Assembly: GCA_025356275.1 (NCBI GenBank)
Contig: JANXUK010000126.1
Coordinates: forward strand, 1 to 55,269
Length of the DNA stretch: 55,269 bases
DNA from: Sphingomonadales bacterium
Lineage (GTDB): Bacteria > Pseudomonadota > Alphaproteobacteria > Sphingomonadales > Sphingomonadaceae
Direction: 5' to 3'
The position numbers and the translations under genes were made by a program. The notes under the pieces were generated by a model that did not search any database, was not told the DNA's origin, and was given only the letters and a program-made list of their open reading frames with translations. Below, piece after piece: positions 1 through 55,269 of the stretch; within the stretch, counting starts at the first letter, position 1, and each line of letters starts with the position of its first letter.

Positions 1-47
1 AATGCCGCTCCGTCAAAATCACCCCGCAAGCCAATCGCCGATCCCAT
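1..47 (-). CDS. Transposase N-terminal fragment, IS630-like (partial)
   Basis: Only the first 15 codons are present, beginning MGSAIGLRGDFDGAA and running out of the window at base 1. The start ATG is preceded by GGAGGG about 8 nt upstream, a good ribosome binding site. I recognise the opening as typical of sphingomonad IS630-family transposases (a helix-turn-helix followed by a DDE domain would follow), but the catalytic region cannot be seen. The same 5' end occurs at 55224-55269 in the opposite orientation. Confidence 0.6.
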   Translation of the reverse strand, partial: MGSAIGLRGDFDGAA

Positions 48-139
48 AGACACGCCCTCCAAATGCAGGGCGCCATTGATTCAGACTTTTGCGGCTTTGG
101 GAATCCCTCTCGTGAGTCACCCTCACCGCAGGTTGGTAT
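1..139 (-). mobile_element. End of an IS630-like insertion sequence (left copy, cut by window edge)
   Basis: Positions 2-139 are the exact reverse complement of 55132-55269, a 138-bp perfect match that stops at the same base on both sides. The element end lies near 139 (GGTTGGTAT on the plus strand) and the interior runs leftward out of the window. A TA dinucleotide sits at the junction, as expected for IS630/Tc1-mariner elements, which insert at TA. The family call rests on this and on the first residues of the encoded protein; most of the element is not visible. Confidence 0.75.
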
Positions 140-146
140 AACACGC

Positions 147-644
147 TCAGGGATGCGCGCGCAGCCGGGCGGCAGCCCACGCCGCCATGCCCGGCTCGGT
201 TATGCCAAAGGCCTGCGGCGGGAGCTGCCCCGCAAACCCGACCAGCTCCGCCCCGTCCATCACCCGCATCCTCTGGCGCAGCGGGCCGATCTGGTGCGGC
301 GCATGATCGAGCAGCGATTGCCCGTCCACCGGATAAGCCGCGTCGAGATAGACCCTGTGCCCGGTGCGATTCGCCGCCCGGTCCGCCGCCCCGGTGATCA
401 CCATCCCGCCATAGGAATGCCCCACCAATATCGCGCCGCGCAGATCCTCGACTTCCAGCAGGCTGGCGATATCGGTGATATGCGTGTCCAGGTTGACCCC
501 GGGGTGCAGCAGATGCTCCCGCTCACCCAGCCCGGTCAGCGAGGGCGCATAGACGATGTGCCCGGCGCGCATCAGCCGGCGCGCCACCGCCTGATAACAC
601 CAGCCGCCGTGATGCCCGCCGTGCACCAGCACGAATATCGACAT
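147..644 (-). CDS. Alpha/beta hydrolase (EstC/salicylate-esterase type), C-terminally truncated
   Basis: The 165-aa product starts MSIFVLVHGG after an AGGAG site and contains the oxyanion-loop HGG, the TGLGERxHL segment and the nucleophile elbow GHSYGG (Ser77), so it belongs to the alpha/beta hydrolase fold. Relatives are about 230-240 aa and carry the catalytic His near the C-terminus. Here the frame stops at 147-149, only 8 bp before the IS630-like end, so roughly the last 60-70 residues and the catalytic His are missing. The insertion is the simplest cause. The local TGA could also be a point mutation, since the coding pattern seems to continue to the junction. Probably inactive. Confidence 0.8.
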   Translation of the reverse strand: MSIFVLVHGGHHGGWCYQAVARRLMRAGHIVYAPSLTGLGEREHLLHPGVNLDTHITDIASLLEVEDLRGAILVGHSYGGMVITGAADRAANRTGHRVYLDAAYPVDGQSLLDHAPHQIGPLRQRMRVMDGAELVGFAGQLPPQAFGITEPGMAAWAAARLRAHP

Positions 645-726
645 ATTGCTGCGCTCCTGTTGCGGGGTGCTTGCCACAGCCGGGTGAGGCGGTAAACTCG
701 GGCACATTCCAAAGGGAGCCAGCGCC

Positions 727-1110
727 ATGTTCAGCCACGTTTTTGTAGGCAGCAACGATCTTGCCAAATCCAAGACCTTCTATGACGCCTGCTTCGGTGC
801 GATCGGCGGCAAGCCGGGCGTCCTCGATGGCAAAGGCCGGCTGGTCTATAGCCACAATGGCGGAATGTTCATGGCCTGCAAACCGATCGACGGTGCGCCC
901 GCGACCCCGGCCAATGGCGGCACCATCGGCTTTGCCATCCCCGAGCCTGCGCAGATCGACGCCTGGCACGCCGCCGGCGTCGCGGCGGGCGGCGCCACTT
1001 GCGAGGATCCGCCGGGGGTGCGGACCGGGCCGCTGGGCGCGCTCTACCTCGCCTATCTGCGCGATCCCGATGGCAACAAGCTTTGCGGGCTTTACGTGAT
1101 GCCCAAATGA
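727..1110 (+). CDS. VOC family (glyoxalase/bleomycin-resistance fold) protein
   Basis: The 127-aa protein has the vicinal-oxygen-chelate fold: opening MFSHVFVGSNDLAKSKTFYD and ending with the signature YLRDPDGNKLCG. Such proteins bind a divalent metal and act on glyoxal-type substrates or sequester drugs; the substrate cannot be told from sequence. Its stop overlaps the fdhD start in an ATGA arrangement, implying translational coupling. A paralogue with the same layout lies at 8618-8989. It is transcribed divergently from the truncated hydrolase, 82 bp apart. Confidence 0.85.
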   Translation: MFSHVFVGSNDLAKSKTFYDACFGAIGGKPGVLDGKGRLVYSHNGGMFMACKPIDGAPATPANGGTIGFAIPEPAQIDAWHAAGVAAGGATCEDPPGVRTGPLGALYLAYLRDPDGNKLCGLYVMPK

Positions 1111-1910
1111 GTGCCGCGCTCCGCGTCGCGCGTGATGGCAGCGCGGCGCGGGCACAGCGGCAGTGGGTGGGCGAGGCAGCGGTCGCGCTGGAGTTTAACG
1201 GGCTTGCCTATGCTGTGATGATGGCGACGCCGGCCGACCTTGAGGATTTCGCCGCCGGCTTTGCGCTGAACGAAGGTTTGGTGGCGGACATCGCCGGGAT
1301 CGGCGCGGTCACCGTGGCCGAGATCGACACTGCCGAGAGCCAGGGCTGGATCATCCGCGCGCAGCTGGCCGGCCTCGGTATCGAGCGGCTGGGTGAGCGG
1401 GTGCGAGCGCGTGTGGCCGAATCCTCCTGCGGGCTTTGTGGGGTCGAGAACCTCGCGGCGGTATCGCGCCCGTTGCCAATGGTCGCGGCGCATCGAGCCA
1501 TAGCGGCAGAGGAGATCTTTGCCGCTCTGGCCGCGCTGCCCGCGCACCAGCCGCTGAGCCAGGCGACCGGCGCCGCGCATGCCGCAGCCTTCGCCGATCC
1601 GTCGGGCGCGCTAGTGCGCGTGCGCGAGGATGTCGGGCGGCACAATGCGCTCGACAAGCTGGTCGGCGCGATGGCGCGGGCGGGTAAGTCTATGGACGCG
1701 GGCTTCGTCCTCTCCACCGCGCGGTGCAGCTATGAGATCGTTGAGAAGGCGGTGCGCGCCGGGGCCACCACGCTGGTCACCATCTCGCTGCCGACCAGCC
1801 TCGCGGTCAGCCGTGCCCGTGCCGCCGGGCTCAGCCTGTGGGTGCTGGCCCGCGATGACAGCGTGCTGTTGGTCCATGACGGCAGCCAAAAGCGCGTTTT
1901 CCACCCTTAA
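1107..1910 (+). CDS. fdhD: Formate dehydrogenase accessory sulfurtransferase FdhD
   Basis: FdhD moves sulfur from IscS to the molybdenum (bis-MGD) cofactor of formate dehydrogenases. The 267-aa product carries the diagnostic SSCGLCG loop (Cys108 and Cys111; the first corresponds to the persulfide-carrying Cys) and the EDVGRHNALDK block at about 174-184. The start is the ATG at 1107 inside the upstream stop (ATGA), shorter than the longest open frame, which would extend back into the VOC gene. No formate dehydrogenase or molybdenum-cofactor gene lies in the window, so its client enzyme must be encoded elsewhere. Confidence 0.93.
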   Translation: MSAALRVARDGSAARAQRQWVGEAAVALEFNGLAYAVMMATPADLEDFAAGFALNEGLVADIAGIGAVTVAEIDTAESQGWIIRAQLAGLGIERLGERVRARVAESSCGLCGVENLAAVSRPLPMVAAHRAIAAEEIFAALAALPAHQPLSQATGAAHAAAFADPSGALVRVREDVGRHNALDKLVGAMARAGKSMDAGFVLSTARCSYEIVEKAVRAGATTLVTISLPTSLAVSRARAAGLSLWVLARDDSVLLVHDGSQKRVFHP

Positions 1911-1961
1911 CGCCGCGCTATCGGGTGGACGGCGGGCCCCCGGCTGGGGCATGGCAGCGCG

Positions 1962-2633
1962 ATGTGGCAGCTTTATCACTTCCCGCTATGCCCGTTCAGC
2001 CGCAAGGTCCGCCTGCTGCTCAGCGAAAAGGGCATCGGCTATGAGTTGTGGCGCGAAAATCCATGGGAAGGCCGCGACGAATTCCGTGCGATGAACCCGG
2101 CTGGCCACACCCCGGTGCTCCGCAATGAGGAGCGCGACATCACCTTGGCGGACAGCCGGGCGATTTGCGAATATTTCGAGGAGACGTCGGACAAACAGCC
2201 GATGATCAACGGCACCGCCGCCGGGCGCGCCGAAATCCGCCGGCTGGTCGCGCTGTTCGATGAGAATTTCCACAGCGATGTCACCGGGCCGCTGCTGTAT
2301 GAGCGGATGAAGAAGCGGTTGGTCCTGCGCCAGTCGCCCGATTCCAAGGCGCTGCGCGAGGCGATGCGGCTGGCGCATGAGCATCTGTATTACATCGATT
2401 ATCTGCTCGATCACCGCCCCTGGCTGGCAGGCCCGACGATGAGCCTGGCCGATCTTGCCGCCGCCGCGCAGATCTCGGTCGCGGATTATCTGGGCGGGCT
2501 CGATTGGGCCGGGCACGATCAGGCGCGCGCGTGGTATTCGGTGTTCAAGAGCCGGCCCAGCTTCCGGCCATTGTTGACCGAGCGGATGGACGTGATCCAG
2601 CCGCCGGAGCATTATGCCGATGTGAATGCGTGA
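1962..2633 (+). CDS. fzlA: FzlA-like glutathione S-transferase family protein (FtsZ-localised)
   Basis: This 223-aa protein has a GST N-terminal thioredoxin fold (HFPLCPFSRKVRL), the NPAGHTPVL cis-Pro loop, and an all-helical C-terminal domain with SLADLAAAAQISVADYLG. The whole-length pattern, especially the KSRPSFRPLL and closing PPEHYADV segments, matches alphaproteobacterial FzlA, which binds FtsZ filaments and governs constriction in Caulobacter rather than acting as a classical GST. A plain GST remains possible. Its stop overlaps the next start (TGATG), so the two are probably co-translated. Confidence 0.75.
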   Translation: MWQLYHFPLCPFSRKVRLLLSEKGIGYELWRENPWEGRDEFRAMNPAGHTPVLRNEERDITLADSRAICEYFEETSDKQPMINGTAAGRAEIRRLVALFDENFHSDVTGPLLYERMKKRLVLRQSPDSKALREAMRLAHEHLYYIDYLLDHRPWLAGPTMSLADLAAAAQISVADYLGGLDWAGHDQARAWYSVFKSRPSFRPLLTERMDVIQPPEHYADVNA

Positions 2634-3019
2634 TGCAGCGCGGCCGGATTTTCAAACTCACCGGCTGGGGCGTAACGGCGCTGGTCACGCTGTTCATGCT
2701 GCGCGATATCGCCACCGATCTTCAGCAATCGCCGTGGGCGATTCAGGCCAATGCGGGGCTCGGCATTCCGGCGAATATAGTGTTGCCGATAGGGCTGAGC
2801 GGGCTGGCCGCGACGCTGCTTTATGCCTTTCCGCGCACCGCCGTTCTGGGGGCGATCCTGCTGACCGGGTTTTTTGGCGGCGCCTGCGTCATCCATTTGC
2901 GGATCCATGGCGCGGCGGATGACATTGCGGAGAATGTCATGCTCGGCGTGCTGGCCTGGAGTGGGTTGTGGCTGCGCGATCCGCACCTGCGCCGGTTGCT
3001 GCCGTTTCGCAGAGGCTGA
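2633..3019 (+). CDS. Small membrane protein, DoxX-like
   Basis: The 128-aa product has about four hydrophobic segments (roughly residues 8-23, 44-66, 68-90 and 98-115) with a short basic C-terminus (LRRLLPFRRG), consistent with a DoxX-like inner-membrane protein. The start ATG overlaps the preceding stop by one base (TGATG), which fixes the start and suggests co-translation with fzlA. It ends directly against the convergent gene at 3020, with no spacer. Function unknown. Confidence 0.75.
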   Translation: MQRGRIFKLTGWGVTALVTLFMLRDIATDLQQSPWAIQANAGLGIPANIVLPIGLSGLAATLLYAFPRTAVLGAILLTGFFGGACVIHLRIHGAADDIAENVMLGVLAWSGLWLRDPHLRRLLPFRRG

Positions 3020-4018
3020 TCAGCCGGCCTTGGCCTGCGCACCGAAGCGTCCCTGAACCCGGAACCGCATCAGCCACCGCACGAGAAACAGCTCCAGCGG
3101 GCGCGGCTCGACCCCCAGATCGGCGATCCCCGGCAGCGCGCCCGACGCTATGTTGCCAGCCTTGAGAAGCAGCCACTGCGCCCGCGTGATCGGCGCGCCC
3201 GGGAGCCACCCGGTCGCCCCCGCGATCAGCGCCGACACTGGATCGGGCAGCGGCACCAATACCGGCTTGCGCCCCGCCGCCGCCGCAATCCGCCGATTGA
3301 TGTCCAGCATGGTCAGCACTTCCGGTCCGGCAATCTCGTAAATTCGCCTGCCGTGCGCGCGCGGATCGGCCAAGGCATTGCCCGCCGCGATCGCCGCATC
3401 ATCGACGAACAGTGGCTGCAACTTCGCCTCCGGCCCGAACACCGGCAGCACCGGCAGCGCGCCCGCCAGCCCGGCGAACATATTGACGAAATGGTCATCT
3501 GGTCCGAACAGGATCGACGGGCGCAGCACGGTCGCGCCCGGAAACGCGGCCAGCACCGCCGCCTCACCCACACCCTTGCTCTGCGCATAACCTATCGTGG
3601 ATTCGGCATCCGCACCGATCGCCGAGATATGGACAAAAGCCTTCGCCCCGGCCGCTGCTGCCGCCGCCGCGATCGCCCCGGCGCCCCTGCCCTGCACCGC
3701 ATCGAGATCGCCAGCAAACGCGCCGACCAGATTGATCACCCCATGCGCGCCAGCCACCGCCGCCGCCAGCGACCCCGCGCCGCGCATCTTGCCGGTCACG
3801 TCGAGCCGCACCAGCTGAACCTGCCCCAGATTGCCCAATGTTTTCAGCGCAAACCCACGCTCGACATTGCGGCTGGCAATGCGCAGCCGCGCGCCGCGCG
3901 CCAGCAGCTCCTGCGCCAGATGCCGCCCAAAAAAGCCGCTCCCGCCGATCAGAACCACCAATTTGTCACGCAGGCGGTCATCGGATCTGGCATCGGGTCT
4001 GGCATCGGGTCTGGCCAT
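3020..4018 (-). CDS. NDUFA9-like NAD(P)-binding protein (extended SDR)
   Basis: The 332-aa product is an atypical extended short-chain dehydrogenase resembling the complex I subunit NDUFA9. After a short N-terminus comes the dinucleotide-binding VVLIGGSGFFGRHLAQ, then NLVGAF, HISAIGAD and a YxxxK-like YAQSKGVGE, then VLRPSILFGPDDHF. In alphaproteobacteria it is thought to be a respiratory-complex or quinone-linked accessory protein. The start at 4018 is chosen because GAGG lies 7 nt upstream; a further in-frame ATG at 4033 has no such site. Three 12-bp tandem units at 3980-4015 encode its DARPDARSD leader, so its N-terminal length could vary between strains. Confidence 0.82.
   Translation of the reverse strand: MARPDARPDARSDDRLRDKLVVLIGGSGFFGRHLAQELLARGARLRIASRNVERGFALKTLGNLGQVQLVRLDVTGKMRGAGSLAAAVAGAHGVINLVGAFAGDLDAVQGRGAGAIAAAAAAAGAKAFVHISAIGADAESTIGYAQSKGVGEAAVLAAFPGATVLRPSILFGPDDHFVNMFAGLAGALPVLPVFGPEAKLQPLFVDDAAIAAGNALADPRAHGRRIYEIAGPEVLTMLDINRRIAAAAGRKPVLVPLPDPVSALIAGATGWLPGAPITRAQWLLLKAGNIASGALPGIADLGVEPRPLELFLVRWLMRFRVQGRFGAQAKAG
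3980..4015. repeat. 12-bp tandem repeat, three units, in coding sequence
   Basis: Three successive 12-bp units (consensus ATCGGGTCTGGC, the first with one change) lie in frame within the first codons of the NDUFA9-like gene. They encode repeated ArgProAspAla-type residues ahead of the folded domain. In-frame units can be gained or lost without destroying the gene. Confidence 0.85.
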
Positions 4019-4176
4019 GGGAAACCTCGTCATTGCCGGGAATTGGCGGGCTTTCCTTGGCACAGGGCCGGCGTCCGGCGCAATAGGTGCTGTCGCACGG
4101 ACACGTCGCGTCGGCAAGTCGCTCGGCCTGGCAATCGCTCTTGCCCCCCGGCGCCCCCGACGCTAGGGCCCGCGCC

Positions 4177-5355
4177 ATGCTTAGCAATCTGCAACAACAG
4201 CCCGCCGACGCGCTTCTGGCGCTGATCAAGCTCCACAACGACGATCCGCGCACCAGCAAGATCGACCTCGGCGTCGGCGTCTATCGCACTGGCCAAGGCG
4301 ATACGCCGGTGTTCGGCGCGATCAAGGCCGCCGAAAAGCGCTTGCTCGAAACGCAAAATTCCAAGGCCTATCTGGGGCCGGAGGGCGATATGGGCTTTGT
4401 CCATGCGCTGATGCCTTATGTCTTCGGCAAGGCTGATCCGACGATGCAGGGCCGGATCGAGGGCATGCAGACCCCGGGCGGGACCGGCGCGGTGCGCCTC
4501 GCGCTGGGGCTGGCCAAGCGTGCTGGAGTGCAGCGGATATGGATGGGTGTGCCCAGCTGGCCCAACCACGCGCAGATCATCGCCGATCTCGGCCTGGAGC
4601 TGAAGACCTTCGCGCATAGCGCCGCCGATGGTGTCGCCGACATGGCGGCACTGCGCGGCGTTCTCGGCCAGGTCGCGCCGGGCGATGCGGTGCTGCTGCA
4701 TGGCTGCTGCCACAACCCCACCGGTATCGATTACACCAATGCCGATTGGGACGAGATCGGCCCGGCCATCGCGGCATCGGGCGTGCTGCCGATCCTCGAT
4801 CTTGCCTATCAGGGCCTCGGCGCCGGGATGGAGGAGGACGCCTATGGCATCCGCCGCGTGCTCTCTGCGGTGCCCGAGGCGTTGATCGCGTATAGTTGCG
4901 ACAAGAATTTCGGCCTGTACCGCGACCGGGTCGGCGCGGTCTATGTGATGATGGCCGAGGCCGCGCAGGTCGCCGCCGCGCTGTCCAATGGCCACGCGCT
5001 GGCCCGCGCCGCATGGTCGATGCCGCCCGATCACGGCGCCGCTGCCGTTCGCCTGATCCTTGAGGACCCGGCGCTGGTCGCCGATTGGCTGGGCGAGCTG
5101 GATATGATGCGCGGGCGCATGGCGCAGGTTCGCGCTCGGCTGGGCGCTGCCGGCAAGGCGGGCGCAGTCGATCTGACTCTGCTGGGGGCACAGCACGGCC
5201 TGTTCTCGATCGTGCCGCTGACCCCGGCGCAGATCCTGATCATGCGCGAGAAGCATGGGATCTATATGGCGGGTTCGGGGCGGATCAATATCGCCGGGCT
5301 GACGATGGGCAATATCGACGCCTTCATCGCCGCCGTGGCCGAGGTTAGCGCCTAA
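4177..5355 (+). CDS. Aromatic amino acid / aspartate aminotransferase (class I, PLP)
   Basis: The 392-aa protein is a class Ia aminotransferase of the AspC/TyrB type. It transfers an amino group between aromatic or acidic amino acids and 2-oxoglutarate. Visible landmarks are VGVYRTGQGDTPVF, GTGAVRLALG, CHNPTG (about residue 180), LDLAYQGLG, the PLP-lysine region CDKNFGLYRDRVG (Lys about 241) and GRINIAGL with the carboxylate-binding Arg. Length fits the family. Substrate preference (aspartate or tyrosine) cannot be decided here. It is divergent from the NDUFA9-like gene and is followed by two hairpins that may end its transcript. Confidence 0.92.
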   Translation: MLSNLQQQPADALLALIKLHNDDPRTSKIDLGVGVYRTGQGDTPVFGAIKAAEKRLLETQNSKAYLGPEGDMGFVHALMPYVFGKADPTMQGRIEGMQTPGGTGAVRLALGLAKRAGVQRIWMGVPSWPNHAQIIADLGLELKTFAHSAADGVADMAALRGVLGQVAPGDAVLLHGCCHNPTGIDYTNADWDEIGPAIAASGVLPILDLAYQGLGAGMEEDAYGIRRVLSAVPEALIAYSCDKNFGLYRDRVGAVYVMMAEAAQVAAALSNGHALARAAWSMPPDHGAAAVRLILEDPALVADWLGELDMMRGRMAQVRARLGAAGKAGAVDLTLLGAQHGLFSIVPLTPAQILIMREKHGIYMAGSGRINIAGLTMGNIDAFIAAVAEVSA

Positions 5356-5365
5356 ACGTCAGCGG

Positions 5366-5470
5366 CTAGAGCATTGTGCCAAAAAGTGGGTACCGGTTTT
5401 TGGCAATAAACGATGCGAAAACAAGGGCTCTAGAGCAAGATGCGATTCTGCTTTATCGCATCTTGCTCTA
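5366..5470. repeat. Dispersed intergenic palindromic element (two hairpins)
   Basis: Two inverted repeats fill the gap between convergent genes. The first has 9-bp arms at 5377-5385 and 5397-5405. The second has perfect 16-bp arms at 5431-5446 and 5455-5470 around an 8-base loop. The segment beginning GAGCATTGTGCC resembles a repeat I know to be scattered in many alphaproteobacterial genomes. The second arm includes the stop codon of the histidine kinase, so it may serve as a bidirectional terminator or mRNA 3' end. Confidence 0.8.
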
Positions 5471-6820
5471 GATACGCAGCCGCAACCTCGCGGTGAGCCC
5501 CAGCACGCTGCCGGCGATATCGCGCCGGTTGGTCAGGGTCAGCGTGCCGCCATGCTGCTCGGCAATCGCGCGTGCCAGCGTCAGGCCGAGGCCCGCGCCC
5601 CCGGTCTCCGAATTGCGCGAGGGGTCGCCCCGCGTGAACGGCTCCATCATCCGCGCGATATCGCCCTGTGGTATGCCGGGGCCATTGTCGTCGATGGTGA
5701 CCACCGCCCAGCCCGTATCGTCGCGCACCAGCGCCACCGCCGCCGCCCCGCCATAGCGCAGCGCATTGCCGACCAGGTTGCGGATCGCACGGCGCAGCCA
5801 GGTGGCGCGCGCGTTCAAAACGATACGCGGCGCCGGCGCCAGTGTGACATTTTCGCCCATATCCTCATAATCCTCGACAACCGAGGCGAGCAGCGCCGAC
5901 AGCTCGGTCGGTTCGCGCGGGTCAGTGGGCTGACCGACCCGGGCCAGCGACAATATATCGTCGAGCGAGCGCGTGATGTCCTCGATTGTGCGCGCCATCC
6001 GGCCGCGTTCGACACCATCCTCGACCGATTCGATCCGCACGCGCAGCGCCGCCAGCGGGGTCTTCAGATCATGCCCGATGGCGCCGAGCATCACGTTCTT
6101 CTCATCGAGCAGCGCGATGATCCGTGCCTCCATCGCATTATGCGCGCCGATCAGCTGGCGGATGTCATCGGGCCCTTGCACCGCCAACCGGCCCTCGGCG
6201 CTGCGGGTTTCGGCGAATGTGTCGAGCCGCCGCGCCAACAAGGCCAGCGGGCGCGTGATATGCTGCAGGATTAGCGCCATCGCCCCCACCAACAACGCAT
6301 AGATCAACAGCGTCTGCAAAATTAGGGTCAGCAGCAGGCGAGGATCGCGCGGCTGCACCGGCACCGGGACGATCAGCCACGGACCGCCGCCCTGCCGCTC
6401 GATCGCCGCGACAAGCTGATGATCGGAATGCATGTGGCGGTGCGGCCGTGGCAGCGCGCTGGCGGGGTCAAACGGCCGGCGCACCACGATCAGCTGGGCG
6501 AAGGCGATGTCCTGATCGCCCAGGATGCGGGCCAGCTCGCCCTGCGCGGCGGGGTCGGGCTCGTCGCCGGCGCGCGGGGCGAAGCCGGCCGCAGTCTCGG
6601 GGCGCGACCACGGCCGCATGCCCATGCCGCCGTCCGCCACGCCCGGCGCGCGGATCGCGGCGAGCAGGCGGAAGGCGAGGGTATGGATCATCGCTTCCTG
6701 CCGGCGATCATCCTGCGCCCGCTGGACCAGCACCGCGCTCAGCCCTTGCGCCAGCAGCAGCGCGGCAGCCAGCGCCAGCAGCACCCGGCCCATCAGGCTG
6801 CGCGGCCATATCCGGCTCAT
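5468..6820 (-). CDS. Sensor histidine kinase with His-rich periplasmic domain
   Basis: The 450-aa kinase has a TM segment at about 11-31, a periplasmic region to about 160, a second TM at about 162-186, HAMP, the phosphorylation box GAIGHDLKTPLAALR (His250), the N-box LVGNALRYGG, DDNGPGIP and GGAGLGLTLARAIAEQHGG. It is an EnvZ-type kinase. The periplasmic part carries a His cluster, H127, H129, H131 and H134, that could bind a metal ion; this is inference. The start at 6820 overlaps the regulator stop by 4 bases (ATGA), so the pair is co-translated, with the regulator at 6817-7566 as partner. Confidence 0.92.
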   Translation of the reverse strand: MSRIWPRSLMGRVLLALAAALLLAQGLSAVLVQRAQDDRRQEAMIHTLAFRLLAAIRAPGVADGGMGMRPWSRPETAAGFAPRAGDEPDPAAQGELARILGDQDIAFAQLIVVRRPFDPASALPRPHRHMHSDHQLVAAIERQGGGPWLIVPVPVQPRDPRLLLTLILQTLLIYALLVGAMALILQHITRPLALLARRLDTFAETRSAEGRLAVQGPDDIRQLIGAHNAMEARIIALLDEKNVMLGAIGHDLKTPLAALRVRIESVEDGVERGRMARTIEDITRSLDDILSLARVGQPTDPREPTELSALLASVVEDYEDMGENVTLAPAPRIVLNARATWLRRAIRNLVGNALRYGGAAAVALVRDDTGWAVVTIDDNGPGIPQGDIARMMEPFTRGDPSRNSETGGAGLGLTLARAIAEQHGGTLTLTNRRDIAGSVLGLTARLRLRI

Positions 6821-7566
6821 ACAGTGCCAGCCGGCACCCGGCGGACATCGGCGGCGAGCATATAGCCGCCGCCCCACACGGTCTGGATCAATTGGGCGCG
6901 TGCCTTGTCGGCCTCGATCTTGCGGCGCAGACGGCTGACCTGATTATCGACCGCGCGGTCGAACAGATGCGCCTCGCGGCCTTGCACGAGATCGAGCAAC
7001 CGGTCCCGGTCCAGAACCTGGCGCGGATGCTCCAGAAAGGCCATCAGCAGGCGAAATTCAACCGAGGAAATCGCCACCACCGCACCCTCGGGATCGGTCA
7101 GCCTCCGGCGCAATGGATCGAGCCGCCAGCCCTCGAATTGCAGCATTTCCCCGGCATCGGGCCCGTTCTCGTTGCTGCCGCTGGCGCCGCGTAGCGCACG
7201 CCGCAGAACGCTGCGGATGCGGGCGACCAACTCGCGCGGCTCGAATGGTTTGACCACATAGTCATCGGCGCCGATCTCCAGCCCGACGATCCGATCGGTC
7301 GCCTCGCCCCGCGCGGTCAGCAGGATCACCGGCATCGCCCGGGTCTCGGCCAAATGGCGGCACAGCGAGAGCCCGTCCTCCCCCGGCATCATGATGTCGA
7401 GCAACACCAGATCGCACGGCCCCTCCGCCAGCGCCGCCCGCGCTTCGGCGGCGCTGGCCGCCTGACGCACGACGAACCCCTGACGCGCCAGATAGCTCGC
7501 CAGGGGTTCGCGCAAGCCCGCCTCATCATCGACCAGCAACAGCCGGGTCGGGGCAGGCTTATCCAT
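6817..7566 (-). CDS. OmpR-family response regulator
   Basis: The 249-aa protein has a receiver domain (acidic pair DDE at 13-15, phospho-acceptor Asp57 in LVLLDIMMPGEDG, then VILLTARG and the VVKPF lysine) and a C-terminal winged helix (SSVEFRLLMAFLEHPRQVLDRDRLL, DRAVDNQVSRLRRKIE, TVWGGGYML). It is the partner of the downstream kinase. The start ATG at 7566 lies 26 bp after the EF-hand gene stop; no strong ribosome site is seen, and a longer frame extends upstream. The order EF-hand protein, regulator, kinase suggests one operon. Confidence 0.92.
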   Translation of the reverse strand: MDKPAPTRLLLVDDEAGLREPLASYLARQGFVVRQAASAAEARAALAEGPCDLVLLDIMMPGEDGLSLCRHLAETRAMPVILLTARGEATDRIVGLEIGADDYVVKPFEPRELVARIRSVLRRALRGASGSNENGPDAGEMLQFEGWRLDPLRRRLTDPEGAVVAISSVEFRLLMAFLEHPRQVLDRDRLLDLVQGREAHLFDRAVDNQVSRLRRKIEADKARAQLIQTVWGGGYMLAADVRRVPAGTV

Positions 7567-7592
7567 GGATGCGGCCGATGGGCATGCCGCGA

Positions 7593-8222
7593 TTATTGGC
7601 CGGCAGGCGGGGGCGGCATGTCGCCGCCATGGCCCGGCATCATCGCTTGCTCGCGCCATTTGGCGCGCATCTGGGCCTGTGCGGCACGATGTTCCTCGCG
7701 GGTCACGATGCCGTCATGGTTGGTGTCGGCCATGTCGAACAGCTTGAGCGTGGCGCCGATGAAGGCGTCGCGGGTGATGGTACCGGTGTGGGCCGGGTCG
7801 GCGAGATGCATGATCGCGCCGAGCATGGCCATGCGTTCCATACCGTGACGCATGCCGCCATGATGGCCCTCTTTGCCGGGTCTGCCCTCGGGGCCAGCGG
7901 TATGGTCGCCATCATGGTCACCTTCGTGATCGGCGTGCATGCCCATGCGGTGCTGATGCGCGGCCATGAATTCCTCGCGTGAGATCGCGCCATCGTGGTT
8001 GGCGTCCATCTTGTCGAACATCATGCCCATGTGCGCCGCGCGGTCGGCCTGATCAAGCTTGCCATCATGGTTGGCGTCGAGCTTGTCGAACGCCTGCGCG
8101 GCGTGGGCCTGTGCCTCGGCGCGGGTCAGGGGGCCGCCGTGGCCATGATGCTCCTCGGCGGCAAACGCCGCGCCAGCCAGCACCAGGGCGACGGCCGAGA
8201 CCGCCAGGGTAATGCGCTTCAT
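7593..8222 (-). CDS. Secreted EF-hand protein, His/Asp-rich
   Basis: The 209-aa product has a signal peptide (MKRITLAVSAVALVLAGAAFA, probable cleavage before AEEHH) and so is periplasmic or secreted. It contains EF-hand loops DANHDGKLDQAD (49-60), DANHDGAISREE (73-84) and DTNHDGIVTREE (166-177), plus a degenerate loop DPAHTGTITRDA (142-153) lacking most ligands. Between them is a His/Asp/Gly-rich stretch (about 90-128) that could bind metal. The start has GGAG/GAG upstream. It is first in an operon with a two-component system, so it may feed a calcium or metal signal to the kinase; that role is inferred. Confidence 0.88.
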   Translation of the reverse strand: MKRITLAVSAVALVLAGAAFAAEEHHGHGGPLTRAEAQAHAAQAFDKLDANHDGKLDQADRAAHMGMMFDKMDANHDGAISREEFMAAHQHRMGMHADHEGDHDGDHTAGPEGRPGKEGHHGGMRHGMERMAMLGAIMHLADPAHTGTITRDAFIGATLKLFDMADTNHDGIVTREEHRAAQAQMRAKWREQAMMPGHGGDMPPPPAGQ

Positions 8223-8418
8223 ATCTACTCTCCAGAGACGCCGTGCGCCCCAAATTGCTTGGGTTGGGTAGGGCAGGGGAGGCATGAAAGCCACACGGCA
8301 CCTGAGGAGGGGGGGTGGGGAACCGCAGCACACCGCATGGCTTTCACGCCCCGATTAGGCCCGGCCTGTCGCATGATTATGCCCGAAATCAGGAATATTG
8401 TCGCGAATTGTCGCGCTA

Positions 8419-8600
8419 TTTGGCGAAAAGCGCGAAAGAGCGCGTTTCGATTTAGGAAGCCTGTGCCATCCCGCTCCCCCTCCCGACCTCCCATCCAGGA
8501 TGCACGCTGTGGGAGGTCGGGAGGGGGAGCGGGATGGCACAGGCTGCGGGCCGTCAGGTCCGCCAAACAAACACACTCTGCGCGGGATGGCACAGGCTTG
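8419..8600. repeat. Dispersed palindromic repeat, copy A (36-bp perfect arms)
   Basis: Arms at 8458-8493 and 8510-8545 are perfect 36-bp inverted repeats around a 16-base loop; the arm begins AGCCTGTGCCATCCCGC. A left flank (TTTGGCGAAAAGCGCGAAAG onward, from 8419) recurs beside other copies at 14100, 20880 and 54540. A right extension (GCGGGCCGTCAGGTCCGCC onward, 8546-8600) recurs near 47226 and, inverted, before the copy at 54444. It lies between the EF-hand gene start and the stop of a convergent-side gene, in a 395-bp gap that otherwise shows no gene. Confidence 0.92.
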
Positions 8601-8617
8601 CCGCCGTCGTGCCGCCG

Positions 8618-8989
8618 TCAGCCAGCCATGATAAACGCGTTGAGCTTGTTGCCGTCCGGGTCGCGGAAATATCCGGCATAGAAGCCTTCGCCACGCGGGC
8701 CGGGCGCGCCTTCGTCACTACCGCCATGGGCCAGAGCAATGGCGTGCAGCCGGTCGACCTGCGCCGTATCCGCCGCCTCCAGCGCGACCATCACCCCGTT
8801 GCCGATGCTGGGGGCTTGCCCATCGAACGGCTTGGTCAGCCCGATGCCGGCTTTGCCGCCGGGTTCGCCCCAGGCGATGAAGCTATCGAATTCCATCATC
8901 CGCCCGACACCCAACTCAGCCGCCAGCGCATCGTAAAACCGTGCGCCACGCGCCAGATCATTGGTGCCCAAAGTAACATAGCCGATCAT
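8618..8989 (-). CDS. VOC family (glyoxalase-like) protein
   Basis: The 123-aa product starts MIGYVTLGTNDLARGARFYD after GGGAG at 7 nt and ends with GYFRDPDGNKLNAF, the VOC signature. It resembles glyoxalase/bleomycin-resistance proteins; substrate unknown. It is a paralogue of the protein at 727-1110. The stop lies 18 bp beyond the right extension of palindromic copy A. A GTG/ATG further upstream is open but lacks a ribosome site. Confidence 0.86.
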   Translation of the reverse strand: MIGYVTLGTNDLARGARFYDALAAELGVGRMMEFDSFIAWGEPGGKAGIGLTKPFDGQAPSIGNGVMVALEAADTAQVDRLHAIALAHGGSDEGAPGPRGEGFYAGYFRDPDGNKLNAFIMAG

Positions 8990-9044
8990 GCCGGATCTCC
9001 CTTGCGACTCGCCCCACAAGAACAATACAAGAACGTCAACGATC

Positions 9045-10862
9045 CTACAAGGGCACGCATTGCGCCTTCAGCCAGTCCAGCGCATCGCCCGACATGCCCG
9101 GCGCGAGCAGCGCCTCCACCCCGGCGTGATAGGCATTCCACCAGAGGATCTCGGCCTCCGACATTAGCGTCATATCGACCAACGCCCGCTCGATCGGCAC
9201 ATGGGTCAGCGTTTCGAAACCGAGGAACGCCCCTTCCGCGCCGGCGATCTCGCGCGCCACCACCAGCACCAGATTCTCGATGCGGATGCCATAGGCGCCG
9301 GTCTTGTAATAGCCGGGCTCGTTCGAGATGATCATCCCGGCCATCAGCTCCTGACCGGTGCCCGCCTGTCCGCCCGAGGATTTGGCGATGCGCTGCGGCC
9401 CTTCGTGGACCGCCAGGAAGCTGCCCACGCCGTGCCCGGTGCCGTGCGCGTAATCGAGGCCCGCCGACCACAGGAACTGGCGGGCCAGCGTATCGAGCTG
9501 GCTGCCATTGGTGCCCTGCGGAAACACCGCCATCGCCAGCGCGATATGGCCCTTGAGGACGCGGGTGAAGCGATCCTTCACCTCGGCAGGCACGGCCTCG
9601 GCTCCGTTGATCCACACGGTGCGGGTGATGTCGGTGGTGCCGTCGGCATATTGCCCGCCCGAATCGACCAGATAGACGCTGGCGGGATCGAGGGTGCGGC
9701 TGGTTTCCTCGCTGACCCGGTAATGTACCACAGCGCCATTGGGGCCAGCGCCCGAGATCGTGTCGAACGACAGGTCGCAGAGCGCGCCCGTGTCGGCACG
9801 GAAGGCGCGGAGCTTTTCGGCGGCAGCGAGTTCGGTGACGGCGCCGCCGGGCGCGTTGACGCTCAGCCAGTGGAGGAAGCGCGCCACCGCCACGCCGTCG
9901 CGGGCCTGCGCGGCGCGTTGGCCGGATTGCTCGGCGGGGTTCTTGATCGCGCGGGGGAGCACGGTCGGGTCGCGCGCCTCGACGATTTGCGCATCCTTGA
10001 GCGCGGCATGGATCGCGGCGACCGAGCGTTCGGGATCGACCGCAACGCGCTTGCCCACCAGAGCGCCGAGCGCGGGCACAAAACCCTCGCGCGGGCTGAT
10101 CCGCACCGCATTGCCCAGATGCGCCTGCAATGCCGGGGTGACCTTCTCGGGCGCGATAAACAGATCCGCGGTGCCATCGGCATGCGCGATCACGAAGGAC
10201 AGCGCCACGGGGGTATGCGTCACATCCTGACCGCGGATATTGAGCAGCCATGCCACCGAGTCGAGCGCCGAGATCACTGCGGCATCGAGCTTCTCGGCGG
10301 TCAGCCACGCTGCCACCGCGCTGCGCTTGGCCTCGCTGCCCTCGCCGGCATGGGCGAGGCTGTGGGGACACGCGGTGGCAAGCGACGGGGCGGGGCGGTC
10401 CGGCCAGACGGCATCGACCGGGTTGCCCTCCACCGGGGTCAGCACCGCACCCCTAGCGGCCAGGGCTTTGGTCGCGGCGGCGGCCCAGGGCTGGCCATGC
10501 AGCCATGCGTCGTAACCGATGTTGGCCCCCTGCGGCGCATGCTCGCCCAGCCATTTGGCCGCGCTGGTCTGGGGCACGCTTTCGTAGGAATAGAGCGCGC
10601 CATCGACCTGACCGCGCACTTGCAGCGTATAGCGGCCATCGACGAAGATCGCGGCGCTCTCCGCCAGCACCACCGCGCTGCCCGCCGAACCGCCAAAGCC
10701 GGTCAGCCATTCGAGCCGCTGGGCATAGGCGCCGACATATTCGCTCATATGCTCGTCGGAGATCGGGATGACGAAGCCATCAAGGCCCTGGCGCTTGAGT
10801 TGCTCGCGCAGGGCCGTCAGGCGGCCGGCGTGGAGAGGACTGGCGGCGGACTTCATCAGCAT
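9045..10862 (-). CDS. pepP: Xaa-Pro aminopeptidase (aminopeptidase P, M24B)
   Basis: This 605-aa cytosolic metallopeptidase removes the N-terminal residue from peptides with proline second. It has the long three-domain form: two creatinase-type N-terminal domains (about 1-310) and a pita-bread M24 domain. Dinuclear metal ligands are visible in LVDSGGQYADGTTDITRT (two Asp), HGTGHGVGS (His), NEPGYY (Glu) and GIRIENL (Glu). A C-terminal extension (EILWWNAYHAGVEALL) is also typical. Two start codons (10862 and 10856) are 6 bp apart and cannot be separated. Divergent from the oligopeptidase B gene, 64 bp away, so the two peptide-degrading enzymes may share a control region. Confidence 0.93.
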   Translation of the reverse strand: MLMKSAASPLHAGRLTALREQLKRQGLDGFVIPISDEHMSEYVGAYAQRLEWLTGFGGSAGSAVVLAESAAIFVDGRYTLQVRGQVDGALYSYESVPQTSAAKWLGEHAPQGANIGYDAWLHGQPWAAAATKALAARGAVLTPVEGNPVDAVWPDRPAPSLATACPHSLAHAGEGSEAKRSAVAAWLTAEKLDAAVISALDSVAWLLNIRGQDVTHTPVALSFVIAHADGTADLFIAPEKVTPALQAHLGNAVRISPREGFVPALGALVGKRVAVDPERSVAAIHAALKDAQIVEARDPTVLPRAIKNPAEQSGQRAAQARDGVAVARFLHWLSVNAPGGAVTELAAAEKLRAFRADTGALCDLSFDTISGAGPNGAVVHYRVSEETSRTLDPASVYLVDSGGQYADGTTDITRTVWINGAEAVPAEVKDRFTRVLKGHIALAMAVFPQGTNGSQLDTLARQFLWSAGLDYAHGTGHGVGSFLAVHEGPQRIAKSSGGQAGTGQELMAGMIISNEPGYYKTGAYGIRIENLVLVVAREIAGAEGAFLGFETLTHVPIERALVDMTLMSEAEILWWNAYHAGVEALLAPGMSGDALDWLKAQCVPL

Positions 10863-10926
10863 GGCGGGTCATCCGTATTGCGGGAGGCGGGTTGCGGGGG
10901 GCGGCATGCCAACATACAGGCAGGCG

Positions 10927-13020
10927 ATGACACTTACCACACCCGCTCCATCTATCGCCCCTATCGCCGCGAAAATCCCGCACAGCGTCACGCATCACGG
11001 TATCACCATTGCCGACGATTATGCGTGGCTGCGCGATCCGAACTATCCCGAGGTGACCGATCCCGCGATCCTGGCGCATCTTGAGGCTGAAAACGCGTGG
11101 TTCAAGGCCAAAATGGCGCCGCGCCAGCCGCTGGTCGACTGCCTGTTCGCCGAGATGCGCGGGCGGATGCAGGAGGCGGACACGTCGGTGCCGCAGAAGG
11201 ATGGCGACTGGCTCTATTGGGTCGAATACGAGGCCGGCGCCGAGTACAAGAAATGGTGGCGGCGGCCGGTTGCGGGCGGGGCAGATGAGCTGCTCCTCGA
11301 CGAGGTGGCGCTGGCCGAGGGGCAAGAGTATTTCCGGCTGGGCGCGCTATCGGTCAGCAAGGATGGGCGGTTGCTCGCCTATGCGACCGACGACAATGGG
11401 TCGGAGCGGTTTACCGCGCGCATCAAAATAATTGCGACCGGCGAAATGCTGGGCGACGAGATTCCGGATACGCTGTCGGCGCTGGTCTGGGTCGCGGGGG
11501 ACAAGGGGCTGGTCTATTCGCTGGCCAATGACAACTGGCGCACCGACAATGCGCGGCTGCACTGGCTGGGGCGCCCGGTGGGTGAGGATGTCGAGCTTTA
11601 CCATGAGGATGACGAGGGCTTCCGCGTTTCCGCCGGCCTGTCGGCCAATGAGGAATGGCTGATCATCTCCAGTGGCGACCATGAGACCGGGGAGATCCGC
11701 CTGATCCCCGCCGCCGATCCGCTGGCGCTCGCCTTATTGGTCCGGGCGCGGGTGGCGGGGGTTGAGTATGACGTCGATCTGCATGGCGAGACGCTGTTCA
11801 TCCACACCAATGACGACCATGAGAACTTCCGCCTCGCCACCGCGCCGCTGGCCACGCCGGGCGAATGGACCACGCTGATCGCGGGAAGCGACGCGCTTTA
11901 CCTGACGGGCTTCGACCTGTTCCGCGATTTCTACGTGGTGGAAGGCCGCGTGCGCGGGCTCGATCAGATCACCCTGCGCTGGTACGATGAGCCGGCGCGG
12001 GTCCAGCCCATCGTCTTTCCCGAGGCCAGCTATGACGCCGGACTGGCCGAGAACCCGGAATGGGCGACCGACCGTCTCCGGCTCAGCTATGAAAGCATGG
12101 TCAGCCCGGCCACGGTCTATGATTACCACATCGCGGACGCGCGGCTTGAGGTGCTCAAGGTGCAGGAGGTGCCGTCCGGCTATGACCCGGCGCTGTATAC
12201 CACCGAGCGGCTGGAGATTGCCGCGCGCGATGGGGTGATGGTGCCGGTCAGCGTGGTAATGCGGCGGGACAGGGCGGTCCTGAACAATGCGCCGGCAGGC
12301 CCGCTGCATCTCTATGGCTATGGCGCCTATGGTATTGCTATCGCGCCGGGGTTCTCCACCGCACGGCTCAGCCTGGTGGACCGGGGCTTTGCCTATGCCA
12401 TCGCGCATGTGCGGGGCGGGGATGATCTGGGGCGGGCGTGGTACAAGGCCGGAAAGTTGGCCGCGCGGAACAATACGTTCACCGATTTCGTCGAAGTCGC
12501 GAAGGGGCTGATCGCGCGGGGCTTTACCGAGGCCGGGCGGATCAGCATCTCGGGCGGATCGGCGGGCGGCGAGCTGATGGGCGCGGTAATCAATTCCGAC
12601 CCCGAACTATGGGGCGCGGTGGCGGCGCATGTGCCGTTTGTCGATGTGCTCAACACGATGCTCGACGCCGATCTGCCGTTGACGCCGGGCGAGTGGCCGG
12701 AATGGGGCAACCCGGCCGAGGATGCGGCGGCCTTCGCGCTGATCCGGTCCTACAGCCCGTATGATCAGGTGCGCGGCCAGAACTATCCGCCGCTGATGGT
12801 GACGGCGGGGCTGAACGACCCGCGCGTGACCTATTGGGAGCCGGCGAAATGGGTGGCGCGGCTGCGCGAGCTGGGTACCGGCGACGCCGAGCTGATCCTC
12901 AAGACCAACATGGGCGCGGGGCATGGCGGCAAATCGGGGCGCTTTGAAAGCCTGACCGAAACGGCCGAGGAATTCGCGTTCATCCTGACGCAATTGGGCG
13001 TGGAGCGGGTGGCTGGTTAA
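10927..13020 (+). CDS. ptrB: Oligopeptidase B (S9 prolyl oligopeptidase family)
   Basis: The 697-aa protein has an N-terminal seven-bladed propeller (with HSVTHHGITIADDYAWLRD) and a C-terminal alpha/beta hydrolase domain. The catalytic triad is visible: Ser in SGGSAGGELMG (about 541), Asp in GLNDPRVTYWEP (about 630) and His in GAGHGGKSGR (about 665). The ERLEIAARDGVMVPVSVV and GYGAYGIAIAPGF blocks identify oligopeptidase B, which cleaves short peptides after Arg or Lys in the cytoplasm. The start at 10927 is chosen because the family begins close to this motif; the upstream open frame overlaps the divergent gene. Confidence 0.94.
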   Translation: MTLTTPAPSIAPIAAKIPHSVTHHGITIADDYAWLRDPNYPEVTDPAILAHLEAENAWFKAKMAPRQPLVDCLFAEMRGRMQEADTSVPQKDGDWLYWVEYEAGAEYKKWWRRPVAGGADELLLDEVALAEGQEYFRLGALSVSKDGRLLAYATDDNGSERFTARIKIIATGEMLGDEIPDTLSALVWVAGDKGLVYSLANDNWRTDNARLHWLGRPVGEDVELYHEDDEGFRVSAGLSANEEWLIISSGDHETGEIRLIPAADPLALALLVRARVAGVEYDVDLHGETLFIHTNDDHENFRLATAPLATPGEWTTLIAGSDALYLTGFDLFRDFYVVEGRVRGLDQITLRWYDEPARVQPIVFPEASYDAGLAENPEWATDRLRLSYESMVSPATVYDYHIADARLEVLKVQEVPSGYDPALYTTERLEIAARDGVMVPVSVVMRRDRAVLNNAPAGPLHLYGYGAYGIAIAPGFSTARLSLVDRGFAYAIAHVRGGDDLGRAWYKAGKLAARNNTFTDFVEVAKGLIARGFTEAGRISISGGSAGGELMGAVINSDPELWGAVAAHVPFVDVLNTMLDADLPLTPGEWPEWGNPAEDAAAFALIRSYSPYDQVRGQNYPPLMVTAGLNDPRVTYWEPAKWVARLRELGTGDAELILKTNMGAGHGGKSGRFESLTETAEEFAFILTQLGVERVAG

Positions 13021-13023
13021 ACC

Positions 13024-13377
13024 TCAGGCGGCCCGGCGGGCCCCGGCCGCAATCCACTCGCGCGCGCGGCGCTGGGCTTCGGCGATTTCGCGGGCGGTCA
13101 TTTCCTCGGAGATTTCCGCGCGGCAATTTTGTGCTTCTTCATGGCCGGCGACCGCGGCCAGATTGAACCATTTGTGCGCCTCGACCAGATCACATTGCGC
13201 GCCGTAACTGCCGGTGGAGAAGGCGACGCCGAGATCGAAATAGGCGTTTACATCGCCCGCAGCGGCAGCGGCAAGGCAGGTTGCGATTAGCAGGTCGCGC
13301 GCGGCGGCCTCGTCGATTGCCTGCGCATCGGCGATGTCTGCCGGCAGTTCGTCTCCGTGAATCCAGCTCTGTCCCAT
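13024..13377 (-). CDS. Small Sel1-repeat-like protein
   Basis: The 117-aa product contains one and a half Sel1/TPR-like units (AAGDVNAYFDLGVAFSTG and CDLVEAHKWFNLAAVAGHEEAQ) followed by a helical tail (EEMTAREIAEAQRRAREWI). This shape is common and conserved in sphingomonads. Single-unit Sel1 proteins are usually protein-interaction modules; the partner is unknown. It converges on the oligopeptidase B gene with a 3-bp gap. A candidate CtrA site lies 65-79 bp upstream. Confidence 0.8.
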   Translation of the reverse strand: MGQSWIHGDELPADIADAQAIDEAAARDLLIATCLAAAAAGDVNAYFDLGVAFSTGSYGAQCDLVEAHKWFNLAAVAGHEEAQNCRAEISEEMTAREIAEAQRRAREWIAAGARRAA

Positions 13378-13441
13378 CGCGCATTACCCCTGGTAGCGGA
13401 CCCCGTTCGTTGGCCCATGCGATGAAGCTGGCCTATGATGG

Positions 13442-13456
13442 TCAACAAGTGGTTAA
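13442..13456 (-). promoter_or_regulatory. Candidate CtrA-binding site
   Basis: Read on the minus strand the site is TTAA-N7-TTGA with CC after the first half (TTAACCA), one mismatch from the CtrA consensus TTAA-N7-TTAA. It lies in the divergent gap between the Sel1-like gene and dksA, and CtrA itself is encoded at 16468. Prediction by eye only. Confidence 0.35.
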
Positions 13457-13633
13457 CGCCGCGGCATAAAATGTCCGTGGTGGCGCGGTAGCGAGCGTGG
13501 ATTCGCCGCTTGTGCCCGCCCGGAAGCATCAGTATAGGCTCGCGCGGCTGATCCTCCCAGGGAGGGTATCGCTTTGGCATGATGCGAAAATGCCAGCTCT
13601 CCGTTTCGGAGGTCGGGTTGTTCGGAGGATGGG

Positions 13634-14092
13634 ATGCCGTCGGTTGTGGCAGATGATATCGACATACTCGCCAAGGCCAAGCGCGCGCTGACCGGGGAAT
13701 ATGCGCCTGTAGAAGGCGAGCCCTATATGAATGAAGCACAGCACGATTATTTCCGGCGGCTGCTTCAGGAATGGAAGAAGTCTATCCTGGCGGCCTCGGC
13801 GGGCACCTTGCAACAATTGCAGGACGGCCCGATGCGCGAGCCCGATCTTAACGACCGCGCCTCCAGCGAAACCGATTGGGGGATCGAACTGCGCACCCGC
13901 GACCGGCAACGCAAGCTGATCGCCAAGATCGAATCGGCACTGCGCCGGATCGATGAGGGTGATTACGGCTATTGCGAGGTCACTGGCGAGCCGATCGGGC
14001 TGGGCCGGCTGACCGCGCGGCCGATCGCCACGATGACCGTCGAGGCGCAGCAGGCGCATGAGCGCCGCGAGAAGATTTCGCGCGAGGATTGA
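13634..14092 (+). CDS. dksA: DksA/TraR family RNA polymerase-binding regulator
   Basis: The 152-aa protein has the DksA coiled coil (about 40-105, with the acidic tip replaced by LNDRASSETD) and the C-terminal globular region YGYCEVTGEPIGLGRLTARP. DksA binds the RNA polymerase secondary channel and, with ppGpp, reprograms rRNA and amino-acid promoters. Of the four zinc cysteines of E. coli DksA only one is present here; the others are Thr, Met/Thr and Ala. Such cysteine-poor DksA forms are known in alphaproteobacteria. The start at 13634 has GGAGG 5 nt upstream. Palindromic copy B directly follows the stop and may end the transcript. Confidence 0.9.
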   Translation: MPSVVADDIDILAKAKRALTGEYAPVEGEPYMNEAQHDYFRRLLQEWKKSILAASAGTLQQLQDGPMREPDLNDRASSETDWGIELRTRDRQRKLIAKIESALRRIDEGDYGYCEVTGEPIGLGRLTARPIATMTVEAQQAHERREKISRED

Positions 14093-14096
14093 GGGT

Positions 14097-14240
14097 TTTT
14101 TGGCGAAAAGCGCGAAAGGGCGCTTGTCGCTGAGGAAGCCTGCGCCATCCCGCGCGCCCTCCCGACCTCCCGACCACCCATACAGATTATACGCTGTGGG
14201 AGGTCGGGAGGGCGCGCGGGCTGGCGCAGGCTTAACCCAA
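14097..14240. repeat. Dispersed palindromic repeat, copy B
   Basis: Arms at 14136-14171 and 14198-14233 (36 bp, one mismatch) flank a loop that contains an extra GACCACCCA segment. The left flank TTTTGGCGAAAAGCGCGAAA (14097 onward) matches the flank of copy A. It begins 5 bp after the dksA stop. The rest of the 310-bp gap to 14402 shows no gene; it ends with the leader of the PilZ gene. Confidence 0.9.
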
Positions 14241-14402
14241 CAAAGACGCTTCCGTGAAAATCATCCCAAATGTTAAGGCTTTGTTTGCCTCGCGGGTTTA
14301 TCACGAACTTAAGACGCCGTTCCCGAATCGTTCTGCCAACAGGCCGGGCGAGATGGGGGCAATACCGAACCCGGATCAACCGTACCTGAGGCACGAGGCG
14401 AA

Positions 14403-14762
14403 ATGGACCAGCGCCATATCACACGCGACAGCCTGTTTGTGCTGGCAGGGCTTCGGCTCGGCGGCAGGGATGGCGAAGTCAAGGTCAAGATCCGCAACCT
14501 TTCGGCGGGCGGGTTGATGGCCGAGGGCGATGTGCGCGTGGTTTCAGGTACACCCGTCGCAATCGAAATCCGCAACGTCGGCTGGGTCGAGGGTGCGGTG
14601 GCCTGGGTGCAGGACAATCGCTTCGGCATCGCCTTTGCCGAGGAGATCGATCCCAAGGCGGCACGGATGCCGACCACGATGGCAAACGAACAGACCGGTT
14701 TCTATCAGCGCAAGCTGATCAGCACCTTGCCGACGCAGTCGGGCGAGCTTCGCAAGATCTGA
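14403..14762 (+). CDS. PilZ-domain c-di-GMP-binding protein
   Basis: The 119-aa protein is a single PilZ domain with both ligand motifs intact: RxxxR (Arg4 and Arg8 in RHITR) and (D/N)xSxxG (Asn32, Ser34, Gly37 in NLSAGG). It should bind cyclic di-GMP in the cytoplasm. The start has GAGG 4 nt upstream. No diguanylate cyclase or motility gene is adjacent, so the output (motility, polysaccharide or cell cycle) is open. Confidence 0.87.
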   Translation: MDQRHITRDSLFVLAGLRLGGRDGEVKVKIRNLSAGGLMAEGDVRVVSGTPVAIEIRNVGWVEGAVAWVQDNRFGIAFAEEIDPKAARMPTTMANEQTGFYQRKLISTLPTQSGELRKI

Positions 14763-14835
14763 ACAAGCTTGGTCGGGCGCCCGCGCGCTCCAACCCCGTT
14801 CCCGTTACGAAAAAAATGGGTTAAGCGTGGCCGCG

Positions 14836-16311
14836 ATGCTGCGAATTACCCGCCAGACGCTTGCCCTTGTTGCCGCCGCACTGCTGACAGGCGCGCTGAG
14901 CGGTTGCGGGCGCGGCGATGCCGATGCGGTGCAGGTGGTGACGCTGGGCACGCCCGACGCGCCTTTTGCCGGCGGTGTGCATTTGTCTCCGCCCGCGCAG
15001 CTTGTCCGCTCGGCCACCTTTGAGGGCCTGTTGGGGCTCGACCGTGATGGCCGCGTCGTCCCCGCCATTGCCGACCGCTGGATCGTCACCGACGATGGCA
15101 CCAGCTATATCTTCCGGATGCGCGACGGCGATTGGCCCGATGGCAGCGCGATTACGGGCGAAAGCGCCGGCGCCGCGCTGCGTCAGGCTTTGCAGGCGCT
15201 GGATGGCACGTCGTTGGGCCGCGATCTGGCGGGGATCGACGAGGTGCGCGCGATGGCGGGCCGGGTGGTAGAGATCCGGCTGAGTCGCCCGGTCCCCGAT
15301 CTGCTCCAATTGCTGGCCCAGCCCGAGCTTGGCCTGCCGCATCGCGGCCGGGGCAGCGGGCCGATGGCGCTGCAACGCAGCGGAAACGTGGCCATGCTGA
15401 CCCCGATCCCGCCCGAGAAGCGCGGGCTGCCCGCCATAGATGGCTGGGACACGCGGTTTCGCGCCGTGCACCTGCGCGCAATGACGGGCGAGGCGGCAGT
15501 GGATGCCTTTGCCGCGGGGCACGCCGATGTCGTGCTGGGCGGCAGTTTCGTCGACCTGCCGCGCACCAATCGCAATGCGCTGGGCAAGTCGAGTGCACGG
15601 CTGGACCCGGTGAGCGGGCTGTTCGGGCTGGCTGTGGTGCGCAGCGAGGGGTTGCTGGCGACGCCGTCGGGGCGTGAGGCGGTGGCGATGGCGATAGACC
15701 GCGACGCGCTGGCCGCGTCGCTTGCCACCACCGGCTGGGCCCCGACCACGCGGATCGTCGCGCCCGGTGCCGAGGATGACCCCGGCATCGTTGGCGAAAG
15801 GTGGAGCGACATCGCGGTGGAGGGCCGCCAGATCCAGGCCTCGCGCCGGGTCGTGGCGTGGGTTGCCGGCAGCCATCGGCCGGCGGTGGTCCGCGTCGCC
15901 CTGCCCGATGGGCCCGGTGCCGACATTCTTTACGACCGGCTCAACGCCGATCTCGCTCAGATCGGCGTCGGCGTCGCCCGGGTCGCGATGAACGCGCCCG
16001 CCGATCTCCAGCTGGTCGATACCGTCGCGCGATATCCGCGCGCCGCGTGGTTCCTCGATCAGCTGAGTTGCAGCACCCTGCACCCGATATGCAACCCCGC
16101 CGCCGATCAACTCGCCGCGCAGGCGGCCGCCGCGACCGGCACGCAGGCCGGCAACCTCTATGCCGAGGCCGAAAACGCGCTGACCGCCAGCAATGTCTAT
16201 ATTCCTCTGGGCCCGCCGATCCGCTGGTCGCTGGTTTCGGGCGAGATGCCTGGCTTTGCCCCCAACCATTGGGGCATCCATCCGCTGATGGCTTTGGCGG
16301 CGCAGCATTAG
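14836..16311 (+). CDS. Peptide/nickel-type ABC substrate-binding lipoprotein (SBP family 5)
   Basis: The 491-aa product begins with a lipoprotein signal (MLRITRQTLALVAAALLTGA then LSGC lipobox), so it should be anchored in the envelope. The mature part has the family-5 solute-binding layout: TFEGLLGLDRDGRVVPAIADRW near the N-terminus, then FRMRDGDWPDG and the second lobe. Such proteins usually deliver oligopeptides to an ABC permease, but no permease or ATPase is adjacent, so it is an orphan. The ATG at 14836 is preferred; a GTG at 14827 would add three residues. Confidence 0.85.
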   Translation: MLRITRQTLALVAAALLTGALSGCGRGDADAVQVVTLGTPDAPFAGGVHLSPPAQLVRSATFEGLLGLDRDGRVVPAIADRWIVTDDGTSYIFRMRDGDWPDGSAITGESAGAALRQALQALDGTSLGRDLAGIDEVRAMAGRVVEIRLSRPVPDLLQLLAQPELGLPHRGRGSGPMALQRSGNVAMLTPIPPEKRGLPAIDGWDTRFRAVHLRAMTGEAAVDAFAAGHADVVLGGSFVDLPRTNRNALGKSSARLDPVSGLFGLAVVRSEGLLATPSGREAVAMAIDRDALAASLATTGWAPTTRIVAPGAEDDPGIVGERWSDIAVEGRQIQASRRVVAWVAGSHRPAVVRVALPDGPGADILYDRLNADLAQIGVGVARVAMNAPADLQLVDTVARYPRAAWFLDQLSCSTLHPICNPAADQLAAQAAAATGTQAGNLYAEAENALTASNVYIPLGPPIRWSLVSGEMPGFAPNHWGIHPLMALAAQH

Positions 16312-16370
16312 GCAATTGCCCGTATTAAATCGCATCCGGGCGAGGAAAAAGCCAGATAGCTAACGCATAA

Positions 16371-16403
16371 TTAACCTTTTGCGTTCATTGGTTGTTTGGT
16401 TAA
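16371..16403. promoter_or_regulatory. CtrA-like half-sites upstream of ctrA
   Basis: TTAACCTT (16371-16378, plus) and TTGGTTAA (16396-16403, which reads TTAACCAA on the minus strand) resemble the CtrA half-site TTAACCAT. They lie about 65-97 bp before the ctrA start, where autoregulation occurs in Caulobacter. No full TTAA-N7-TTAA is present, and no GANTC methylation site was seen in 16312-16467. Confidence 0.4.
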
Positions 16404-16467
16404 TGACGGTCGGCAAGCAGGGCACAAGGCATTGTGCCGCGCTTGGCCGGGCAAAAGGGGGTCACCC

Positions 16468-17163
16468 ATGCGCGTATTGCTGATCGAAGATGAACCTACC
16501 ACGGCCCGCGCGATTGAGCTTATGCTCACCACCGAAGGCTTCAATGTCTATTCCACCGATCTGGGCGAAGAGGGCCTCGATCTGGGTAAGCTGTATGATT
16601 ACGACATCATCCTGCTCGACCTGAACCTGCCCGACATGCACGGCTATGACGTGCTGAAAAAGCTGCGGGTGGCCAAGGTGCAGACCCCGGTGCTGATCCT
16701 GTCGGGCATTTCGGAGATGGATTCCAAGGTGCGCAGCTTCGGCTTCGGCGCCGATGACTATGTCACCAAGCCGTTCCACCGTGAGGAGCTGGTCGCCCGC
16801 ATCCATGCGGTTGTTCGCCGTTCCAAGGGTCATTCGCAAAGCGTGATTCGCACCGGCAAGCTGTCGGTCAACCTCGATGCCAAGACCGTCGAAGTCGATG
16901 GCGCCCGCGTGCATCTGACCGGCAAGGAATACGCCATGCTGGAGCTGCTGTCGCTCCGCAAGGGCACCACGCTCACCAAGGAAATGTTCCTCAACCACTT
17001 GTACGGCGGCATGGACGAGCCCGAGCTGAAGATCATCGACGTGTTCATCTGCAAGCTGCGCAAGAAGCTGGCCCATGCCTGCAGCGGCGACAATTACATC
17101 GAGACGGTATGGGGCCGCGGCTATGTGCTGCGCGATACCGGCGAGGCTGCCGAAGCGGCTTGA
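16468..17163 (+). CDS. ctrA: Cell-cycle master response regulator CtrA
   Basis: The 231-aa regulator is nearly diagnostic for Ctr[21 protein letters not shown], phospho-acceptor Asp51 in [52 protein letters not shown] and the winged-helix [16 protein letters not shown]. CtrA controls division, DNA methylation, motility and, in some species, origin activity. The C-terminus ends in Ala-Ala, as in Caulobacter CtrA, where it is the ClpXP recognition tag. It stands alone with its own upstream half-sites and a strong terminator after it. The partners ChpT and CckA are not in the window. Confidence 0.97.
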
Positions 17164-17186
17164 TTTGGGTTTTGAGAATGACGCAG

Positions 17187-17219
17187 CGGCCCGCCCTTAC
17201 CGGCGGGCCGTTTCGTTTG
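17187..17219 (+). terminator. Rho-independent terminator of ctrA
   Basis: Perfect 9-bp GC stem CGGCCCGCC / GGCGGGCCG (17187-17195 and 17202-17210) with a 6-base loop, followed by TTTCGTTT. It lies 24 bp after the ctrA stop. Confidence 0.88.
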
Positions 17220-17259
17220 GGGGCTGGCAGGTGCTAGCCCAATGCTGTAAATTTGCCGC

Positions 17260-17688
17260 ATGACCGAACGCCAAAACAGAATGCTCCGCCGCGCGGATAC
17301 AATTCTCGAAGGCCATGGCATCGGTTTTGGGTTGCCCATCTTGTGGCACTTGGCGTTGAATGGCTACGGCCTCGCGATGTTGCGGCTCGCCAGTTGGTAT
17401 ACTCCAACCGGCGATCGTTCGGAACTGGGCAGCATGATAGACGCCTTCAGTCCCGCCGGCATGATGTACCGCGCCTATCGCAAGGGTGAGCCGGAGGCCG
17501 CGCAGAACATGGCCATGACCTGTTTCAACATCGGCAATATGGCGCGGTATCGCTACTGGATGCATCGCGCTGCGCGATGCGGCGACACAGGCGTAGCCCG
17601 TGAATTGAAGCGGTTTGAAATTCGCAAGCCGCACGGCCTGGCTCGCAAACTTCGCAGATTGAGACCGCCCCGCCGCGATGGAAATTGA
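17260..17688 (+). CDS. Hypothetical protein, helical (Sel1/TPR-like)
   Basis: The 142-aa product is basic and helix-rich. It shows loose repeat-like segments (HLALNGYGLAMLRLASWY and YRKGEPEAAQNMAMTCFN, NMARYRYWMHRAA) that resemble degenerate Sel1 units, and a strongly basic tail (KLRRLRPPRRDGN). No enzyme motif is visible. It lies between ctrA and trmB on the same strand, with 48 bp before the trmB start. Codon choice is slightly less GC-biased than in neighbours. Function unknown. Confidence 0.65.
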   Translation: MTERQNRMLRRADTILEGHGIGFGLPILWHLALNGYGLAMLRLASWYTPTGDRSELGSMIDAFSPAGMMYRAYRKGEPEAAQNMAMTCFNIGNMARYRYWMHRAARCGDTGVARELKRFEIRKPHGLARKLRRLRPPRRDGN

Positions 17689-17736
17689 CAAGCACCCTTG
17701 ACCCTCCACCGCCCCCCTGCCATGCGCCCGCCCAGC

Positions 17737-18462
17737 ATGAACAGCACCGGCGACCCCACCACCATCAACCGCCTCTACGGCCGCGCCAAGGGCAAGCCTT
17801 TGCGCGCGCATCAGCAGCATCTGGTTGACACGCTGCTCCCCCGCATCGCGCTCCCGCCTGAAGGCCCGCTCACTGCCGAAGCCCTGTTCGGCGCGCCGAA
17901 GCCCCTCCATTTCGAGATCGGCTTCGGCGGCGGCGAGCATCTGGCCCACCGCGCCGATCTCCTGCCTGACCACGGCTTCATCGGCGCCGAGCCGTTCCTC
18001 AACGGCGTCGCGCAGGCGCTGACCCATGTCGATGGCGACCGTTTGGTGGCCAAGGGCGGCCCCTCCCGCGCCCCGCTCGGCAATGTGCGCATCCACCACG
18101 GCGACGCGCTGGAGGCATTGCGCCGCATCCCCGATGGCGCGATCAGCTTCGTTTACCTGCTCCACCCCGACCCCTGGCCCAAGGCCCGCCACACCAAGCG
18201 CCGGATGATGAACGACGGCCCGCTGGCGCTGATCGCCGCCAAGCTGCGCCCCGGCGGCGAATTCCGCTTTGGCACCGACCACCCGGTGTATGTGCGCCAC
18301 GCGCTGATGGTGATGCGGCGCCACCGCGACAGCTTCGAATGGCTGTGCGAAACACCCGCGACCTTCCAGACCCGCCCCGGCGGCTGGCCCGAAACCCGCT
18401 ATGAGGCCAAGGCCCGCGCGCAGGGGCATGAGGTCTGGTACTTTCGGTTTAGGCGGCGATAA
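17737..18462 (+). CDS. trmB: tRNA (guanine-N7-)-methyltransferase TrmB
   Basis: This 241-aa SAM-dependent enzyme makes m7G46 in the tRNA variable loop. Visible motifs are the N-terminal INRLYGRAKGKPLR, SAM-binding FEIGFGGGEHLAHRA, FIGAEPFLNGV, NVRIHHGDA, LLHPDPWPKARHTKRR and the C-terminal RPGGWPETRYEAKA. The start at 17737 (MNSTGDPTTIN) fits relatives; an ATG at 17722 is possible, and neither has a good ribosome site. Its stop lies 22 bp from the convergent maeB stop. Confidence 0.95.
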   Translation: MNSTGDPTTINRLYGRAKGKPLRAHQQHLVDTLLPRIALPPEGPLTAEALFGAPKPLHFEIGFGGGEHLAHRADLLPDHGFIGAEPFLNGVAQALTHVDGDRLVAKGGPSRAPLGNVRIHHGDALEALRRIPDGAISFVYLLHPDPWPKARHTKRRMMNDGPLALIAAKLRPGGEFRFGTDHPVYVRHALMVMRRHRDSFEWLCETPATFQTRPGGWPETRYEAKARAQGHEVWYFRFRRR

Positions 18463-18484
18463 GAGCGCCGCCGGACAACCCCAG

Positions 18485-20752
18485 TCACCCCACCACCTCC
18501 GCCGCCGCCAATACCGCCAGCGTCAGGATATCGGGCGCAATCGCGGTCATCGGCGCGATCTGTACCGGCTTTTCCATGCCCACCAACATCGGTCCGATGA
18601 CGGCATTGCCCGCCAGCTCGCGCAGCAGTTTGGCGGCGATATTGGCCGATTGCAGCCCCGGCATCACCAGCACATTGGCCGGCCCGGACAGCCGGCTGAA
18701 CGGATAGAGCTTCATCACCGCCGGGTTCAGCGCCGCATCGGGCGCCACATCGCCCTCATATTCAAAGGCCGGCTCACGCGAATCGAGGATCGCCACCGCG
18801 CCGCGAATATTCTCCAACCATTTGCCCTGCGGATTGCCGAAGGTGGAGTAGGACAGGAACGCCACGCGCGGCTCATGCCCCAGCCGCCGGGCGACAGCGG
18901 CGGTCTCGGTGGCGATGACCGCGAGGTCCTCGGCACTGGGGCGCTCGTTGATCGTGGTATCCGCCATGAACACGGTGTAATTCTTGCCGATCATCAGATG
19001 AATACCGAACGGCAGATGCCCCGGCTTGGGGTCCAGCACATGGCGAATTTCCTTCATGCTCTGCGCAAACGTGCGGGTGGTGCCGGTGATCATGGCATCA
19101 CCAACCCCCAGCTTGAGCAGGCCCGAGGCGAAGATATTGCGATCCTGATTGACCATCCGCCGCACGTCACGCATCATAAAGCCGCGCCGCTGGAGCCGCT
19201 GATACAGCATCTCGGCCATCGCCTCGACATGGCTGCTGGTGGCGGAATTCTCGATCTCATAGGTTTCGGGGTCCGCCACGCCCAGCTCGGCCAGTTTGTT
19301 CAGCACGGTCTGCGTGCGCCCAACCAGGATCGGCGTGCCATAGCCGAAATCGCGGAACTGGATCGCGGCGCGCAGCACCACCTCGTTCTCGCCCTCGGCA
19401 AAGATCACTCGCTTGGGGTTCTCCTTGACCATTGCATAGGTGCTGGTCATCGCGGTGGTGGTAGGGTTGAGCCGCGCTTTCAGGGACAGCCGATAGGCGT
19501 CGAAATCCTCGATCGGGCGCTGCGCCACGCCTGAATCCATCGCCGCTTTGGCAACGGCGGCGGACACCCGCTCCATCAAGCGCGGATCGAACGGGGCCGG
19601 GATGATGTATTCCAGCCCGAATTGCTGGGTCTGGCCATAGGCAACCGCCACCTCCTCGGGCACCGCCTCACGCGCCAGTTCGGCGATGGCGTGCGCCGCC
19701 GCAATCTTCATCTCCTCGTTGATCGCGGTGGCCCGCACGTCCAGCGCGCCGCGAAAGATGAACGGGAAGCCCAGCACATTGTTGACCTGATTGGGATAAT
19801 CCGACCGGCCGGTGGCCACCACCGCATCGGGCCGCGCCGCATGCGCATCGGGCGGGGTGATCTCCGGGTCGGGGTTGGCCATCGCAAAGATGATCGGCTG
19901 GGGCGCCATGCTCTTGACCATATCGCCCGTCACCGCGCCCGCCACCGAGAGGCCGAGGAAGATGTCGGCGCCCACCAGCGCTTCGGTAAGCGTGCGGCGG
20001 TCGGTGGTGGAGGCATGCGCCGATTTGAACTGATCGACGCCGGCGCGCCCGTGATAGATCACGCCCTTGCTGTCGCACATGATGACATTGTCGTGGCGCA
20101 CGCCCATCGATTTGATCAACGAGGTACAGGCAATCGCGCTCGCCCCCGCGCCATTGACCACGACCTTCACGTCCTCGAACTTGCGGCCGGTCAGGAAGCA
20201 GGCGTTAAGCAATCCGGCGGCGGCGATGATCGCGGTGCCGTGTTGGTCGTCATGCATCACCGGGATCTTCATCCGCTCACGCAGGGCCTGCTCGATGATG
20301 AAGCATTCGGGGGCCTTGATGTCCTCCAGATTGATGCCGCCAAAGCTTGGCTCCATCATCGCGATGGCCGCGATCAGCGCGTCGGGGTCTTCGCTGTCCA
20401 GCTCGATATCGATCGAATCGACGTCGGCGAAGCGCTTGAACAGCACTGCCTTGCCCTCCATCACCGGTTTGGAGGCCAGCGCGCCCAGATTGCCCATGCC
20501 CAGGATGGCGGTGCCATTGGTGATGACCGCCACCAGATTGCCCTTGGCGGTGTAATCATAGGCGCAGGCCGGGTTGTCGGCGATGGCCTGCACCGGCACC
20601 GCGACGCCGGGCGAATAGGCGAGGCTGAGGTCGCGCTGGGTCGCCATCGGCTTGGATGCGATGATCTCGATCTTACCGGGACGGATCGTGTTGTGATAAA
20701 ACAGCGCCTCGCGGTCGGTGAAGCTCACTCTGCTTTCGTCGGACACGCGCAT
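18485..20752 (-). CDS. maeB: NADP-dependent malic enzyme (MaeB type, with phosphotransacetylase-like domain)
   Basis: The 755-aa protein joins an N-terminal malic enzyme (about 1-430: LAYSPGVAVPV, GNLGALASKPVMEGK, EDIKAPECF, HDDQHGTAI, VVNGAGASAIAC) to a C-terminal phosphotransacetylase-like domain (from about 440: RVIFAEGENEVVLRAA, DTTINERPSAEDLA) that in this family is regulatory. It decarboxylates malate to pyruvate with NADP reduction. The ATG at 20752 lies against GGGAGA; a GTG at 20746 would have better spacing and give MSDESR. A longer frame runs through palindromic copy C and is not credible as coding. Confidence 0.95.
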   Translation of the reverse strand: MRVSDESRVSFTDREALFYHNTIRPGKIEIIASKPMATQRDLSLAYSPGVAVPVQAIADNPACAYDYTAKGNLVAVITNGTAILGMGNLGALASKPVMEGKAVLFKRFADVDSIDIELDSEDPDALIAAIAMMEPSFGGINLEDIKAPECFIIEQALRERMKIPVMHDDQHGTAIIAAAGLLNACFLTGRKFEDVKVVVNGAGASAIACTSLIKSMGVRHDNVIMCDSKGVIYHGRAGVDQFKSAHASTTDRRTLTEALVGADIFLGLSVAGAVTGDMVKSMAPQPIIFAMANPDPEITPPDAHAARPDAVVATGRSDYPNQVNNVLGFPFIFRGALDVRATAINEEMKIAAAHAIAELAREAVPEEVAVAYGQTQQFGLEYIIPAPFDPRLMERVSAAVAKAAMDSGVAQRPIEDFDAYRLSLKARLNPTTTAMTSTYAMVKENPKRVIFAEGENEVVLRAAIQFRDFGYGTPILVGRTQTVLNKLAELGVADPETYEIENSATSSHVEAMAEMLYQRLQRRGFMMRDVRRMVNQDRNIFASGLLKLGVGDAMITGTTRTFAQSMKEIRHVLDPKPGHLPFGIHLMIGKNYTVFMADTTINERPSAEDLAVIATETAAVARRLGHEPRVAFLSYSTFGNPQGKWLENIRGAVAILDSREPAFEYEGDVAPDAALNPAVMKLYPFSRLSGPANVLVMPGLQSANIAAKLLRELAGNAVIGPMLVGMEKPVQIAPMTAIAPDILTLAVLAAAEVVG

Positions 20753-20785
20753 TCTCCCGTTTGATCGGCCACCGTTCCGGCGGCG

Positions 20786-20915
20786 AAGCCTGTTCCATCC
20801 CGCGCCCCCTCCCGACCTCCCACAGGCTGCATACTGGATGGGAGGTCGGGAGGGGGCGCGGGATCGAACAGGCTTCCTCAGCAAAAAGCGCCCTTCAGCG
20901 CTTTTCGCAAAATGC
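20786..20915. repeat. Dispersed palindromic repeat, copy C
   Basis: Arms at 20786-20822 and 20839-20875 (37 bp, one mismatch) around a 16-base loop. The conserved flank is on the right here (CAGCAAAAAGCGCCCTTCAG onward), so this copy is inverted relative to A and B. It lies between the divergent starts of maeB and mutS. No other feature is evident in that 250-bp gap. Confidence 0.9.
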
Positions 20916-21002
20916 CCCCTAACCAATGTCAGGCGCACGGGATAGGGGAAAGCTTCGCTGGCACGCTTCCCGAATCGCTGGTTTCGGGGTTAACCGCTGC
21001 GC

Positions 21003-23627
21003 ATGTCCGCCCCCACTTCCGCCCAGGCCCCCACCCCGATGATGGCGCAGTATTTTGCGCTGAAGGCCGAGGCCGGGGACAGCCTGCTGTTCTACCGGAT
21101 GGGCGACTTCTTCGAGATGTTCTTCGACGACGCGCGGCTGGCGGCGCAGGTGCTCGATATCGCGCTGACCTCACGCGGCGAGCATGATGGCGCGCCGATC
21201 CCGATGTGCGGCGTGCCGGTGCATGCGGCCGAGGGCTATCTGGCGCGGCTGATCCGGGCCGGGGTGCGGGTGGCCATCGCCGAGCAGGTCGAGAGCCCCG
21301 AGGAGGCGCGCCGGCGTGGAGGCTCCAAGACGCTGGTGGCGCGCGCGATCACGCGGTTCGTCACTGCCGGCACGCTGACCGAGGAGGCGCTGCTCAGCCC
21401 GCAACGGGCCAATGTGCTGGCGGCGGTATGTGCATTGCGCGGCGTGATCGGCATTGCCTCGGTCGATATTTCGACGGGCCGGGTCGAGCTTGAGGAAAGC
21501 GCCGTCGAGGACATCGGCGCGGCGCTGGCGCGGCTGGGCGCGAGCGAGATCGTGGCGCCCGAAGGCTGGGCCGACATGCCGGACGCCGCCACCACGCGCC
21601 CCCAGCGCGATTTTGCCAGCGAGGCGGGCGAGGCGCGTTTGTGCGCGCTGCACGGTGTCGCCACGCTGGACGGGTTTGGCGCATTCAGCCGGGCGATGCT
21701 GGCGGCGGCGGCGGGTCTGATCGCCTATCTCGACCATGTCGGGCGCGGCAAGCTGCCCCTGTTGCTGCCGCCGGTAGCGCGCACTGGCGAGGCACATATG
21801 GCGATGGACGAGGCGACGCGCGCCAGCCTCGAAATCCTCTCCTCGTCCAGCGGACAGCGGCGGGGCAGCCTGATCGATGCGGTAGACCGTTGTGTGACCG
21901 GGGCCGGCGCGCGCCAGCTGGCCGAGGACCTGGCGGCGCCCTTGATGCATATTCCGGCGATCAACGCCCGTCTCGCGGCGGTGGCATTCCTGCATGACCA
22001 GCCCTTCTTGCGCGAGGACTTGCACCGCGCTCTGCGGTCCGCGCCCGATGTCGGGCGGGCGCTGGGCCGGGTGGTGGCGCAGCGGGGAAGCCCCCGCGAT
22101 CTTGGCCAATTGCGCGATGGACTGGCGGCGGCGCAGGGGTTGGCGGTGATGTTGGCCGGACAGGATGGCCTGCCCGATCTGCTCGCCGCGCTGGTGCCGC
22201 GCCTGTCGGGCCATGCCGCGCTGATCGATCTGTTTGCCAGCGCGCTGGTCACTACGCCGACGACGGCGCGCGAACAGGGCGGGTTTATTGCCGAGGGCTA
22301 TGACGCCGCGCTCGACCAATTGCGGGTGATTGCGCGGGATGCGCGCGTTGCCATCGCCGCGCTGGAGGCGAAATATCGCGGCGAGACCGGCATTGCCGCG
22401 CTGAAAATCCGCCATAATGGCGTGCTCGGCTATTTCATCGAGGTGCCCGCCGCGCGCGCCGATGCGTTGATGGGCGCGGACAGCGGCTTCACCCACCGCC
22501 AGACGATGGCCGGCGCGGTGCGCTTCAACGCGCTGGCGCTGCACGAGGAGGCCAGCCGTATCGCCGAGGCAGCCGCCCGCGCGCTCGCCGCCGAGGAGGC
22601 GCATTTCGAGGAGCTGGCCGAGGCCGCGATCCGCCGCGCGCACGCCATCGCCGCCACGGCGGAGGCGCTGGCCCGGCTCGACGTGACCGCCGGGCAGGCG
22701 GCGCGAGCGGGCGAAGGGGGATGGTGCGCGCCCCGCCTGACCGAGGAGCCGGTGCTGAACATTACCGGCGGGCGGCATCCGGTGGTCGAGGCGGCTCTGG
22801 CCGATGTGGCGCACAGGGGGGGCACTGCACGGTTCATCGCCAATGATGCGGCGTTGACGCCCGAGAACCGGCTGTGGCTGGTCGGCGGGCCGAACATGGG
22901 CGGCAAATCGACCTATCTGCGCCAAAACGCGCTGATCGTGGTGTTGGCGCAGGCGGGCGGGTTTGTGCCGGCGCAGGCCGCAACGATCGGCCTGGTCGAC
23001 CGGTTGTTCAGCCGGGTCGGCGCAGCGGATAATCTGGCGCGCGGGCGGTCCACCTTCATGGTCGAGATGGTCGAGACCGCCGCGATCCTGTCACAGGCGA
23101 CCCCGCGCAGTTTTGTGATCCTGGATGAGGTCGGGCGCGGCACATCGACCTATGATGGCCTCGCGCTGGCCTGGGCGGTGGCTGAGGCGGTGCATGGCGT
23201 CAACCGCTGCCGCTGTCTGTTCGCGACGCATTATCACGAACTGGCGCGGCTGGCCGAAAGCTGCCCGGCGCTGTCGCTGCATCACGTTCGCGCGCGCGAG
23301 TGGCAGGGCGAGCTGGTGCTGCTGCATGAGGTCGCGGATGGCCCTTCGGAAAGCTCCTATGGCCTCGCCGTGGCGCGTCTGGCGGGGGTGCCGGGCCCGG
23401 TGGTGGCGCGCGCCAAGGTGGTGCTGGCGAAGCTGGAGCGCGGGCGGGCGGAGACCGGGGGGATCGCGGCGGGGCTGGGCGACCTGCCGCTGTTCGCCGC
23501 CGCGCAGCCGGTTGCGGAGCCTGAGCGCGATGCCCTGCGGCACAGGTTGCAGACGCTCGATATCGATGCGCTGTCGCCGCGCGAGGCGCTTGAAATGCTC
23601 TATGCGTTGCAGCGCGAGGCGGAGTGA
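21003..23627 (+). CDS. mutS: DNA mismatch repair protein MutS
   Basis: The 874-aa protein has the mismatch-recognition FxE motif (GDFFEMFFDDA, about 34-44), connector, core and clamp domains, then the ABC ATPase with Walker A GPNMGGKSTYLRQ (about 629), FMVEMVETA, Walker B VILDEVGRGTSTYDG (about 705) and the H-loop ATHYHEL. It is the mismatch sensor acting with MutL. Full length and all motifs are intact. It is transcribed away from maeB; a small gene follows 30 bp later. Confidence 0.98.
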   Translation: MSAPTSAQAPTPMMAQYFALKAEAGDSLLFYRMGDFFEMFFDDARLAAQVLDIALTSRGEHDGAPIPMCGVPVHAAEGYLARLIRAGVRVAIAEQVESPEEARRRGGSKTLVARAITRFVTAGTLTEEALLSPQRANVLAAVCALRGVIGIASVDISTGRVELEESAVEDIGAALARLGASEIVAPEGWADMPDAATTRPQRDFASEAGEARLCALHGVATLDGFGAFSRAMLAAAAGLIAYLDHVGRGKLPLLLPPVARTGEAHMAMDEATRASLEILSSSSGQRRGSLIDAVDRCVTGAGARQLAEDLAAPLMHIPAINARLAAVAFLHDQPFLREDLHRALRSAPDVGRALGRVVAQRGSPRDLGQLRDGLAAAQGLAVMLAGQDGLPDLLAALVPRLSGHAALIDLFASALVTTPTTAREQGGFIAEGYDAALDQLRVIARDARVAIAALEAKYRGETGIAALKIRHNGVLGYFIEVPAARADALMGADSGFTHRQTMAGAVRFNALALHEEASRIAEAAARALAAEEAHFEELAEAAIRRAHAIAATAEALARLDVTAGQAARAGEGGWCAPRLTEEPVLNITGGRHPVVEAALADVAHRGGTARFIANDAALTPENRLWLVGGPNMGGKSTYLRQNALIVVLAQAGGFVPAQAATIGLVDRLFSRVGAADNLARGRSTFMVEMVETAAILSQATPRSFVILDEVGRGTSTYDGLALAWAVAEAVHGVNRCRCLFATHYHELARLAESCPALSLHHVRAREWQGELVLLHEVADGPSESSYGLAVARLAGVPGPVVARAKVVLAKLERGRAETGGIAAGLGDLPLFAAAQPVAEPERDALRHRLQTLDIDALSPREALEMLYALQREAE

Positions 23628-23657
23628 AAATTTAACCGCGCTGCGTTACCATACCGC

Positions 23658-23849
23658 GTGTTGCTGTTTGGCCCCAAACTGAACCAGGTGTTCGCCAGCC
23701 GCTGGAAAGCGTTGTTTTGGGCGTGCGGGGTCATGGCCACTGCCTATTGCACGATCCCCTCGGCCGAGGAGACCGCAGATTCCGCCAGCGAACAGGCTGC
23801 CGCCAGCGCCGCGTCGGCCTCGGGCAATCCGTGGGCGAAGGGCAATTAG
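23658..23849 (+). CDS. Small conserved hypothetical protein (GTG start)
   Basis: The 63-aa product has one hydrophobic stretch (ALFWACGVMATAYCTI, about 18-33) and ends in an Ala/Ser/Glu-rich tail with NPWAKGN. I recognise the LNQVFASRWKALFWA and NPWA pattern as recurring in small sphingomonad proteins. The start is a GTG with no clear ribosome site. Its TAG stop overlaps the stop of the convergent adenosyltransferase gene. Function unknown. Confidence 0.65.
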   Translation: MLLFGPKLNQVFASRWKALFWACGVMATAYCTIPSAEETADSASEQAAASAASASGNPWAKGN

Positions 23850-24415
23850 CGGCGGCTGGCCCCCGGCACCCACAACACTTCGCCGGTGCCCGCCAGATTG
23901 ATCGCGCGGGCCAGCACAAACAAATAGTCGGACAGCCGGTTGGCATAGGCCAGCGCGGCGGGGTTGACTGCCTCTGCATCGGCCAGCGCGGTCATCGCGC
24001 GTTCGGCGCGGCGGACACTTGCGCGCGCGATATGCACCCGCGCCGCGCCCTCGTCGCCGCCGGGCAGGATAAAGCTGGTCAGCGGGGGAATGCCATCGTT
24101 GAGCGCATCGATCGCCGCCTCCAGCCAGTCGGTCTGCGCCGGCACCATCCGCAATTCCATCGGTGAAGGCGTGAAATCACTGCCCGGCGTCGCCAGATCG
24201 GCGCCCAGATCGAACATATCGTTCTGGATCCGGGTCAGCGCCCCGGCCTGCGCCGGGATCAGCGCCAGCGCGGCGTAGCCGATCGCGCTATTGGCCTCGT
24301 CCACCGCGCCTATCGCCTCGATCCGCGCGGCATGTTTGGGACAGCGCGAGCCATCGACTAGCCCGGTGCTGCCCGCATCACCGGTGCGGGTGTAGATCTT
24401 GTTCAGCTTGACCAT
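23846..24415 (-). CDS. PduO-type cob(I)yrinic acid a,c-diamide adenosyltransferase
   Basis: The 189-aa protein is a PduO-type ATP:corrinoid adenosyltransferase, which attaches the adenosyl group of coenzyme B12. Landmarks are the N-terminal IYTRTGDAGSTGLVDGSR, EAIGAVDEANSAIG, FILPGGDEGAARVHIARASVRRAER and LSDYLFVLAR. It is the last gene of a run with gluQRS and a small twin-TM protein; the gap to the latter is 10 bp. No cobalamin riboswitch is visible upstream. Confidence 0.94.
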   Translation of the reverse strand: MVKLNKIYTRTGDAGSTGLVDGSRCPKHAARIEAIGAVDEANSAIGYAALALIPAQAGALTRIQNDMFDLGADLATPGSDFTPSPMELRMVPAQTDWLEAAIDALNDGIPPLTSFILPGGDEGAARVHIARASVRRAERAMTALADAEAVNPAALAYANRLSDYLFVLARAINLAGTGEVLWVPGASRR

Positions 24416-24425
24416 CGATCCACCC

Positions 24426-24665
24426 TTAGTGGTGGTGCCCGCTGACCGCCATGATCAGCGCGACCACCGCCACCGCCGCCAGCTGATACTTGATCCGCGC
24501 GAACATCATCTGGTTCTGGCGCAGCTGCATCGGGCTGGGCCCGGCGGAGGGATCGCGGTTGAGGTCTTCCTTGGTGCTGCCCAGAAACGCGATGATGCCG
24601 CGCACCAGGCTGACCACCACCATGACCACCAAGCCAATGAGGATGAGGATGAAAATATATGTCAT
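24426..24665 (-). CDS. Twin-transmembrane small protein (HIG1-like)
   Basis: The 79-aa product has two TM helices (about 2-22 and 58-76) joined by a polar loop containing STKEDLNRDPSAGPSPMQLRQNQ. It resembles the HIG1-type twin-TM proteins often found next to corrinoid adenosyltransferase genes in alphaproteobacteria. HIG1 proteins associate with respiratory complexes, but the role of this bacterial group is unclear. The start ATG overlaps the gluQRS stop (ATGA), so it is co-translated. Confidence 0.82.
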   Translation of the reverse strand: MTYIFILILIGLVVMVVVSLVRGIIAFLGSTKEDLNRDPSAGPSPMQLRQNQMMFARIKYQLAAVAVVALIMAVSGHHH

Positions 24666-25525
24666 GCCCGCCACCCTACGCCCGGCCCTAGCGAAAGACC
24701 AGCCGGCAAAATGCCGCGCCGCAAGTCCTCGGCCAGCGCGCGTCCATCGACGCCCGCGCACCGCAGATCGGCCAACCCCGGTGAGCCGCGCCGCTTGGAC
24801 AGCTTGCGCCCGTCCGCTTCGACCACCAGCGGGTGGTGATGCCAGCGCGGCACCGTCAGGCCCAGCAGCGCTTGTAGCAATCGGTGCAGATGGCTGGCCG
24901 CAAACAGATCCTGCCCGCGCGTGACCGCCGTGATGCCGTCCGCGGCATCGTCGAGCGTTGCGGCGAGGTGATAGCTTGGCTCGTTCGCGCCGGCCGCTGT
25001 TTTGCGGACCAGCACCACATCGCCGAAGATTGCGGGGCTCGCGCGTTGGTGCCCGGCGAGCGTGTCCTCCCAGAACAGCGCACCGCCCGCCCCCTCCACC
25101 GCCCGAACCATGTCGAGCCGCCAGCAGACATCACCCCCGGCGGCCACATCGCGGCCCCGGCAGGTCCCGGGATAGAGCGGCCCATCCGGGCCGATCGCGG
25201 TGCTGGCGGCGGCGATCTCGGCGCGGGTGCAGGTGCAAGGGTAGAGCAGGCCAAGCGCGCGCAAATGCTCGACGGCCGCATGGTACCGGGGCAGGCATTG
25301 CGACTGCACCGTCACCGCGCCGTCCCACGCCAGCCCCAACCATGCCAGATCGGCATGGATCGCCGCAATCAGCGCGGGTCGCCGCCGCCCGGCGTCGATG
25401 TCCTCGATCCGCAACCGGAAGGCGCCCGCGCCGGCCCGCGCCAGATCATGCGCGACAATCGCCGCATAGGCGTGGCCCAGATGCAGCGGTCCATTGGGGC
25501 TGGGGGCGAAGCGGGTGACCGGCAT
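24662..25525 (-). CDS. gluQ: Glutamyl-Q tRNA(Asp) synthetase
   Basis: The 287-aa protein is a shortened glutamyl-tRNA synthetase catalytic core that charges glutamate onto queuosine 34 of tRNA-Asp. It has the HIGH motif as HLGH (15-18), a zinc-knuckle region YPCTCTRAEI / YPGTCRG, and a KMSKS variant KLSKRRG. The anticodon-binding domain of GluRS is absent, as expected. It is first in a three-gene overlapping or near-overlapping operon with the twin-TM and adenosyltransferase genes. Confidence 0.93.
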   Translation of the reverse strand: MPVTRFAPSPNGPLHLGHAYAAIVAHDLARAGAGAFRLRIEDIDAGRRRPALIAAIHADLAWLGLAWDGAVTVQSQCLPRYHAAVEHLRALGLLYPCTCTRAEIAAASTAIGPDGPLYPGTCRGRDVAAGGDVCWRLDMVRAVEGAGGALFWEDTLAGHQRASPAIFGDVVLVRKTAAGANEPSYHLAATLDDAADGITAVTRGQDLFAASHLHRLLQALLGLTVPRWHHHPLVVEADGRKLSKRRGSPGLADLRCAGVDGRALAEDLRRGILPAGLSLGPGVGWRA

Positions 25526-25539
25526 AGCGCCACGCTTTT

Positions 25540-25597
25540 GGTTTGCCGCGTTTCCCCGAGTCACTGCGTGTTCCACTCCATTTGGGAAACGCTCTAA
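25540..25597 (-). repeat. Dispersed 58-bp repeat (family 2), copy 1
   Basis: On the minus strand it reads TTAGAGCGTTT, then GGAGTGGAACACGCAGTGACTC, then AAACGCGGCAAACC in outline. The same order of blocks occurs at 51638-51697 on the plus strand. The GCGTTTCCC / GGGAAACGC ends pair, so the unit folds as a hairpin. It lies in the 194-bp gap before the HNH gene. Confidence 0.85.
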
Positions 25598-25719
25598 TGT
25601 GGCGCATTTGCCGCAGGTACAATGCGCTTTCACCGCCGCTTGACGCGCCGGCCCCGGCGGTGCAGTTTTCGCGCCATGGATTGTCGCAATGCTGTCACGC
25701 CGATCGGTCAGGAAAGGCC

Positions 25720-26328
25720 ATGCTCAAGGCGGAGCTGATCGAGCGCGCGGCCCAGTTCCGCAGCGCCGGGGATGACCCCGATCGTCATCTGGCGAGCTGT
25801 CCGGCGTTGGTGCTGAATGCCGATTACACGCCGCTGTCCTACTATCCGCTCAGCCTGTGGCCGTGGCAGACTGCGATCAAGGCGGTGTTTCTGGAGCGGG
25901 TAGACATCGTGGCGCGCTATGAGCGCGAGGTGCATTCGCCGAACCGCGCGATGCGCCTGCCCTCGGTGATTGCGCTTAGGCAATTCGTGAAGACCTCCGA
26001 ATTCCCGGCATTTACACGGTTCAACGTGTTCCTGCGCGACCGGTTCTGCTGCCAATATTGCGGCAGTCCGCAAAATCTGACGTTTGACCATGTGATCCCG
26101 CGCCGGCTGGGCGGGCGCACCAGTTGGGAGAATGTGGCGACCGCCTGCGCGCCGTGCAATCTCAAGAAGGGCGGGCGCACCCCCAAACAGGCGCATATGC
26201 CGCTGCTGCTCGCGCCCATCCGCCCAACCAGCTGGCAAATGCAGGAGCGGGGGCGCGGCTTTCCACCAAATTACCTGCATGAGACGTGGCGCGACTGGCT
26301 ATATTGGGATGTCGAGCTGGAAGCCTGA
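25720..26328 (+). CDS. HNH endonuclease
   Basis: The 202-aa protein carries a C-terminal HNH motif with zinc-binding cysteine pairs: CxxC at 111-114, DH at 123-124 (TFDHVIPRRLGG), SWENVATAC then C143-x2-C146. The N-terminal half (LASCPALVLNADYTPLSYYPLSLWPW) is typical of a widely conserved alphaproteobacterial HNH family whose cellular role is not settled. AGGAAAGG precedes the ATG. An upstream open extension overlaps repeat family 2 and lacks a ribosome site. Its stop lies in the first arm of a palindrome. Confidence 0.92.
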   Translation: MLKAELIERAAQFRSAGDDPDRHLASCPALVLNADYTPLSYYPLSLWPWQTAIKAVFLERVDIVARYEREVHSPNRAMRLPSVIALRQFVKTSEFPAFTRFNVFLRDRFCCQYCGSPQNLTFDHVIPRRLGGRTSWENVATACAPCNLKKGGRTPKQAHMPLLLAPIRPTSWQMQERGRGFPPNYLHETWRDWLYWDVELEA

Positions 26329-26493
26329 TTGTGTGCCCAGATTTGGCCCATGCCGGGCTGCAAATGGCGATTTCCTGCGCTCCGATGCTCACGGACTTAA
26401 ATGTCCGCTGCGCTTCGCTGCTCGGAAACCACCATTTTGCCCTGCGGTCGCCTAGGGCTCGCTGCGGCTTGGCCCAAATCTGGGCACACAATC
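26327..26493. repeat. 167-bp imperfect palindrome between convergent genes
   Basis: Outer arms are a perfect 20-bp inverted repeat GATTGTGTGCCCAGATTTGG at 26327-26346 and 26474-26493. Inside, a further imperfect pairing centres on GGACTTAAATGTCC near 26393-26406. The outer arm contains the last base or two of the HNH stop codon, and the element fills nearly the whole gap to the convergent TonB-like gene. It could act as a two-way terminator. Different in sequence from the other palindromes here. Confidence 0.9.
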
Positions 26494-26509
26494 GCGTCGC
26501 GAGAAGTTT

Positions 26510-27163
26510 CTAAACCGGGATCGTCCATTTCACCCTGGTCTGATAGCTGCCGACCGTCGCAGCGCCGGTGCTGTCGCTGGCCGGCGTAAACACGCCGCGC
26601 CGCAGCATGTTGCGGCAGGTCGCCTCGTCCAGCCGCGCAAACCCGCTGCTCTGCGTGATCGCGCAGGACAGCGGCTTGCCATTGGCAGCGATGCTCAGCC
26701 GGACGCCGGTGACGCCCGCATTGCCCTCGCGCAAGTCCTGGGCCGGATAATCGTCGGTGGTCAGCCACATATGCGGATTGCCGCGCGGCATGGCCAGCTT
26801 GGGCGGCACCGACGGCAGGGTAGGCGTGATCGGCCCGGCATCGCTGCTGCCTGTAGCGCCTGGTGTCGGCCCGGTGGGAAAGGGATTGAGCGTCGGGAAC
26901 GGCATCGGTAGTGGATCAAGCGTTGGCAGCGCGGTCGGGAACGGATCGGGATGGGGCGGCTTGGTCGCTTGCGCGGGGGTCGGCGTCGGGCTCGGCGGGT
27001 CGAGCGGCACGTTTGGCGCGGTGAGTATGGGCGGCGGCGGTGCGACGCGGAACACTCCGGCCAGCCCGGCGATCAGGCCATATATCACCACGCCATGTAT
27101 CACCGCCACCGCACCGATAGTGGTGGCGCGGCCGCGCGGATTGGGATGGGTAGCATAGGTCAT
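26510..27163 (-). CDS. TonB-like energy-transducer protein
   Basis: The 217-aa product has one N-terminal TM helix (about 14-37), a long Pro-rich periplasmic spacer (about 42-130), and a C-terminal TonB-type domain with DDYPAQDLREGNAGVTGVRL, CAITQSSGFARLDEATC and RRGVFTPA. It should link inner-membrane proton flow to outer-membrane receptors. It is a paralogue of the protein at 31969-32622, sharing the DDYPA and VKWxIP blocks, but has no ExbB/ExbD genes beside it. AGGAG precedes the ATG. It is divergent from the MOSC gene, with a palindromic operator-like site between. Confidence 0.88.
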   Translation of the reverse strand: MTYATHPNPRGRATTIGAVAVIHGVVIYGLIAGLAGVFRVAPPPPILTAPNVPLDPPSPTPTPAQATKPPHPDPFPTALPTLDPLPMPFPTLNPFPTGPTPGATGSSDAGPITPTLPSVPPKLAMPRGNPHMWLTTDDYPAQDLREGNAGVTGVRLSIAANGKPLSCAITQSSGFARLDEATCRNMLRRGVFTPASDSTGAATVGSYQTRVKWTIPV

Positions 27164-27214
27164 AGCACCGCTCTCCTGTTGTCGCCCTGCCGTTTGCCGG
27201 CGGGTACGATCGTC

Positions 27215-27233
27215 TATAATGTGATAGTATCAC
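27215..27233 (+). promoter_or_regulatory. Putative -10 box and operator palindrome
   Basis: A perfect TATAAT (27215-27220) is followed at once by the perfect palindrome GTGATAGTATCAC (27221-27233), with TTTGCC/TTGCCG 15-16 bp upstream as a possible -35. It lies 51 bp before the TonB-like gene start (divergent) and 88 bp before the MOSC gene. A repressor binding here would block transcription toward the MOSC gene. Regulator unknown. Confidence 0.45.
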
Positions 27234-27320
27234 ATCACATGACGACGCCAAACGGAATCTTTCCGATACCAAGCGTGCGGCAAGGCTTGCGCAGCCCCCG
27301 TTCCCGACGCATCACAGCCC

Positions 27321-27977
27321 ATGGACAGCATTGGTTTTCAAGTGCTGGCGGTGCTCGCCGGCAAGGCCGTGCCGTTTCGCGGCGGTGATGAGCCCAGCGC
27401 AATCGCCAAGGCTCCTGTCGACGGCGCGGCCACCATTGGCCTGCTCGGACTGTTGGGCGATGAGCAGGCTGACCTCACCGTCCATGGCGGCCTCGACAAG
27501 GCCATCCACCACTACCCGCATGACCATTATGGCTGGTGGCAGGGGGCCATCGGCCCGCACCGGCTGTTGGCGGCACCCGGCGGTTTTGGCGAAAACATCG
27601 CGACGCTGGGCCTGACCGAGGAGAATGTGTGCCTCGGCGACCGCTACCGCCTAGGCACCGCATTGGTCGAGGTCAGCCAGGGGCGCCAGCCGTGCTGGAA
27701 GCTCGATCACCATTTCGCACGCCGCCGTATCACCGCCCGCGTGGTCGCCACGGGGCGCTGCGGCTGGTATTACCGCGTGATCGAAGGCGGCATGGTGGCG
27801 GCAGGCGAGCGGATGGTTCTGGTGGATCAGCCGCTGCCACAATGGAGCGTGGCGCGGATGTTCGCGCTGCTGATCAAGGGCGATGGCAGTGCTGATCCAG
27901 CCGCGCTGCGGGCGTTGACATCACAACCCCTACTTGCCGAGCCGTGGCGACGCCGTGCACGGGAACTGGGGCGCTAG
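27321..27977 (+). CDS. MOSC domain protein (YiiM-like)
   Basis: The 218-aa protein is a MOSC-domain protein of the YiiM type. It shows LTVHGGLDKAIHHYPHDHY, APGGFGENIATLGLTEENVCLGD and the conserved cysteine in VSQGRQPCWKLDHHF. MOSC proteins bind molybdenum cofactor through this cysteine. YiiM reduces N-hydroxylated bases such as 6-hydroxylaminopurine, so detoxification is plausible. The ATG is used as in relatives; no strong ribosome site. Its stop codon lies within the first arm of a palindromic repeat. Confidence 0.88.
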   Translation: MDSIGFQVLAVLAGKAVPFRGGDEPSAIAKAPVDGAATIGLLGLLGDEQADLTVHGGLDKAIHHYPHDHYGWWQGAIGPHRLLAAPGGFGENIATLGLTEENVCLGDRYRLGTALVEVSQGRQPCWKLDHHFARRRITARVVATGRCGWYYRVIEGGMVAAGERMVLVDQPLPQWSVARMFALLIKGDGSADPAALRALTSQPLLAEPWRRRARELGR

Positions 27978-28142
27978 TGGTCCGACTCTGACATTCGATA
28001 CCGCTTGAGGCCAAGTCGCGCTGGAATGTCAGAATCTTTTCAGGCCACTAGAAGATTTTGATTCTAGTGGATTTTGCGATTTTGACATTTGCAGACCCAT
28101 CCCAACCGCCAGGGGATGCAAATGTCAAAATCAATCCACTAG
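27974..28142. repeat. Paired palindromic intergenic elements
   Basis: Two adjacent inverted repeats share the terminal CTAGTGG/CCACTAG. The first has arms at 27974-27980 and 28045-28051 with an inner TGACATTC/GAATGTCA pair (27989-27996, 28024-28031). The second has arms 28064-28093 and 28117-28142, where ATTTTGACATTTGCA faces its complement. They lie between convergent MOSC and glpX genes and could end both transcripts. The common ends suggest a duplicated or nested mobile repeat. Confidence 0.88.
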
Positions 28143-28155
28143 GGTAGCGCCCCGA

Positions 28156-29133
28156 TCACACCTTGCGATGTTCCGCCTTGACCCAGCGTACCGTGTGCGA
28201 ACTGGCGCGCATCACCACGCTTTCGGTGGTCATCACCCCGTCCTTGCGCTTCTTCACGCCGGCCAGCAGCGAGCCATCGGTAACGCCCGTGGCGGCAAAG
28301 ATGCAATCGCCGCGCGCCAACTCCTCAAGATCGTAAATCTTCCCCAGGTCGGTGATGCCCCATTTGCGGGCGCGGGCCTTCTCGTCCTCGTTGCGGAACA
28401 CCAGCCGGCCCTTGAACTGCCCGCCGACACAGCGCAGCGCCGCCGCCGCCAGCACGCCCTCCGGCGCCCCGCCCGAGCCCATGTAGAGGTCGATCCCGGT
28501 ATCCTCATTGGTGGTGGCGATCACGCCGGCCACATCGCCATCGGGGATCAGCTGAATACCGCAGCCGATCGCGCGCAGCTCCGCGATAAGATCGGCGTGG
28601 CGTGGGCGATCCAGCACGCAGACGGTGATCTCACGCGGTTCGACGCCCTTGGCGGCGGCCACCGCCGCGACGTTCTGCGTCGCCGTTTTGGTGAGGTCGA
28701 TCACGCCCTTGGGATAGCCGGGGCCGACCGCCAGCTTGTCCATATAGACATCGGGCGCGTTGAGCAGGCAGCCTTCCTCGCCGATGGCCAGCACCGCCAG
28801 CGCATTGGGGCCGTTCTTGGCGGTGATGGTGGTGCCCTCCAGCGGGTCGAGCGCAATGTCGATGCGCGGGCCTTTGCCGATGGCCGAGCCGACCTTCTCG
28901 CCGATATAGAGCATCGGCGCCTCATCGCGCTCACCCTCCCCGATGACCACGGTGCCGTCCATGTAAAGTTCGTTCAGCGCGGTGCGCATGGCCGTGACCG
29001 CCGCCTGATCGGCCGCCTTTTCATCGCCGCGCCCGACCATCTTGGCCGCTGCCACCGCTGCCGCCTCGGTCACGCGGACCATTTCGAGGACGAGGACGCG
29101 GTCAAGAATGTGGCTGACGGGGGTGTCGGTCAT
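28156..29133 (-). CDS. glpX: Class II fructose-1,6-bisphosphatase GlpX
   Basis: The 325-aa gluconeogenic enzyme hydrolyses fructose 1,6-bisphosphate. Metal- and substrate-binding blocks are visible: GDEKAADQAAV, IGEGERDEAPMLYIGE, ALDPLEGTT, TATQNV, and GSGGAPEGVLAAAAL. Length matches the family. AAGGGAA precedes the ATG. It follows hom on the same strand at 135 bp, an association I know from other sphingomonads. Confidence 0.97.
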   Translation of the reverse strand: MTDTPVSHILDRVLVLEMVRVTEAAAVAAAKMVGRGDEKAADQAAVTAMRTALNELYMDGTVVIGEGERDEAPMLYIGEKVGSAIGKGPRIDIALDPLEGTTITAKNGPNALAVLAIGEEGCLLNAPDVYMDKLAVGPGYPKGVIDLTKTATQNVAAVAAAKGVEPREITVCVLDRPRHADLIAELRAIGCGIQLIPDGDVAGVIATTNEDTGIDLYMGSGGAPEGVLAAAALRCVGGQFKGRLVFRNEDEKARARKWGITDLGKIYDLEELARGDCIFAATGVTDGSLLAGVKKRKDGVMTTESVVMRASSHTVRWVKAEHRKV

Positions 29134-29268
29134 GGGGTTCCCTTGTTTTCAGGCTGCCAGCGAAGGCACTAGGTATGTGTAAGGCTCGGGCTTACCGGGA
29201 GGTTACCGGCTTGTCGAGCGGGGGGGATAATCGTGCCGCGTTACCGATTTCGGTCACTCCCCCAAAAA

Positions 29269-30639
29269 TCACTCCCCCAATATATGCATCACCAGCGGCG
29301 CCGCCGCCAGACTGGGCGAGCCTTCGAGCAGCTTCAGCGCGTGGGTCACCGCCGCCTCGGGGCCATCATGCGTGACCATCGCGACCAGAACGTCGGCTGC
29401 CTCGCCATCGGGGCCAGATTGGCCCTTTTGTATGAGGCTCTCGATCGAGACGCCGGCATCGCGCATTGCGGCGGTGATCTCGGCAAGCACGCCGGGGCGA
29501 TCCGCGACGATAAAGCGGATATAGGCCCGGCTGGTGCGGTGGCCCGAGGGGGCGGGTGGCATCGCGACCAGATCGGCGGCGGGCACCGAGAAGGCCATGT
29601 CCGCCTCGAAGCCGGCGTCCAGCCCGCGCGCGATGTCGATAAGGTCGGCGACCACTGCGCTGGCGGTGGGGCCATCGCCGGCGCCCGCGCCCTGAAACAG
29701 CAGCCGCCCGGAGAAATTGCCCTCGGCAACCACAGCATTCGTCGCGCCCTTCACATGCGCCAACGGATGCGCCAGCGGCACCAGATGCGGCTGCACCCGC
29801 TGAAACAGCGATACGTCTCCGTCGCAATCCGCCCCGTCACACTCCGCCCCGTCACACTCCGCCATGGCGATCAGCCGGATGACATAGCCCAGCGCGGCGG
29901 CCTGCGCGATGTCAGCGGCCAGGATGCGCGATATGCCGGCAGTCTCGACCGAGGCGAAATCGGGCGCCGCGCCGAACGCTATGGCCGAAAGGATCGCCAG
30001 CTTGTGCGCCGCATCGGTGCCCTCAATGTCGAAGGCCGGGTCGGCCTCGGCAAAGCCGCGCGCCTGCGCCTCGGCCAGCACATCGGTGAAATCGCGGCCC
30101 GTCTCCTCCATCGCCGAGAGGATGAAATTGCAGGTGCCGTTGAGGATACCGTATACCCGGGCCAGCGCATTGGCCGCTGCTCCCTCGCGAAGCCCCTTGA
30201 TCACCGGCACGCCGCCCGCCACCGCCGCCTCGAAGCGCAGCGGCACGCCCGCCGCCTCGGCCAAAGCGGCGAGTTCGCGGCCGTGGTGGGCGATCATCGC
30301 CTTATTGGCGGTGACCAGGCCCTTGCCGCCGGCGATGGCCTTGCGTGCCAGCGTCAACGCCGGGCCATCCGCCCCGCCGACCAGCTCGACGACGATATCG
30401 ACATCGGCGCGGGCCGTCATCGCGGTGATGTCATCCTCCCACGCATAGGCCGACAGATCGATGCCGCGATCCTTGGCGCGGTCGCGCGCGCCGATCGCGG
30501 TGATCACAAGCCTGCGCCCGGCGCGGCGCGCGATCAGCAGCGCATTGGTCTCGATCAGGCGAATGACCCCCGCCCCCACGGTGCCCAGCCCGGCAAGCGC
30601 AATTCTGAGCGGGGGTTTGGGTTCGAATTTCTGGTTCAT
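29269..30639 (-). CDS. hom: Homoserine dehydrogenase
   Basis: The 456-aa enzyme reduces aspartate semialdehyde to homoserine (threonine/methionine pathway). It has the N-terminal Rossmann GLGTVGAGVI, VTANKAM, the catalytic core AVAGGVPVIKGLREG, GILNGTCNFIL and GFAEADPAFDIEGTDAAHKL, and a C-terminal ACT domain (about 360-440, RFIVADRPGVLAEI) for feedback control by threonine. An unusual run ECDGAECDGADCDG at about 263-276 comes from a 15-bp tandem repeat and is not part of the conserved fold. Confidence 0.96.
   Translation of the reverse strand: MNQKFEPKPPLRIALAGLGTVGAGVIRLIETNALLIARRAGRRLVITAIGARDRAKDRGIDLSAYAWEDDITAMTARADVDIVVELVGGADGPALTLARKAIAGGKGLVTANKAMIAHHGRELAALAEAAGVPLRFEAAVAGGVPVIKGLREGAAANALARVYGILNGTCNFILSAMEETGRDFTDVLAEAQARGFAEADPAFDIEGTDAAHKLAILSAIAFGAAPDFASVETAGISRILAADIAQAAALGYVIRLIAMAECDGAECDGADCDGDVSLFQRVQPHLVPLAHPLAHVKGATNAVVAEGNFSGRLLFQGAGAGDGPTASAVVADLIDIARGLDAGFEADMAFSVPAADLVAMPPAPSGHRTSRAYIRFIVADRPGVLAEITAAMRDAGVSIESLIQKGQSGPDGEAADVLVAMVTHDGPEAAVTHALKLLEGSPSLAAAPLVMHILGE
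29821..29863. repeat. 15-bp tandem repeat within hom
   Basis: Nearly three units of a 15-bp sequence (GTCACACTCCGCCCC on the plus strand, first unit diverged) lie in frame in hom and encode the repeated CysAspGlyAlaGlu run. Each unit is five codons, so copy-number change would keep the frame. Confidence 0.88.
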
Positions 30640-30726
30640 TGGATCGCCTTTCGGCGGTGGGCCCTAGAGGGTTTTTAGGGCGGGGGGAAACTTCGTTTTG
30701 GCGTTGGCGAAGCGCGGCGCGATTTT

Positions 30727-31605
30727 TCAGTGCCGGTGCCGTCCGCATGGCCCCAGCTGCGCCAGCACCAGCCGATAATCCGCTTCCGCCGCCGCGCGGT
30801 CATTCCCGCTGGCCGAGACGTTGCTGGTTTCGGGCAGCACAGGCGGCAGAAAGCAAGCCAGCCGATACCACGCCAGCGTATCCCGGGCCGGCGGCAGCCC
30901 GCTGGGGTCGACCACTTCGGAGAAGGATGCACTCCACACCGATGGCCGCCCCGCATGATGCTCGACCGAGATCGAGGCCGGGGTGCCGCTGGCGGTGGCG
31001 AGGAAGATTTGCGTCTCGCCTTCGCCCGCCAGGGTTCCGGGTACATAGATCGCCTCGCGCACCGCGCTGATGCTGCCGGGCGCGTCGGGCGCGGCGATGG
31101 CTGCGATCATGGCCTTGGCGCGCGCCTCCAGCGAGGCATCGAGCAGCAGCTGCGCGTCGGCGGCGACCAACTGGATCGCGCCGGTTCCATCCACATGGCG
31201 CGCGAACAACAGCACCAGCTGTTTTTTCAGCATCGGCGGCTTGCCCCTGGCATCGAGTGGAACGTCGGCGAGGTATTTGATCGCGCCGTCCGGGGCGGCC
31301 CCGCGCAGCGCGTCCTGCGGCAGCGCCTGTATATACAGTCGCGCCCAGCCCTCCCGGACATTGCCGGCGCGTGCCGGTTCAAGCCGGGCGACCGACCGAA
31401 TCTGCGCGATCAGGATCAGCGGTGCCGATTCGGTGAGGTCTGCCAGATCGGCGAATCCAGGGGCCTGCGCCGTCGCTGCAGAGGTTGCGGGCGCTTTGTC
31501 GTCCCGATTCGGGACATCGGCGGGCGCACCGGCCAGCGCCGGGCCCGCCGCCAGTGCGGTCGCCAGCAAAATGACGATTCGCCGCAGGAGTTTGCCGGTT
31601 CGCAT
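30727..31605 (-). CDS. Conserved exported protein of unknown function
   Basis: The 292-aa product starts with a signal peptide (basic MRTGKLLRR, then a hydrophobic core to about residue 26, ALA-G cleavage). The mature part has mixed alpha/beta character with segments such as LILIAQIRSVARLEP, MLKKQLVLLFARH and VWSASFSEVVDPSGLPP, and conserved-looking Cys near the end (LACFLPP, GPCGRHRH). I recall similar exported proteins in sphingomonads but no assigned role. It lies upstream of hom on the same strand (87 bp). Confidence 0.7.
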   Translation of the reverse strand: MRTGKLLRRIVILLATALAAGPALAGAPADVPNRDDKAPATSAATAQAPGFADLADLTESAPLILIAQIRSVARLEPARAGNVREGWARLYIQALPQDALRGAAPDGAIKYLADVPLDARGKPPMLKKQLVLLFARHVDGTGAIQLVAADAQLLLDASLEARAKAMIAAIAAPDAPGSISAVREAIYVPGTLAGEGETQIFLATASGTPASISVEHHAGRPSVWSASFSEVVDPSGLPPARDTLAWYRLACFLPPVLPETSNVSASGNDRAAAEADYRLVLAQLGPCGRHRH

Positions 31606-31968
31606 AGCTATTCAACTTCACCTTGAAAATCGGTGGCTTGGCGCAAATGAGCCCCTTGCCCTGTCGCCAGCATACACAATTCACCGTAAAACGGGTGAAT
31701 CGCCTTGTTCCGCCGTTTTGCGCCGATAAACCGTTGCACGACGGCAACATCACAGTTAAGCATCGTGAATACCGGAGCCTACGACGGCGCGGTCGTTGAT
31801 GGTTCTGCAAGGCCGCACCAGCCCCCCAGGGGTCGGGCGGCGCCCGGGTTACCGGGGCGGGTTGGAAGTTTGGGATTTGGTCTTGTCTGGGGTCTTATGA
31901 CTCTGTTCAGGGAATGCTTGTGAATCCCTTTCGGGGGGTTCCGGGCCCATATGGAGTTATGCGTCTGA
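31606..31968. other. 363-bp gap upstream of tonB, no gene seen
   Basis: No convincing reading frame is present on either strand. It should hold the promoters for the divergent exported-protein gene and tonB. A small inverted repeat TTCACC-N8-GGTGAA lies at 31681-31700. No Fur-type 19-bp box was recognised. Confidence 0.5.
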
Positions 31969-32622
31969 ATGGCTTACGCTGACCAGCAGATGAGCGGTAA
32001 CCGCGTTACCGCACTTATCATCGTTGTCATTATTCATGTTGTGCTTGGCTATGCCCTGGTGACGGGCCTTGCCTATTCGGCGTTTCAGCAGGTTGCCAAG
32101 AAGCTGACCACCGTCGAAATCAAGAAGGACGACCCCAAGAAGCCGCCACCACCGCCGCCGCCCAAGAGCGCGCCGCCGCCGCCGATTGTCGCGCCGCCGC
32201 CGCCGATCAATATCGCGCCGGCGCCGCCGATGATCCAGACCGTGGCCGCGCCGCCTCCCTATGTGCCGCCGGCACCCGTTCTGGCCGCGCCGACCGCGCC
32301 GCCGGCCCCGCGTTTCACCGCCAAGGGCGCGGTTCCGCGCAACTCGCCGGCGTCGTGGGCTACGACCGACGATTATCCGGCGCGCGCTCTTCGCGAACAA
32401 CGCGCCGGGACCACCGGGTTCCATCTGACTATCGGATCCGATGGGCGGGTTACCGGCTGCGAGATCACCGCGTCCAGCGGCAGCCCGGACCTTGACGATG
32501 CGGCGTGCAAATTCACCACCAGTCGTGCGCGGTTTACCCCGGCGACCGATGGCGATGGCAGGCCGACCACCGGCACCTTCTCCAGCCGGGTGAAGTGGGT
32601 TATTCCCAAGGACGAAGAGTAA
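31969..32622 (+). CDS. tonB: Energy transducer TonB
   Basis: The 217-aa protein has an N-terminal TM helix (about 13-38), a Pro/Lys-rich spacer (KKPPPPPPPKSAPPPP and onward, about 58-110) that spans the periplasm, and a C-terminal TonB domain (DDYPARALREQRAGTTGFHL, CEITASSGSPDLDDAAC, SSRVKWVIP). It transmits proton-motive force from ExbB/ExbD to outer-membrane receptors. It heads the tonB-exbB-exbD-exbD cluster; 97 bp separate it from exbB. Confidence 0.94.
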   Translation: MAYADQQMSGNRVTALIIVVIIHVVLGYALVTGLAYSAFQQVAKKLTTVEIKKDDPKKPPPPPPPKSAPPPPIVAPPPPINIAPAPPMIQTVAAPPPYVPPAPVLAAPTAPPAPRFTAKGAVPRNSPASWATTDDYPARALREQRAGTTGFHLTIGSDGRVTGCEITASSGSPDLDDAACKFTTSRARFTPATDGDGRPTTGTFSSRVKWVIPKDEE

Positions 32623-32719
32623 GTTTCGCCGAAAATATTCAACCGGGCCCCTCGCATGAATTGACAGACATCCTGCCGATCGCCCGCCGCCAACCAATGT
32701 GATTTGAGAGGACTACCAA

Positions 32720-33487
32720 ATGGTTTTTGAAATTCTTGCCGCCGCAGACAATGCTGCCCCGCAGAACAAGTTCGGCTTCATGGAAGCGCTCCAGGCGGGC
32801 GGCTTTATTTCGTGGTCGGTGGTGACCATCCTGGCGATCATGTCGTTCGGATCGTTCTTCATCCTGTTCACCAAATGGTGGGACCAGTCGAAGATCATGA
32901 AGCAGGCCGGCATGCTGAACACCTCATTCTGGCGCGCGCCCACCCTGCGCGAAGGCGCCACCAAGCTCGACAAGGACGGCGCCTGGCGCCAGATGGTCGA
33001 CGATGTGACCACCGCCGAGGACCAGCACAGCAAGATGGCCAACGCCATGGAAGCGCATGACTGGCTGAACGGTTCGCTGTCGCGTTCGGAGGCCTATATC
33101 AACGCACGGCTGGCGGCTGGTCTGCCGTTCCTGGCAACGGTCGGCGCAACTTCGCCGTTCATCGGCCTGTTCGGTACGGTGGTCGGCATCTATCGCGCGC
33201 TGATCGCGATCGGTCTGGCCGGTTCGGCCTCGATCGACAAGGTCGCGGGTCCGGTGGGTGAGGCGCTGATCATGACTGCGCTGGGTCTGCTGGTCGCGGT
33301 TCCTGCCGTGCTGGCCTACAACTTCCTGCAGGCACGCAACAAGCGGATCGCCGAGTCGCTGGCGGCGTTCTCGACCGACCTGCTGGCCAACATCAATTCG
33401 AACGGTGCGATCAAGCCGAAGGTTATGACCGCTCCGGTTCGCGCTGCTGCGCCAGTCGCTCCCAAGCCCACCCCTCCCAAGATGTAA
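32720..33487 (+). CDS. exbB: ExbB/TolQ-type proton channel
   Basis: The 255-aa MotA/TolQ/ExbB-family protein has a TM near 31-51 and two more in the C-terminal half, with the family signature LPFLATVGATSPFIGLFGTVVGIYRALIAIG and GPVGEALIMTALGLLVAVPAVLAYN. It forms the pentameric channel of the Ton complex. The C-terminus has an Ala/Pro/Lys-rich tail. GAGAGGA precedes the start. Followed by exbD1 after 141 bp. Confidence 0.95.
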   Translation: MVFEILAAADNAAPQNKFGFMEALQAGGFISWSVVTILAIMSFGSFFILFTKWWDQSKIMKQAGMLNTSFWRAPTLREGATKLDKDGAWRQMVDDVTTAEDQHSKMANAMEAHDWLNGSLSRSEAYINARLAAGLPFLATVGATSPFIGLFGTVVGIYRALIAIGLAGSASIDKVAGPVGEALIMTALGLLVAVPAVLAYNFLQARNKRIAESLAAFSTDLLANINSNGAIKPKVMTAPVRAAAPVAPKPTPPKM

Positions 33488-33628
33488 TCACCGCTGGGCG
33501 CTGCCCCGAGAGCCTCGGCTCTGGGTGCGGCGCTCGCGTGGGGATGGGGGGTGCGGCACGCTGCCACCCCCAGTCCCGGTCTCCATTGCATGTTCCCGTT
33601 GGCGGGCATGCAAGCATAGGATGATACA

Positions 33629-34165
33629 ATGGCAATTTCGACAGGCGGCGCGGGCGGTGAGGAACGTCCGATGTCGGATATCAACACCACTCCGCTGGTC
33701 GACGTGATGCTGGTGCTGCTGATCATCTTCCTGATCGCGGTCCCGGTTGCGATCCAGCAGATCCAGAAGCTCAAGATCCCGATCATGGAATCGATCGAAT
33801 CGAAGGACAAGGTCGAGAACCTGCTCCTGACGGTCAGCACTTCGGACGAGGGCGGGCGCAGCGCCGGTGATCCGGGCTTCACCGGTGCTTCGCGCGGCGG
33901 CGAATGCCGGGTGTATTTCAACAATATCACCCCGGTCACATCGGACGAACTGCGCGACATGGCGTTCAAGCGGCTCGATCAGATCGTCAAGCGCGAGGGC
34001 GGTGCCGAGGCATTGCGCGCCAACCCCGAAAAGGTGCCGCAGGTCCATATTCGCGGCGACGTGAATGCGCCGTGGCGCTGCATTGCGGGCGCGATCTACA
34101 ATGTGCAGATCTCGGGCTATCCGACTGTCGGCTTCATCACCAACAAGGTCGACCCGAACGGTTAG
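33629..34165 (+). CDS. exbD: ExbD-type biopolymer transporter (first copy)
   Basis: The 178-aa protein has the ExbD hallmark MSDINTTPLVDVMLVLLIIFLIAVP, with the proton-carrying Asp at the start of the single TM helix, and a periplasmic domain. That domain carries an insert with ECRVYFNN and PWRCIAGAIYNV (two cysteines that could form a disulfide) that the second copy lacks. The two ExbD proteins may form a heterodimer in the channel. Confidence 0.95.
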   Translation: MAISTGGAGGEERPMSDINTTPLVDVMLVLLIIFLIAVPVAIQQIQKLKIPIMESIESKDKVENLLLTVSTSDEGGRSAGDPGFTGASRGGECRVYFNNITPVTSDELRDMAFKRLDQIVKREGGAEALRANPEKVPQVHIRGDVNAPWRCIAGAIYNVQISGYPTVGFITNKVDPNG

Positions 34166-34253
34166 TTCTTGGCGGCTAATTTCTGGCGGCAATTTCGGCG
34201 GTTGATCTGGGCAACGCCCTGGGCGCTGCGGTTTGAATTTAAGGAGTATTCCC

Positions 34254-34715
34254 ATGGCAATGTCAGGCGGCAAGGACGATGGCTCGCCGATGATGGAGAT
34301 GAACACGACGCCGTTGATCGACGTCATGCTCGTTCTGCTCATCATGTTCATTATCACCATCCCGGTGGCGACCCATTCGCTGAATATCGATCTGCCAAGC
34401 CCGCAGCCGACGCCGCCGAAGGATATCGTCAAGCCGACCAAGAACAAGGTCAGCATCACACCTGACAATCAGATCCAGTGGAATGGTAATGTCGTGACTG
34501 ACGGGCAGCTGGTGACTCTGCTGCAACAGGACGCGGCGACCAACCCCGAGCCTGAGCTGCAGTATCAACCCGATGCGCAGGCGGCCTATGACCTTTCGGT
34601 GCATGTGCTGAACATCATCAAGGGTTCGGGCGTGACCAAGTTCGGCTTTGTCGGCAATGAGCAATTTGTGACGTTTGGCCGGGCCTCGAATTCGAGGTCG
34701 CCAAACGCGAACTGA
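34254..34715 (+). CDS. exbD: ExbD-type biopolymer transporter (second copy)
   Basis: The 153-aa protein repeats the hallmark MEMNTTPLIDVMLVLLIMFIITIPV followed by a periplasmic domain (SITPDNQIQWNGNVV, YDLSVHVLNIIKGSGVTKFGFVGNEQF). The start at 34254 has a perfect AAGGAG at 7 nt. Tandem ExbD genes after ExbB are common in sphingomonads and other bacteria with many TonB receptors. A terminator follows 20 bp after the stop. Confidence 0.95.
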   Translation: MAMSGGKDDGSPMMEMNTTPLIDVMLVLLIMFIITIPVATHSLNIDLPSPQPTPPKDIVKPTKNKVSITPDNQIQWNGNVVTDGQLVTLLQQDAATNPEPELQYQPDAQAAYDLSVHVLNIIKGSGVTKFGFVGNEQFVTFGRASNSRSPNAN

Positions 34716-34734
34716 TCAATGCGGAATTGGTGAG

Positions 34735-34765
34735 GGGGGCCGGGCAATCGGCCCCCTATTTCATG
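34735..34765. terminator. Bidirectional-looking intrinsic terminator
   Basis: Stem GGGGGCC / GGCCCCC (34735-34741, 34750-34756), 8-base loop, then TATTTCAT. It ends the exbD2 transcript and faces the helicase stop at 34798 from the other side. Confidence 0.75.
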
Positions 34766-34797
34766 TGCGCTACCCGCGCCCAATTACGCGCGCCCAA

Positions 34798-37254
34798 TTA
34801 CGCGCGCATCGCCGCCGCCGCGAGCGTCTCGGCCTCGGCGATCAGGTCATCATCGGCCGCCCCGGCCGGCAGGCTTTCGCGCCCGATCATCGTCATCAGC
34901 GGCACCGCCAGCGGGCTGACCCGCTCCAGCCGCACGTGATCGATACCCGCGCTGGCCCGCTCCAGCACGTCGCCGATCCGATCGACATCGGTCAACCGCG
35001 CGCGCGCATCGGCCCAGGCGGCCTGGATAAGCAGATGATCGGGCTCATAACGTTGGAGTACATCATAGATTAGATCGGTCGAGAAGGTCACCTGCCGCCC
35101 GGTCTTGCGGCTGCCCGGCTGCGCGCGTTCAATCAGGCCGGAAATCACCGCCACCTCACGAAAGGCGCGGCGCAGCAGGTATGACCCCTGCACCCAAGCG
35201 ATGAATTCATCGACCAGAATGTCGGACGAAAGCAGGTCCTGGGGCGCCTCGACCGGATGCAGGCCCCACACCCCCAGCGCGTAATCATTGGCCACAAAAC
35301 CCAGCGGAGCAAGACCGCGCTCCTCCATCCGCCGCGTCAGCAACATGCCCAGCGACTGATTGGCGGGCCAGCCCTCGAACGTGTAAAACACCGTGTAATG
35401 ACGCGCCCCATAGGGAAAACTTTCGACCAGCAACCGCCCCGGTGTGGGCAGGCGCGAGCGCCAATCCTGCACCTCCAGCCATTCGCGCACGCCGTCAGGA
35501 AAGCGCGCCCAGCCCACACGGTCGTTCATCAGCGCCTGCACCCGGGTGGCAAGATGCGTCGAGATCGGAATGCGCGCGCCATTGTAGCTGGGGATTGACG
35601 CAGAACGCTTGGACGCGCGCACGATCAGGTAGGATTCGCGCAGAGCCTCGACCTCCAGATCGAGCCCGGCAAAGCGGAAGGTATCGCCGGGGCTGAGCGT
35701 GCCGGCAAAGCCCTCCTCGATGCGGCCGAGTGACCGGCCTCCTTTCCCGCTGCCCCCCCGGAAACGCACGTCGACCATCTCGGCGTCGACGATGATCCCC
35801 GCATTGAAACGGTGCCGCGCGGCAAGCTCGGGATGGGTCAGCCGCCAGAACCCCGAGGCATCGCGGGTGATGCGTCGGAACCGGTCATACGCGCGCAAGG
35901 CATAGCCGCCGGTCGCGACGAAATTGAGCACGCGCCCAAACAGCGCCGCATTGACGCCGGCGTAGGGCGCCGCGGATTGTACCTCGGCCAGCAACGCCGC
36001 CTCCTCGAACGGCGCGGCGCAGGCACACGCCATGACATGCTGGGCCAGCACGTCGAGCCCGCCGGGGCGAAAGTCCTCGCCATCACGCTGGCCATCGGCC
36101 ACCGCTTCGGCCGCCGCAAAGGCCTCAAGGAACTCGAAGCGGTTGCCGGGGACCAGCAGCGCCTTGCTCGGGCAATCGAGCCGGTGGTTGGCGCGCCCGA
36201 TCCGCTGAAGCAACCGCGACGATCCCTTGGGCGCGCCCATCTGTACCACCAGGTCGATATCGCCCCAATCGACGCCCAGATCGAGGCTGGCAGTGGCGAC
36301 CAAAGCACGCAGATCGCCGCGCGCCATCGCCCCCTCAACCTTGGCCCGCGCCTCACGCGACAGCGAGCCGTGGTGGATGCCGATCGGCAGATTGGCGTCA
36401 TTGGCCTCCCACAGCAGCGAAAAGATATACTCAGCCAGGAAGCGCGTATTGGTGAAGATCAGGACCATGCGATGCGCCGCGATCGCCTCCATCAGCTGCG
36501 GCACGGCCCAAGCCGCGGCGTGCCCGCCCCAAGGAATGATCGCATGCTCGGGCAGGAGGATCTCGACCTGCGGCGGCGCTCCCGGCTCACCCAGCACCAG
36601 CTCGACCGCGCCGTCGGTTCCAGCGTCATGCGGCGCCAGCCACGCGGCAAACGCCTGCGGATCGGCGAGAGTCGCCGAGAGCGCAATCCGCCGCAGCCCC
36701 GGCGCCCACCCCTGCAGCCGCGCCAGCGACAGCGCCAGCAGATCGCCGCGCTTGGTGGGGGCGAAAGCGTGGATCTCATCGATCACCACCCGCTGAAGCG
36801 TGGCGAATAATGCAGCACTCTCAGGATAGGACAGCAGCAGCGATAACGACTCGGGCGTGGTTAGCAGCACATGCGGCGGGCGGGCGCGTTGCCTTGCCTT
36901 GCGATCGGAGGGGGTATCGCCGCTACGCGTCTCGACGGTTATCGGCAGGCCCATATCGGCAATCGGCGTCAGCAGATTGCGCCGCACATCATGCGCCAAC
37001 GCCTTCAGCGGCGAGATGTACAGCGTGTGCAGGCCCTCGGGCAGCGGCGCGCCGCCCAGACGCGACGGGGTGAATGCGGCCAGCGTGGGCATAAACCCAG
37101 CCAGCGTCTTGCCCGCGCCGGTATCGGCCACGAGCAGCGCATGGCGCCGCGCATCATCGGCGGCGAGCATCTGCGTCTGATGCCGCCGCACTTCCCAGCC
37201 CCGGCCCGTAAACCATGCCGCGATCTCGGGGGGCAGGGCGGGCGTGTCCGCCAT
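34798..37254 (-). CDS. Ligase-associated DEXH-box helicase (Lhr family)
   Basis: The 818-aa superfamily 2 helicase has Walker A ADTGAGKTLAGF, SPLKALAHDV, TTPESLSLLLS, DEIH (motif II), SATLADP, NTRFLAEYIF, HHGSLSR, ATASLDLGVDWGDIDLVVQ and QRIGRANHR, then a winged-helix/Lhr C-terminal region. It corresponds to the helicase usually grouped with an ATP-dependent DNA ligase, an exonuclease and a phosphoesterase in a DNA repair set; none of these is nearby here. It overlaps the phosphomutase stop by one base (TGATGG) and is last in the mipZ operon. Confidence 0.93.
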   Translation of the reverse strand: MADTPALPPEIAAWFTGRGWEVRRHQTQMLAADDARRHALLVADTGAGKTLAGFMPTLAAFTPSRLGGAPLPEGLHTLYISPLKALAHDVRRNLLTPIADMGLPITVETRSGDTPSDRKARQRARPPHVLLTTPESLSLLLSYPESAALFATLQRVVIDEIHAFAPTKRGDLLALSLARLQGWAPGLRRIALSATLADPQAFAAWLAPHDAGTDGAVELVLGEPGAPPQVEILLPEHAIIPWGGHAAAWAVPQLMEAIAAHRMVLIFTNTRFLAEYIFSLLWEANDANLPIGIHHGSLSREARAKVEGAMARGDLRALVATASLDLGVDWGDIDLVVQMGAPKGSSRLLQRIGRANHRLDCPSKALLVPGNRFEFLEAFAAAEAVADGQRDGEDFRPGGLDVLAQHVMACACAAPFEEAALLAEVQSAAPYAGVNAALFGRVLNFVATGGYALRAYDRFRRITRDASGFWRLTHPELAARHRFNAGIIVDAEMVDVRFRGGSGKGGRSLGRIEEGFAGTLSPGDTFRFAGLDLEVEALRESYLIVRASKRSASIPSYNGARIPISTHLATRVQALMNDRVGWARFPDGVREWLEVQDWRSRLPTPGRLLVESFPYGARHYTVFYTFEGWPANQSLGMLLTRRMEERGLAPLGFVANDYALGVWGLHPVEAPQDLLSSDILVDEFIAWVQGSYLLRRAFREVAVISGLIERAQPGSRKTGRQVTFSTDLIYDVLQRYEPDHLLIQAAWADARARLTDVDRIGDVLERASAGIDHVRLERVSPLAVPLMTMIGRESLPAGAADDDLIAEAETLAAAAMRA

Positions 37255-38753
37255 CAGACGCCGCGCGTGATGCCCGATAGCGCCAGCTCGGCATCGATGG
37301 CGGCGAGCAGGCGGGCGAGGCCGGCCTGGCTGCTGCTCTCGGCGCGCGCGGTCAAGGCAGGCTGGGTGTTCGACGCGCGCAGCAGCCACCAGCCATCCAT
37401 GGTATCGACGCGCACCCCGTCGACGGTATTGACGCGCGAGCCGGCCTTGGCCAGCCGCCTCGCGACCTCGGTGACCACGGCGAATTTGCGCGTATCGCTC
37501 ACCGGAAAGCGCAATTCGGGGGTGTTGATCACCTCGGGCATCGCGCCGCGCATCTCGGTCACGCTCCGCCCCAGCCGCACCGAGGCCGCGATGAGGCGCA
37601 GCGCGGCGTAAAGCGCGTCGTCATAGCCGTAATAATCATCGGCAAAGCAGACATGTCCGGTCATCTCACCGCCCAATGGCGCGCCAAGTTCGGCCATTTT
37701 GGATTTAATCGCGCTGTGCCCGGTCTTCCACATCACCGGCTCCCCGCCCAGCGCCGCGATCCGATCGAACAATGCCTGCGACGCCTTCACATCGGCGATA
37801 ATCGTGGCACCGGGCCGCCGCGCCAGCACGTCCTGCGCATAGATCATCAGCAGCTGATCGCCCCAGATGGCCCGCCCCAGGCTGTCCACCACCCCGATCC
37901 GGTCGCCATCGCCATCGAAAGCTACGCCAAAATCGAGGTGCTTCGCTGCGACCAGATTACGCAAATCTGCGAGGTTTTTTTCCTCAGTTGGATCAGGATG
38001 GTGGTTCGGAAAATGCCCATCGACATCGGTGAACAGCAAGTGATGCTCCCCCGGCAGCAGGGCGGTCAGCGCGGTGAGCGCGGGGCCGGCGGCGCCATTG
38101 CCCGCGTCCCAGCCGACGCGCAAGCCGGTCAGCGCAGAGCGGTCGATGCCTTTCAGCGCGCCGAGCAACCGTTCGACATAAGCGCCGAGGACCTTGCGAT
38201 TCTCGATTCCGCCCTTGCCCTCGCCATCAGATTGCCCGCGCGTGGCAATTCCGTTTCGCCACCCGGCGCTTTCGTACCGCCACCCGGCGCTGGCCGCCAT
38301 CGCGCCCAGCCGCTGGAGATCGCCGCCAAAGAACGGCCGGCCGCCAAGTACTATCTTGAAGCCATTGTGGTCGCCGGGATTGTGGCTGCCAGTTACCTGA
38401 ATGCCGCCATCCACCTCTGGGGATGAAGCCTCGGCGTAATATAGCATCGGGGTGGGGCCCAGCCCGATCCGCACCACATCGGCGCCGCATTCGGTCAGCC
38501 CGCCGACCAGCGCGGCCTCCAGCTCGGGCGAGCTGAGCCTTCCATCATAGCCGACCACGACTTTGGGGCGGCCGCTTGGGTTATTGTGCATACCTGCGCG
38601 CGCAACCGTGCCAAAGCAGCGCCCGACCGCGCGCGCATCCGCCGGCCCGAGCGTTTCGCCGATGACGCCCCTGATGTCATATTCGCGCAGGATGCTGGGG
38701 TGGAACATGTGGCCACGCGGTGATGTCGGCGGGGCGGGCGGAGGCTGGCTCAT
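37254..38753 (-). CDS. Phosphomannomutase/phosphoglucomutase
   Basis: The 499-aa alpha-D-phosphohexomutase interconverts hexose 1- and 6-phosphates for surface polysaccharide and nucleotide-sugar synthesis. It has the catalytic TGSHNP (Ser123), Mg-binding FDGDGDR (about 275), GEMTGH sugar loop and RASNTQP phosphate site. An insert near residue 156-185 contains the near-duplicated SAGWRYESAGWR and a Gly-rich stretch. A second start, MFHPSILREYDIRG (38708), is equally possible as neither has a ribosome site. Confidence 0.95.
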   Translation of the reverse strand: MSQPPPAPPTSPRGHMFHPSILREYDIRGVIGETLGPADARAVGRCFGTVARAGMHNNPSGRPKVVVGYDGRLSSPELEAALVGGLTECGADVVRIGLGPTPMLYYAEASSPEVDGGIQVTGSHNPGDHNGFKIVLGGRPFFGGDLQRLGAMAASAGWRYESAGWRNGIATRGQSDGEGKGGIENRKVLGAYVERLLGALKGIDRSALTGLRVGWDAGNGAAGPALTALTALLPGEHHLLFTDVDGHFPNHHPDPTEEKNLADLRNLVAAKHLDFGVAFDGDGDRIGVVDSLGRAIWGDQLLMIYAQDVLARRPGATIIADVKASQALFDRIAALGGEPVMWKTGHSAIKSKMAELGAPLGGEMTGHVCFADDYYGYDDALYAALRLIAASVRLGRSVTEMRGAMPEVINTPELRFPVSDTRKFAVVTEVARRLAKAGSRVNTVDGVRVDTMDGWWLLRASNTQPALTARAESSSQAGLARLLAAIDAELALSGITRGV

Positions 38754-38777
38754 CGATGCTGTATCACGGGCGAGCCC

Positions 38778-39083
38778 TTAGCGGAGCCGCTGGCCGCTGA
38801 TCTCCGCCAGCAGCAGGTCGCGCGCATCATTGGCTTCGTGGACCAGCGCCGCGCTGCCGCCACGATCGGGGTGGACGCGGGTGAGCAGCGCCTTGTGGGC
38901 ATCGATAATTGCATCGCGCCCGGCCCCCGGCCCGACCCCCAGCAACGCACACGCCCGCGCCGAGCCGGGCGCGTGCCCAGATGAGGGTCGGGCGGGCATT
39001 GCCATCATCTCCCACGGCCAGCGCCCGGTGATCAACTTGCAGCCGATAACGGCCATTGCGGCCAGAAAGATAAGCCTGCCCAC
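38778..39083 (-). CDS. Membrane-anchored J-domain protein
   Basis: The 101-aa protein has an N-terminal hydrophobic anchor (RLIFLAAMAVIGCKLITG) and a C-terminal J domain with helix II, the HPD motif (RVHPDRGG) and helix III (LVHEANDARDLLL). It resembles the DnaJ-like TIM14/DjlA-type proteins and should stimulate a DnaK ATPase at the membrane. The start is GTG. It sits 9 bp after mipZ and 24 bp before the phosphomutase, in the same operon. Confidence 0.87.
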   Translation of the reverse strand: MGRLIFLAAMAVIGCKLITGRWPWEMMAMPARPSSGHAPGSARACALLGVGPGAGRDAIIDAHKALLTRVHPDRGGSAALVHEANDARDLLLAEISGQRLR

Positions 39084-39092
39084 GCGGAAACT

Positions 39093-39926
39093 CTAAATTG
39101 CCAGCTCGGGCTCGGCATCGGCCGTTGCGCGCGCCGGCAGGTTCAGTCCCGCCAGCAGCCCGCGCAATTCCTGCCGCGCCACCAGATGGCTGGTGCCCAA
39201 TTCGCCCAGATGTCCTTTATCGAGCAACGTCAGGCCCGAGGGGAACAGCTCGCGGTAGATCACGCGTTCGGACAGGCCGCCGGTGATGCGGAACCCGACG
39301 CGCTTGGACAATTCGATCAGCGCGCCGTCGATGCGGCGCATATTGCGCGCCTCGACGTGTTGCGTGCGGTTGCGGACGACGACCCAGTCCATCTCGCGCC
39401 GGGCGCGGCCCGCCTGTGCCTCGACCAGCCCGGTTTTGGCGCGGGCCTTGCGGGTTTCCCAGATCAGCTCGGCATAGAATGACAGGCGGCGAACCTTGAA
39501 CGTCTCGGCATCGACCTGGCCGATCAGGTCGAAATCGACGAAACTGTCATTGAGCGGGGTGACCAGTGTGTCGGCCCCGGTCGCGGCGTGGCGGGCAAAG
39601 GGATCGTCGCGGCCCGGCGTGTCGAACACCACGAAATCCATGCCATCGCCGAGGTCGCTGCATAGCGTGTCAAGCTCGGCGGTGGTGGTGCCGCCAAACA
39701 CCGCGAATCGGCACGAGGGCAGCGCAATCCCCCGGCGCCGCGTGGTTTCCTCACGGTTTTCGAGATAGCGGTGCAGCGTGCGCTGGCGCGGATCGAGGTC
39801 GATTGCGGCCACCTTCGCGCCCTGATGCGCCAGCGCGATCGCGACATGGACGGCGGTGGTGGACTTGCCGGTGCCGCCTTTCTCATTGGCGAAAACGATG
39901 CGGTGAGGCTGTTTTTGGACGTTCAA
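39093..39926 (-). CDS. mipZ: Division-plane positioning ATPase MipZ
   Basis: The 277-aa ParA/MinD-family ATPase matches Caulobacter MipZ, which forms a bipolar gradient from ParB-bound origins and blocks FtsZ assembly away from midcell. Landmarks: deviant Walker A NEKGGTGKST (Lys16, Lys21), IDLDPRQRTLHRYLENR, FDTPGRDDP, LVTPLNDSFVDFDLIGQVD, and RVGFRITGGLSERVIYRELFPSGLTLLD. The start is TTG; no ATG or GTG lies close to the nucleotide-binding motif. It heads the four-gene operon down to 34798 and is divergent from panC. Confidence 0.94.
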   Translation of the reverse strand: MNVQKQPHRIVFANEKGGTGKSTTAVHVAIALAHQGAKVAAIDLDPRQRTLHRYLENREETTRRRGIALPSCRFAVFGGTTTAELDTLCSDLGDGMDFVVFDTPGRDDPFARHAATGADTLVTPLNDSFVDFDLIGQVDAETFKVRRLSFYAELIWETRKARAKTGLVEAQAGRARREMDWVVVRNRTQHVEARNMRRIDGALIELSKRVGFRITGGLSERVIYRELFPSGLTLLDKGHLGELGTSHLVARQELRGLLAGLNLPARATADAEPELAI

Positions 39927-40041
39927 GGCGCGGGCTCGATCTGGCTATGGCGGTTACGGACTGGCGGTTGCTGGCGGGCGGTCGCTCGGGCTAGGATGCC
40001 ACAGCCCGAATGGGTATGGCTTTATCGAAGGGGGGCGCGGC

Positions 40042-40920
40042 GTGCAAACCGTCAATCGGCTTGATCCACTGCGAAATGCGGTTGATGCACTGCGGCGGAG
40101 CGGCCCTCTGGCGCTGATCCCGACCATGGGCTCGTTGCATGACGGGCATCTCAGCCTGGTTGCAGCGGCGCGGGAGGCCGTTGCGAAGCTGGGGGTGCCG
40201 GAGGGCGGGCATGTCGCGGTGTCGATCTTCGTCAACCCGCTGCAATTCGGCGCGAATGAGGATCTGGCCGCCTATCCACGCGATCTGGCGCGAGATTCGG
40301 CGCTGCTGGAGGGTGCCGGCGTGGACCTGCTGTGGGCGCCCACGGTCGATGTGATGTATCCGGCGGGGTTTGCGGCGAACATCAGCGTGGGCGGCATCGG
40401 CGAGGGGCTGTGCGGCGCGGCGCGGCCCGGACATTTTGACGGCGTCGCCACGGTCGTCGCCAAGCTGTTCCAGCAGGTCCGCCCCGATATTGCGCTGTTC
40501 GGTGAGAAGGATTGGCAACAGCTGGCAGTGATCAGGCGGATGGCGCGCGATCTGGATTTCACAGCGCCCCATGCCGATGCGATCCTCGGCGTGCCAACGA
40601 TGCGTGAGGCGGACGGGCTCGCGATGTCGTCGCGCAATGCGTATCTGCGCGTCGACGAGCGCGCGCGGGCTGGCGCTTTGCCCGCCGCGATGCGCGCGTG
40701 CATCGCCGCGATAGCGGACGGGATGGGAGCGGAGCAGGCCTGTGAGGCGTTGGCGCAGGCATTGTTGGCGTCGGGGTTCGCTTCGGTCGATTATGCCGAG
40801 CTGCGCGATGCCGACACGCTGGGGGTGCCCGGCGCTGGTCCGGCGCGGCTGCTCGTGGCTGCCCGGATTGGCCGGGCGCGGCTCATCGACAATATGGCGG
40901 TTCCTGCGTCGATAAAGTGA
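40042..40920 (+). CDS. panC: Pantoate-beta-alanine ligase
   Basis: The 292-aa enzyme joins pantoate and beta-alanine to pantothenate, the precursor of coenzyme A. It shows PTMGSLHDGHLSLV (HxGH, His33 and His36), VSIFVNPLQFGANEDLAAYPRD, RPGHFDGVATVVAKLF, FGEKDWQQLAVIRRM and LAMSSRNAYL (KMSKS-like). The start is GTG with a GGGGGG purine run 6-12 nt upstream. Convergent with the CoA-lyase gene, 5 bp apart. Confidence 0.96.
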   Translation: MQTVNRLDPLRNAVDALRRSGPLALIPTMGSLHDGHLSLVAAAREAVAKLGVPEGGHVAVSIFVNPLQFGANEDLAAYPRDLARDSALLEGAGVDLLWAPTVDVMYPAGFAANISVGGIGEGLCGAARPGHFDGVATVVAKLFQQVRPDIALFGEKDWQQLAVIRRMARDLDFTAPHADAILGVPTMREADGLAMSSRNAYLRVDERARAGALPAAMRACIAAIADGMGAEQACEALAQALLASGFASVDYAELRDADTLGVPGAGPARLLVAARIGRARLIDNMAVPASIK

Positions 40921-40925
40921 CGGGA

Positions 40926-41933
40926 TCAGGCTGACGCGGCGAGTCCGAATGCGGCGCGTGCATCCTCCGGGATGGCAACGCCGGTCACCGCCGCGCGTTG
41001 CAAAACCTGCCAGTAATAGCGGTAGGTGGCGCGATCATGCAGCTCGCCCTGATACTGGATAGGGCCCCAGCTGACGGCTTGCGCGGCCAGCAGGATCACG
41101 GCGGCGTCGGCAACTTCGGAGAAATCGGGGGCCATGGCACGCACGATGGCGTCGATCTGGATCGGGTGGATGCTCCACATCCGCAGGAAGCCGAAATCCT
41201 GACGGGCCCGCAAGGCATCGGCGTAGACCACCCCGGCGTCGCGCAGTTCAAGGCACACGCTATGCGCCGGCACCAGCCCATGCGCCAGCGCGGCAGCGGC
41301 GATCTCGGCCTTGGCGCGCACGATCAGCCGGTGCTCGAACTGGTAGGGGCTGCGCATGGCGGAGGCGGGGATGGCGCCGTGGTGCGCGCTGACGAAATCC
41401 ATCTGGCCGAAATCGAGCACCTGCATCCACGGCAGCGCCGCGATGGCCCGCACATCGGCCAGCGCGCCGTGGGTTTCGATCAGGACGTGGATCGGGATCT
41501 TACGGCGGATGCCACGGCTTGCGCAGGCCCCCTGGATTTCGGCGATGACTTCGCCGCATTGCCCCGCCGAGGTGACCTTGGGGATGGTGATATAGGCCAC
41601 GCGGCCGCCGCAGCCGTCCAGGATGATCGCAATATCGCGCCGCCAATGGGGATGTTCGGGATCGTGGATGCGCACGCCGACGTGGCCAAAGCGGTTGTCC
41701 GGCGAGGCGATGGCTCGCGCGACCATTTCGGCGTGGTCCTGCTCCATGCCGGCGGCGGCGCCGTCCTCCAGGTCGCAGGTGATGTCGAAGGTCGGGGCGT
41801 TTTGGTGGGCCTGAAGCGCCAAAGCCTTGGCGATCAGTTTGGCGCTGCCGGCGAAATGCTCGCAGGCGGGGATGATCGGGAAGGATTTCTCGCCGGTATA
41901 CAGCGCTTCGGCGGGGTTGATCAGCGTGCTCAT
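40926..41933 (-). CDS. HpcH/HpaI aldolase / citrate-lyase-family CoA lyase
   Basis: The 335-aa protein is a CitE-like TIM-barrel lyase. It has the metal-site region ITCDLEDGAAAGMEQDHAEMV, VRIHDPEHPHW, TIPKV, IHVLIETHGALADV (Glu), DFGQMDFVSAHHG and a C-terminal region IHPIQI. Relatives are malyl-CoA, citramalyl-CoA or beta-methylmalyl-CoA lyases or thioesterases. The substrate cannot be chosen from sequence alone. It is divergent from mmcB, 103 bp apart. Confidence 0.85.
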   Translation of the reverse strand: MSTLINPAEALYTGEKSFPIIPACEHFAGSAKLIAKALALQAHQNAPTFDITCDLEDGAAAGMEQDHAEMVARAIASPDNRFGHVGVRIHDPEHPHWRRDIAIILDGCGGRVAYITIPKVTSAGQCGEVIAEIQGACASRGIRRKIPIHVLIETHGALADVRAIAALPWMQVLDFGQMDFVSAHHGAIPASAMRSPYQFEHRLIVRAKAEIAAAALAHGLVPAHSVCLELRDAGVVYADALRARQDFGFLRMWSIHPIQIDAIVRAMAPDFSEVADAAVILLAAQAVSWGPIQYQGELHDRATYRYYWQVLQRAAVTGVAIPEDARAAFGLAASA

Positions 41934-42007
41934 GGAGAGCGGTCTGTGGCGGTGATCGGGATTGGCGGCAACAGGAAACGGACGCGGCGCAAGGTTGGCG
42001 CTTGTCA

Positions 42008-42022
42008 GTTCACTTTATGTTC
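42008..42022 (+). promoter_or_regulatory. LexA (SOS) box upstream of mmcB
   Basis: GTTC-N7-GTTC (42008-42011, 42019-42022) exactly matches the alphaproteobacterial LexA operator. It ends 14 bp before the mmcB start. In Caulobacter mmcB is an SOS gene, so this site fits. Confidence 0.8.
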
Positions 42023-42036
42023 CTATAACCCGAGGG

Positions 42037-42534
42037 ATGCCGCTCAAATCTTCCGATCTGATCGCTGCCGGGCCTTGTGCCGCTGTCGATGTCGCACGCG
42101 GGATCGGGCGTTTGTTCGCGCGCAACGACATCTGGTGCCTGGGTGAGATGCCGCTGCGTTCGTCGCGGCGGGCCGATCTGATGGGGATCGACGCGCGCGG
42201 CCAGATCGTGATCGTGGAGATCAAAGTGTCACGCGCGGACCTGATGGGCGATGCCAAATGGACCGATTACCTCGATCATTGCGACCGGTTTTACTGGGGA
42301 TTGGCGGCGCATCTCGACCGGGCGTGTATGGATGGCGCGGGTTTCCTGCCGGGGCGGTGCGGGCTGATCGTGGCCGATGGCTATGACGCCGAGATCCTGC
42401 GCCCGGCGCCGCTGGTCCCGCTGGCCCCGGCACGGCGCAAGGCCGAGATTGAGCGGCTGGCCCGCGTGGCGATGCGGCGGGGTGCGGTGCGGCTCGATCC
42501 GGCGATTGGGCAATGGGGAGATGAGGGTTTTTGA
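42037..42534 (+). CDS. mmcB: MmcB family DNA repair protein
   Basis: The 165-aa protein is a small PD-(D/E)XK nuclease-like protein: RRADLMGIDARGQIVIVEIK supplies Asp47 and the ExK pair Glu61/Lys63, followed by SRADLMGDAKWTDYLDHCDRFYW. MmcB contributes to mitomycin C resistance and is LexA-controlled in Caulobacter. The ATG at 42037 has GAGG 3 nt upstream and follows a LexA box. An interrupted palindromic repeat begins about 20 bp after its stop. Confidence 0.92.
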   Translation: MPLKSSDLIAAGPCAAVDVARGIGRLFARNDIWCLGEMPLRSSRRADLMGIDARGQIVIVEIKVSRADLMGDAKWTDYLDHCDRFYWGLAAHLDRACMDGAGFLPGRCGLIVADGYDAEILRPAPLVPLAPARRKAEIERLARVAMRRGAVRLDPAIGQWGDEGF

Positions 42535-42556
42535 TTGGCGAGTCTTTTGTTGTGTA

Positions 42557-42588
42557 AAGCCTGTGCCATCCCGCCCCCCTCCCGACCT
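42557..42588. repeat. Palindromic repeat copy D, left half (interrupted by transposon)
   Basis: This matches the first arm of copy A (AAGCCTGTGCCATCCCGC onward) but stops at the transposon edge. The other half continues at 47134. Joining the two after removing 42589-47133 and one target duplicate rebuilds a normal palindrome with its loop. Confidence 0.88.
42580..42588. repeat. Target-site duplication, left
   Basis: TCCCGACCT occurs directly before the left transposon end and again at 47134-47142 directly after the right end. IS1595 elements usually duplicate 8 bp; the ninth matching base may be chance because the target is itself repetitive. Confidence 0.75.
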
Positions 42589-42608
42589 GGGATTAATATA
42601 CTTGACAC
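42589..42608 (+). repeat. Left terminal inverted repeat of the IS1595-type transposon
   Basis: GGGATTAATATACTTGACAC. It matches the inverted right end (47114-47133) at about 16 of 20 positions, including TTAATATACTT. Confidence 0.85.
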
Positions 42609-42630
42609 AGCAGAGTCGCGGATTCATAAG
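42602..42630 (+). promoter_or_regulatory. Promoter inside transposon end
   Basis: A perfect -35 TTGACA (42602-42607) overlaps the terminal repeat, and CATAAG (42625-42630, four of six -10 positions) follows at 17 bp. The transposase ATG lies 7 bp after this -10, so the transcript would start at or just before the start codon. Confidence 0.5.
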
Positions 42631-42636
42631 GGTTTC

Positions 42637-43578
42637 ATGACCACGGAACCCCGCACCCTGATGGAAGCAGTCCGCTGCTTCGCGGACCCGGATGTTGCCC
42701 TCAAGCATATGGTAGATCTCCGTTGGCCAAGTGGCGTTCATTGCCCGGCCTGCGGTCGCACCGATGTTCGCTTCATCCCAACGCGGCGCATCTGGGAGTG
42801 CAAGGAAAAGCACGCGAAACGCCAGTTTTCGGCCAAAGTTGGCACAATCTTCGAGGACAGCGCCCTACCTCTCGATAAGTGGTTCGTTGCCATTTGGATG
42901 GTTGCCAACAGCAAGAATGGTATCAGTTCTTATGAGATGGGCCGTGCGATCGGCGTTACGCAAAAGTCGGCGTGGCACATGAACCACCGCATCCGTCTCG
43001 CGATGAAATTCGGCAGCATCGAGAAGATGGTTGGCGACGTGGAGCTCGATGAGACATTTGTCGGCGGCAAGGCTATCAATCGCCACAAGGGAGATCCGAA
43101 AAATGGTCCCGGTACGCACGGCAAGACTGCTGTGATCGGCGCTGTGAAGCGTGGCGGTGGTGCAATCGCTGCGGTCATCGAAAACACCGATACGGCTACG
43201 CTTGATGGCTTCGCGCATGCCGTGGTGTCGCCAAAGGCCACAAGTGTTTCGACGGACGAGCATGCGGGATACCGGCACCTTGGCCGCACATTCAATCACG
43301 GCGTCGTCCGGCATGGTGCGGGCGAATACGTTCGGGACCACCATCACACCAACAGCATCGAAGGATTTTGGGCGCTTCTGAAGCGGTCGATCAAGGGCAC
43401 TTACATCAGTGTCGAGCCCTTCCACCTCGGTCGCTACGTTGACGAGCATGTTTTTCGCTTCAACGAGCGTCACGGCAACGATGCCGACCGTTTCGCATCC
43501 GCAGTCAGCCGTATTTTCGGCCGGCGTCTCACCTATCGGGAGTTGACGCGTAATGCAGCGATCGCAACCGCCACATGA
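42637..43578 (+). CDS. IS1595-family transposase (ISXO2-like)
   Basis: The 313-aa transposase has an N-terminal zinc ribbon (Cys36, Cys39, Cys55; HCPACGRTDVRF), an HTH region (ISSYEMGRAIGVTQKSAWHM) and the IS1595 catalytic core: Asp138 in VELDETFVGGK, Asp207 in STDEHAGYRHLG, and HHHTNSIEGFWALLKRSIKG (His237, Asn239, Glu242). All are intact, so it may be active. The start at 42637 follows GGG closely; the frame upstream runs into host repeat sequence and is not coding. The 3' end overlaps the next gene by 26 bp. Confidence 0.95.
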   Translation: MTTEPRTLMEAVRCFADPDVALKHMVDLRWPSGVHCPACGRTDVRFIPTRRIWECKEKHAKRQFSAKVGTIFEDSALPLDKWFVAIWMVANSKNGISSYEMGRAIGVTQKSAWHMNHRIRLAMKFGSIEKMVGDVELDETFVGGKAINRHKGDPKNGPGTHGKTAVIGAVKRGGGAIAAVIENTDTATLDGFAHAVVSPKATSVSTDEHAGYRHLGRTFNHGVVRHGAGEYVRDHHHTNSIEGFWALLKRSIKGTYISVEPFHLGRYVDEHVFRFNERHGNDADRFASAVSRIFGRRLTYRELTRNAAIATAT

Positions 43579-43741
43579 GAGCCCCGAGAAGGCCGAGGCC
43601 GACGATCTTCGGACCCCGATGGAAAAGTTCCAAGACTTGGCGCGCAGCGTCGTGAACGCTCCTCGGGACAAGGTGAAAGAAGAAGAGGCGCGCATCGCGT
43701 TAGAAAATGCCGCGCGCAAAAAACGCCCGGTCAACCGCTGA
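43553..43741 (+). CDS. Small 62-aa charged protein linking transposase and RM gene
   Basis: The product is highly charged, with an acidic N-terminal tail and a helical core TPMEKFQDLARSVVNAPRDK followed by a basic end (ARKKRPVNR). It starts inside the transposase 3' end and its TGA overlaps the next ATG by one base (TGATG), so it is translationally coupled to the restriction-modification gene. I recall similar short TPxxKFxxLAxxVVxxP proteins in bacteria but no function. A regulator or antitoxin-like partner is possible, without direct evidence. Confidence 0.75.
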   Translation: MQRSQPPHESPEKAEADDLRTPMEKFQDLARSVVNAPRDKVKEEEARIALENAARKKRPVNR

Positions 43742-46641
43742 TGCTTACCTTGTACAAATCGGAGCGCGAAGTGGAGATCAAACTTCTCCATCCGCTATTC
43801 AGGGACATTTTGGGCTATCCCGAGGACGAACTAGATTGGGCCGTTCCTGTCGAGATGAGTTTTGGCCGCGAGAAGCGGATGAAAGAGGCTGACCTCGTAG
43901 CAAAGTACAAAGGCCGAAATGTCATAACCGTTGAAGCAAAAAAGCCAACGGTTCCAGTACAAGCACATATGGGGCAACTAGACTCCTATGCGTATCACCT
44001 TCAAACGCCATACAGCATAATTACGAATGGTCATCAGTTTATACTGAGGGGATACTATTCATTCAACAGTAGAATTAATGTCATTGATGAGAGCGTGGAC
44101 GGCCTTGCCAGTTCAAAATGGGAGAAGCTATCCAGCCTGATATCGTTCAAAAATATCAAGTCAACTATTGATGAGCCATCGCTTCCGATAGCCTTGCCCG
44201 ACGAGGGGAAAATCAGGGACTACAGGCGCTTCTTTCGGCGCATACACACAACGATCCGGGACCGTGACAAGCTCGATCCCGGTGCCGCCTTCGATGAACT
44301 GAGCAAGCTTCTGTTTCTAAAGGCGGCAGAAGATGAATGGTTGTCCCGCAATAGCGCGAAGCCTGTCCTGACAGCCGAGAAGATCCTTGAATTTGAGATT
44401 TTGGGAAAGGAGGCGGCGCAGAAGTTCGTCAATGAATGGTTCAACGCGGCAACAAACGAGCTTTTCCCGGGTGTCTTTGGGGATCAGCCCCAGATAAATC
44501 TCTCCCCAAGCACGCTGGCGCTTGTCCTCGACGATATGGCGAGCTTCCACGTCAAGGGCGGCGACGTGGACGTTAAGGGCCGCGCATTCGAAGAGTTTCT
44601 TCCCTCGCAATTGCGGGGCGAAGGGCTAGGCCAGTTCTTTACGCCTAGGCCCGTTGTCAATTTCATGGCAGACCTCGCGGGGATTTCCATCCACGACGTT
44701 GTGGCGGATTTTGCGTGCGGCTCGGGCGGGTTTCTCATCAAGGCGTTCGAGCAAATGGAGCGCGGCGTTGAGCAGTTGCCGGACGGCATGCTCGCGCGGC
44801 TTGGCAGCTCGCGGGCGGAGCTTTTGGAAGACATCAAATCCCATCAGATTTATGGCATCGACGCCGAACCCAGGGCGGCGCGCACCGCCAAAATGAACAT
44901 GCTAATGTGGGGAGACGGGAAAAAGGTCGTCCGCGGAAACGGGCTCGACGATAAGGACCTTGCCGGGAATCCTTACGAGCTGGTGGAGTACAACCCGCGC
45001 AATCAAGGCTCAGGATGCACTGTCATCCTCGCAAATCCGCCGTTCGGCAGCAGTGAAAAGGATCAAACCATCCTTCGCCGCTATTCCCTTGGCAGCCAAA
45101 CTCAGGAAAAGAAGTCTGAAAAGACCGAGATCTTGTTCATTGAGAAGGGGATCAAGCTGCTTCGCCCTGAGGGCAAGATGCTGATTGTGTTGCCGCAAGG
45201 TTTAATGAGCGGTGTGAACAACGCCCGCGTCCGCGATTACATTCACAGTCAGGCGGAAGTGAGGGCGGTGATTAGCCTTCCCACGCATTCCTTTGTTCAG
45301 TCTGGCGTCGCTACCGTTAACACCTGCGTACTGTTCCTTCAAAAATTTACCCAAGAAAAGAAGGACCTATACGACAAAAAAACGAAGAGCGTTGCGCCCG
45401 CAGTCATCAGGAAGCTCATCCGTACCGACCCGGATTTCGACTATCCAATCTTCATGGGTACAGCCGAGTTTGTTGGCTTTGAACCTAGCGGTCGAACCAT
45501 CGTCGAGCCGGGCGAGAAGACCGACCTTGACCTACTGTTGGAGGATTTCGCGAACGACGATGGCTTGGCCAATCCTGAGATAGACCTTTTTGAGTTCGCG
45601 TCCCGCTTCTACGGCGAGAAATCGTTCCGCCGGAAGGACCAGACCGTTCGCGGAACGGTGAAGGGATTGAAGACGTCGTTCTCTATTCGCCTCGGTGAAA
45701 CGGAAGATCGTTTCGACCCCCCGTTCTATTTGTTCAGGGCACAGGCCGGAACCACAATCCAAGCCCTTGAGCCGCTCGGGAATAGGGTTCGCAAGGGTAA
45801 GGACCGGCTTAGGATCGTAACTGAGGACGACAAGGACCGGGAGTTTGCCTTCGCCTCAGTCTCAAGTGATGGGAGCGTGACACTTGATGATATCGTAAAA
45901 GGCGAGGAGTTCAAAAAGGCATACCGACCTAAGAAAGTGGTTCCCGGCGATTTCATTTATAATCCGATGAGAATTAATATTGGAAGTATCGGAATAGTTC
46001 CTGATTCCGACAGAGAGATTATAACCAGCCCAGACTACGTTGTTTTCCGGGCCGATGGCATTAATCCTGACTTCCTTCTTAATATATTGCGTTCTCCATT
46101 TTACAGAATGTATATGGACGTTGTTTCGACAGGCTCGATAAGGGACCGTCTGTATTTCGAGGACTTACAAGCCCTGCGCATTCCTGACACCTCGGATGCT
46201 GAACAAATCTTTTTGTCGGAGTTCGGTCGGCGTGTCGATGAAGGGAGTCGTGACCTCCTTGCTGAAATCAGAGCGCAGCGATCACAGGTCAATGAGCGCC
46301 TTCATGCACTGGTTCGGGAGGCCGAAGTCAGGCATGGCGGAGTATCGGTCTCTGACTCATTCCGCGTCCTAGCGGAGAGGTGGAAACGTGAGACCGCAAT
46401 ACTCTCGTCGCTCTCGAAAAAAACGAAGCACCCTGCCTATCGCGAGATCGTGAAATTGGGCGATGCAGTGCTGCCCTATCTGATCTGTGAATTGGCTGGG
46501 CAGCCGGATCATTGGTTCTCGGCTTTGGAGGAGATTACTGGCAAGAACCCGGTGAGCGAAGCGGACAGAAAAGACATCCAGTGGGCGACTCAAGCGTGGG
46601 TTCGCTGGGCTCACGAAAATGGCATCACCCTGAATGTCTGA
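43741..46641 (+). CDS. Single-chain restriction-modification protein (nuclease-methylase-specificity) with extra C-terminal module
   Basis: The 966-aa protein has four parts. Residues 8-110 form an HsdR-type PD-(D/E)XK nuclease: Asp51, Glu65-Ala-Lys67 in TVEAKKP, and QLDSY (QxxxY, 79-83). Residues 160-540 are an HsdM-type N6-adenine methylase: GQFFTPR (297-303), motif I DFACGSGGF (323-331), motif IV NPPF (432-435). Residues 670-860 resemble one HsdS target-recognition half, ending with STGSIRDRLYFEDLQALRIP and a coiled coil. Residues 870-966 are a further helical module with HPAYREIVKLG, DHWFSALEEITGKNPV and AWVRWAHENG. No helicase/translocase domain is present, so it resembles type IIG rather than type I enzymes. 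All visible catalytic residues are intact. AT-richer than the host. Its end overlaps the next gene by 8 bp. Confidence 0.88.
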   Translation: MLTLYKSEREVEIKLLHPLFRDILGYPEDELDWAVPVEMSFGREKRMKEADLVAKYKGRNVITVEAKKPTVPVQAHMGQLDSYAYHLQTPYSIITNGHQFILRGYYSFNSRINVIDESVDGLASSKWEKLSSLISFKNIKSTIDEPSLPIALPDEGKIRDYRRFFRRIHTTIRDRDKLDPGAAFDELSKLLFLKAAEDEWLSRNSAKPVLTAEKILEFEILGKEAAQKFVNEWFNAATNELFPGVFGDQPQINLSPSTLALVLDDMASFHVKGGDVDVKGRAFEEFLPSQLRGEGLGQFFTPRPVVNFMADLAGISIHDVVADFACGSGGFLIKAFEQMERGVEQLPDGMLARLGSSRAELLEDIKSHQIYGIDAEPRAARTAKMNMLMWGDGKKVVRGNGLDDKDLAGNPYELVEYNPRNQGSGCTVILANPPFGSSEKDQTILRRYSLGSQTQEKKSEKTEILFIEKGIKLLRPEGKMLIVLPQGLMSGVNNARVRDYIHSQAEVRAVISLPTHSFVQSGVATVNTCVLFLQKFTQEKKDLYDKKTKSVAPAVIRKLIRTDPDFDYPIFMGTAEFVGFEPSGRTIVEPGEKTDLDLLLEDFANDDGLANPEIDLFEFASRFYGEKSFRRKDQTVRGTVKGLKTSFSIRLGETEDRFDPPFYLFRAQAGTTIQALEPLGNRVRKGKDRLRIVTEDDKDREFAFASVSSDGSVTLDDIVKGEEFKKAYRPKKVVPGDFIYNPMRINIGSIGIVPDSDREIITSPDYVVFRADGINPDFLLNILRSPFYRMYMDVVSTGSIRDRLYFEDLQALRIPDTSDAEQIFLSEFGRRVDEGSRDLLAEIRAQRSQVNERLHALVREAEVRHGGVSVSDSFRVLAERWKRETAILSSLSKKTKHPAYREIVKLGDAVLPYLICELAGQPDHWFSALEEITGKNPVSEADRKDIQWATQAWVRWAHENGITLNV

Positions 46642-47119
46642 AGAATATCTAGCTCCCGAACTGGAGGCGAATTTCCCAAACCTCCGCCGAGGTGAGTACG
46701 AGAAAACCAGCAAGAACACGGCAGTTTACAACTGCATTGCCTATGCGGCTGAGGATGAAAGCGTGTGGTGGTGGCCCGACCATGGCGTGGGTATTTACTG
46801 GCCTGTTGGGGTTTCTCAGGAAGAGACAATCGAAAGCTTCGTTCATGCATACGGCTCGATTGGCTATGTGGTTTGTGACGACGGGTGCCGTAACGTCGAA
46901 GCTGGCTTCCAAAAGATCGCGATCTACGTGGATGATGATGGCGTTCCCAGCCACGCGGCGCGGCAACTCCCATCGGGATGTTGGACAAGCAAGCTGGGAA
47001 AGGCCGAGGATATCCGACACAACACATTGGAGGCAATCGAGAGCGACCCCATCATGGGGCTTGGCTACGGCAAGGTAGCTCTCATCATGCGCCGACCCGC
47101 CGTAGAGATCACTGAGTGA
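46634..47119 (+). CDS. DUF7689-like protein co-translated with the RM protein
   Basis: The 161-aa protein begins 8 bp before the upstream stop (ATGTCTGA overlap), so it is tightly coupled. Landmarks are TAVYNCIAYAAEDESVWWWPD (Cys34), YWPVGVSQEETIESF, NVEAGFQKIAIYVDDDG, PSHAARQLPSGCWTSKLG (His107), EDIRHNT (His129) and GYGKVALIMRR. I recognise it as a widespread family of unknown function, tentatively DUF7689. A Cys in a helix followed by a His after a strand resembles a papain-like Cys-His arrangement, but that is inference. The stop lies in the right transposon end. It belongs to the element, not the host. Confidence 0.8.
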   Translation: MSEEYLAPELEANFPNLRRGEYEKTSKNTAVYNCIAYAAEDESVWWWPDHGVGIYWPVGVSQEETIESFVHAYGSIGYVVCDDGCRNVEAGFQKIAIYVDDDGVPSHAARQLPSGCWTSKLGKAEDIRHNTLEAIESDPIMGLGYGKVALIMRRPAVEITE

Positions 47120-47133
47120 AGTATATTAACCCC
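47114..47133 (-). repeat. Right terminal inverted repeat of the IS1595-type transposon
   Basis: Reverse complement reads GGGGTTAATATACTTCACTC, matching the left end. It contains the stop codon of the last passenger gene. Confidence 0.85.
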
Positions 47134-47260
47134 TCCCGACCTCCCATTTAGTGTGCATCCTATGGGAGGTCGGGAGGGGGCGCGGGCCAATCCCGTCGGT
47201 AGACGGCAAACAACCGCACAGGCTTGCGGGCCGTCCGGGCCGCCAAGCAAACAGACTCCG
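47134..47260. repeat. Palindromic repeat copy D, right half
   Basis: It begins with the target duplication TCCCGACCT, then loop TTTAGTGTGCATCCTA and the second arm TGGGAGGTCGGGAGGGGGCG. After about 24 bp the arm diverges from copy A (GGGCCAATCCCG), and then the right extension (CTTGCGGGCCGTCCGGGCCG onward, about 47223) matches that after copy A. The remaining gap to 47361 shows no gene. Confidence 0.85.
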
Positions 47261-47361
47261 CAGCATGGAACGGGCCTTCCCCGAAGCCGCCCTTGCGTGC
47301 TTTTCGCCAACACGCCTCGCTTGCCCTTGCCGCCCGGCCCGCGCATGCCTAACCCACCGAC

Positions 47362-48612
47362 ATGACCGAGGCGCAGACCCCAGCCGGCACCGGCGCCACC
47401 TTCACGCCGTTTCGCTATCCGGCGTTTCGCGCGATCTGGGTGGCCAACCTAACCTCGAACCTCGGCTCGATGATCCAGTCGGTCGCGGCGGCATGGCTGA
47501 TGACCGACCTGACCAGCTCGCACCGGATGATCGCGCTGGTGCAGGCCTCATCGACCTTGCCGATCATGCTGTTCGGGGTGTTTGCGGGTGCCATCGCGGA
47601 CAATTTCGACCGGCGGCGGGTGATGCTCTGCGCACAGCTGGGCATGCTGGTGGTTTCGGCCGCGCTGGCGCTGATGGACTGGGCGGGGCAGATCACACCG
47701 TGGCTGCTGCTGGGCTTTACGTTGAGTGTCGGCATCGGCACCGCGCTCAATTCGCCGGCGTGGCAGGCCTCGGTGCGGCAACAGGTGGGGCGTGCCGATT
47801 TGCCGCAGGCGATCGCGCTCAACACCATTTCGTTCAATCTGGCGCGGTGTGTCGGGCCCGCTTTGGGCGGTATGCTGATCTCGCTGTGGAATGTGAGCTT
47901 GGCGTTTGCGGTCAATGCGGTCAGCTACGTGGCGTTGATCGTGGTGCTGCTGCGCTGGAAACCGGGGCATAGCGCGCCCGAGCGGACCCCGATGCTGACG
48001 GCGATTGGCACTGGCTTGCGATTTTGCGCGGGGTCGCCGCCGATCCGGCGGGTGTTGCTGCGCGGGCTGACACTGGGGTTTGGGGTGGCGGGGTATCAGG
48101 CGCTGATCCCGGCGGTGGTGCGCGGGCCGCTGCATGGCAGCGAGATCGACTATGGGCTGCTGCTCGGGCTGTTCGGGATTGGCTCGATCGGCGCCGCGCT
48201 GTTCATCGGGCGCGCCAGACGCCGCTTTGGCACCGAGGCGGTGATTGCCGCCGCGATGCTGGCGTTCATCGCGGCGCAGTTGCTGCTGGCCAGCGCGCAT
48301 TCGCTGATCGCCGCCGCGCCGGCCACGCTGATCGCGGGGGCGGGCTGGGTGACGGGCATGACCAGCATCAACGTAGTGATGCAGATGCGCTCGCCCGAGG
48401 CGATCCTTGGCCGCTGCCTGTCGATTTATCAGGCGGTGACGTTCGGCGGCATGGCGCTGGGCGCGTGGGCATGGGGGACGCTGGCCGATGCCACCAGCCT
48501 GGCCACCGCATTGCACGGCGCGGCGCTATTCCTGTTGATCGGCATGGCGGCATTGCGGCGCTGGGCCCCGTTGCCCGCGCCGACGACGCAAGTTACGCAA
48601 AATGCCCCATGA
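47362..48612 (+). CDS. MFS transporter (enterobactin-exporter/TMS type)
   Basis: The 416-aa membrane protein has about 12 TM helices. It opens FRYPAFRAIWVANLTSNLGSMIQ and shows the loop 2-3 motif GAIADNFDRRRVM and GIGTALNSPAWQASVRQQVGRADLPQAIALN, which places it in the MFS group containing EntS-like exporters. Substrate unknown. Starts 100 bp after the last recognisable repeat block; no strong ribosome site. Followed by the PAS protein at 88 bp on the same strand. Confidence 0.9.
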   Translation: MTEAQTPAGTGATFTPFRYPAFRAIWVANLTSNLGSMIQSVAAAWLMTDLTSSHRMIALVQASSTLPIMLFGVFAGAIADNFDRRRVMLCAQLGMLVVSAALALMDWAGQITPWLLLGFTLSVGIGTALNSPAWQASVRQQVGRADLPQAIALNTISFNLARCVGPALGGMLISLWNVSLAFAVNAVSYVALIVVLLRWKPGHSAPERTPMLTAIGTGLRFCAGSPPIRRVLLRGLTLGFGVAGYQALIPAVVRGPLHGSEIDYGLLLGLFGIGSIGAALFIGRARRRFGTEAVIAAAMLAFIAAQLLLASAHSLIAAAPATLIAGAGWVTGMTSINVVMQMRSPEAILGRCLSIYQAVTFGGMALGAWAWGTLADATSLATALHGAALFLLIGMAALRRWAPLPAPTTQVTQNAP

Positions 48613-48700
48613 ACCTCCCGACAGGAAGGCTCGCGCAACTTAACCGGAGCTTTACCATGTTGGGCCAAAAGGTGAGCCGCGACAGAGGATCGGGGCGCCC

Positions 48701-50185
48701 ATGGATAGCTATCGAAGCTGGAGTGATGATATCGGCCCGACTTCGGGCGCCGAGGCCTATGGCGATGCGCGCGACGACGACGATATCGCTCCCGAGGCGC
48801 CGCCCTCGCCGGTGGGGCAGGATGAGCGGCGCATGCAGGTGCGCGCCTATAATTACTGGGCCGGGCTGCTGGGGGAGCGCAATTTTCCCGCGATCGCCGA
48901 TCTGGCCATCGATACGCTGCCCGATTTTGCGCCGCATGCGGTACTGCTCGATTTCTCCAAGGGCATCGAGAATCCGGCGATCAGCTTTCTGGGCGACCAA
49001 CTGGCCAGCGAATGCGGTGCGGCAAAGACGATCCGCCGGCTGTCCGATGTGCCAGGGCGCTCGCTGCTGTCGCGGATAACCGACCATTACATGCAGATTC
49101 TGGCCAATGAATCGCCGATCGGTTTTGAGGCGGAATTCGTCAATCTGGCCGATCGCACGGTCCTCTATCGCGGGATTTTGCTGCCCTTTGCCAATGACGA
49201 TGGCCGGATCGGGCATATTCTGGGCGTGATCAACTGGAAGGAGCTGGCCGACCAGCAGACCACCGACGCGCTGCTGCTGGAGATCGATCAGGCGCTGCAA
49301 ACGCTGCCGGCCCCGGTGTTGCGCGATGTGCCGCGCGCGCTCTCGCCGCGTTCCGCCGATGGTACGCCGGGCTGGGCCGATGGTCCTGTGGTGGCGCCGG
49401 TTGCCCTGCCCAATACACCCAATACGCCCAATGTGTTCGATATGGTGGGGATGCCCGCGCTGGCGGCGGGGGCGATTGCCTGGCCCAAGCCGGCCTTTGG
49501 CGCCGAACGTGACTTGCCAGTGCCCACCCTTTCGCTCGCGCCAGCACCAGCCAATCGGTCGGCGCTGAACCCTGCTGACATGGCGCTGGCCGATTGGCTG
49601 GCCAGCGCGCGCGAATCGGCCGAAGCAGCCAATGGCGCCGAGGATCGCAGCCGGCTGGCGCTCTATGCCGCGATCGGCCGCGCGTGGGATTTTGCGCTGG
49701 CCGCTGCCGCCGCGCCGGCCGATCTCGCCGCGCTGATCGGCGATGCCGGGCTGACCGTGCAAGAGCGCGCGCCGCTGATCCCGGTGGTCAAGCTGGTGTT
49801 CGGGGCCGGTTACGACAAGACGCGGCTTACCGAATTTGCCACCGCGCTGGCCCATGCCGAGCGGCTGGGCCTGGCACGCGGCGCGCTGACCGCGTATCTG
49901 GCAGCGACGCCGGGCGGGCTCAAGCGCGTGGTGCAGGATGAGCGCAAGGCGCGGCGCGGCGAACATACGCCCGCACCCGCCGCCACACTGCGCGCCGGAC
50001 CCAAGCGCGGGATGGCCAAATTGCTGCGCGCGATGGCGCCGCTGGGGCTGGACGATCTGCGCGCGGAGGGCAGCGAATTTACGCTGCTTGTCGCGCGGCG
50101 CAGCGCCTCCGGCGTGGTGGTGCTGGGTGAGGTCGGCGGTGATGTCCCACTGTTCGAACGCGCAGTTCGGGCCTTGCTGGGCTAA
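48701..50185 (+). CDS. PAS-domain-like protein of unknown function
   Basis: The 494-aa product has an acidic, disordered N-terminus (about 1-40), a PAS_5-like domain (about 45-190: RAYNYWAGLLGERNFPAIADL, FLGDQLASECG, GHILGVINWKEL), a Pro/Ala-rich linker with NTPNTPN (about 215-290), and a helical C-terminal region ending in EFTLLVARRSASGVVVLGEVGGD. I recognise this as a conserved sphingomonad protein without known role. No kinase or cyclase output domain is present. A signalling or regulatory function is inferred from the PAS fold. Confidence 0.78.
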   Translation: MDSYRSWSDDIGPTSGAEAYGDARDDDDIAPEAPPSPVGQDERRMQVRAYNYWAGLLGERNFPAIADLAIDTLPDFAPHAVLLDFSKGIENPAISFLGDQLASECGAAKTIRRLSDVPGRSLLSRITDHYMQILANESPIGFEAEFVNLADRTVLYRGILLPFANDDGRIGHILGVINWKELADQQTTDALLLEIDQALQTLPAPVLRDVPRALSPRSADGTPGWADGPVVAPVALPNTPNTPNVFDMVGMPALAAGAIAWPKPAFGAERDLPVPTLSLAPAPANRSALNPADMALADWLASARESAEAANGAEDRSRLALYAAIGRAWDFALAAAAAPADLAALIGDAGLTVQERAPLIPVVKLVFGAGYDKTRLTEFATALAHAERLGLARGALTAYLAATPGGLKRVVQDERKARRGEHTPAPAATLRAGPKRGMAKLLRAMAPLGLDDLRAEGSEFTLLVARRSASGVVVLGEVGGDVPLFERAVRALLG

Positions 50186-50252
50186 ACAACCCCGCCATCG
50201 CACGGCGCATCCTTCATGCCGCGTTCAGCCGGTGATGTGCTAGCCGGGCGCG

Positions 50253-51641
50253 ATGCGACGCCCCGCCCTATTCCCGCGCCTGATGGCATCTCTTGCTGCC
50301 GCCGCGATGCTCGCCGCCACGCTTGCCCCCATGCCCGCCACCGCGCAGGGCATCCTGCGCGATGCCGAGACCGAGGCGCTGCTGCGCGATCTGGCGGCGC
50401 CGCTGGTGCGTGCGGCGGGGCTCGATCCGCGCAATGTCGATATCGTACTGGTCAACGATCCCGAGGTGAACGCTTTCGTCGCCGGCGGTCAGGCGGTCTA
50501 TATCAACAGCGGGCTGATCAACGAGGCGGACAATGCCGCCGAGGTGCAGGGGGTCATCGCGCATGAACTGGGCCATGTGACCGGCGGCCATGCCATCGAT
50601 GACCGCGGGGCGAGGGCGGCGGGGCATATCTCGATCCTCTCGGTGTTATTGGCGGCGGCGGCGATGGCGGCGGGCGGCGGCGAGGCGGGGCTGGCGGTGC
50701 TTGCGGCGGGACAGCAGGCGGCAATCGGCAAATATATTGCCTATACGCGCGGTGAGGAGGAGCAGGCCGATGCGGCGGGCGCCTCATTCCTGTCCAAAGC
50801 CGGGATTTCGGGGCGCGGTTCGATCGAGTTCTTTCACAAGCTGCTCAATCTGGAAAACCGCTATGGGCTGACCCGGACCGATGAGGACGCGTTTTATACC
50901 GATCATCCGCTGACCGACGACCGGATCGCGACCTTGCAGGATGTCTATGAGAAGGACCCGGCGTGGAACCGCCCGGCCGATCTGCTGATCGAGGCACGGT
51001 TTCAGCGGATCAAGGCCAAGCTGGTCGGCTATCTCGATGAGCCCGCCGACACGATGCGCGCCTATCCGGAGTATCTGACGGGCGAGCCAGCGCGGTATGC
51101 CCGCGCCTATGCGCTGCACAAGGAGGGCTTCCTCGACAAATCGATGGCGGAGACCGACACGCTGCTGGCAGGGGCGCCCAACGATCCGTATTTCCTGGAG
51201 CTGAAAGGCCAGATCCTGCTGGAGGCGGGGCACCCGGCCGAGGCTTTGGCACCGCTGCGCCGCGCGACAGAGTTGACCAACAATCAGCCGCTGATCGCCA
51301 CCACCTTTGGCCATGCGCTGATCGCGGTGGACGATGGCGCGCCCAATGGCGCCCATTTTGCCGAGGCGACCCGCGTGCTGAAGGCGGCGGTGTCGCGCGA
51401 CCGGGAGAACCCGTTTGCCTGGTATCAGCTGGGGGTGATCTATGCCGCCAATGACGATCTGCCCCGCGCGCAACTGGCCAGCGCCGAGCAGCAATCGCTG
51501 GAGGGCCGCATGCCCGAGGCACTGCGCAGTGCCGAGAGCGCGCTGGCCTCGCTGCCCAAGGATTCGCCCGATGGCTTGCGCGCGCAGGACATCGCGATGG
51601 AGGCCCGCGCCGCGATTGCGCATGACAAAAAGCGTCATTAG
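50253..51641 (+). CDS. M48 family periplasmic metalloprotease with TPRs (BepA-like)
   Basis: The 462-aa protein has a signal peptide (to about residue 32, ATA-Q), an M48 zinc protease domain with HELGH (His104, Glu105, His108) and the third ligand in YTRGEEEQAD (about 168-174), and C-terminal TPRs (from about 300). It resembles E. coli BepA/YfgC, which oversees assembly and degradation of outer-membrane proteins such as LptD. It is followed by a DsbA-like oxidoreductase, consistent with an envelope-quality role. Confidence 0.92.
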   Translation: MRRPALFPRLMASLAAAAMLAATLAPMPATAQGILRDAETEALLRDLAAPLVRAAGLDPRNVDIVLVNDPEVNAFVAGGQAVYINSGLINEADNAAEVQGVIAHELGHVTGGHAIDDRGARAAGHISILSVLLAAAAMAAGGGEAGLAVLAAGQQAAIGKYIAYTRGEEEQADAAGASFLSKAGISGRGSIEFFHKLLNLENRYGLTRTDEDAFYTDHPLTDDRIATLQDVYEKDPAWNRPADLLIEARFQRIKAKLVGYLDEPADTMRAYPEYLTGEPARYARAYALHKEGFLDKSMAETDTLLAGAPNDPYFLELKGQILLEAGHPAEALAPLRRATELTNNQPLIATTFGHALIAVDDGAPNGAHFAEATRVLKAAVSRDRENPFAWYQLGVIYAANDDLPRAQLASAEQQSLEGRMPEALRSAESALASLPKDSPDGLRAQDIAMEARAAIAHDKKRH

Positions 51642-51697
51642 AGCGTTTTTTTCGAACGGAGTGGTACACGCAGTGACTCGGAAAAACGCGGTAAACC
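51638..51697 (+). repeat. Dispersed 60-bp repeat (family 2), copy 2
   Basis: It shares the blocks TTAGAGCGTTT, GGAGTGG, ACACGCAGTGACTCGG and AAACGCGGTAAACC with 25540-25597 (opposite orientation). The ends pair (GCGTTTTT with AAAAACGC). It overlaps the M48 stop codon and fills the gap to the DsbA-like gene. Confidence 0.85.
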
Positions 51698-51710
51698 AAA
51701 GGTTCGCAGG

Positions 51711-52394
51711 ATGAGCACCGCCCGATCCCGCGCGATCCTTGCGCTCTGCATTGCGTTGGGGGCGGTGCTGGGCGTAGCCGGGGCCGGGATGTGGCACGCG
51801 CGTTCCGACCGCGCCGCGATGGAGCAGATCGTCAGGGACTATGCCGCTACGCATCCCGACGGGGGCGCGGCGCCATCGGCTGCGCTTCGCTCAGCGGTCG
51901 AGGCGGGGTGGCCCGGCGCGGTGCTGGGCAACCCGCGCGGCAAGGTCACGCTGACTGAATTCACCGATTACGCCTGCGGCTATTGCCGGGGCAGTGTGGG
52001 CGATGTTGCGGCACTGATCGCCGCAAGCCCGGATTTGCGCGTGGTGGTGCGTGATCTGGCGGTGCTGACGCCCCAGAGCGAGGATGCGGCACGGATGGCG
52101 CTCGCTGCCGCGCGGCAGGGGCGATATGACGCGTTCCACGCCGCGATGTTCGCCGCCGGCAACCCCACGCCCGCGACCATTGCCGTCGCCGCGCGCGCCG
52201 CCGAGCTGGACCGGCCCCGCGCCCGGCGCGACGCGGCCAGCCCCGAGGTCAGCGCCGAGCTGGCGCGCAATCTGGCCTTTGCGCGCCAGCTCGGCTTCAC
52301 CGGCACGCCCGGCTGGATGGTCGGCAATGCGGTGTTCGCCGGCGCGGTGGGTGAGGGCGAGCTGGCTCGCGCGGTGGCGGCGGCGCGCGGATAG
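51711..52394 (+). CDS. DsbA-family thiol-disulfide oxidoreductase
   Basis: The 227-aa protein has an N-terminal TM/signal anchor (about 8-28) and a thioredoxin/DsbA fold with active site CGYC (Cys89, Cys92), LTEFTDYACGYC, and the cis-Pro loop FTGTPGWMVGN. It belongs to the disulfide isomerase/oxidase group with the helical insert. It acts in the periplasm and lies next to the M48 protease. Confidence 0.93.
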   Translation: MSTARSRAILALCIALGAVLGVAGAGMWHARSDRAAMEQIVRDYAATHPDGGAAPSAALRSAVEAGWPGAVLGNPRGKVTLTEFTDYACGYCRGSVGDVAALIAASPDLRVVVRDLAVLTPQSEDAARMALAAARQGRYDAFHAAMFAAGNPTPATIAVAARAAELDRPRARRDAASPEVSAELARNLAFARQLGFTGTPGWMVGNAVFAGAVGEGELARAVAAARG

Positions 52395-52454
52395 GGCATC
52401 GGTTCAGGCTGAATCCCGTCGCGGGCTGCGGGATAATACGGTAAGGCCCCGTTG

Positions 52455-53594
52455 ATGGCTGCGCTTCCTTTTCGCCCGACGCCCTTTTTCGCCAACAAGA
52501 ACCGCGCTTTCTGGCGCTTGCAGGTGGTGGGCTGGGGCGGCGCGATGGTGCTGCGCGCGCTGTCCAGCCTCGCCAATGGTCAGCCTTTGTCGGGGCTGGC
52601 GCTGGTGTTGATCGCGACGATCACCGGTTTTTCGATCTCGCTGATCCTGGCGGTGGCGTTCCGGCTGTTGATCGGCAAACGGCCGTTCGTGACCTGGGCG
52701 GTGACGGGCGTGGCGGTGCCGATCGCGGTCAGCCTCTATGCTTTTATCGACGGCTGGGTCATCGCGCTGTACCGGCCCGATGCCTCGGTCGGATTCGCGC
52801 AATTGTTTGTGGGGGTGTTTTATCTTGATGCCACGCTGCTGGGGGCATGGTCGGCGTTGTATTACGCGATCAATTATTTCCTTCAGGTCGAAGAGCAGAA
52901 CGATCAGCTGATCCGGCTGGAAAACCAGGCCACGGCGGCGCAGCTGGCGATGCTGAGGTATCAATTGAACCCGCATTTTCTGTTCAACACGCTCAATTCC
53001 ATATCGACGCTGGTGCTGCTCAAGCAGACCGGGCCGGCCAATGCGATGCTGAGCCGGCTGTCGTCGTTCCTGCGCTATACGCTGATCCATGAGCCGGGCG
53101 GGCGGGTCAGCATGGATCAGGAGGTGGAGACGCTGAAGCTCTATCTCGATATCGAGCGGATGCGGTTTGAGGAGCGGCTGCGCACCGATTTCCGCATCGA
53201 CCCAGCCAGTGGCCCCGCGCTGGTGCCCTCGCTGCTGCTCCAGCCTTTGGTGGAAAACGCGATCAAATATGCGGTGGCGCTGCAGGAAAGCGGGGCGGAA
53301 ATCACCATCGCCTCGCAGCTCATCGGCAGCAACCTTCGGATCACCGTATCGGACACGGGTCCGGGGTTGCCAGCCAGCGGCGGCGGGAACAGGGTGTCGG
53401 GCGTGACCTTCGACGGCGGCGAGCAGGTGTCGACCGGGGTGGGTCTAGGCAATATCCGCGACCGGCTTGCACAGGCGTATGGCGCCAACCATATGTTTGA
53501 TATCTTCGAGCCTGCCGAGGGGGGCTTTGCGGTGATGATCGAGATTCCGTTCGAGGCGCGGCCAGTGGCGGCGCCTTCCATCACTGCCAGCTGA
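52455..53594 (+). CDS. LytS/YehU-type sensor histidine kinase
   Basis: The 379-aa kinase has about four TM helices in its first 140 residues (about 24-40, 48-70, 80-104, 118-142), then the His_kinase domain with LNPHFLFNTLNS (His174), and an HATPase domain with LLLQPLVENAIKYAV, DTGPGLP and VGLGNIRDRLAQAYG. It belongs to the LytS-like family that pairs with LytTR regulators, as here. The ATG at 52455 is preferred over a TTG one codon upstream. The regulator follows after 18 bp. Confidence 0.93.
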   Translation: MAALPFRPTPFFANKNRAFWRLQVVGWGGAMVLRALSSLANGQPLSGLALVLIATITGFSISLILAVAFRLLIGKRPFVTWAVTGVAVPIAVSLYAFIDGWVIALYRPDASVGFAQLFVGVFYLDATLLGAWSALYYAINYFLQVEEQNDQLIRLENQATAAQLAMLRYQLNPHFLFNTLNSISTLVLLKQTGPANAMLSRLSSFLRYTLIHEPGGRVSMDQEVETLKLYLDIERMRFEERLRTDFRIDPASGPALVPSLLLQPLVENAIKYAVALQESGAEITIASQLIGSNLRITVSDTGPGLPASGGGNRVSGVTFDGGEQVSTGVGLGNIRDRLAQAYGANHMFDIFEPAEGGFAVMIEIPFEARPVAAPSITAS

Positions 53595-53612
53595 CCCACA
53601 GGACCCCTGCCC

Positions 53613-54419
53613 ATGATCATCCGCACCATCCTTGTCGACGATGAGAAGCTGGCGATCCAGGGCTTGCAGTTGCGGCTGGAGAAATTCGCCGATGTCGAGA
53701 TCATCGACACCTGCGCCAATGGCCGCGAGGCGATCCGCAAGATCAAGACCGAAAAGCCCGATCTGGTGTTCCTCGACATCCAGATGCCGGGGTTCGACGG
53801 GTTTTCGGTGGTAAAGGGCGTGATGGATATCGACCCGCCGCTGTTCGTGTTCGTGACCGCGTATCAGGAGCATGCGGTGCGCGCGTTCGAGGCCAATGCG
53901 GTGAATTACCTGATGAAGCCGGTTGATGAGGACCGGCTGGCCGACACGTTGGAGCGGGTGCGCGCGCGGCTGGGCGAGCGGCGGCTGGCCGAGGAGGCGG
54001 AACGGCTGAAGCTGGTGCTGGCCGAGGTAGCGCCCGACGCGATGGCGGCGATGGACGACGAGGCCGAGGATGCCGATGCCAGCGGCGGGCGCTTCGAGAA
54101 GCTGATCAATATCAAGGATCGCGGGCAAATTTTCCGCGTCGAGGTCGATACGATCGAGCATATCGAGGCGGCCGGCGATTACATGTGCATCCGCACCGCC
54201 AACAACTCGCTGATCCTGCGCGAGACGATGAAGGATCTGGAGCGGCGGCTCGATCCGCGGGTGTTTCAGCGGGTCCACCGCTCGACCATCGTTAATTTGA
54301 ACCTTGTGCGCGAGGTGAAGCCGCACACCAATGGCGAGTGTTTTCTGGTGCTCGATTCGGGAGCGCAGGTGAAGGTCAGCCGGTCTTACCGCGAGGTGGT
54401 GGCGCGCTTCGTGCATTAG
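53613..54419 (+). CDS. LytTR-family response regulator
   Basis: The 268-aa regulator has a receiver (Asp9/Asp10, phospho-acceptor Asp55 in LVFLDIQMPGFDG, MKPVD lysine) and a C-terminal LytTR DNA-binding domain (about 165-268, HIEAAGDYMCIRT, FQRVHRSTIVNLNLV). Between them is a long acidic linker (DEAEDADASGG). It is co-transcribed with the upstream LytS-type kinase. The target genes are unknown. Palindromic copy F follows the stop. Confidence 0.94.
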   Translation: MIIRTILVDDEKLAIQGLQLRLEKFADVEIIDTCANGREAIRKIKTEKPDLVFLDIQMPGFDGFSVVKGVMDIDPPLFVFVTAYQEHAVRAFEANAVNYLMKPVDEDRLADTLERVRARLGERRLAEEAERLKLVLAEVAPDAMAAMDDEAEDADASGGRFEKLINIKDRGQIFRVEVDTIEHIEAAGDYMCIRTANNSLILRETMKDLERRLDPRVFQRVHRSTIVNLNLVREVKPHTNGECFLVLDSGAQVKVSRSYREVVARFVH

Positions 54420-54421
54420 TT

Positions 54422-54590
54422 TGCTTGGGCGGCCTGCGGTGGCAGCCTGTGCCATCCCGCTCCCCTCCCGACCACCCATAGGTTACATCCTGGATGGGTG
54501 GTCGGGAGGGGGAGCGGGATGGCACAGGCTTCCTCGACCTAAACGCGCTCTTTCGCGCGTTCCGTCAAATAACGCCCCAAAACCGGACGC
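54422..54590. repeat. Dispersed palindromic repeat, copy F
   Basis: Arms at 54444-54478 and 54495-54530 (36 bp with one base bulge; GGGTGG replaces GGGAGG). The conserved flank is on the right (CCTCGACCTAAACGCGCTCT onward) and the inverted right extension on the left (TGCTTGGGCGGCCTGCGG), so its orientation is opposite to copy A. It follows the LytTR gene and may end its transcript. No gene lies in the 250-bp gap. Confidence 0.9.
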
Positions 54591-54670
54591 GGTGCACAAA
54601 CTATGGTTACCGGGTTTGATCGCGGCCAAGCGGCACGGCAAGCCATGGCGCATCAGCCAAGGAAAAGCCC

Positions 54671-55132
54671 ATGCGCCCCAATTCGATCAATCTGTTCGAC
54701 CGTCTGTTTCTCTGTGCCTTTGTGATCGGCGCGTTCAGCACCGCGCATTCGCTGATCAAATTTCAGGCCGCGATCGCGACCAACCCGGCCTATGCCGGAT
54801 CGGCCGGAACGATTGCGATGGCCAGTACGACGCTGGGCATGGCGGTTGGCATCGCGCTGCCGCTGTTGCTGTGGTACATGATCAGCCGCCGCGCCAGCAA
54901 TGTGGCGCGCTGGCTGTATGTGGCGTTTTTCGTCGCCGGCGTGCTGATGCTGCCCTCGACGCTGGGGCTGGCCGCGCGGACCAGCATGCTGACCGTGATG
55001 CCCGGCCTGGTGACAATGGCGCTGCAGGGCGCGGCGATCTTCTGCCTGTTCCGCGCCGACGCGCGCGTGTGGTTCGGCGGTCCCGAAGCCGAGATGGCCG
55101 ATGAGATGGCGGCTGAGGCGCCTGACGCGTAA
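54671..55132 (+). CDS. Small integral membrane protein, unknown function
   Basis: The 153-aa product has four hydrophobic helices (about 11-28, 50-72, 83-103 and 110-128) and an acidic C-terminal tail. GGAAA precedes the ATG. It ends exactly at the IS630-like boundary: the stop TAA includes the first base of the element end, so the insertion may have replaced the native C-terminus or just followed it. No family recognised. Confidence 0.7.
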   Translation: MRPNSINLFDRLFLCAFVIGAFSTAHSLIKFQAAIATNPAYAGSAGTIAMASTTLGMAVGIALPLLLWYMISRRASNVARWLYVAFFVAGVLMLPSTLGLAARTSMLTVMPGLVTMALQGAAIFCLFRADARVWFGGPEAEMADEMAAEAPDA

Positions 55133-55269
55133 TACCAACCTGCGGTGAGGGTGACTCACGAGAGGGATTCCCAAAGCCGCAAAAGTCTGAATCAATGGCG
55201 CCCTGCATTTGGAGGGCGTGTCTATGGGATCGGCGATTGGCTTGCGGGGTGATTTTGACGGAGCGGCAT
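55132..55269 (+). mobile_element. End of an IS630-like insertion sequence (right copy, cut by window edge)
   Basis: Exact inverse of 2-139. It begins ATACCAACCTGCGGTGAGGG, and the element interior continues out of the window to the right. Confidence 0.75.
55224..55269 (+). CDS. Transposase N-terminal fragment, IS630-like (partial)
   Basis: First 15 codons (MGSAIGLRGDFDGAA) after GGAGGG, running off the window. Identical to the fragment at 1-47. Confidence 0.6.
   Translation, partial: MGSAIGLRGDFDGAA

Follow-up and report, generated by a model that had tools for sequence, protein, structure and literature searches.

A type IIG restriction-modification protein with a predicted partner domain, carried by an IS1595-family transposon

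Four overlapping genes lie between inverted ends within a 55,269-nucleotide stretch of DNA from a Sphingomonadales bacterium (the whole stretch is referred to here as the window). A first-pass annotation read them as one mobile unit of 4.5 kb carrying a complete restriction-modification (R-M) system, tied to small proteins in a way that it could not match to any described defence system. This raises the questions of whether the locus is a single transposon, what kind of enzyme it carries, and why a 161-aa protein accompanies that enzyme.

Results

The locus is a single IS1595-family element

The region is a non-composite IS1595-family transposon, delimited by its ends, its target duplication, an interrupted host repeat and its base composition:

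42557..42588, no strand: left part of an interrupted palindromic host repeat, identified from its genome copies
42580..42588, no strand: target site duplication TCCCGACCT, left copy of the direct repeat
42589..47133, forward strand: IS1595-family transposon, 4545 bp
42589..42612, forward strand: left terminal inverted repeat, starting GGGATTAATATACTTGACACAGCA
42637..43578, forward strand: transposase, 313 aa, from the in-element ATG at 42637
43553..43741, forward strand: 62-aa ORF, overlapping the transposase stop
43741..46641, forward strand: 966-aa type IIG R-M protein with a fused C-terminal DHWF domain
46634..47119, forward strand: 161-aa DUF7689 protein, predicted papain-like fold
47110..47133, reverse strand: right terminal inverted repeat, CACTGAGTGAAGTATATTAACCCC ending at 47133
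47134..47142, no strand: target site duplication TCCCGACCT, right copy
47134..47187, no strand: right part of the interrupted host repeat, identified in the same way

The left end is complementary to the right at 19 of 24 positions, and this GGGATTAATATACTTGACACAGCA/CACTGAGTGAAGTATATTAACCCC pair together with the TCCCGACCT direct repeat was the top-scoring downstream candidate. The duplication is 9 bp with the ends as chosen and 8 bp if the element takes one more base. These lengths, and ends that start GGGA, are in keeping with the IS1595 family: passages in PMC8101967 put the IS1595 target duplication at 8 bp, and describe the related Merlin elements as having GG ends and duplications of 8 or 9 bp. 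The four genes overlap stepwise, by 26, 1 and 8 bases, and GC content is 54.2% within the element and 66.1% in the remaining window. The proposed arrangement of overlapping genes, matched ends and target duplication is thus confirmed by the coordinates, and the ends, the duplication, the interrupted repeat and the GC contrast bear out its reading as one unit of 4.5 kb.

The insertion point splits an arm of a long palindrome that occurs at no fewer than 39 other places in the genome (a count of distinct places, and so a lower bound). In the intact paralogous copies the target sequence is present once in that arm, and these copies serve, within the same genome, as the empty sites that the annotation had proposed looking for in relatives. 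Because the insertion lies in a palindrome arm whose intact copies hold the sequence once, the duplication of TCCCGACCT goes beyond chance. Folding energy proved uninformative as a test for a hairpin target in this GC-rich DNA, where a 60-base stretch lost most of the window's stem; it was replaced by an inverted-repeat count, with elements grouped by their ends after inspection.

The transposase belongs to the family that the annotation had named, matching DDE_Tnp_IS1595 (PF12762, E 2.7e-35), an N-terminal zinc ribbon (PF12760, E 1.4e-10, 41.3 bits against a cut-off of 25.4) and the NCBIfam IS1595 model (NF033547, E 1.5e-51, 175 bits against a cut-off of 75). Among IS1595 transposases, the zinc ribbon is described in parts of PMC8101967 as absent only in the IS1016 group. 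Of ten relatives found within the order, eight sit in complete elements with further ORFs; these eight have the same design and the same type of ends, and their passengers are diverse. One of them (L041) bears a different, unrelated type IIG R-M protein, so R-M on such transposons recurs.

A search of this genome found only one copy of the element interior. The annotation had named two observations that would count against a transposon, namely the genes being found apart in relatives and ends that fail to recur. The parts are indeed separate in relatives (the R-M core in L017 and L023, the two-gene module described below at 20 other loci), and no second exact copy was found, but similar ends do recur; since the same type of ends surrounds other complete IS1595 elements, the transposon reading stands. 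That the R-M system is carried on this transposon is very probable.

The sequence TTGACA occurs at 42602-42607, in the left terminal inverted repeat. It is possible that this is a -35 box, though the promoter scan was silent there; across its range the scan found 2 promoters against 2.0 expected by shuffling, and none at the left end. An Rfam scan of 42000-47600 returned nothing at gathering scores.

The 62-aa ORF matched nothing over any cut-off in Pfam, PADLOC or NCBIfam, and had no match in plasmids or in the collected relative loci. In other elements, leader peptides noted by eye as LDMPFDEALERF come after the transposase, and comparison showed no similarity between these and the 62-aa ORF.

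The R-M core is an ordinary type IIG chain

The following domains are recognised in the 966-aa protein:

43804..44055, forward strand: nuclease domain HSDR_N_2, residues 22-105 (PF13588, E 1.7e-9)
44569..45363, forward strand: N6-adenine methylase domain, residues 277-541 (PF02384, E 1.1e-35)
45823..46314, forward strand: single HsdS-like target-recognition half, residues 695-858 (PADLOC Specificity_I models)
46330..46629, forward strand: DHWF domain, residues 864-963, elsewhere a separate small protein

HSDR_N_2 and N6_Mtase both exceed their cut-offs in one ORF, the combination that marks a type IIG single chain. Within the nuclease domain, D51 and E65-x-K67 are conserved in an alignment with L017 and are its putative catalytic residues; the methylase motif NPPF lies at residues 432-435. 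Three Specificity_I models match the target-recognition half (1.7e-17, 1.6e-15 and 4.6e-15). The PADLOC type I and II methylase models also match, some of them spanning the nuclease part from residue 6 or 16, and REase_MTase_IIG (1.4e-19) covers the methylase part only, residues 274-533. The protein's matches among solved structures include RM.BsaXI. As judged from these domains, the chain is as far as residue 857 or so an ordinary type IIG enzyme, with nuclease, N6-methylase and a single specificity half, and having only one such half it probably works as a dimer.

A complete single-chain R-M protein had been proposed, and the three domain matches in one ORF agree with this. The architecture was read correctly and its novelty overstated: the PADLOC matches, RM.BsaXI and the existence of an unextended single chain at 55% identity place it with a known type IIG/IIB-like kind. 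A plasmid search found no close relative of the 966-aa protein (best match 25% over 87%), and viral sequences scanned for the R-M core yielded no relative. A match to the MAD2 methylase of the methylation-associated defence system MADS, at 215 bits, lies below the equivalog cut-off of 720, and that assignment was set aside.

What the first-pass annotation overlooked is that the final ~100 residues form a domain of their own, outside the R-M core. The two nearest relatives of the core, L017 and L023, end before this extension, and L017 is a complete-looking R-M chain with neither DHWF nor a 161-aa gene.

The C-terminal domain is one half of a two-gene module

DHWF is a small helical protein with no family match (fold model pLDDT 89), and in L050 and L051 stand-alone proteins share 36% identity with the C-terminal domain of the R-M protein. 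A Foldseek search of DHWF against the PDB gave no match with E below 1, and a plasmid search gave none. A single-sequence viral scan yielded no confirmed relative, and the alignment scan one contig, already among the DUF7689 loci.

The 161-aa protein matches DUF7689 (PF24738, E 2.2e-37) and no other Pfam family. Scanning viral contigs with the DUF7689 alignment identified 18 loci, and widening the alignment for a second scan gave an identical set. YNCIA[WY]A was the sole scan pattern, so these loci share its residues by construction. Plasmids and phages gave zero matches, and a single-sequence viral scan confirmed no relative. Any form of DUF7689, including the one studied here, is found in 5 of 289 genomes of the class and 5 of 398 of the phylum, a sporadic distribution.

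Across the 16 rows of the DUF7689 alignment, which omits L065, L066 and L069 (partial or broken frames) and two genome loci, C34, H107 and H129 are invariant and D126 is nearly so. C34 and H107 thus follow the Cys-then-His order of papain-like enzymes in all 16 rows; N33-C34 is likewise invariant, the conservation of these two residues being partly by construction through the scan pattern. Two divergent members that a profile recovered independently of the pattern (L046 and L047) keep NC and HAA, as seen by eye. The fold model (pLDDT 87.9), read with the alignment, places the conserved Cys at a helix start and the His on a strand, and the top structural matches are mostly papain-like, headed by AvrPphB, NlpC/P60 proteins, a papain-like toxin/immunity pair and CdiA-CT. 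These matches are modest (best Z 5.8, best Foldseek E 0.11), in a range which the search tool describes as common. Together, the predicted structure and the residues suggest that DUF7689 is likely a papain-like cysteine hydrolase fold, which could be inactive as an enzyme.

In all 18 phage-like viral contigs, the ORF immediately upstream of DUF7689 encodes DHWF (17 called at E <= 1.4e-8 and L067 at 0.0019; the DHWF alignment omits L064 and L067, with E above 1e-8, and two genome loci). The same order is found in both other genomes with a strong DUF7689. A search for DHWF in 398 genomes sampled from the phylum matched only G000, G819 and G830. In a set of 398 drawn alike, these were the three that carry a strong DUF7689. 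DHWF is absent from the ~3.3-kb stretches of the four weak or divergent DUF7689 cases (L046-L049). In 16 of the 18 viral-contig loci the two open frames overlap in different reading frames; in the element, DHWF is fused in frame to the R-M protein, whose stop overlaps the DUF7689 start as in the stand-alone modules.

The N-terminus of DHWF is variable, and a third gene often stands in front. In most loci DHWF is its own small protein; in L055 it is the C-terminus of a sigma-70 region 2 chain, and its fusion to R-M was seen once. Elsewhere the gene ahead encodes TIGR04255, DUF6941 or small unknown proteins and not R-M, so that in general the module is not linked to restriction. As sequence comparison shows, the transposon thus joins R-M and one half of a two-gene module that is itself undescribed. 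The annotation had taken the 161-aa protein for a partner of the enzyme; a partner it is, of the DHWF domain rather than of the R-M core, since the pairing holds in every locus with a good-form DUF7689. It is fairly likely that DHWF is the partner-binding part for DUF7689, and it could alternatively be a scaffold. In the literature library searched, there were no papers on DUF7689 or on TIGR04255.

Discussion

On balance we lean towards a transposon-borne type IIG R-M protein fused to DHWF and coupled to DUF7689 as a second-line effector. Judging from the anatomy of the element, the transposase would act on the 24-bp ends and mobilise the operon-like overlapping genes as one unit; the R-M chain, as its families suggest, would methylate adenine at its target and cut unmodified DNA. 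DHWF would most likely hold or position the DUF7689 protein, a second-line effector carried by R-M, which inhibition or loss of R-M would set free or activate. By analogy with known systems, our preferred form of this coupling, put forward tentatively, is of the guardian type. An unlikelier form makes DHWF-DUF7689 an adaptor and papain-like hydrolase module placed on varied sensors; here it would yield a self-guarding mobile R-M system in which a phage block frees the hydrolase and the cell stops.

The two small adjacent genes in antitoxin-first order, their overlapping frames in 16 of 18 viral-contig loci, their sporadic distribution in the class and phylum genomes and their presence on phage-like contigs would also fit a toxin-antitoxin-like stabiliser. 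DHWF would then be the antitoxin, and loss of the transposon would be lethal; this would reinforce the post-segregational hold that R-M itself has, and no sensing of phage would be involved. The variable N-terminus of DHWF and the frequent third gene ahead are odd for such a simple pair, and we consider this reading possible but doubtful.

The element might instead be a plain R-M transposon, its fusion and 161-aa gene being neutral passengers from gene capture. L017 looks complete without either, and the passengers of related elements are diverse. Yet both module halves are open and adjacent, the conserved DUF7689 residues are kept, and DHWF is fused in frame with its stop still overlapping the DUF7689 start, so that we regard neutral capture as rather improbable.

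Could DUF7689 be a hydrolase dedicated to processing, with the R-M chain or other partners as the proteins it cuts or modifies and DHWF as its docking tag, tuning R-M after transfer to a new host? The predicted papain-like fold with conserved Cys-His and the presence of DHWF at the C-terminus of unrelated chains (R-M here, sigma-70 region 2 in L055) are compatible with this, but no cleavage site can be named and DHWF is a separate small protein in most loci, which makes it unlikely. Finally, that chance inverted repeats surround an ordinary R-M island, as the single copy found in the genome might suggest, is scarcely credible beside a family transposase, ends paired at 19 of 24 positions, an exact target duplication, an interrupted repeat that is intact at other places and eight related elements.

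The effector-coupled R-M transposon that we favour shares features with several known systems. Like ISNha5-type tIS elements, it has a DDE_Tnp_IS1595 transposase with zinc ribbon, GG ends, an 8-9 bp duplication and genes downstream of the transposase; unlike them, it carries a type IIG R-M protein and DUF7689 as passengers, and we place it at the level of the IS1595 family. The ISNha5 passengers named in passages of one review are transcription regulators (PMC11891212). Its chain resembles type IIG/IIB-like enzymes such as RM.BsaXI in uniting nuclease, N6-methylase and specificity part, but has a single specificity half and ends in a DHWF domain that its two nearest relatives lack. AloI-like enzymes are grouped with this type IIG/IIB-like single-chain R-M. 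Type IIG enzymes as a class cut outside their recognition site under stimulation by AdoMet, and methylate one or both strands. R-M genes are also linked to insertion sequences and moved with them, as in composite transposons and in PaeR7I, which moved with IS1 or IS5; in the cases set out in parts of PMC3031569, whole insertion sequences link or flank the R-M genes, whereas here R-M lies inside the two ends of a single element. Among the papers that a literature search on IS1595 and R-M listed, none is by title and abstract start on R-M inside such an element; Siguier 2009, the founding paper on IS1595, may mention some.

DUF7689 resembles papain-like and NlpC/P60 proteins, including toxin domains, in its Cys at a helix start, its His on a strand and its best structural matches, but no sequence family link was found and Z is modest, so it stays its own family. 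PrrC is the guardian of EcoprrI R-M. Its silencing by the linked type I R-M system, as given in parts of PMC2610378 and PMC12707154, is guardian logic, and those passages describe effectors, PrrC and PARIS, genetically tied to R-M as here. DUF7689 differs in matching no other Pfam family and in being tied through a partner domain fused to R-M, and its activation is hypothetical.

Mobile R-M is already known; a self-contained R-M system in one 4.5-kb IS-type element is a very small transferable immunity unit, and L041 suggests that R-M capture by IS1595 elements happens repeatedly. Because its tail is fused to half of a two-protein module, the enzyme is possibly coupled to another weapon, one that would cut proteins. 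As far as the models indicate, the fusion would give a first functional lead for DUF7689, in that its partner domain is constant, it has a probable active site and it would be linked physically to a defence enzyme.

The transposon and its insertion site

Sequence comparison establishes an IS1595-family transposon holding an R-M core, with a C-terminal helical domain fused to it that we label DHWF after the protein's motif, and an adjacent DUF7689 gene, as well as the recurrence of the DHWF-DUF7689 pairing. The four ORF positions proposed in the first-pass annotation were borne out, each ORF overlapping the next and the transposase start being the first in-element ATG.

Genes of the element and copies of the host repeat in the window
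42637-43578, plus strand: transposase (313 aa)
43553-43741, plus strand: 62-aa ORF
43741-46641, plus strand: 966-aa ORF, type IIG R-M
46634-47119, plus strand: 161-aa ORF, DUF7689
~8455-8545: host repeat copy
~14140-14245: host repeat copy
~20785-20890: host repeat copy
42557-42588 / 47134-47187: host repeat copy, interrupted by the element

Within this contig (C66) of a 3.18-Mb draft genome (143 contigs), the element runs from 42589 at its left end to 47133 at its right, with 19 of 24 end positions matching between the terminal inverted repeats, and is bordered at both ends by TCCCGACCT. These ends give a target site duplication (TSD) of 9 bp, or just as plausibly of 8 bp if the element holds one base more. 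GC content is 54.2% inside the element versus 66.1% in the remainder of the window, a contrast in line with a recent arrival.

The two flanks are parts of one long palindromic host repeat (AAGCCTGTGCCATCCCGCGCCCCCTCCCGACCTCCCATTCAGTGTGTATCCTGTGGGAGGTCGGGAGGGGGAGCGGGATGGCACAGGCT in the form found at locus L004). This near-perfect palindrome of ~90 bases occurs at no fewer than 39 further distinct places in the genome, a lower bound because scoring covered 40 of 136 candidates and the copy near window position 14200 fell outside that list. Four copies lie in the window, and Rfam returned no match for the interrupted one. Empty sites, which the first-pass annotation had proposed to seek in related genomes, are provided by intact repeat copies of this genome, in which the TSD sequence stands once, in the same arm, while in the window it stands on both sides of the element. 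We also compared 15 same-genus loci with the MFS gene that lies downstream; 59 genomes were searched for it, 46 matched, and these loci are the best among them. The upstream neighbour of the element, which we take to be mmcB-like, adjoins the MFS gene in one of these 15 (L075), with neither element nor palindrome between; in two others (L082 and L086) it is present on the retrieved segment where, by eye, another gene separates it from the MFS gene. In 12 of the 15 it was not seen within about 1.5 kb of the MFS gene.

Related elements, their passengers and their targets

Transposase matches at E <= 1e-60 were found in 10 of 296 genomes of the order (own included), at 11 places, the foreign transposases being 41-43% identical to that of the window. 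Eight of the ten foreign places (L036, L037, L039-L044) are bounded by inverted ends with an exact TSD of 7-9 bp, which delimit elements of 2.1-4.1 kb; for L038 and L045, right ends could be proposed, with no TSD. All eight complete foreign elements carry extra ORFs behind the transposase. Pfam naming of passengers took in L036, L037, L039 and L041-L044.

Passengers of foreign IS1595 elements
L037, 1758-2747: Bro-N (Pfam), antirepressor-like; a short leader region follows the transposase
L045, 6991-7962: Bro-N antirepressor-like by eye; a short leader region follows the transposase
L039: P63C (Pfam)
L041: N6_Mtase and Methylase_S (Pfam)
L043: DUF1828 (Pfam); a second ORF without match
L036, L042 (two ORFs), L044: no family named by the Pfam search

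The L041 element (genome G053; 725-4782, 4058 bp), which is of the IS1595 family and has ends and a TSD of its own, encodes a 632-aa chain matching PADLOC REase_MTase_IIG (4e-103) and a 318-aa protein matching Specificity_II (2.4e-45). It is a second type IIG R-M in an IS1595 element, a two-protein system differing in design from that of the window. Earlier papers already describe R-M systems moving with ISs (PMC3031569) and IS1595 elements with passenger genes (PMC11891212); in titles and abstract starts of the open-licence literature, we found no R-M inside an IS1595 element.

Each of the four elements with ATATACTTGACA-type ends lies within a perfect inverted repeat or immediately next to one; the repeat arms measure 19 (window), 10 (L042), 8 (L043) and 7 (L044) bases. 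When positions were drawn at random from the same loci, arms of at least this length turned up in 0, 0, 110 and 152 of 1500 draws, respectively. The five other-ended TSD elements (L036, L037, L039-L041) have no inverted repeat of >= 6 bases at the site, in a grouping by end type made post hoc, with the data already seen. Folding energies of the insertion sites gave no palindrome-target effect. The targets of L042, L043 and L044 are palindromes or a terminator-like hairpin, in or beside which the elements sit. REP palindromes are targets of ISs of the IS3, IS110, IS4, IS256 and IS5 families, and IS1595 is absent from the retrieved part of that text on REP-targeting ISs (PMC1525189).

The R-M core

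The 966-aa protein matches HSDR_N_2 (residues 22-105), N6_Mtase (277-541) and type I specificity subunits (695-858). Among the matches listed, its relatives of known structure are methylase subunits and RM.BsaXI, a single-chain enzyme. An 872-aa chain on a 6.5-kb contig labelled as an uncultured Clostridia MAG (L017) is 55% identical, has the same parts, shares D51, E65, K67 and NPPF 432-435, and stops near the position of residue 857 in the window protein; that contig holds no relative of the window transposase, DUF7689 or tail. R-M matches at 1e-20 occur in only 7 of 249 family genomes, own included. The nearest, in G162, is 52% and 43% identical over two pieces split by another insertion, and does not have the C-terminal extension. 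At L023 (5507-9329), a transposase ORF that by eye resembles IS5 interrupts a relative of the core. The first-pass annotation could match the chain, tied to its small partners, to no described defence system; for the core this did not hold, as the domain matches, RM.BsaXI, the L017 and G162 relatives and the conserved motifs mark it as a known kind. The enzyme presumably works as a dimer.

A recurrent DHWF-DUF7689 module

The 161-aa protein belongs to DUF7689 (PF24738, 2.2e-37), a rare family found in 1 of 296 order, 5 of 289 class and 5 of 398 phylum-sample genomes, own included each time. In the two strong foreign cases, L050 (G830) and L051 (G819), a small protein encoded directly upstream, in overlap with DUF7689, shares 36% identity with the C-terminal ~100 residues of the R-M. 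Scanning viral contigs with three DUF7689 sequences yielded 18 loci, and in all 18 the ORF directly upstream matched the DHWF profile (17 at E <= 1.4e-8, L067 at 0.0019), the two open frames differing and overlapping in 16. The DUF7689 match is divided between two frames at L066 and covers the first part only at L069. The DHWF alignment (A4) found the domain in exactly three genomes of a 398-genome phylum sample, G000 (own), G819 and G830, the same three with strong DUF7689 in a sample of 398 drawn alike. The pairing is not strict, since the ~3.3-kb stretches around the four weak or divergent DUF7689 matches (L046-L049; G562, G476, G606, G558) contain no DHWF.

Searches of PHROGs and Pfam with four DHWF members, and of PADLOC with three, gave no match at E 0.01, and the confident, all-helical DHWF model (pLDDT 89.4) had none among PDB folds with E below 1. 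We found no paper on DUF7689 in the open-licence literature, and the module is apparently undescribed.

The module appears to stand behind varied first components, because R-M, sigma-70 region 2, TIGR04255, DUF6941 and small proteins precede it. In the window, the R-M precedes DUF7689, fused to DHWF, the one such fusion seen. At L055 (4124-5002), sigma-70 region 2 and DHWF share one ORF (Pfam 3.3e-10), with DUF7689 next. On phage-like contigs, a TIGR04255 protein precedes DHWF by family search (L054, L062, L068) or a similar one by eye (L058, L063, L064). In these six the TIGR04255 protein overlaps the DHWF start, making a three-gene string, TIGR04255-DHWF-DUF7689. DUF6941 precedes the module at L067 (6.1e-23). 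By eye, one small protein is common to L053, L056 and L071 (no family match over cut-off for L053), and another protein to L057, L060 and L061 (no family match for L060; DUF3467 at only 0.019, below cut-off, for L061). L052 has a sub-threshold EAD1 hint (0.0073). No partner was recognised at L059, L065, L066 or L069, where the family search covered the L066 upstream ORF.

A possible role for DUF7689

Across 16 aligned DUF7689 rows, C34 (following Y32-N33), H107 and H129 are invariant and D126 nearly so; the Cys sits in the pattern that retrieved the viral loci, leaving only the His and Asp positions independent there. The divergent L046 and L047, found by profile, keep NC and HAA by eye. In the predicted structure (pLDDT 87.9, pTM 0.84), a helix runs from C34, followed by strands bearing H107 and D126-H129. 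Top Foldseek and VIA-align rows were AvrPphB, NlpC/P60 proteins, a papain-like toxin/immunity pair, CdiA-CT and Tae3. Given the modest scores (Foldseek E 0.11, Z 5.8), we regard a papain-like fold as no more than likely.

We infer that the transposon, the R-M and DUF7689 are each active, and DHWF would bind DUF7689. One hypothesis is that the R-M restrains or positions DUF7689. Two other readings fit almost as well: DHWF and DUF7689 may form a stabilising, toxin-antitoxin-like pair, or DUF7689 may be a hydrolase that processes the R-M chain, with DHWF as its docking tag. Were DUF7689 instead restrained by the R-M, inhibition or loss of the enzyme could free it to act, a release that would resemble the case of PrrC, which earlier reports describe as silenced by the type I enzyme to which it is linked (PMC2610378; PMC12707154).
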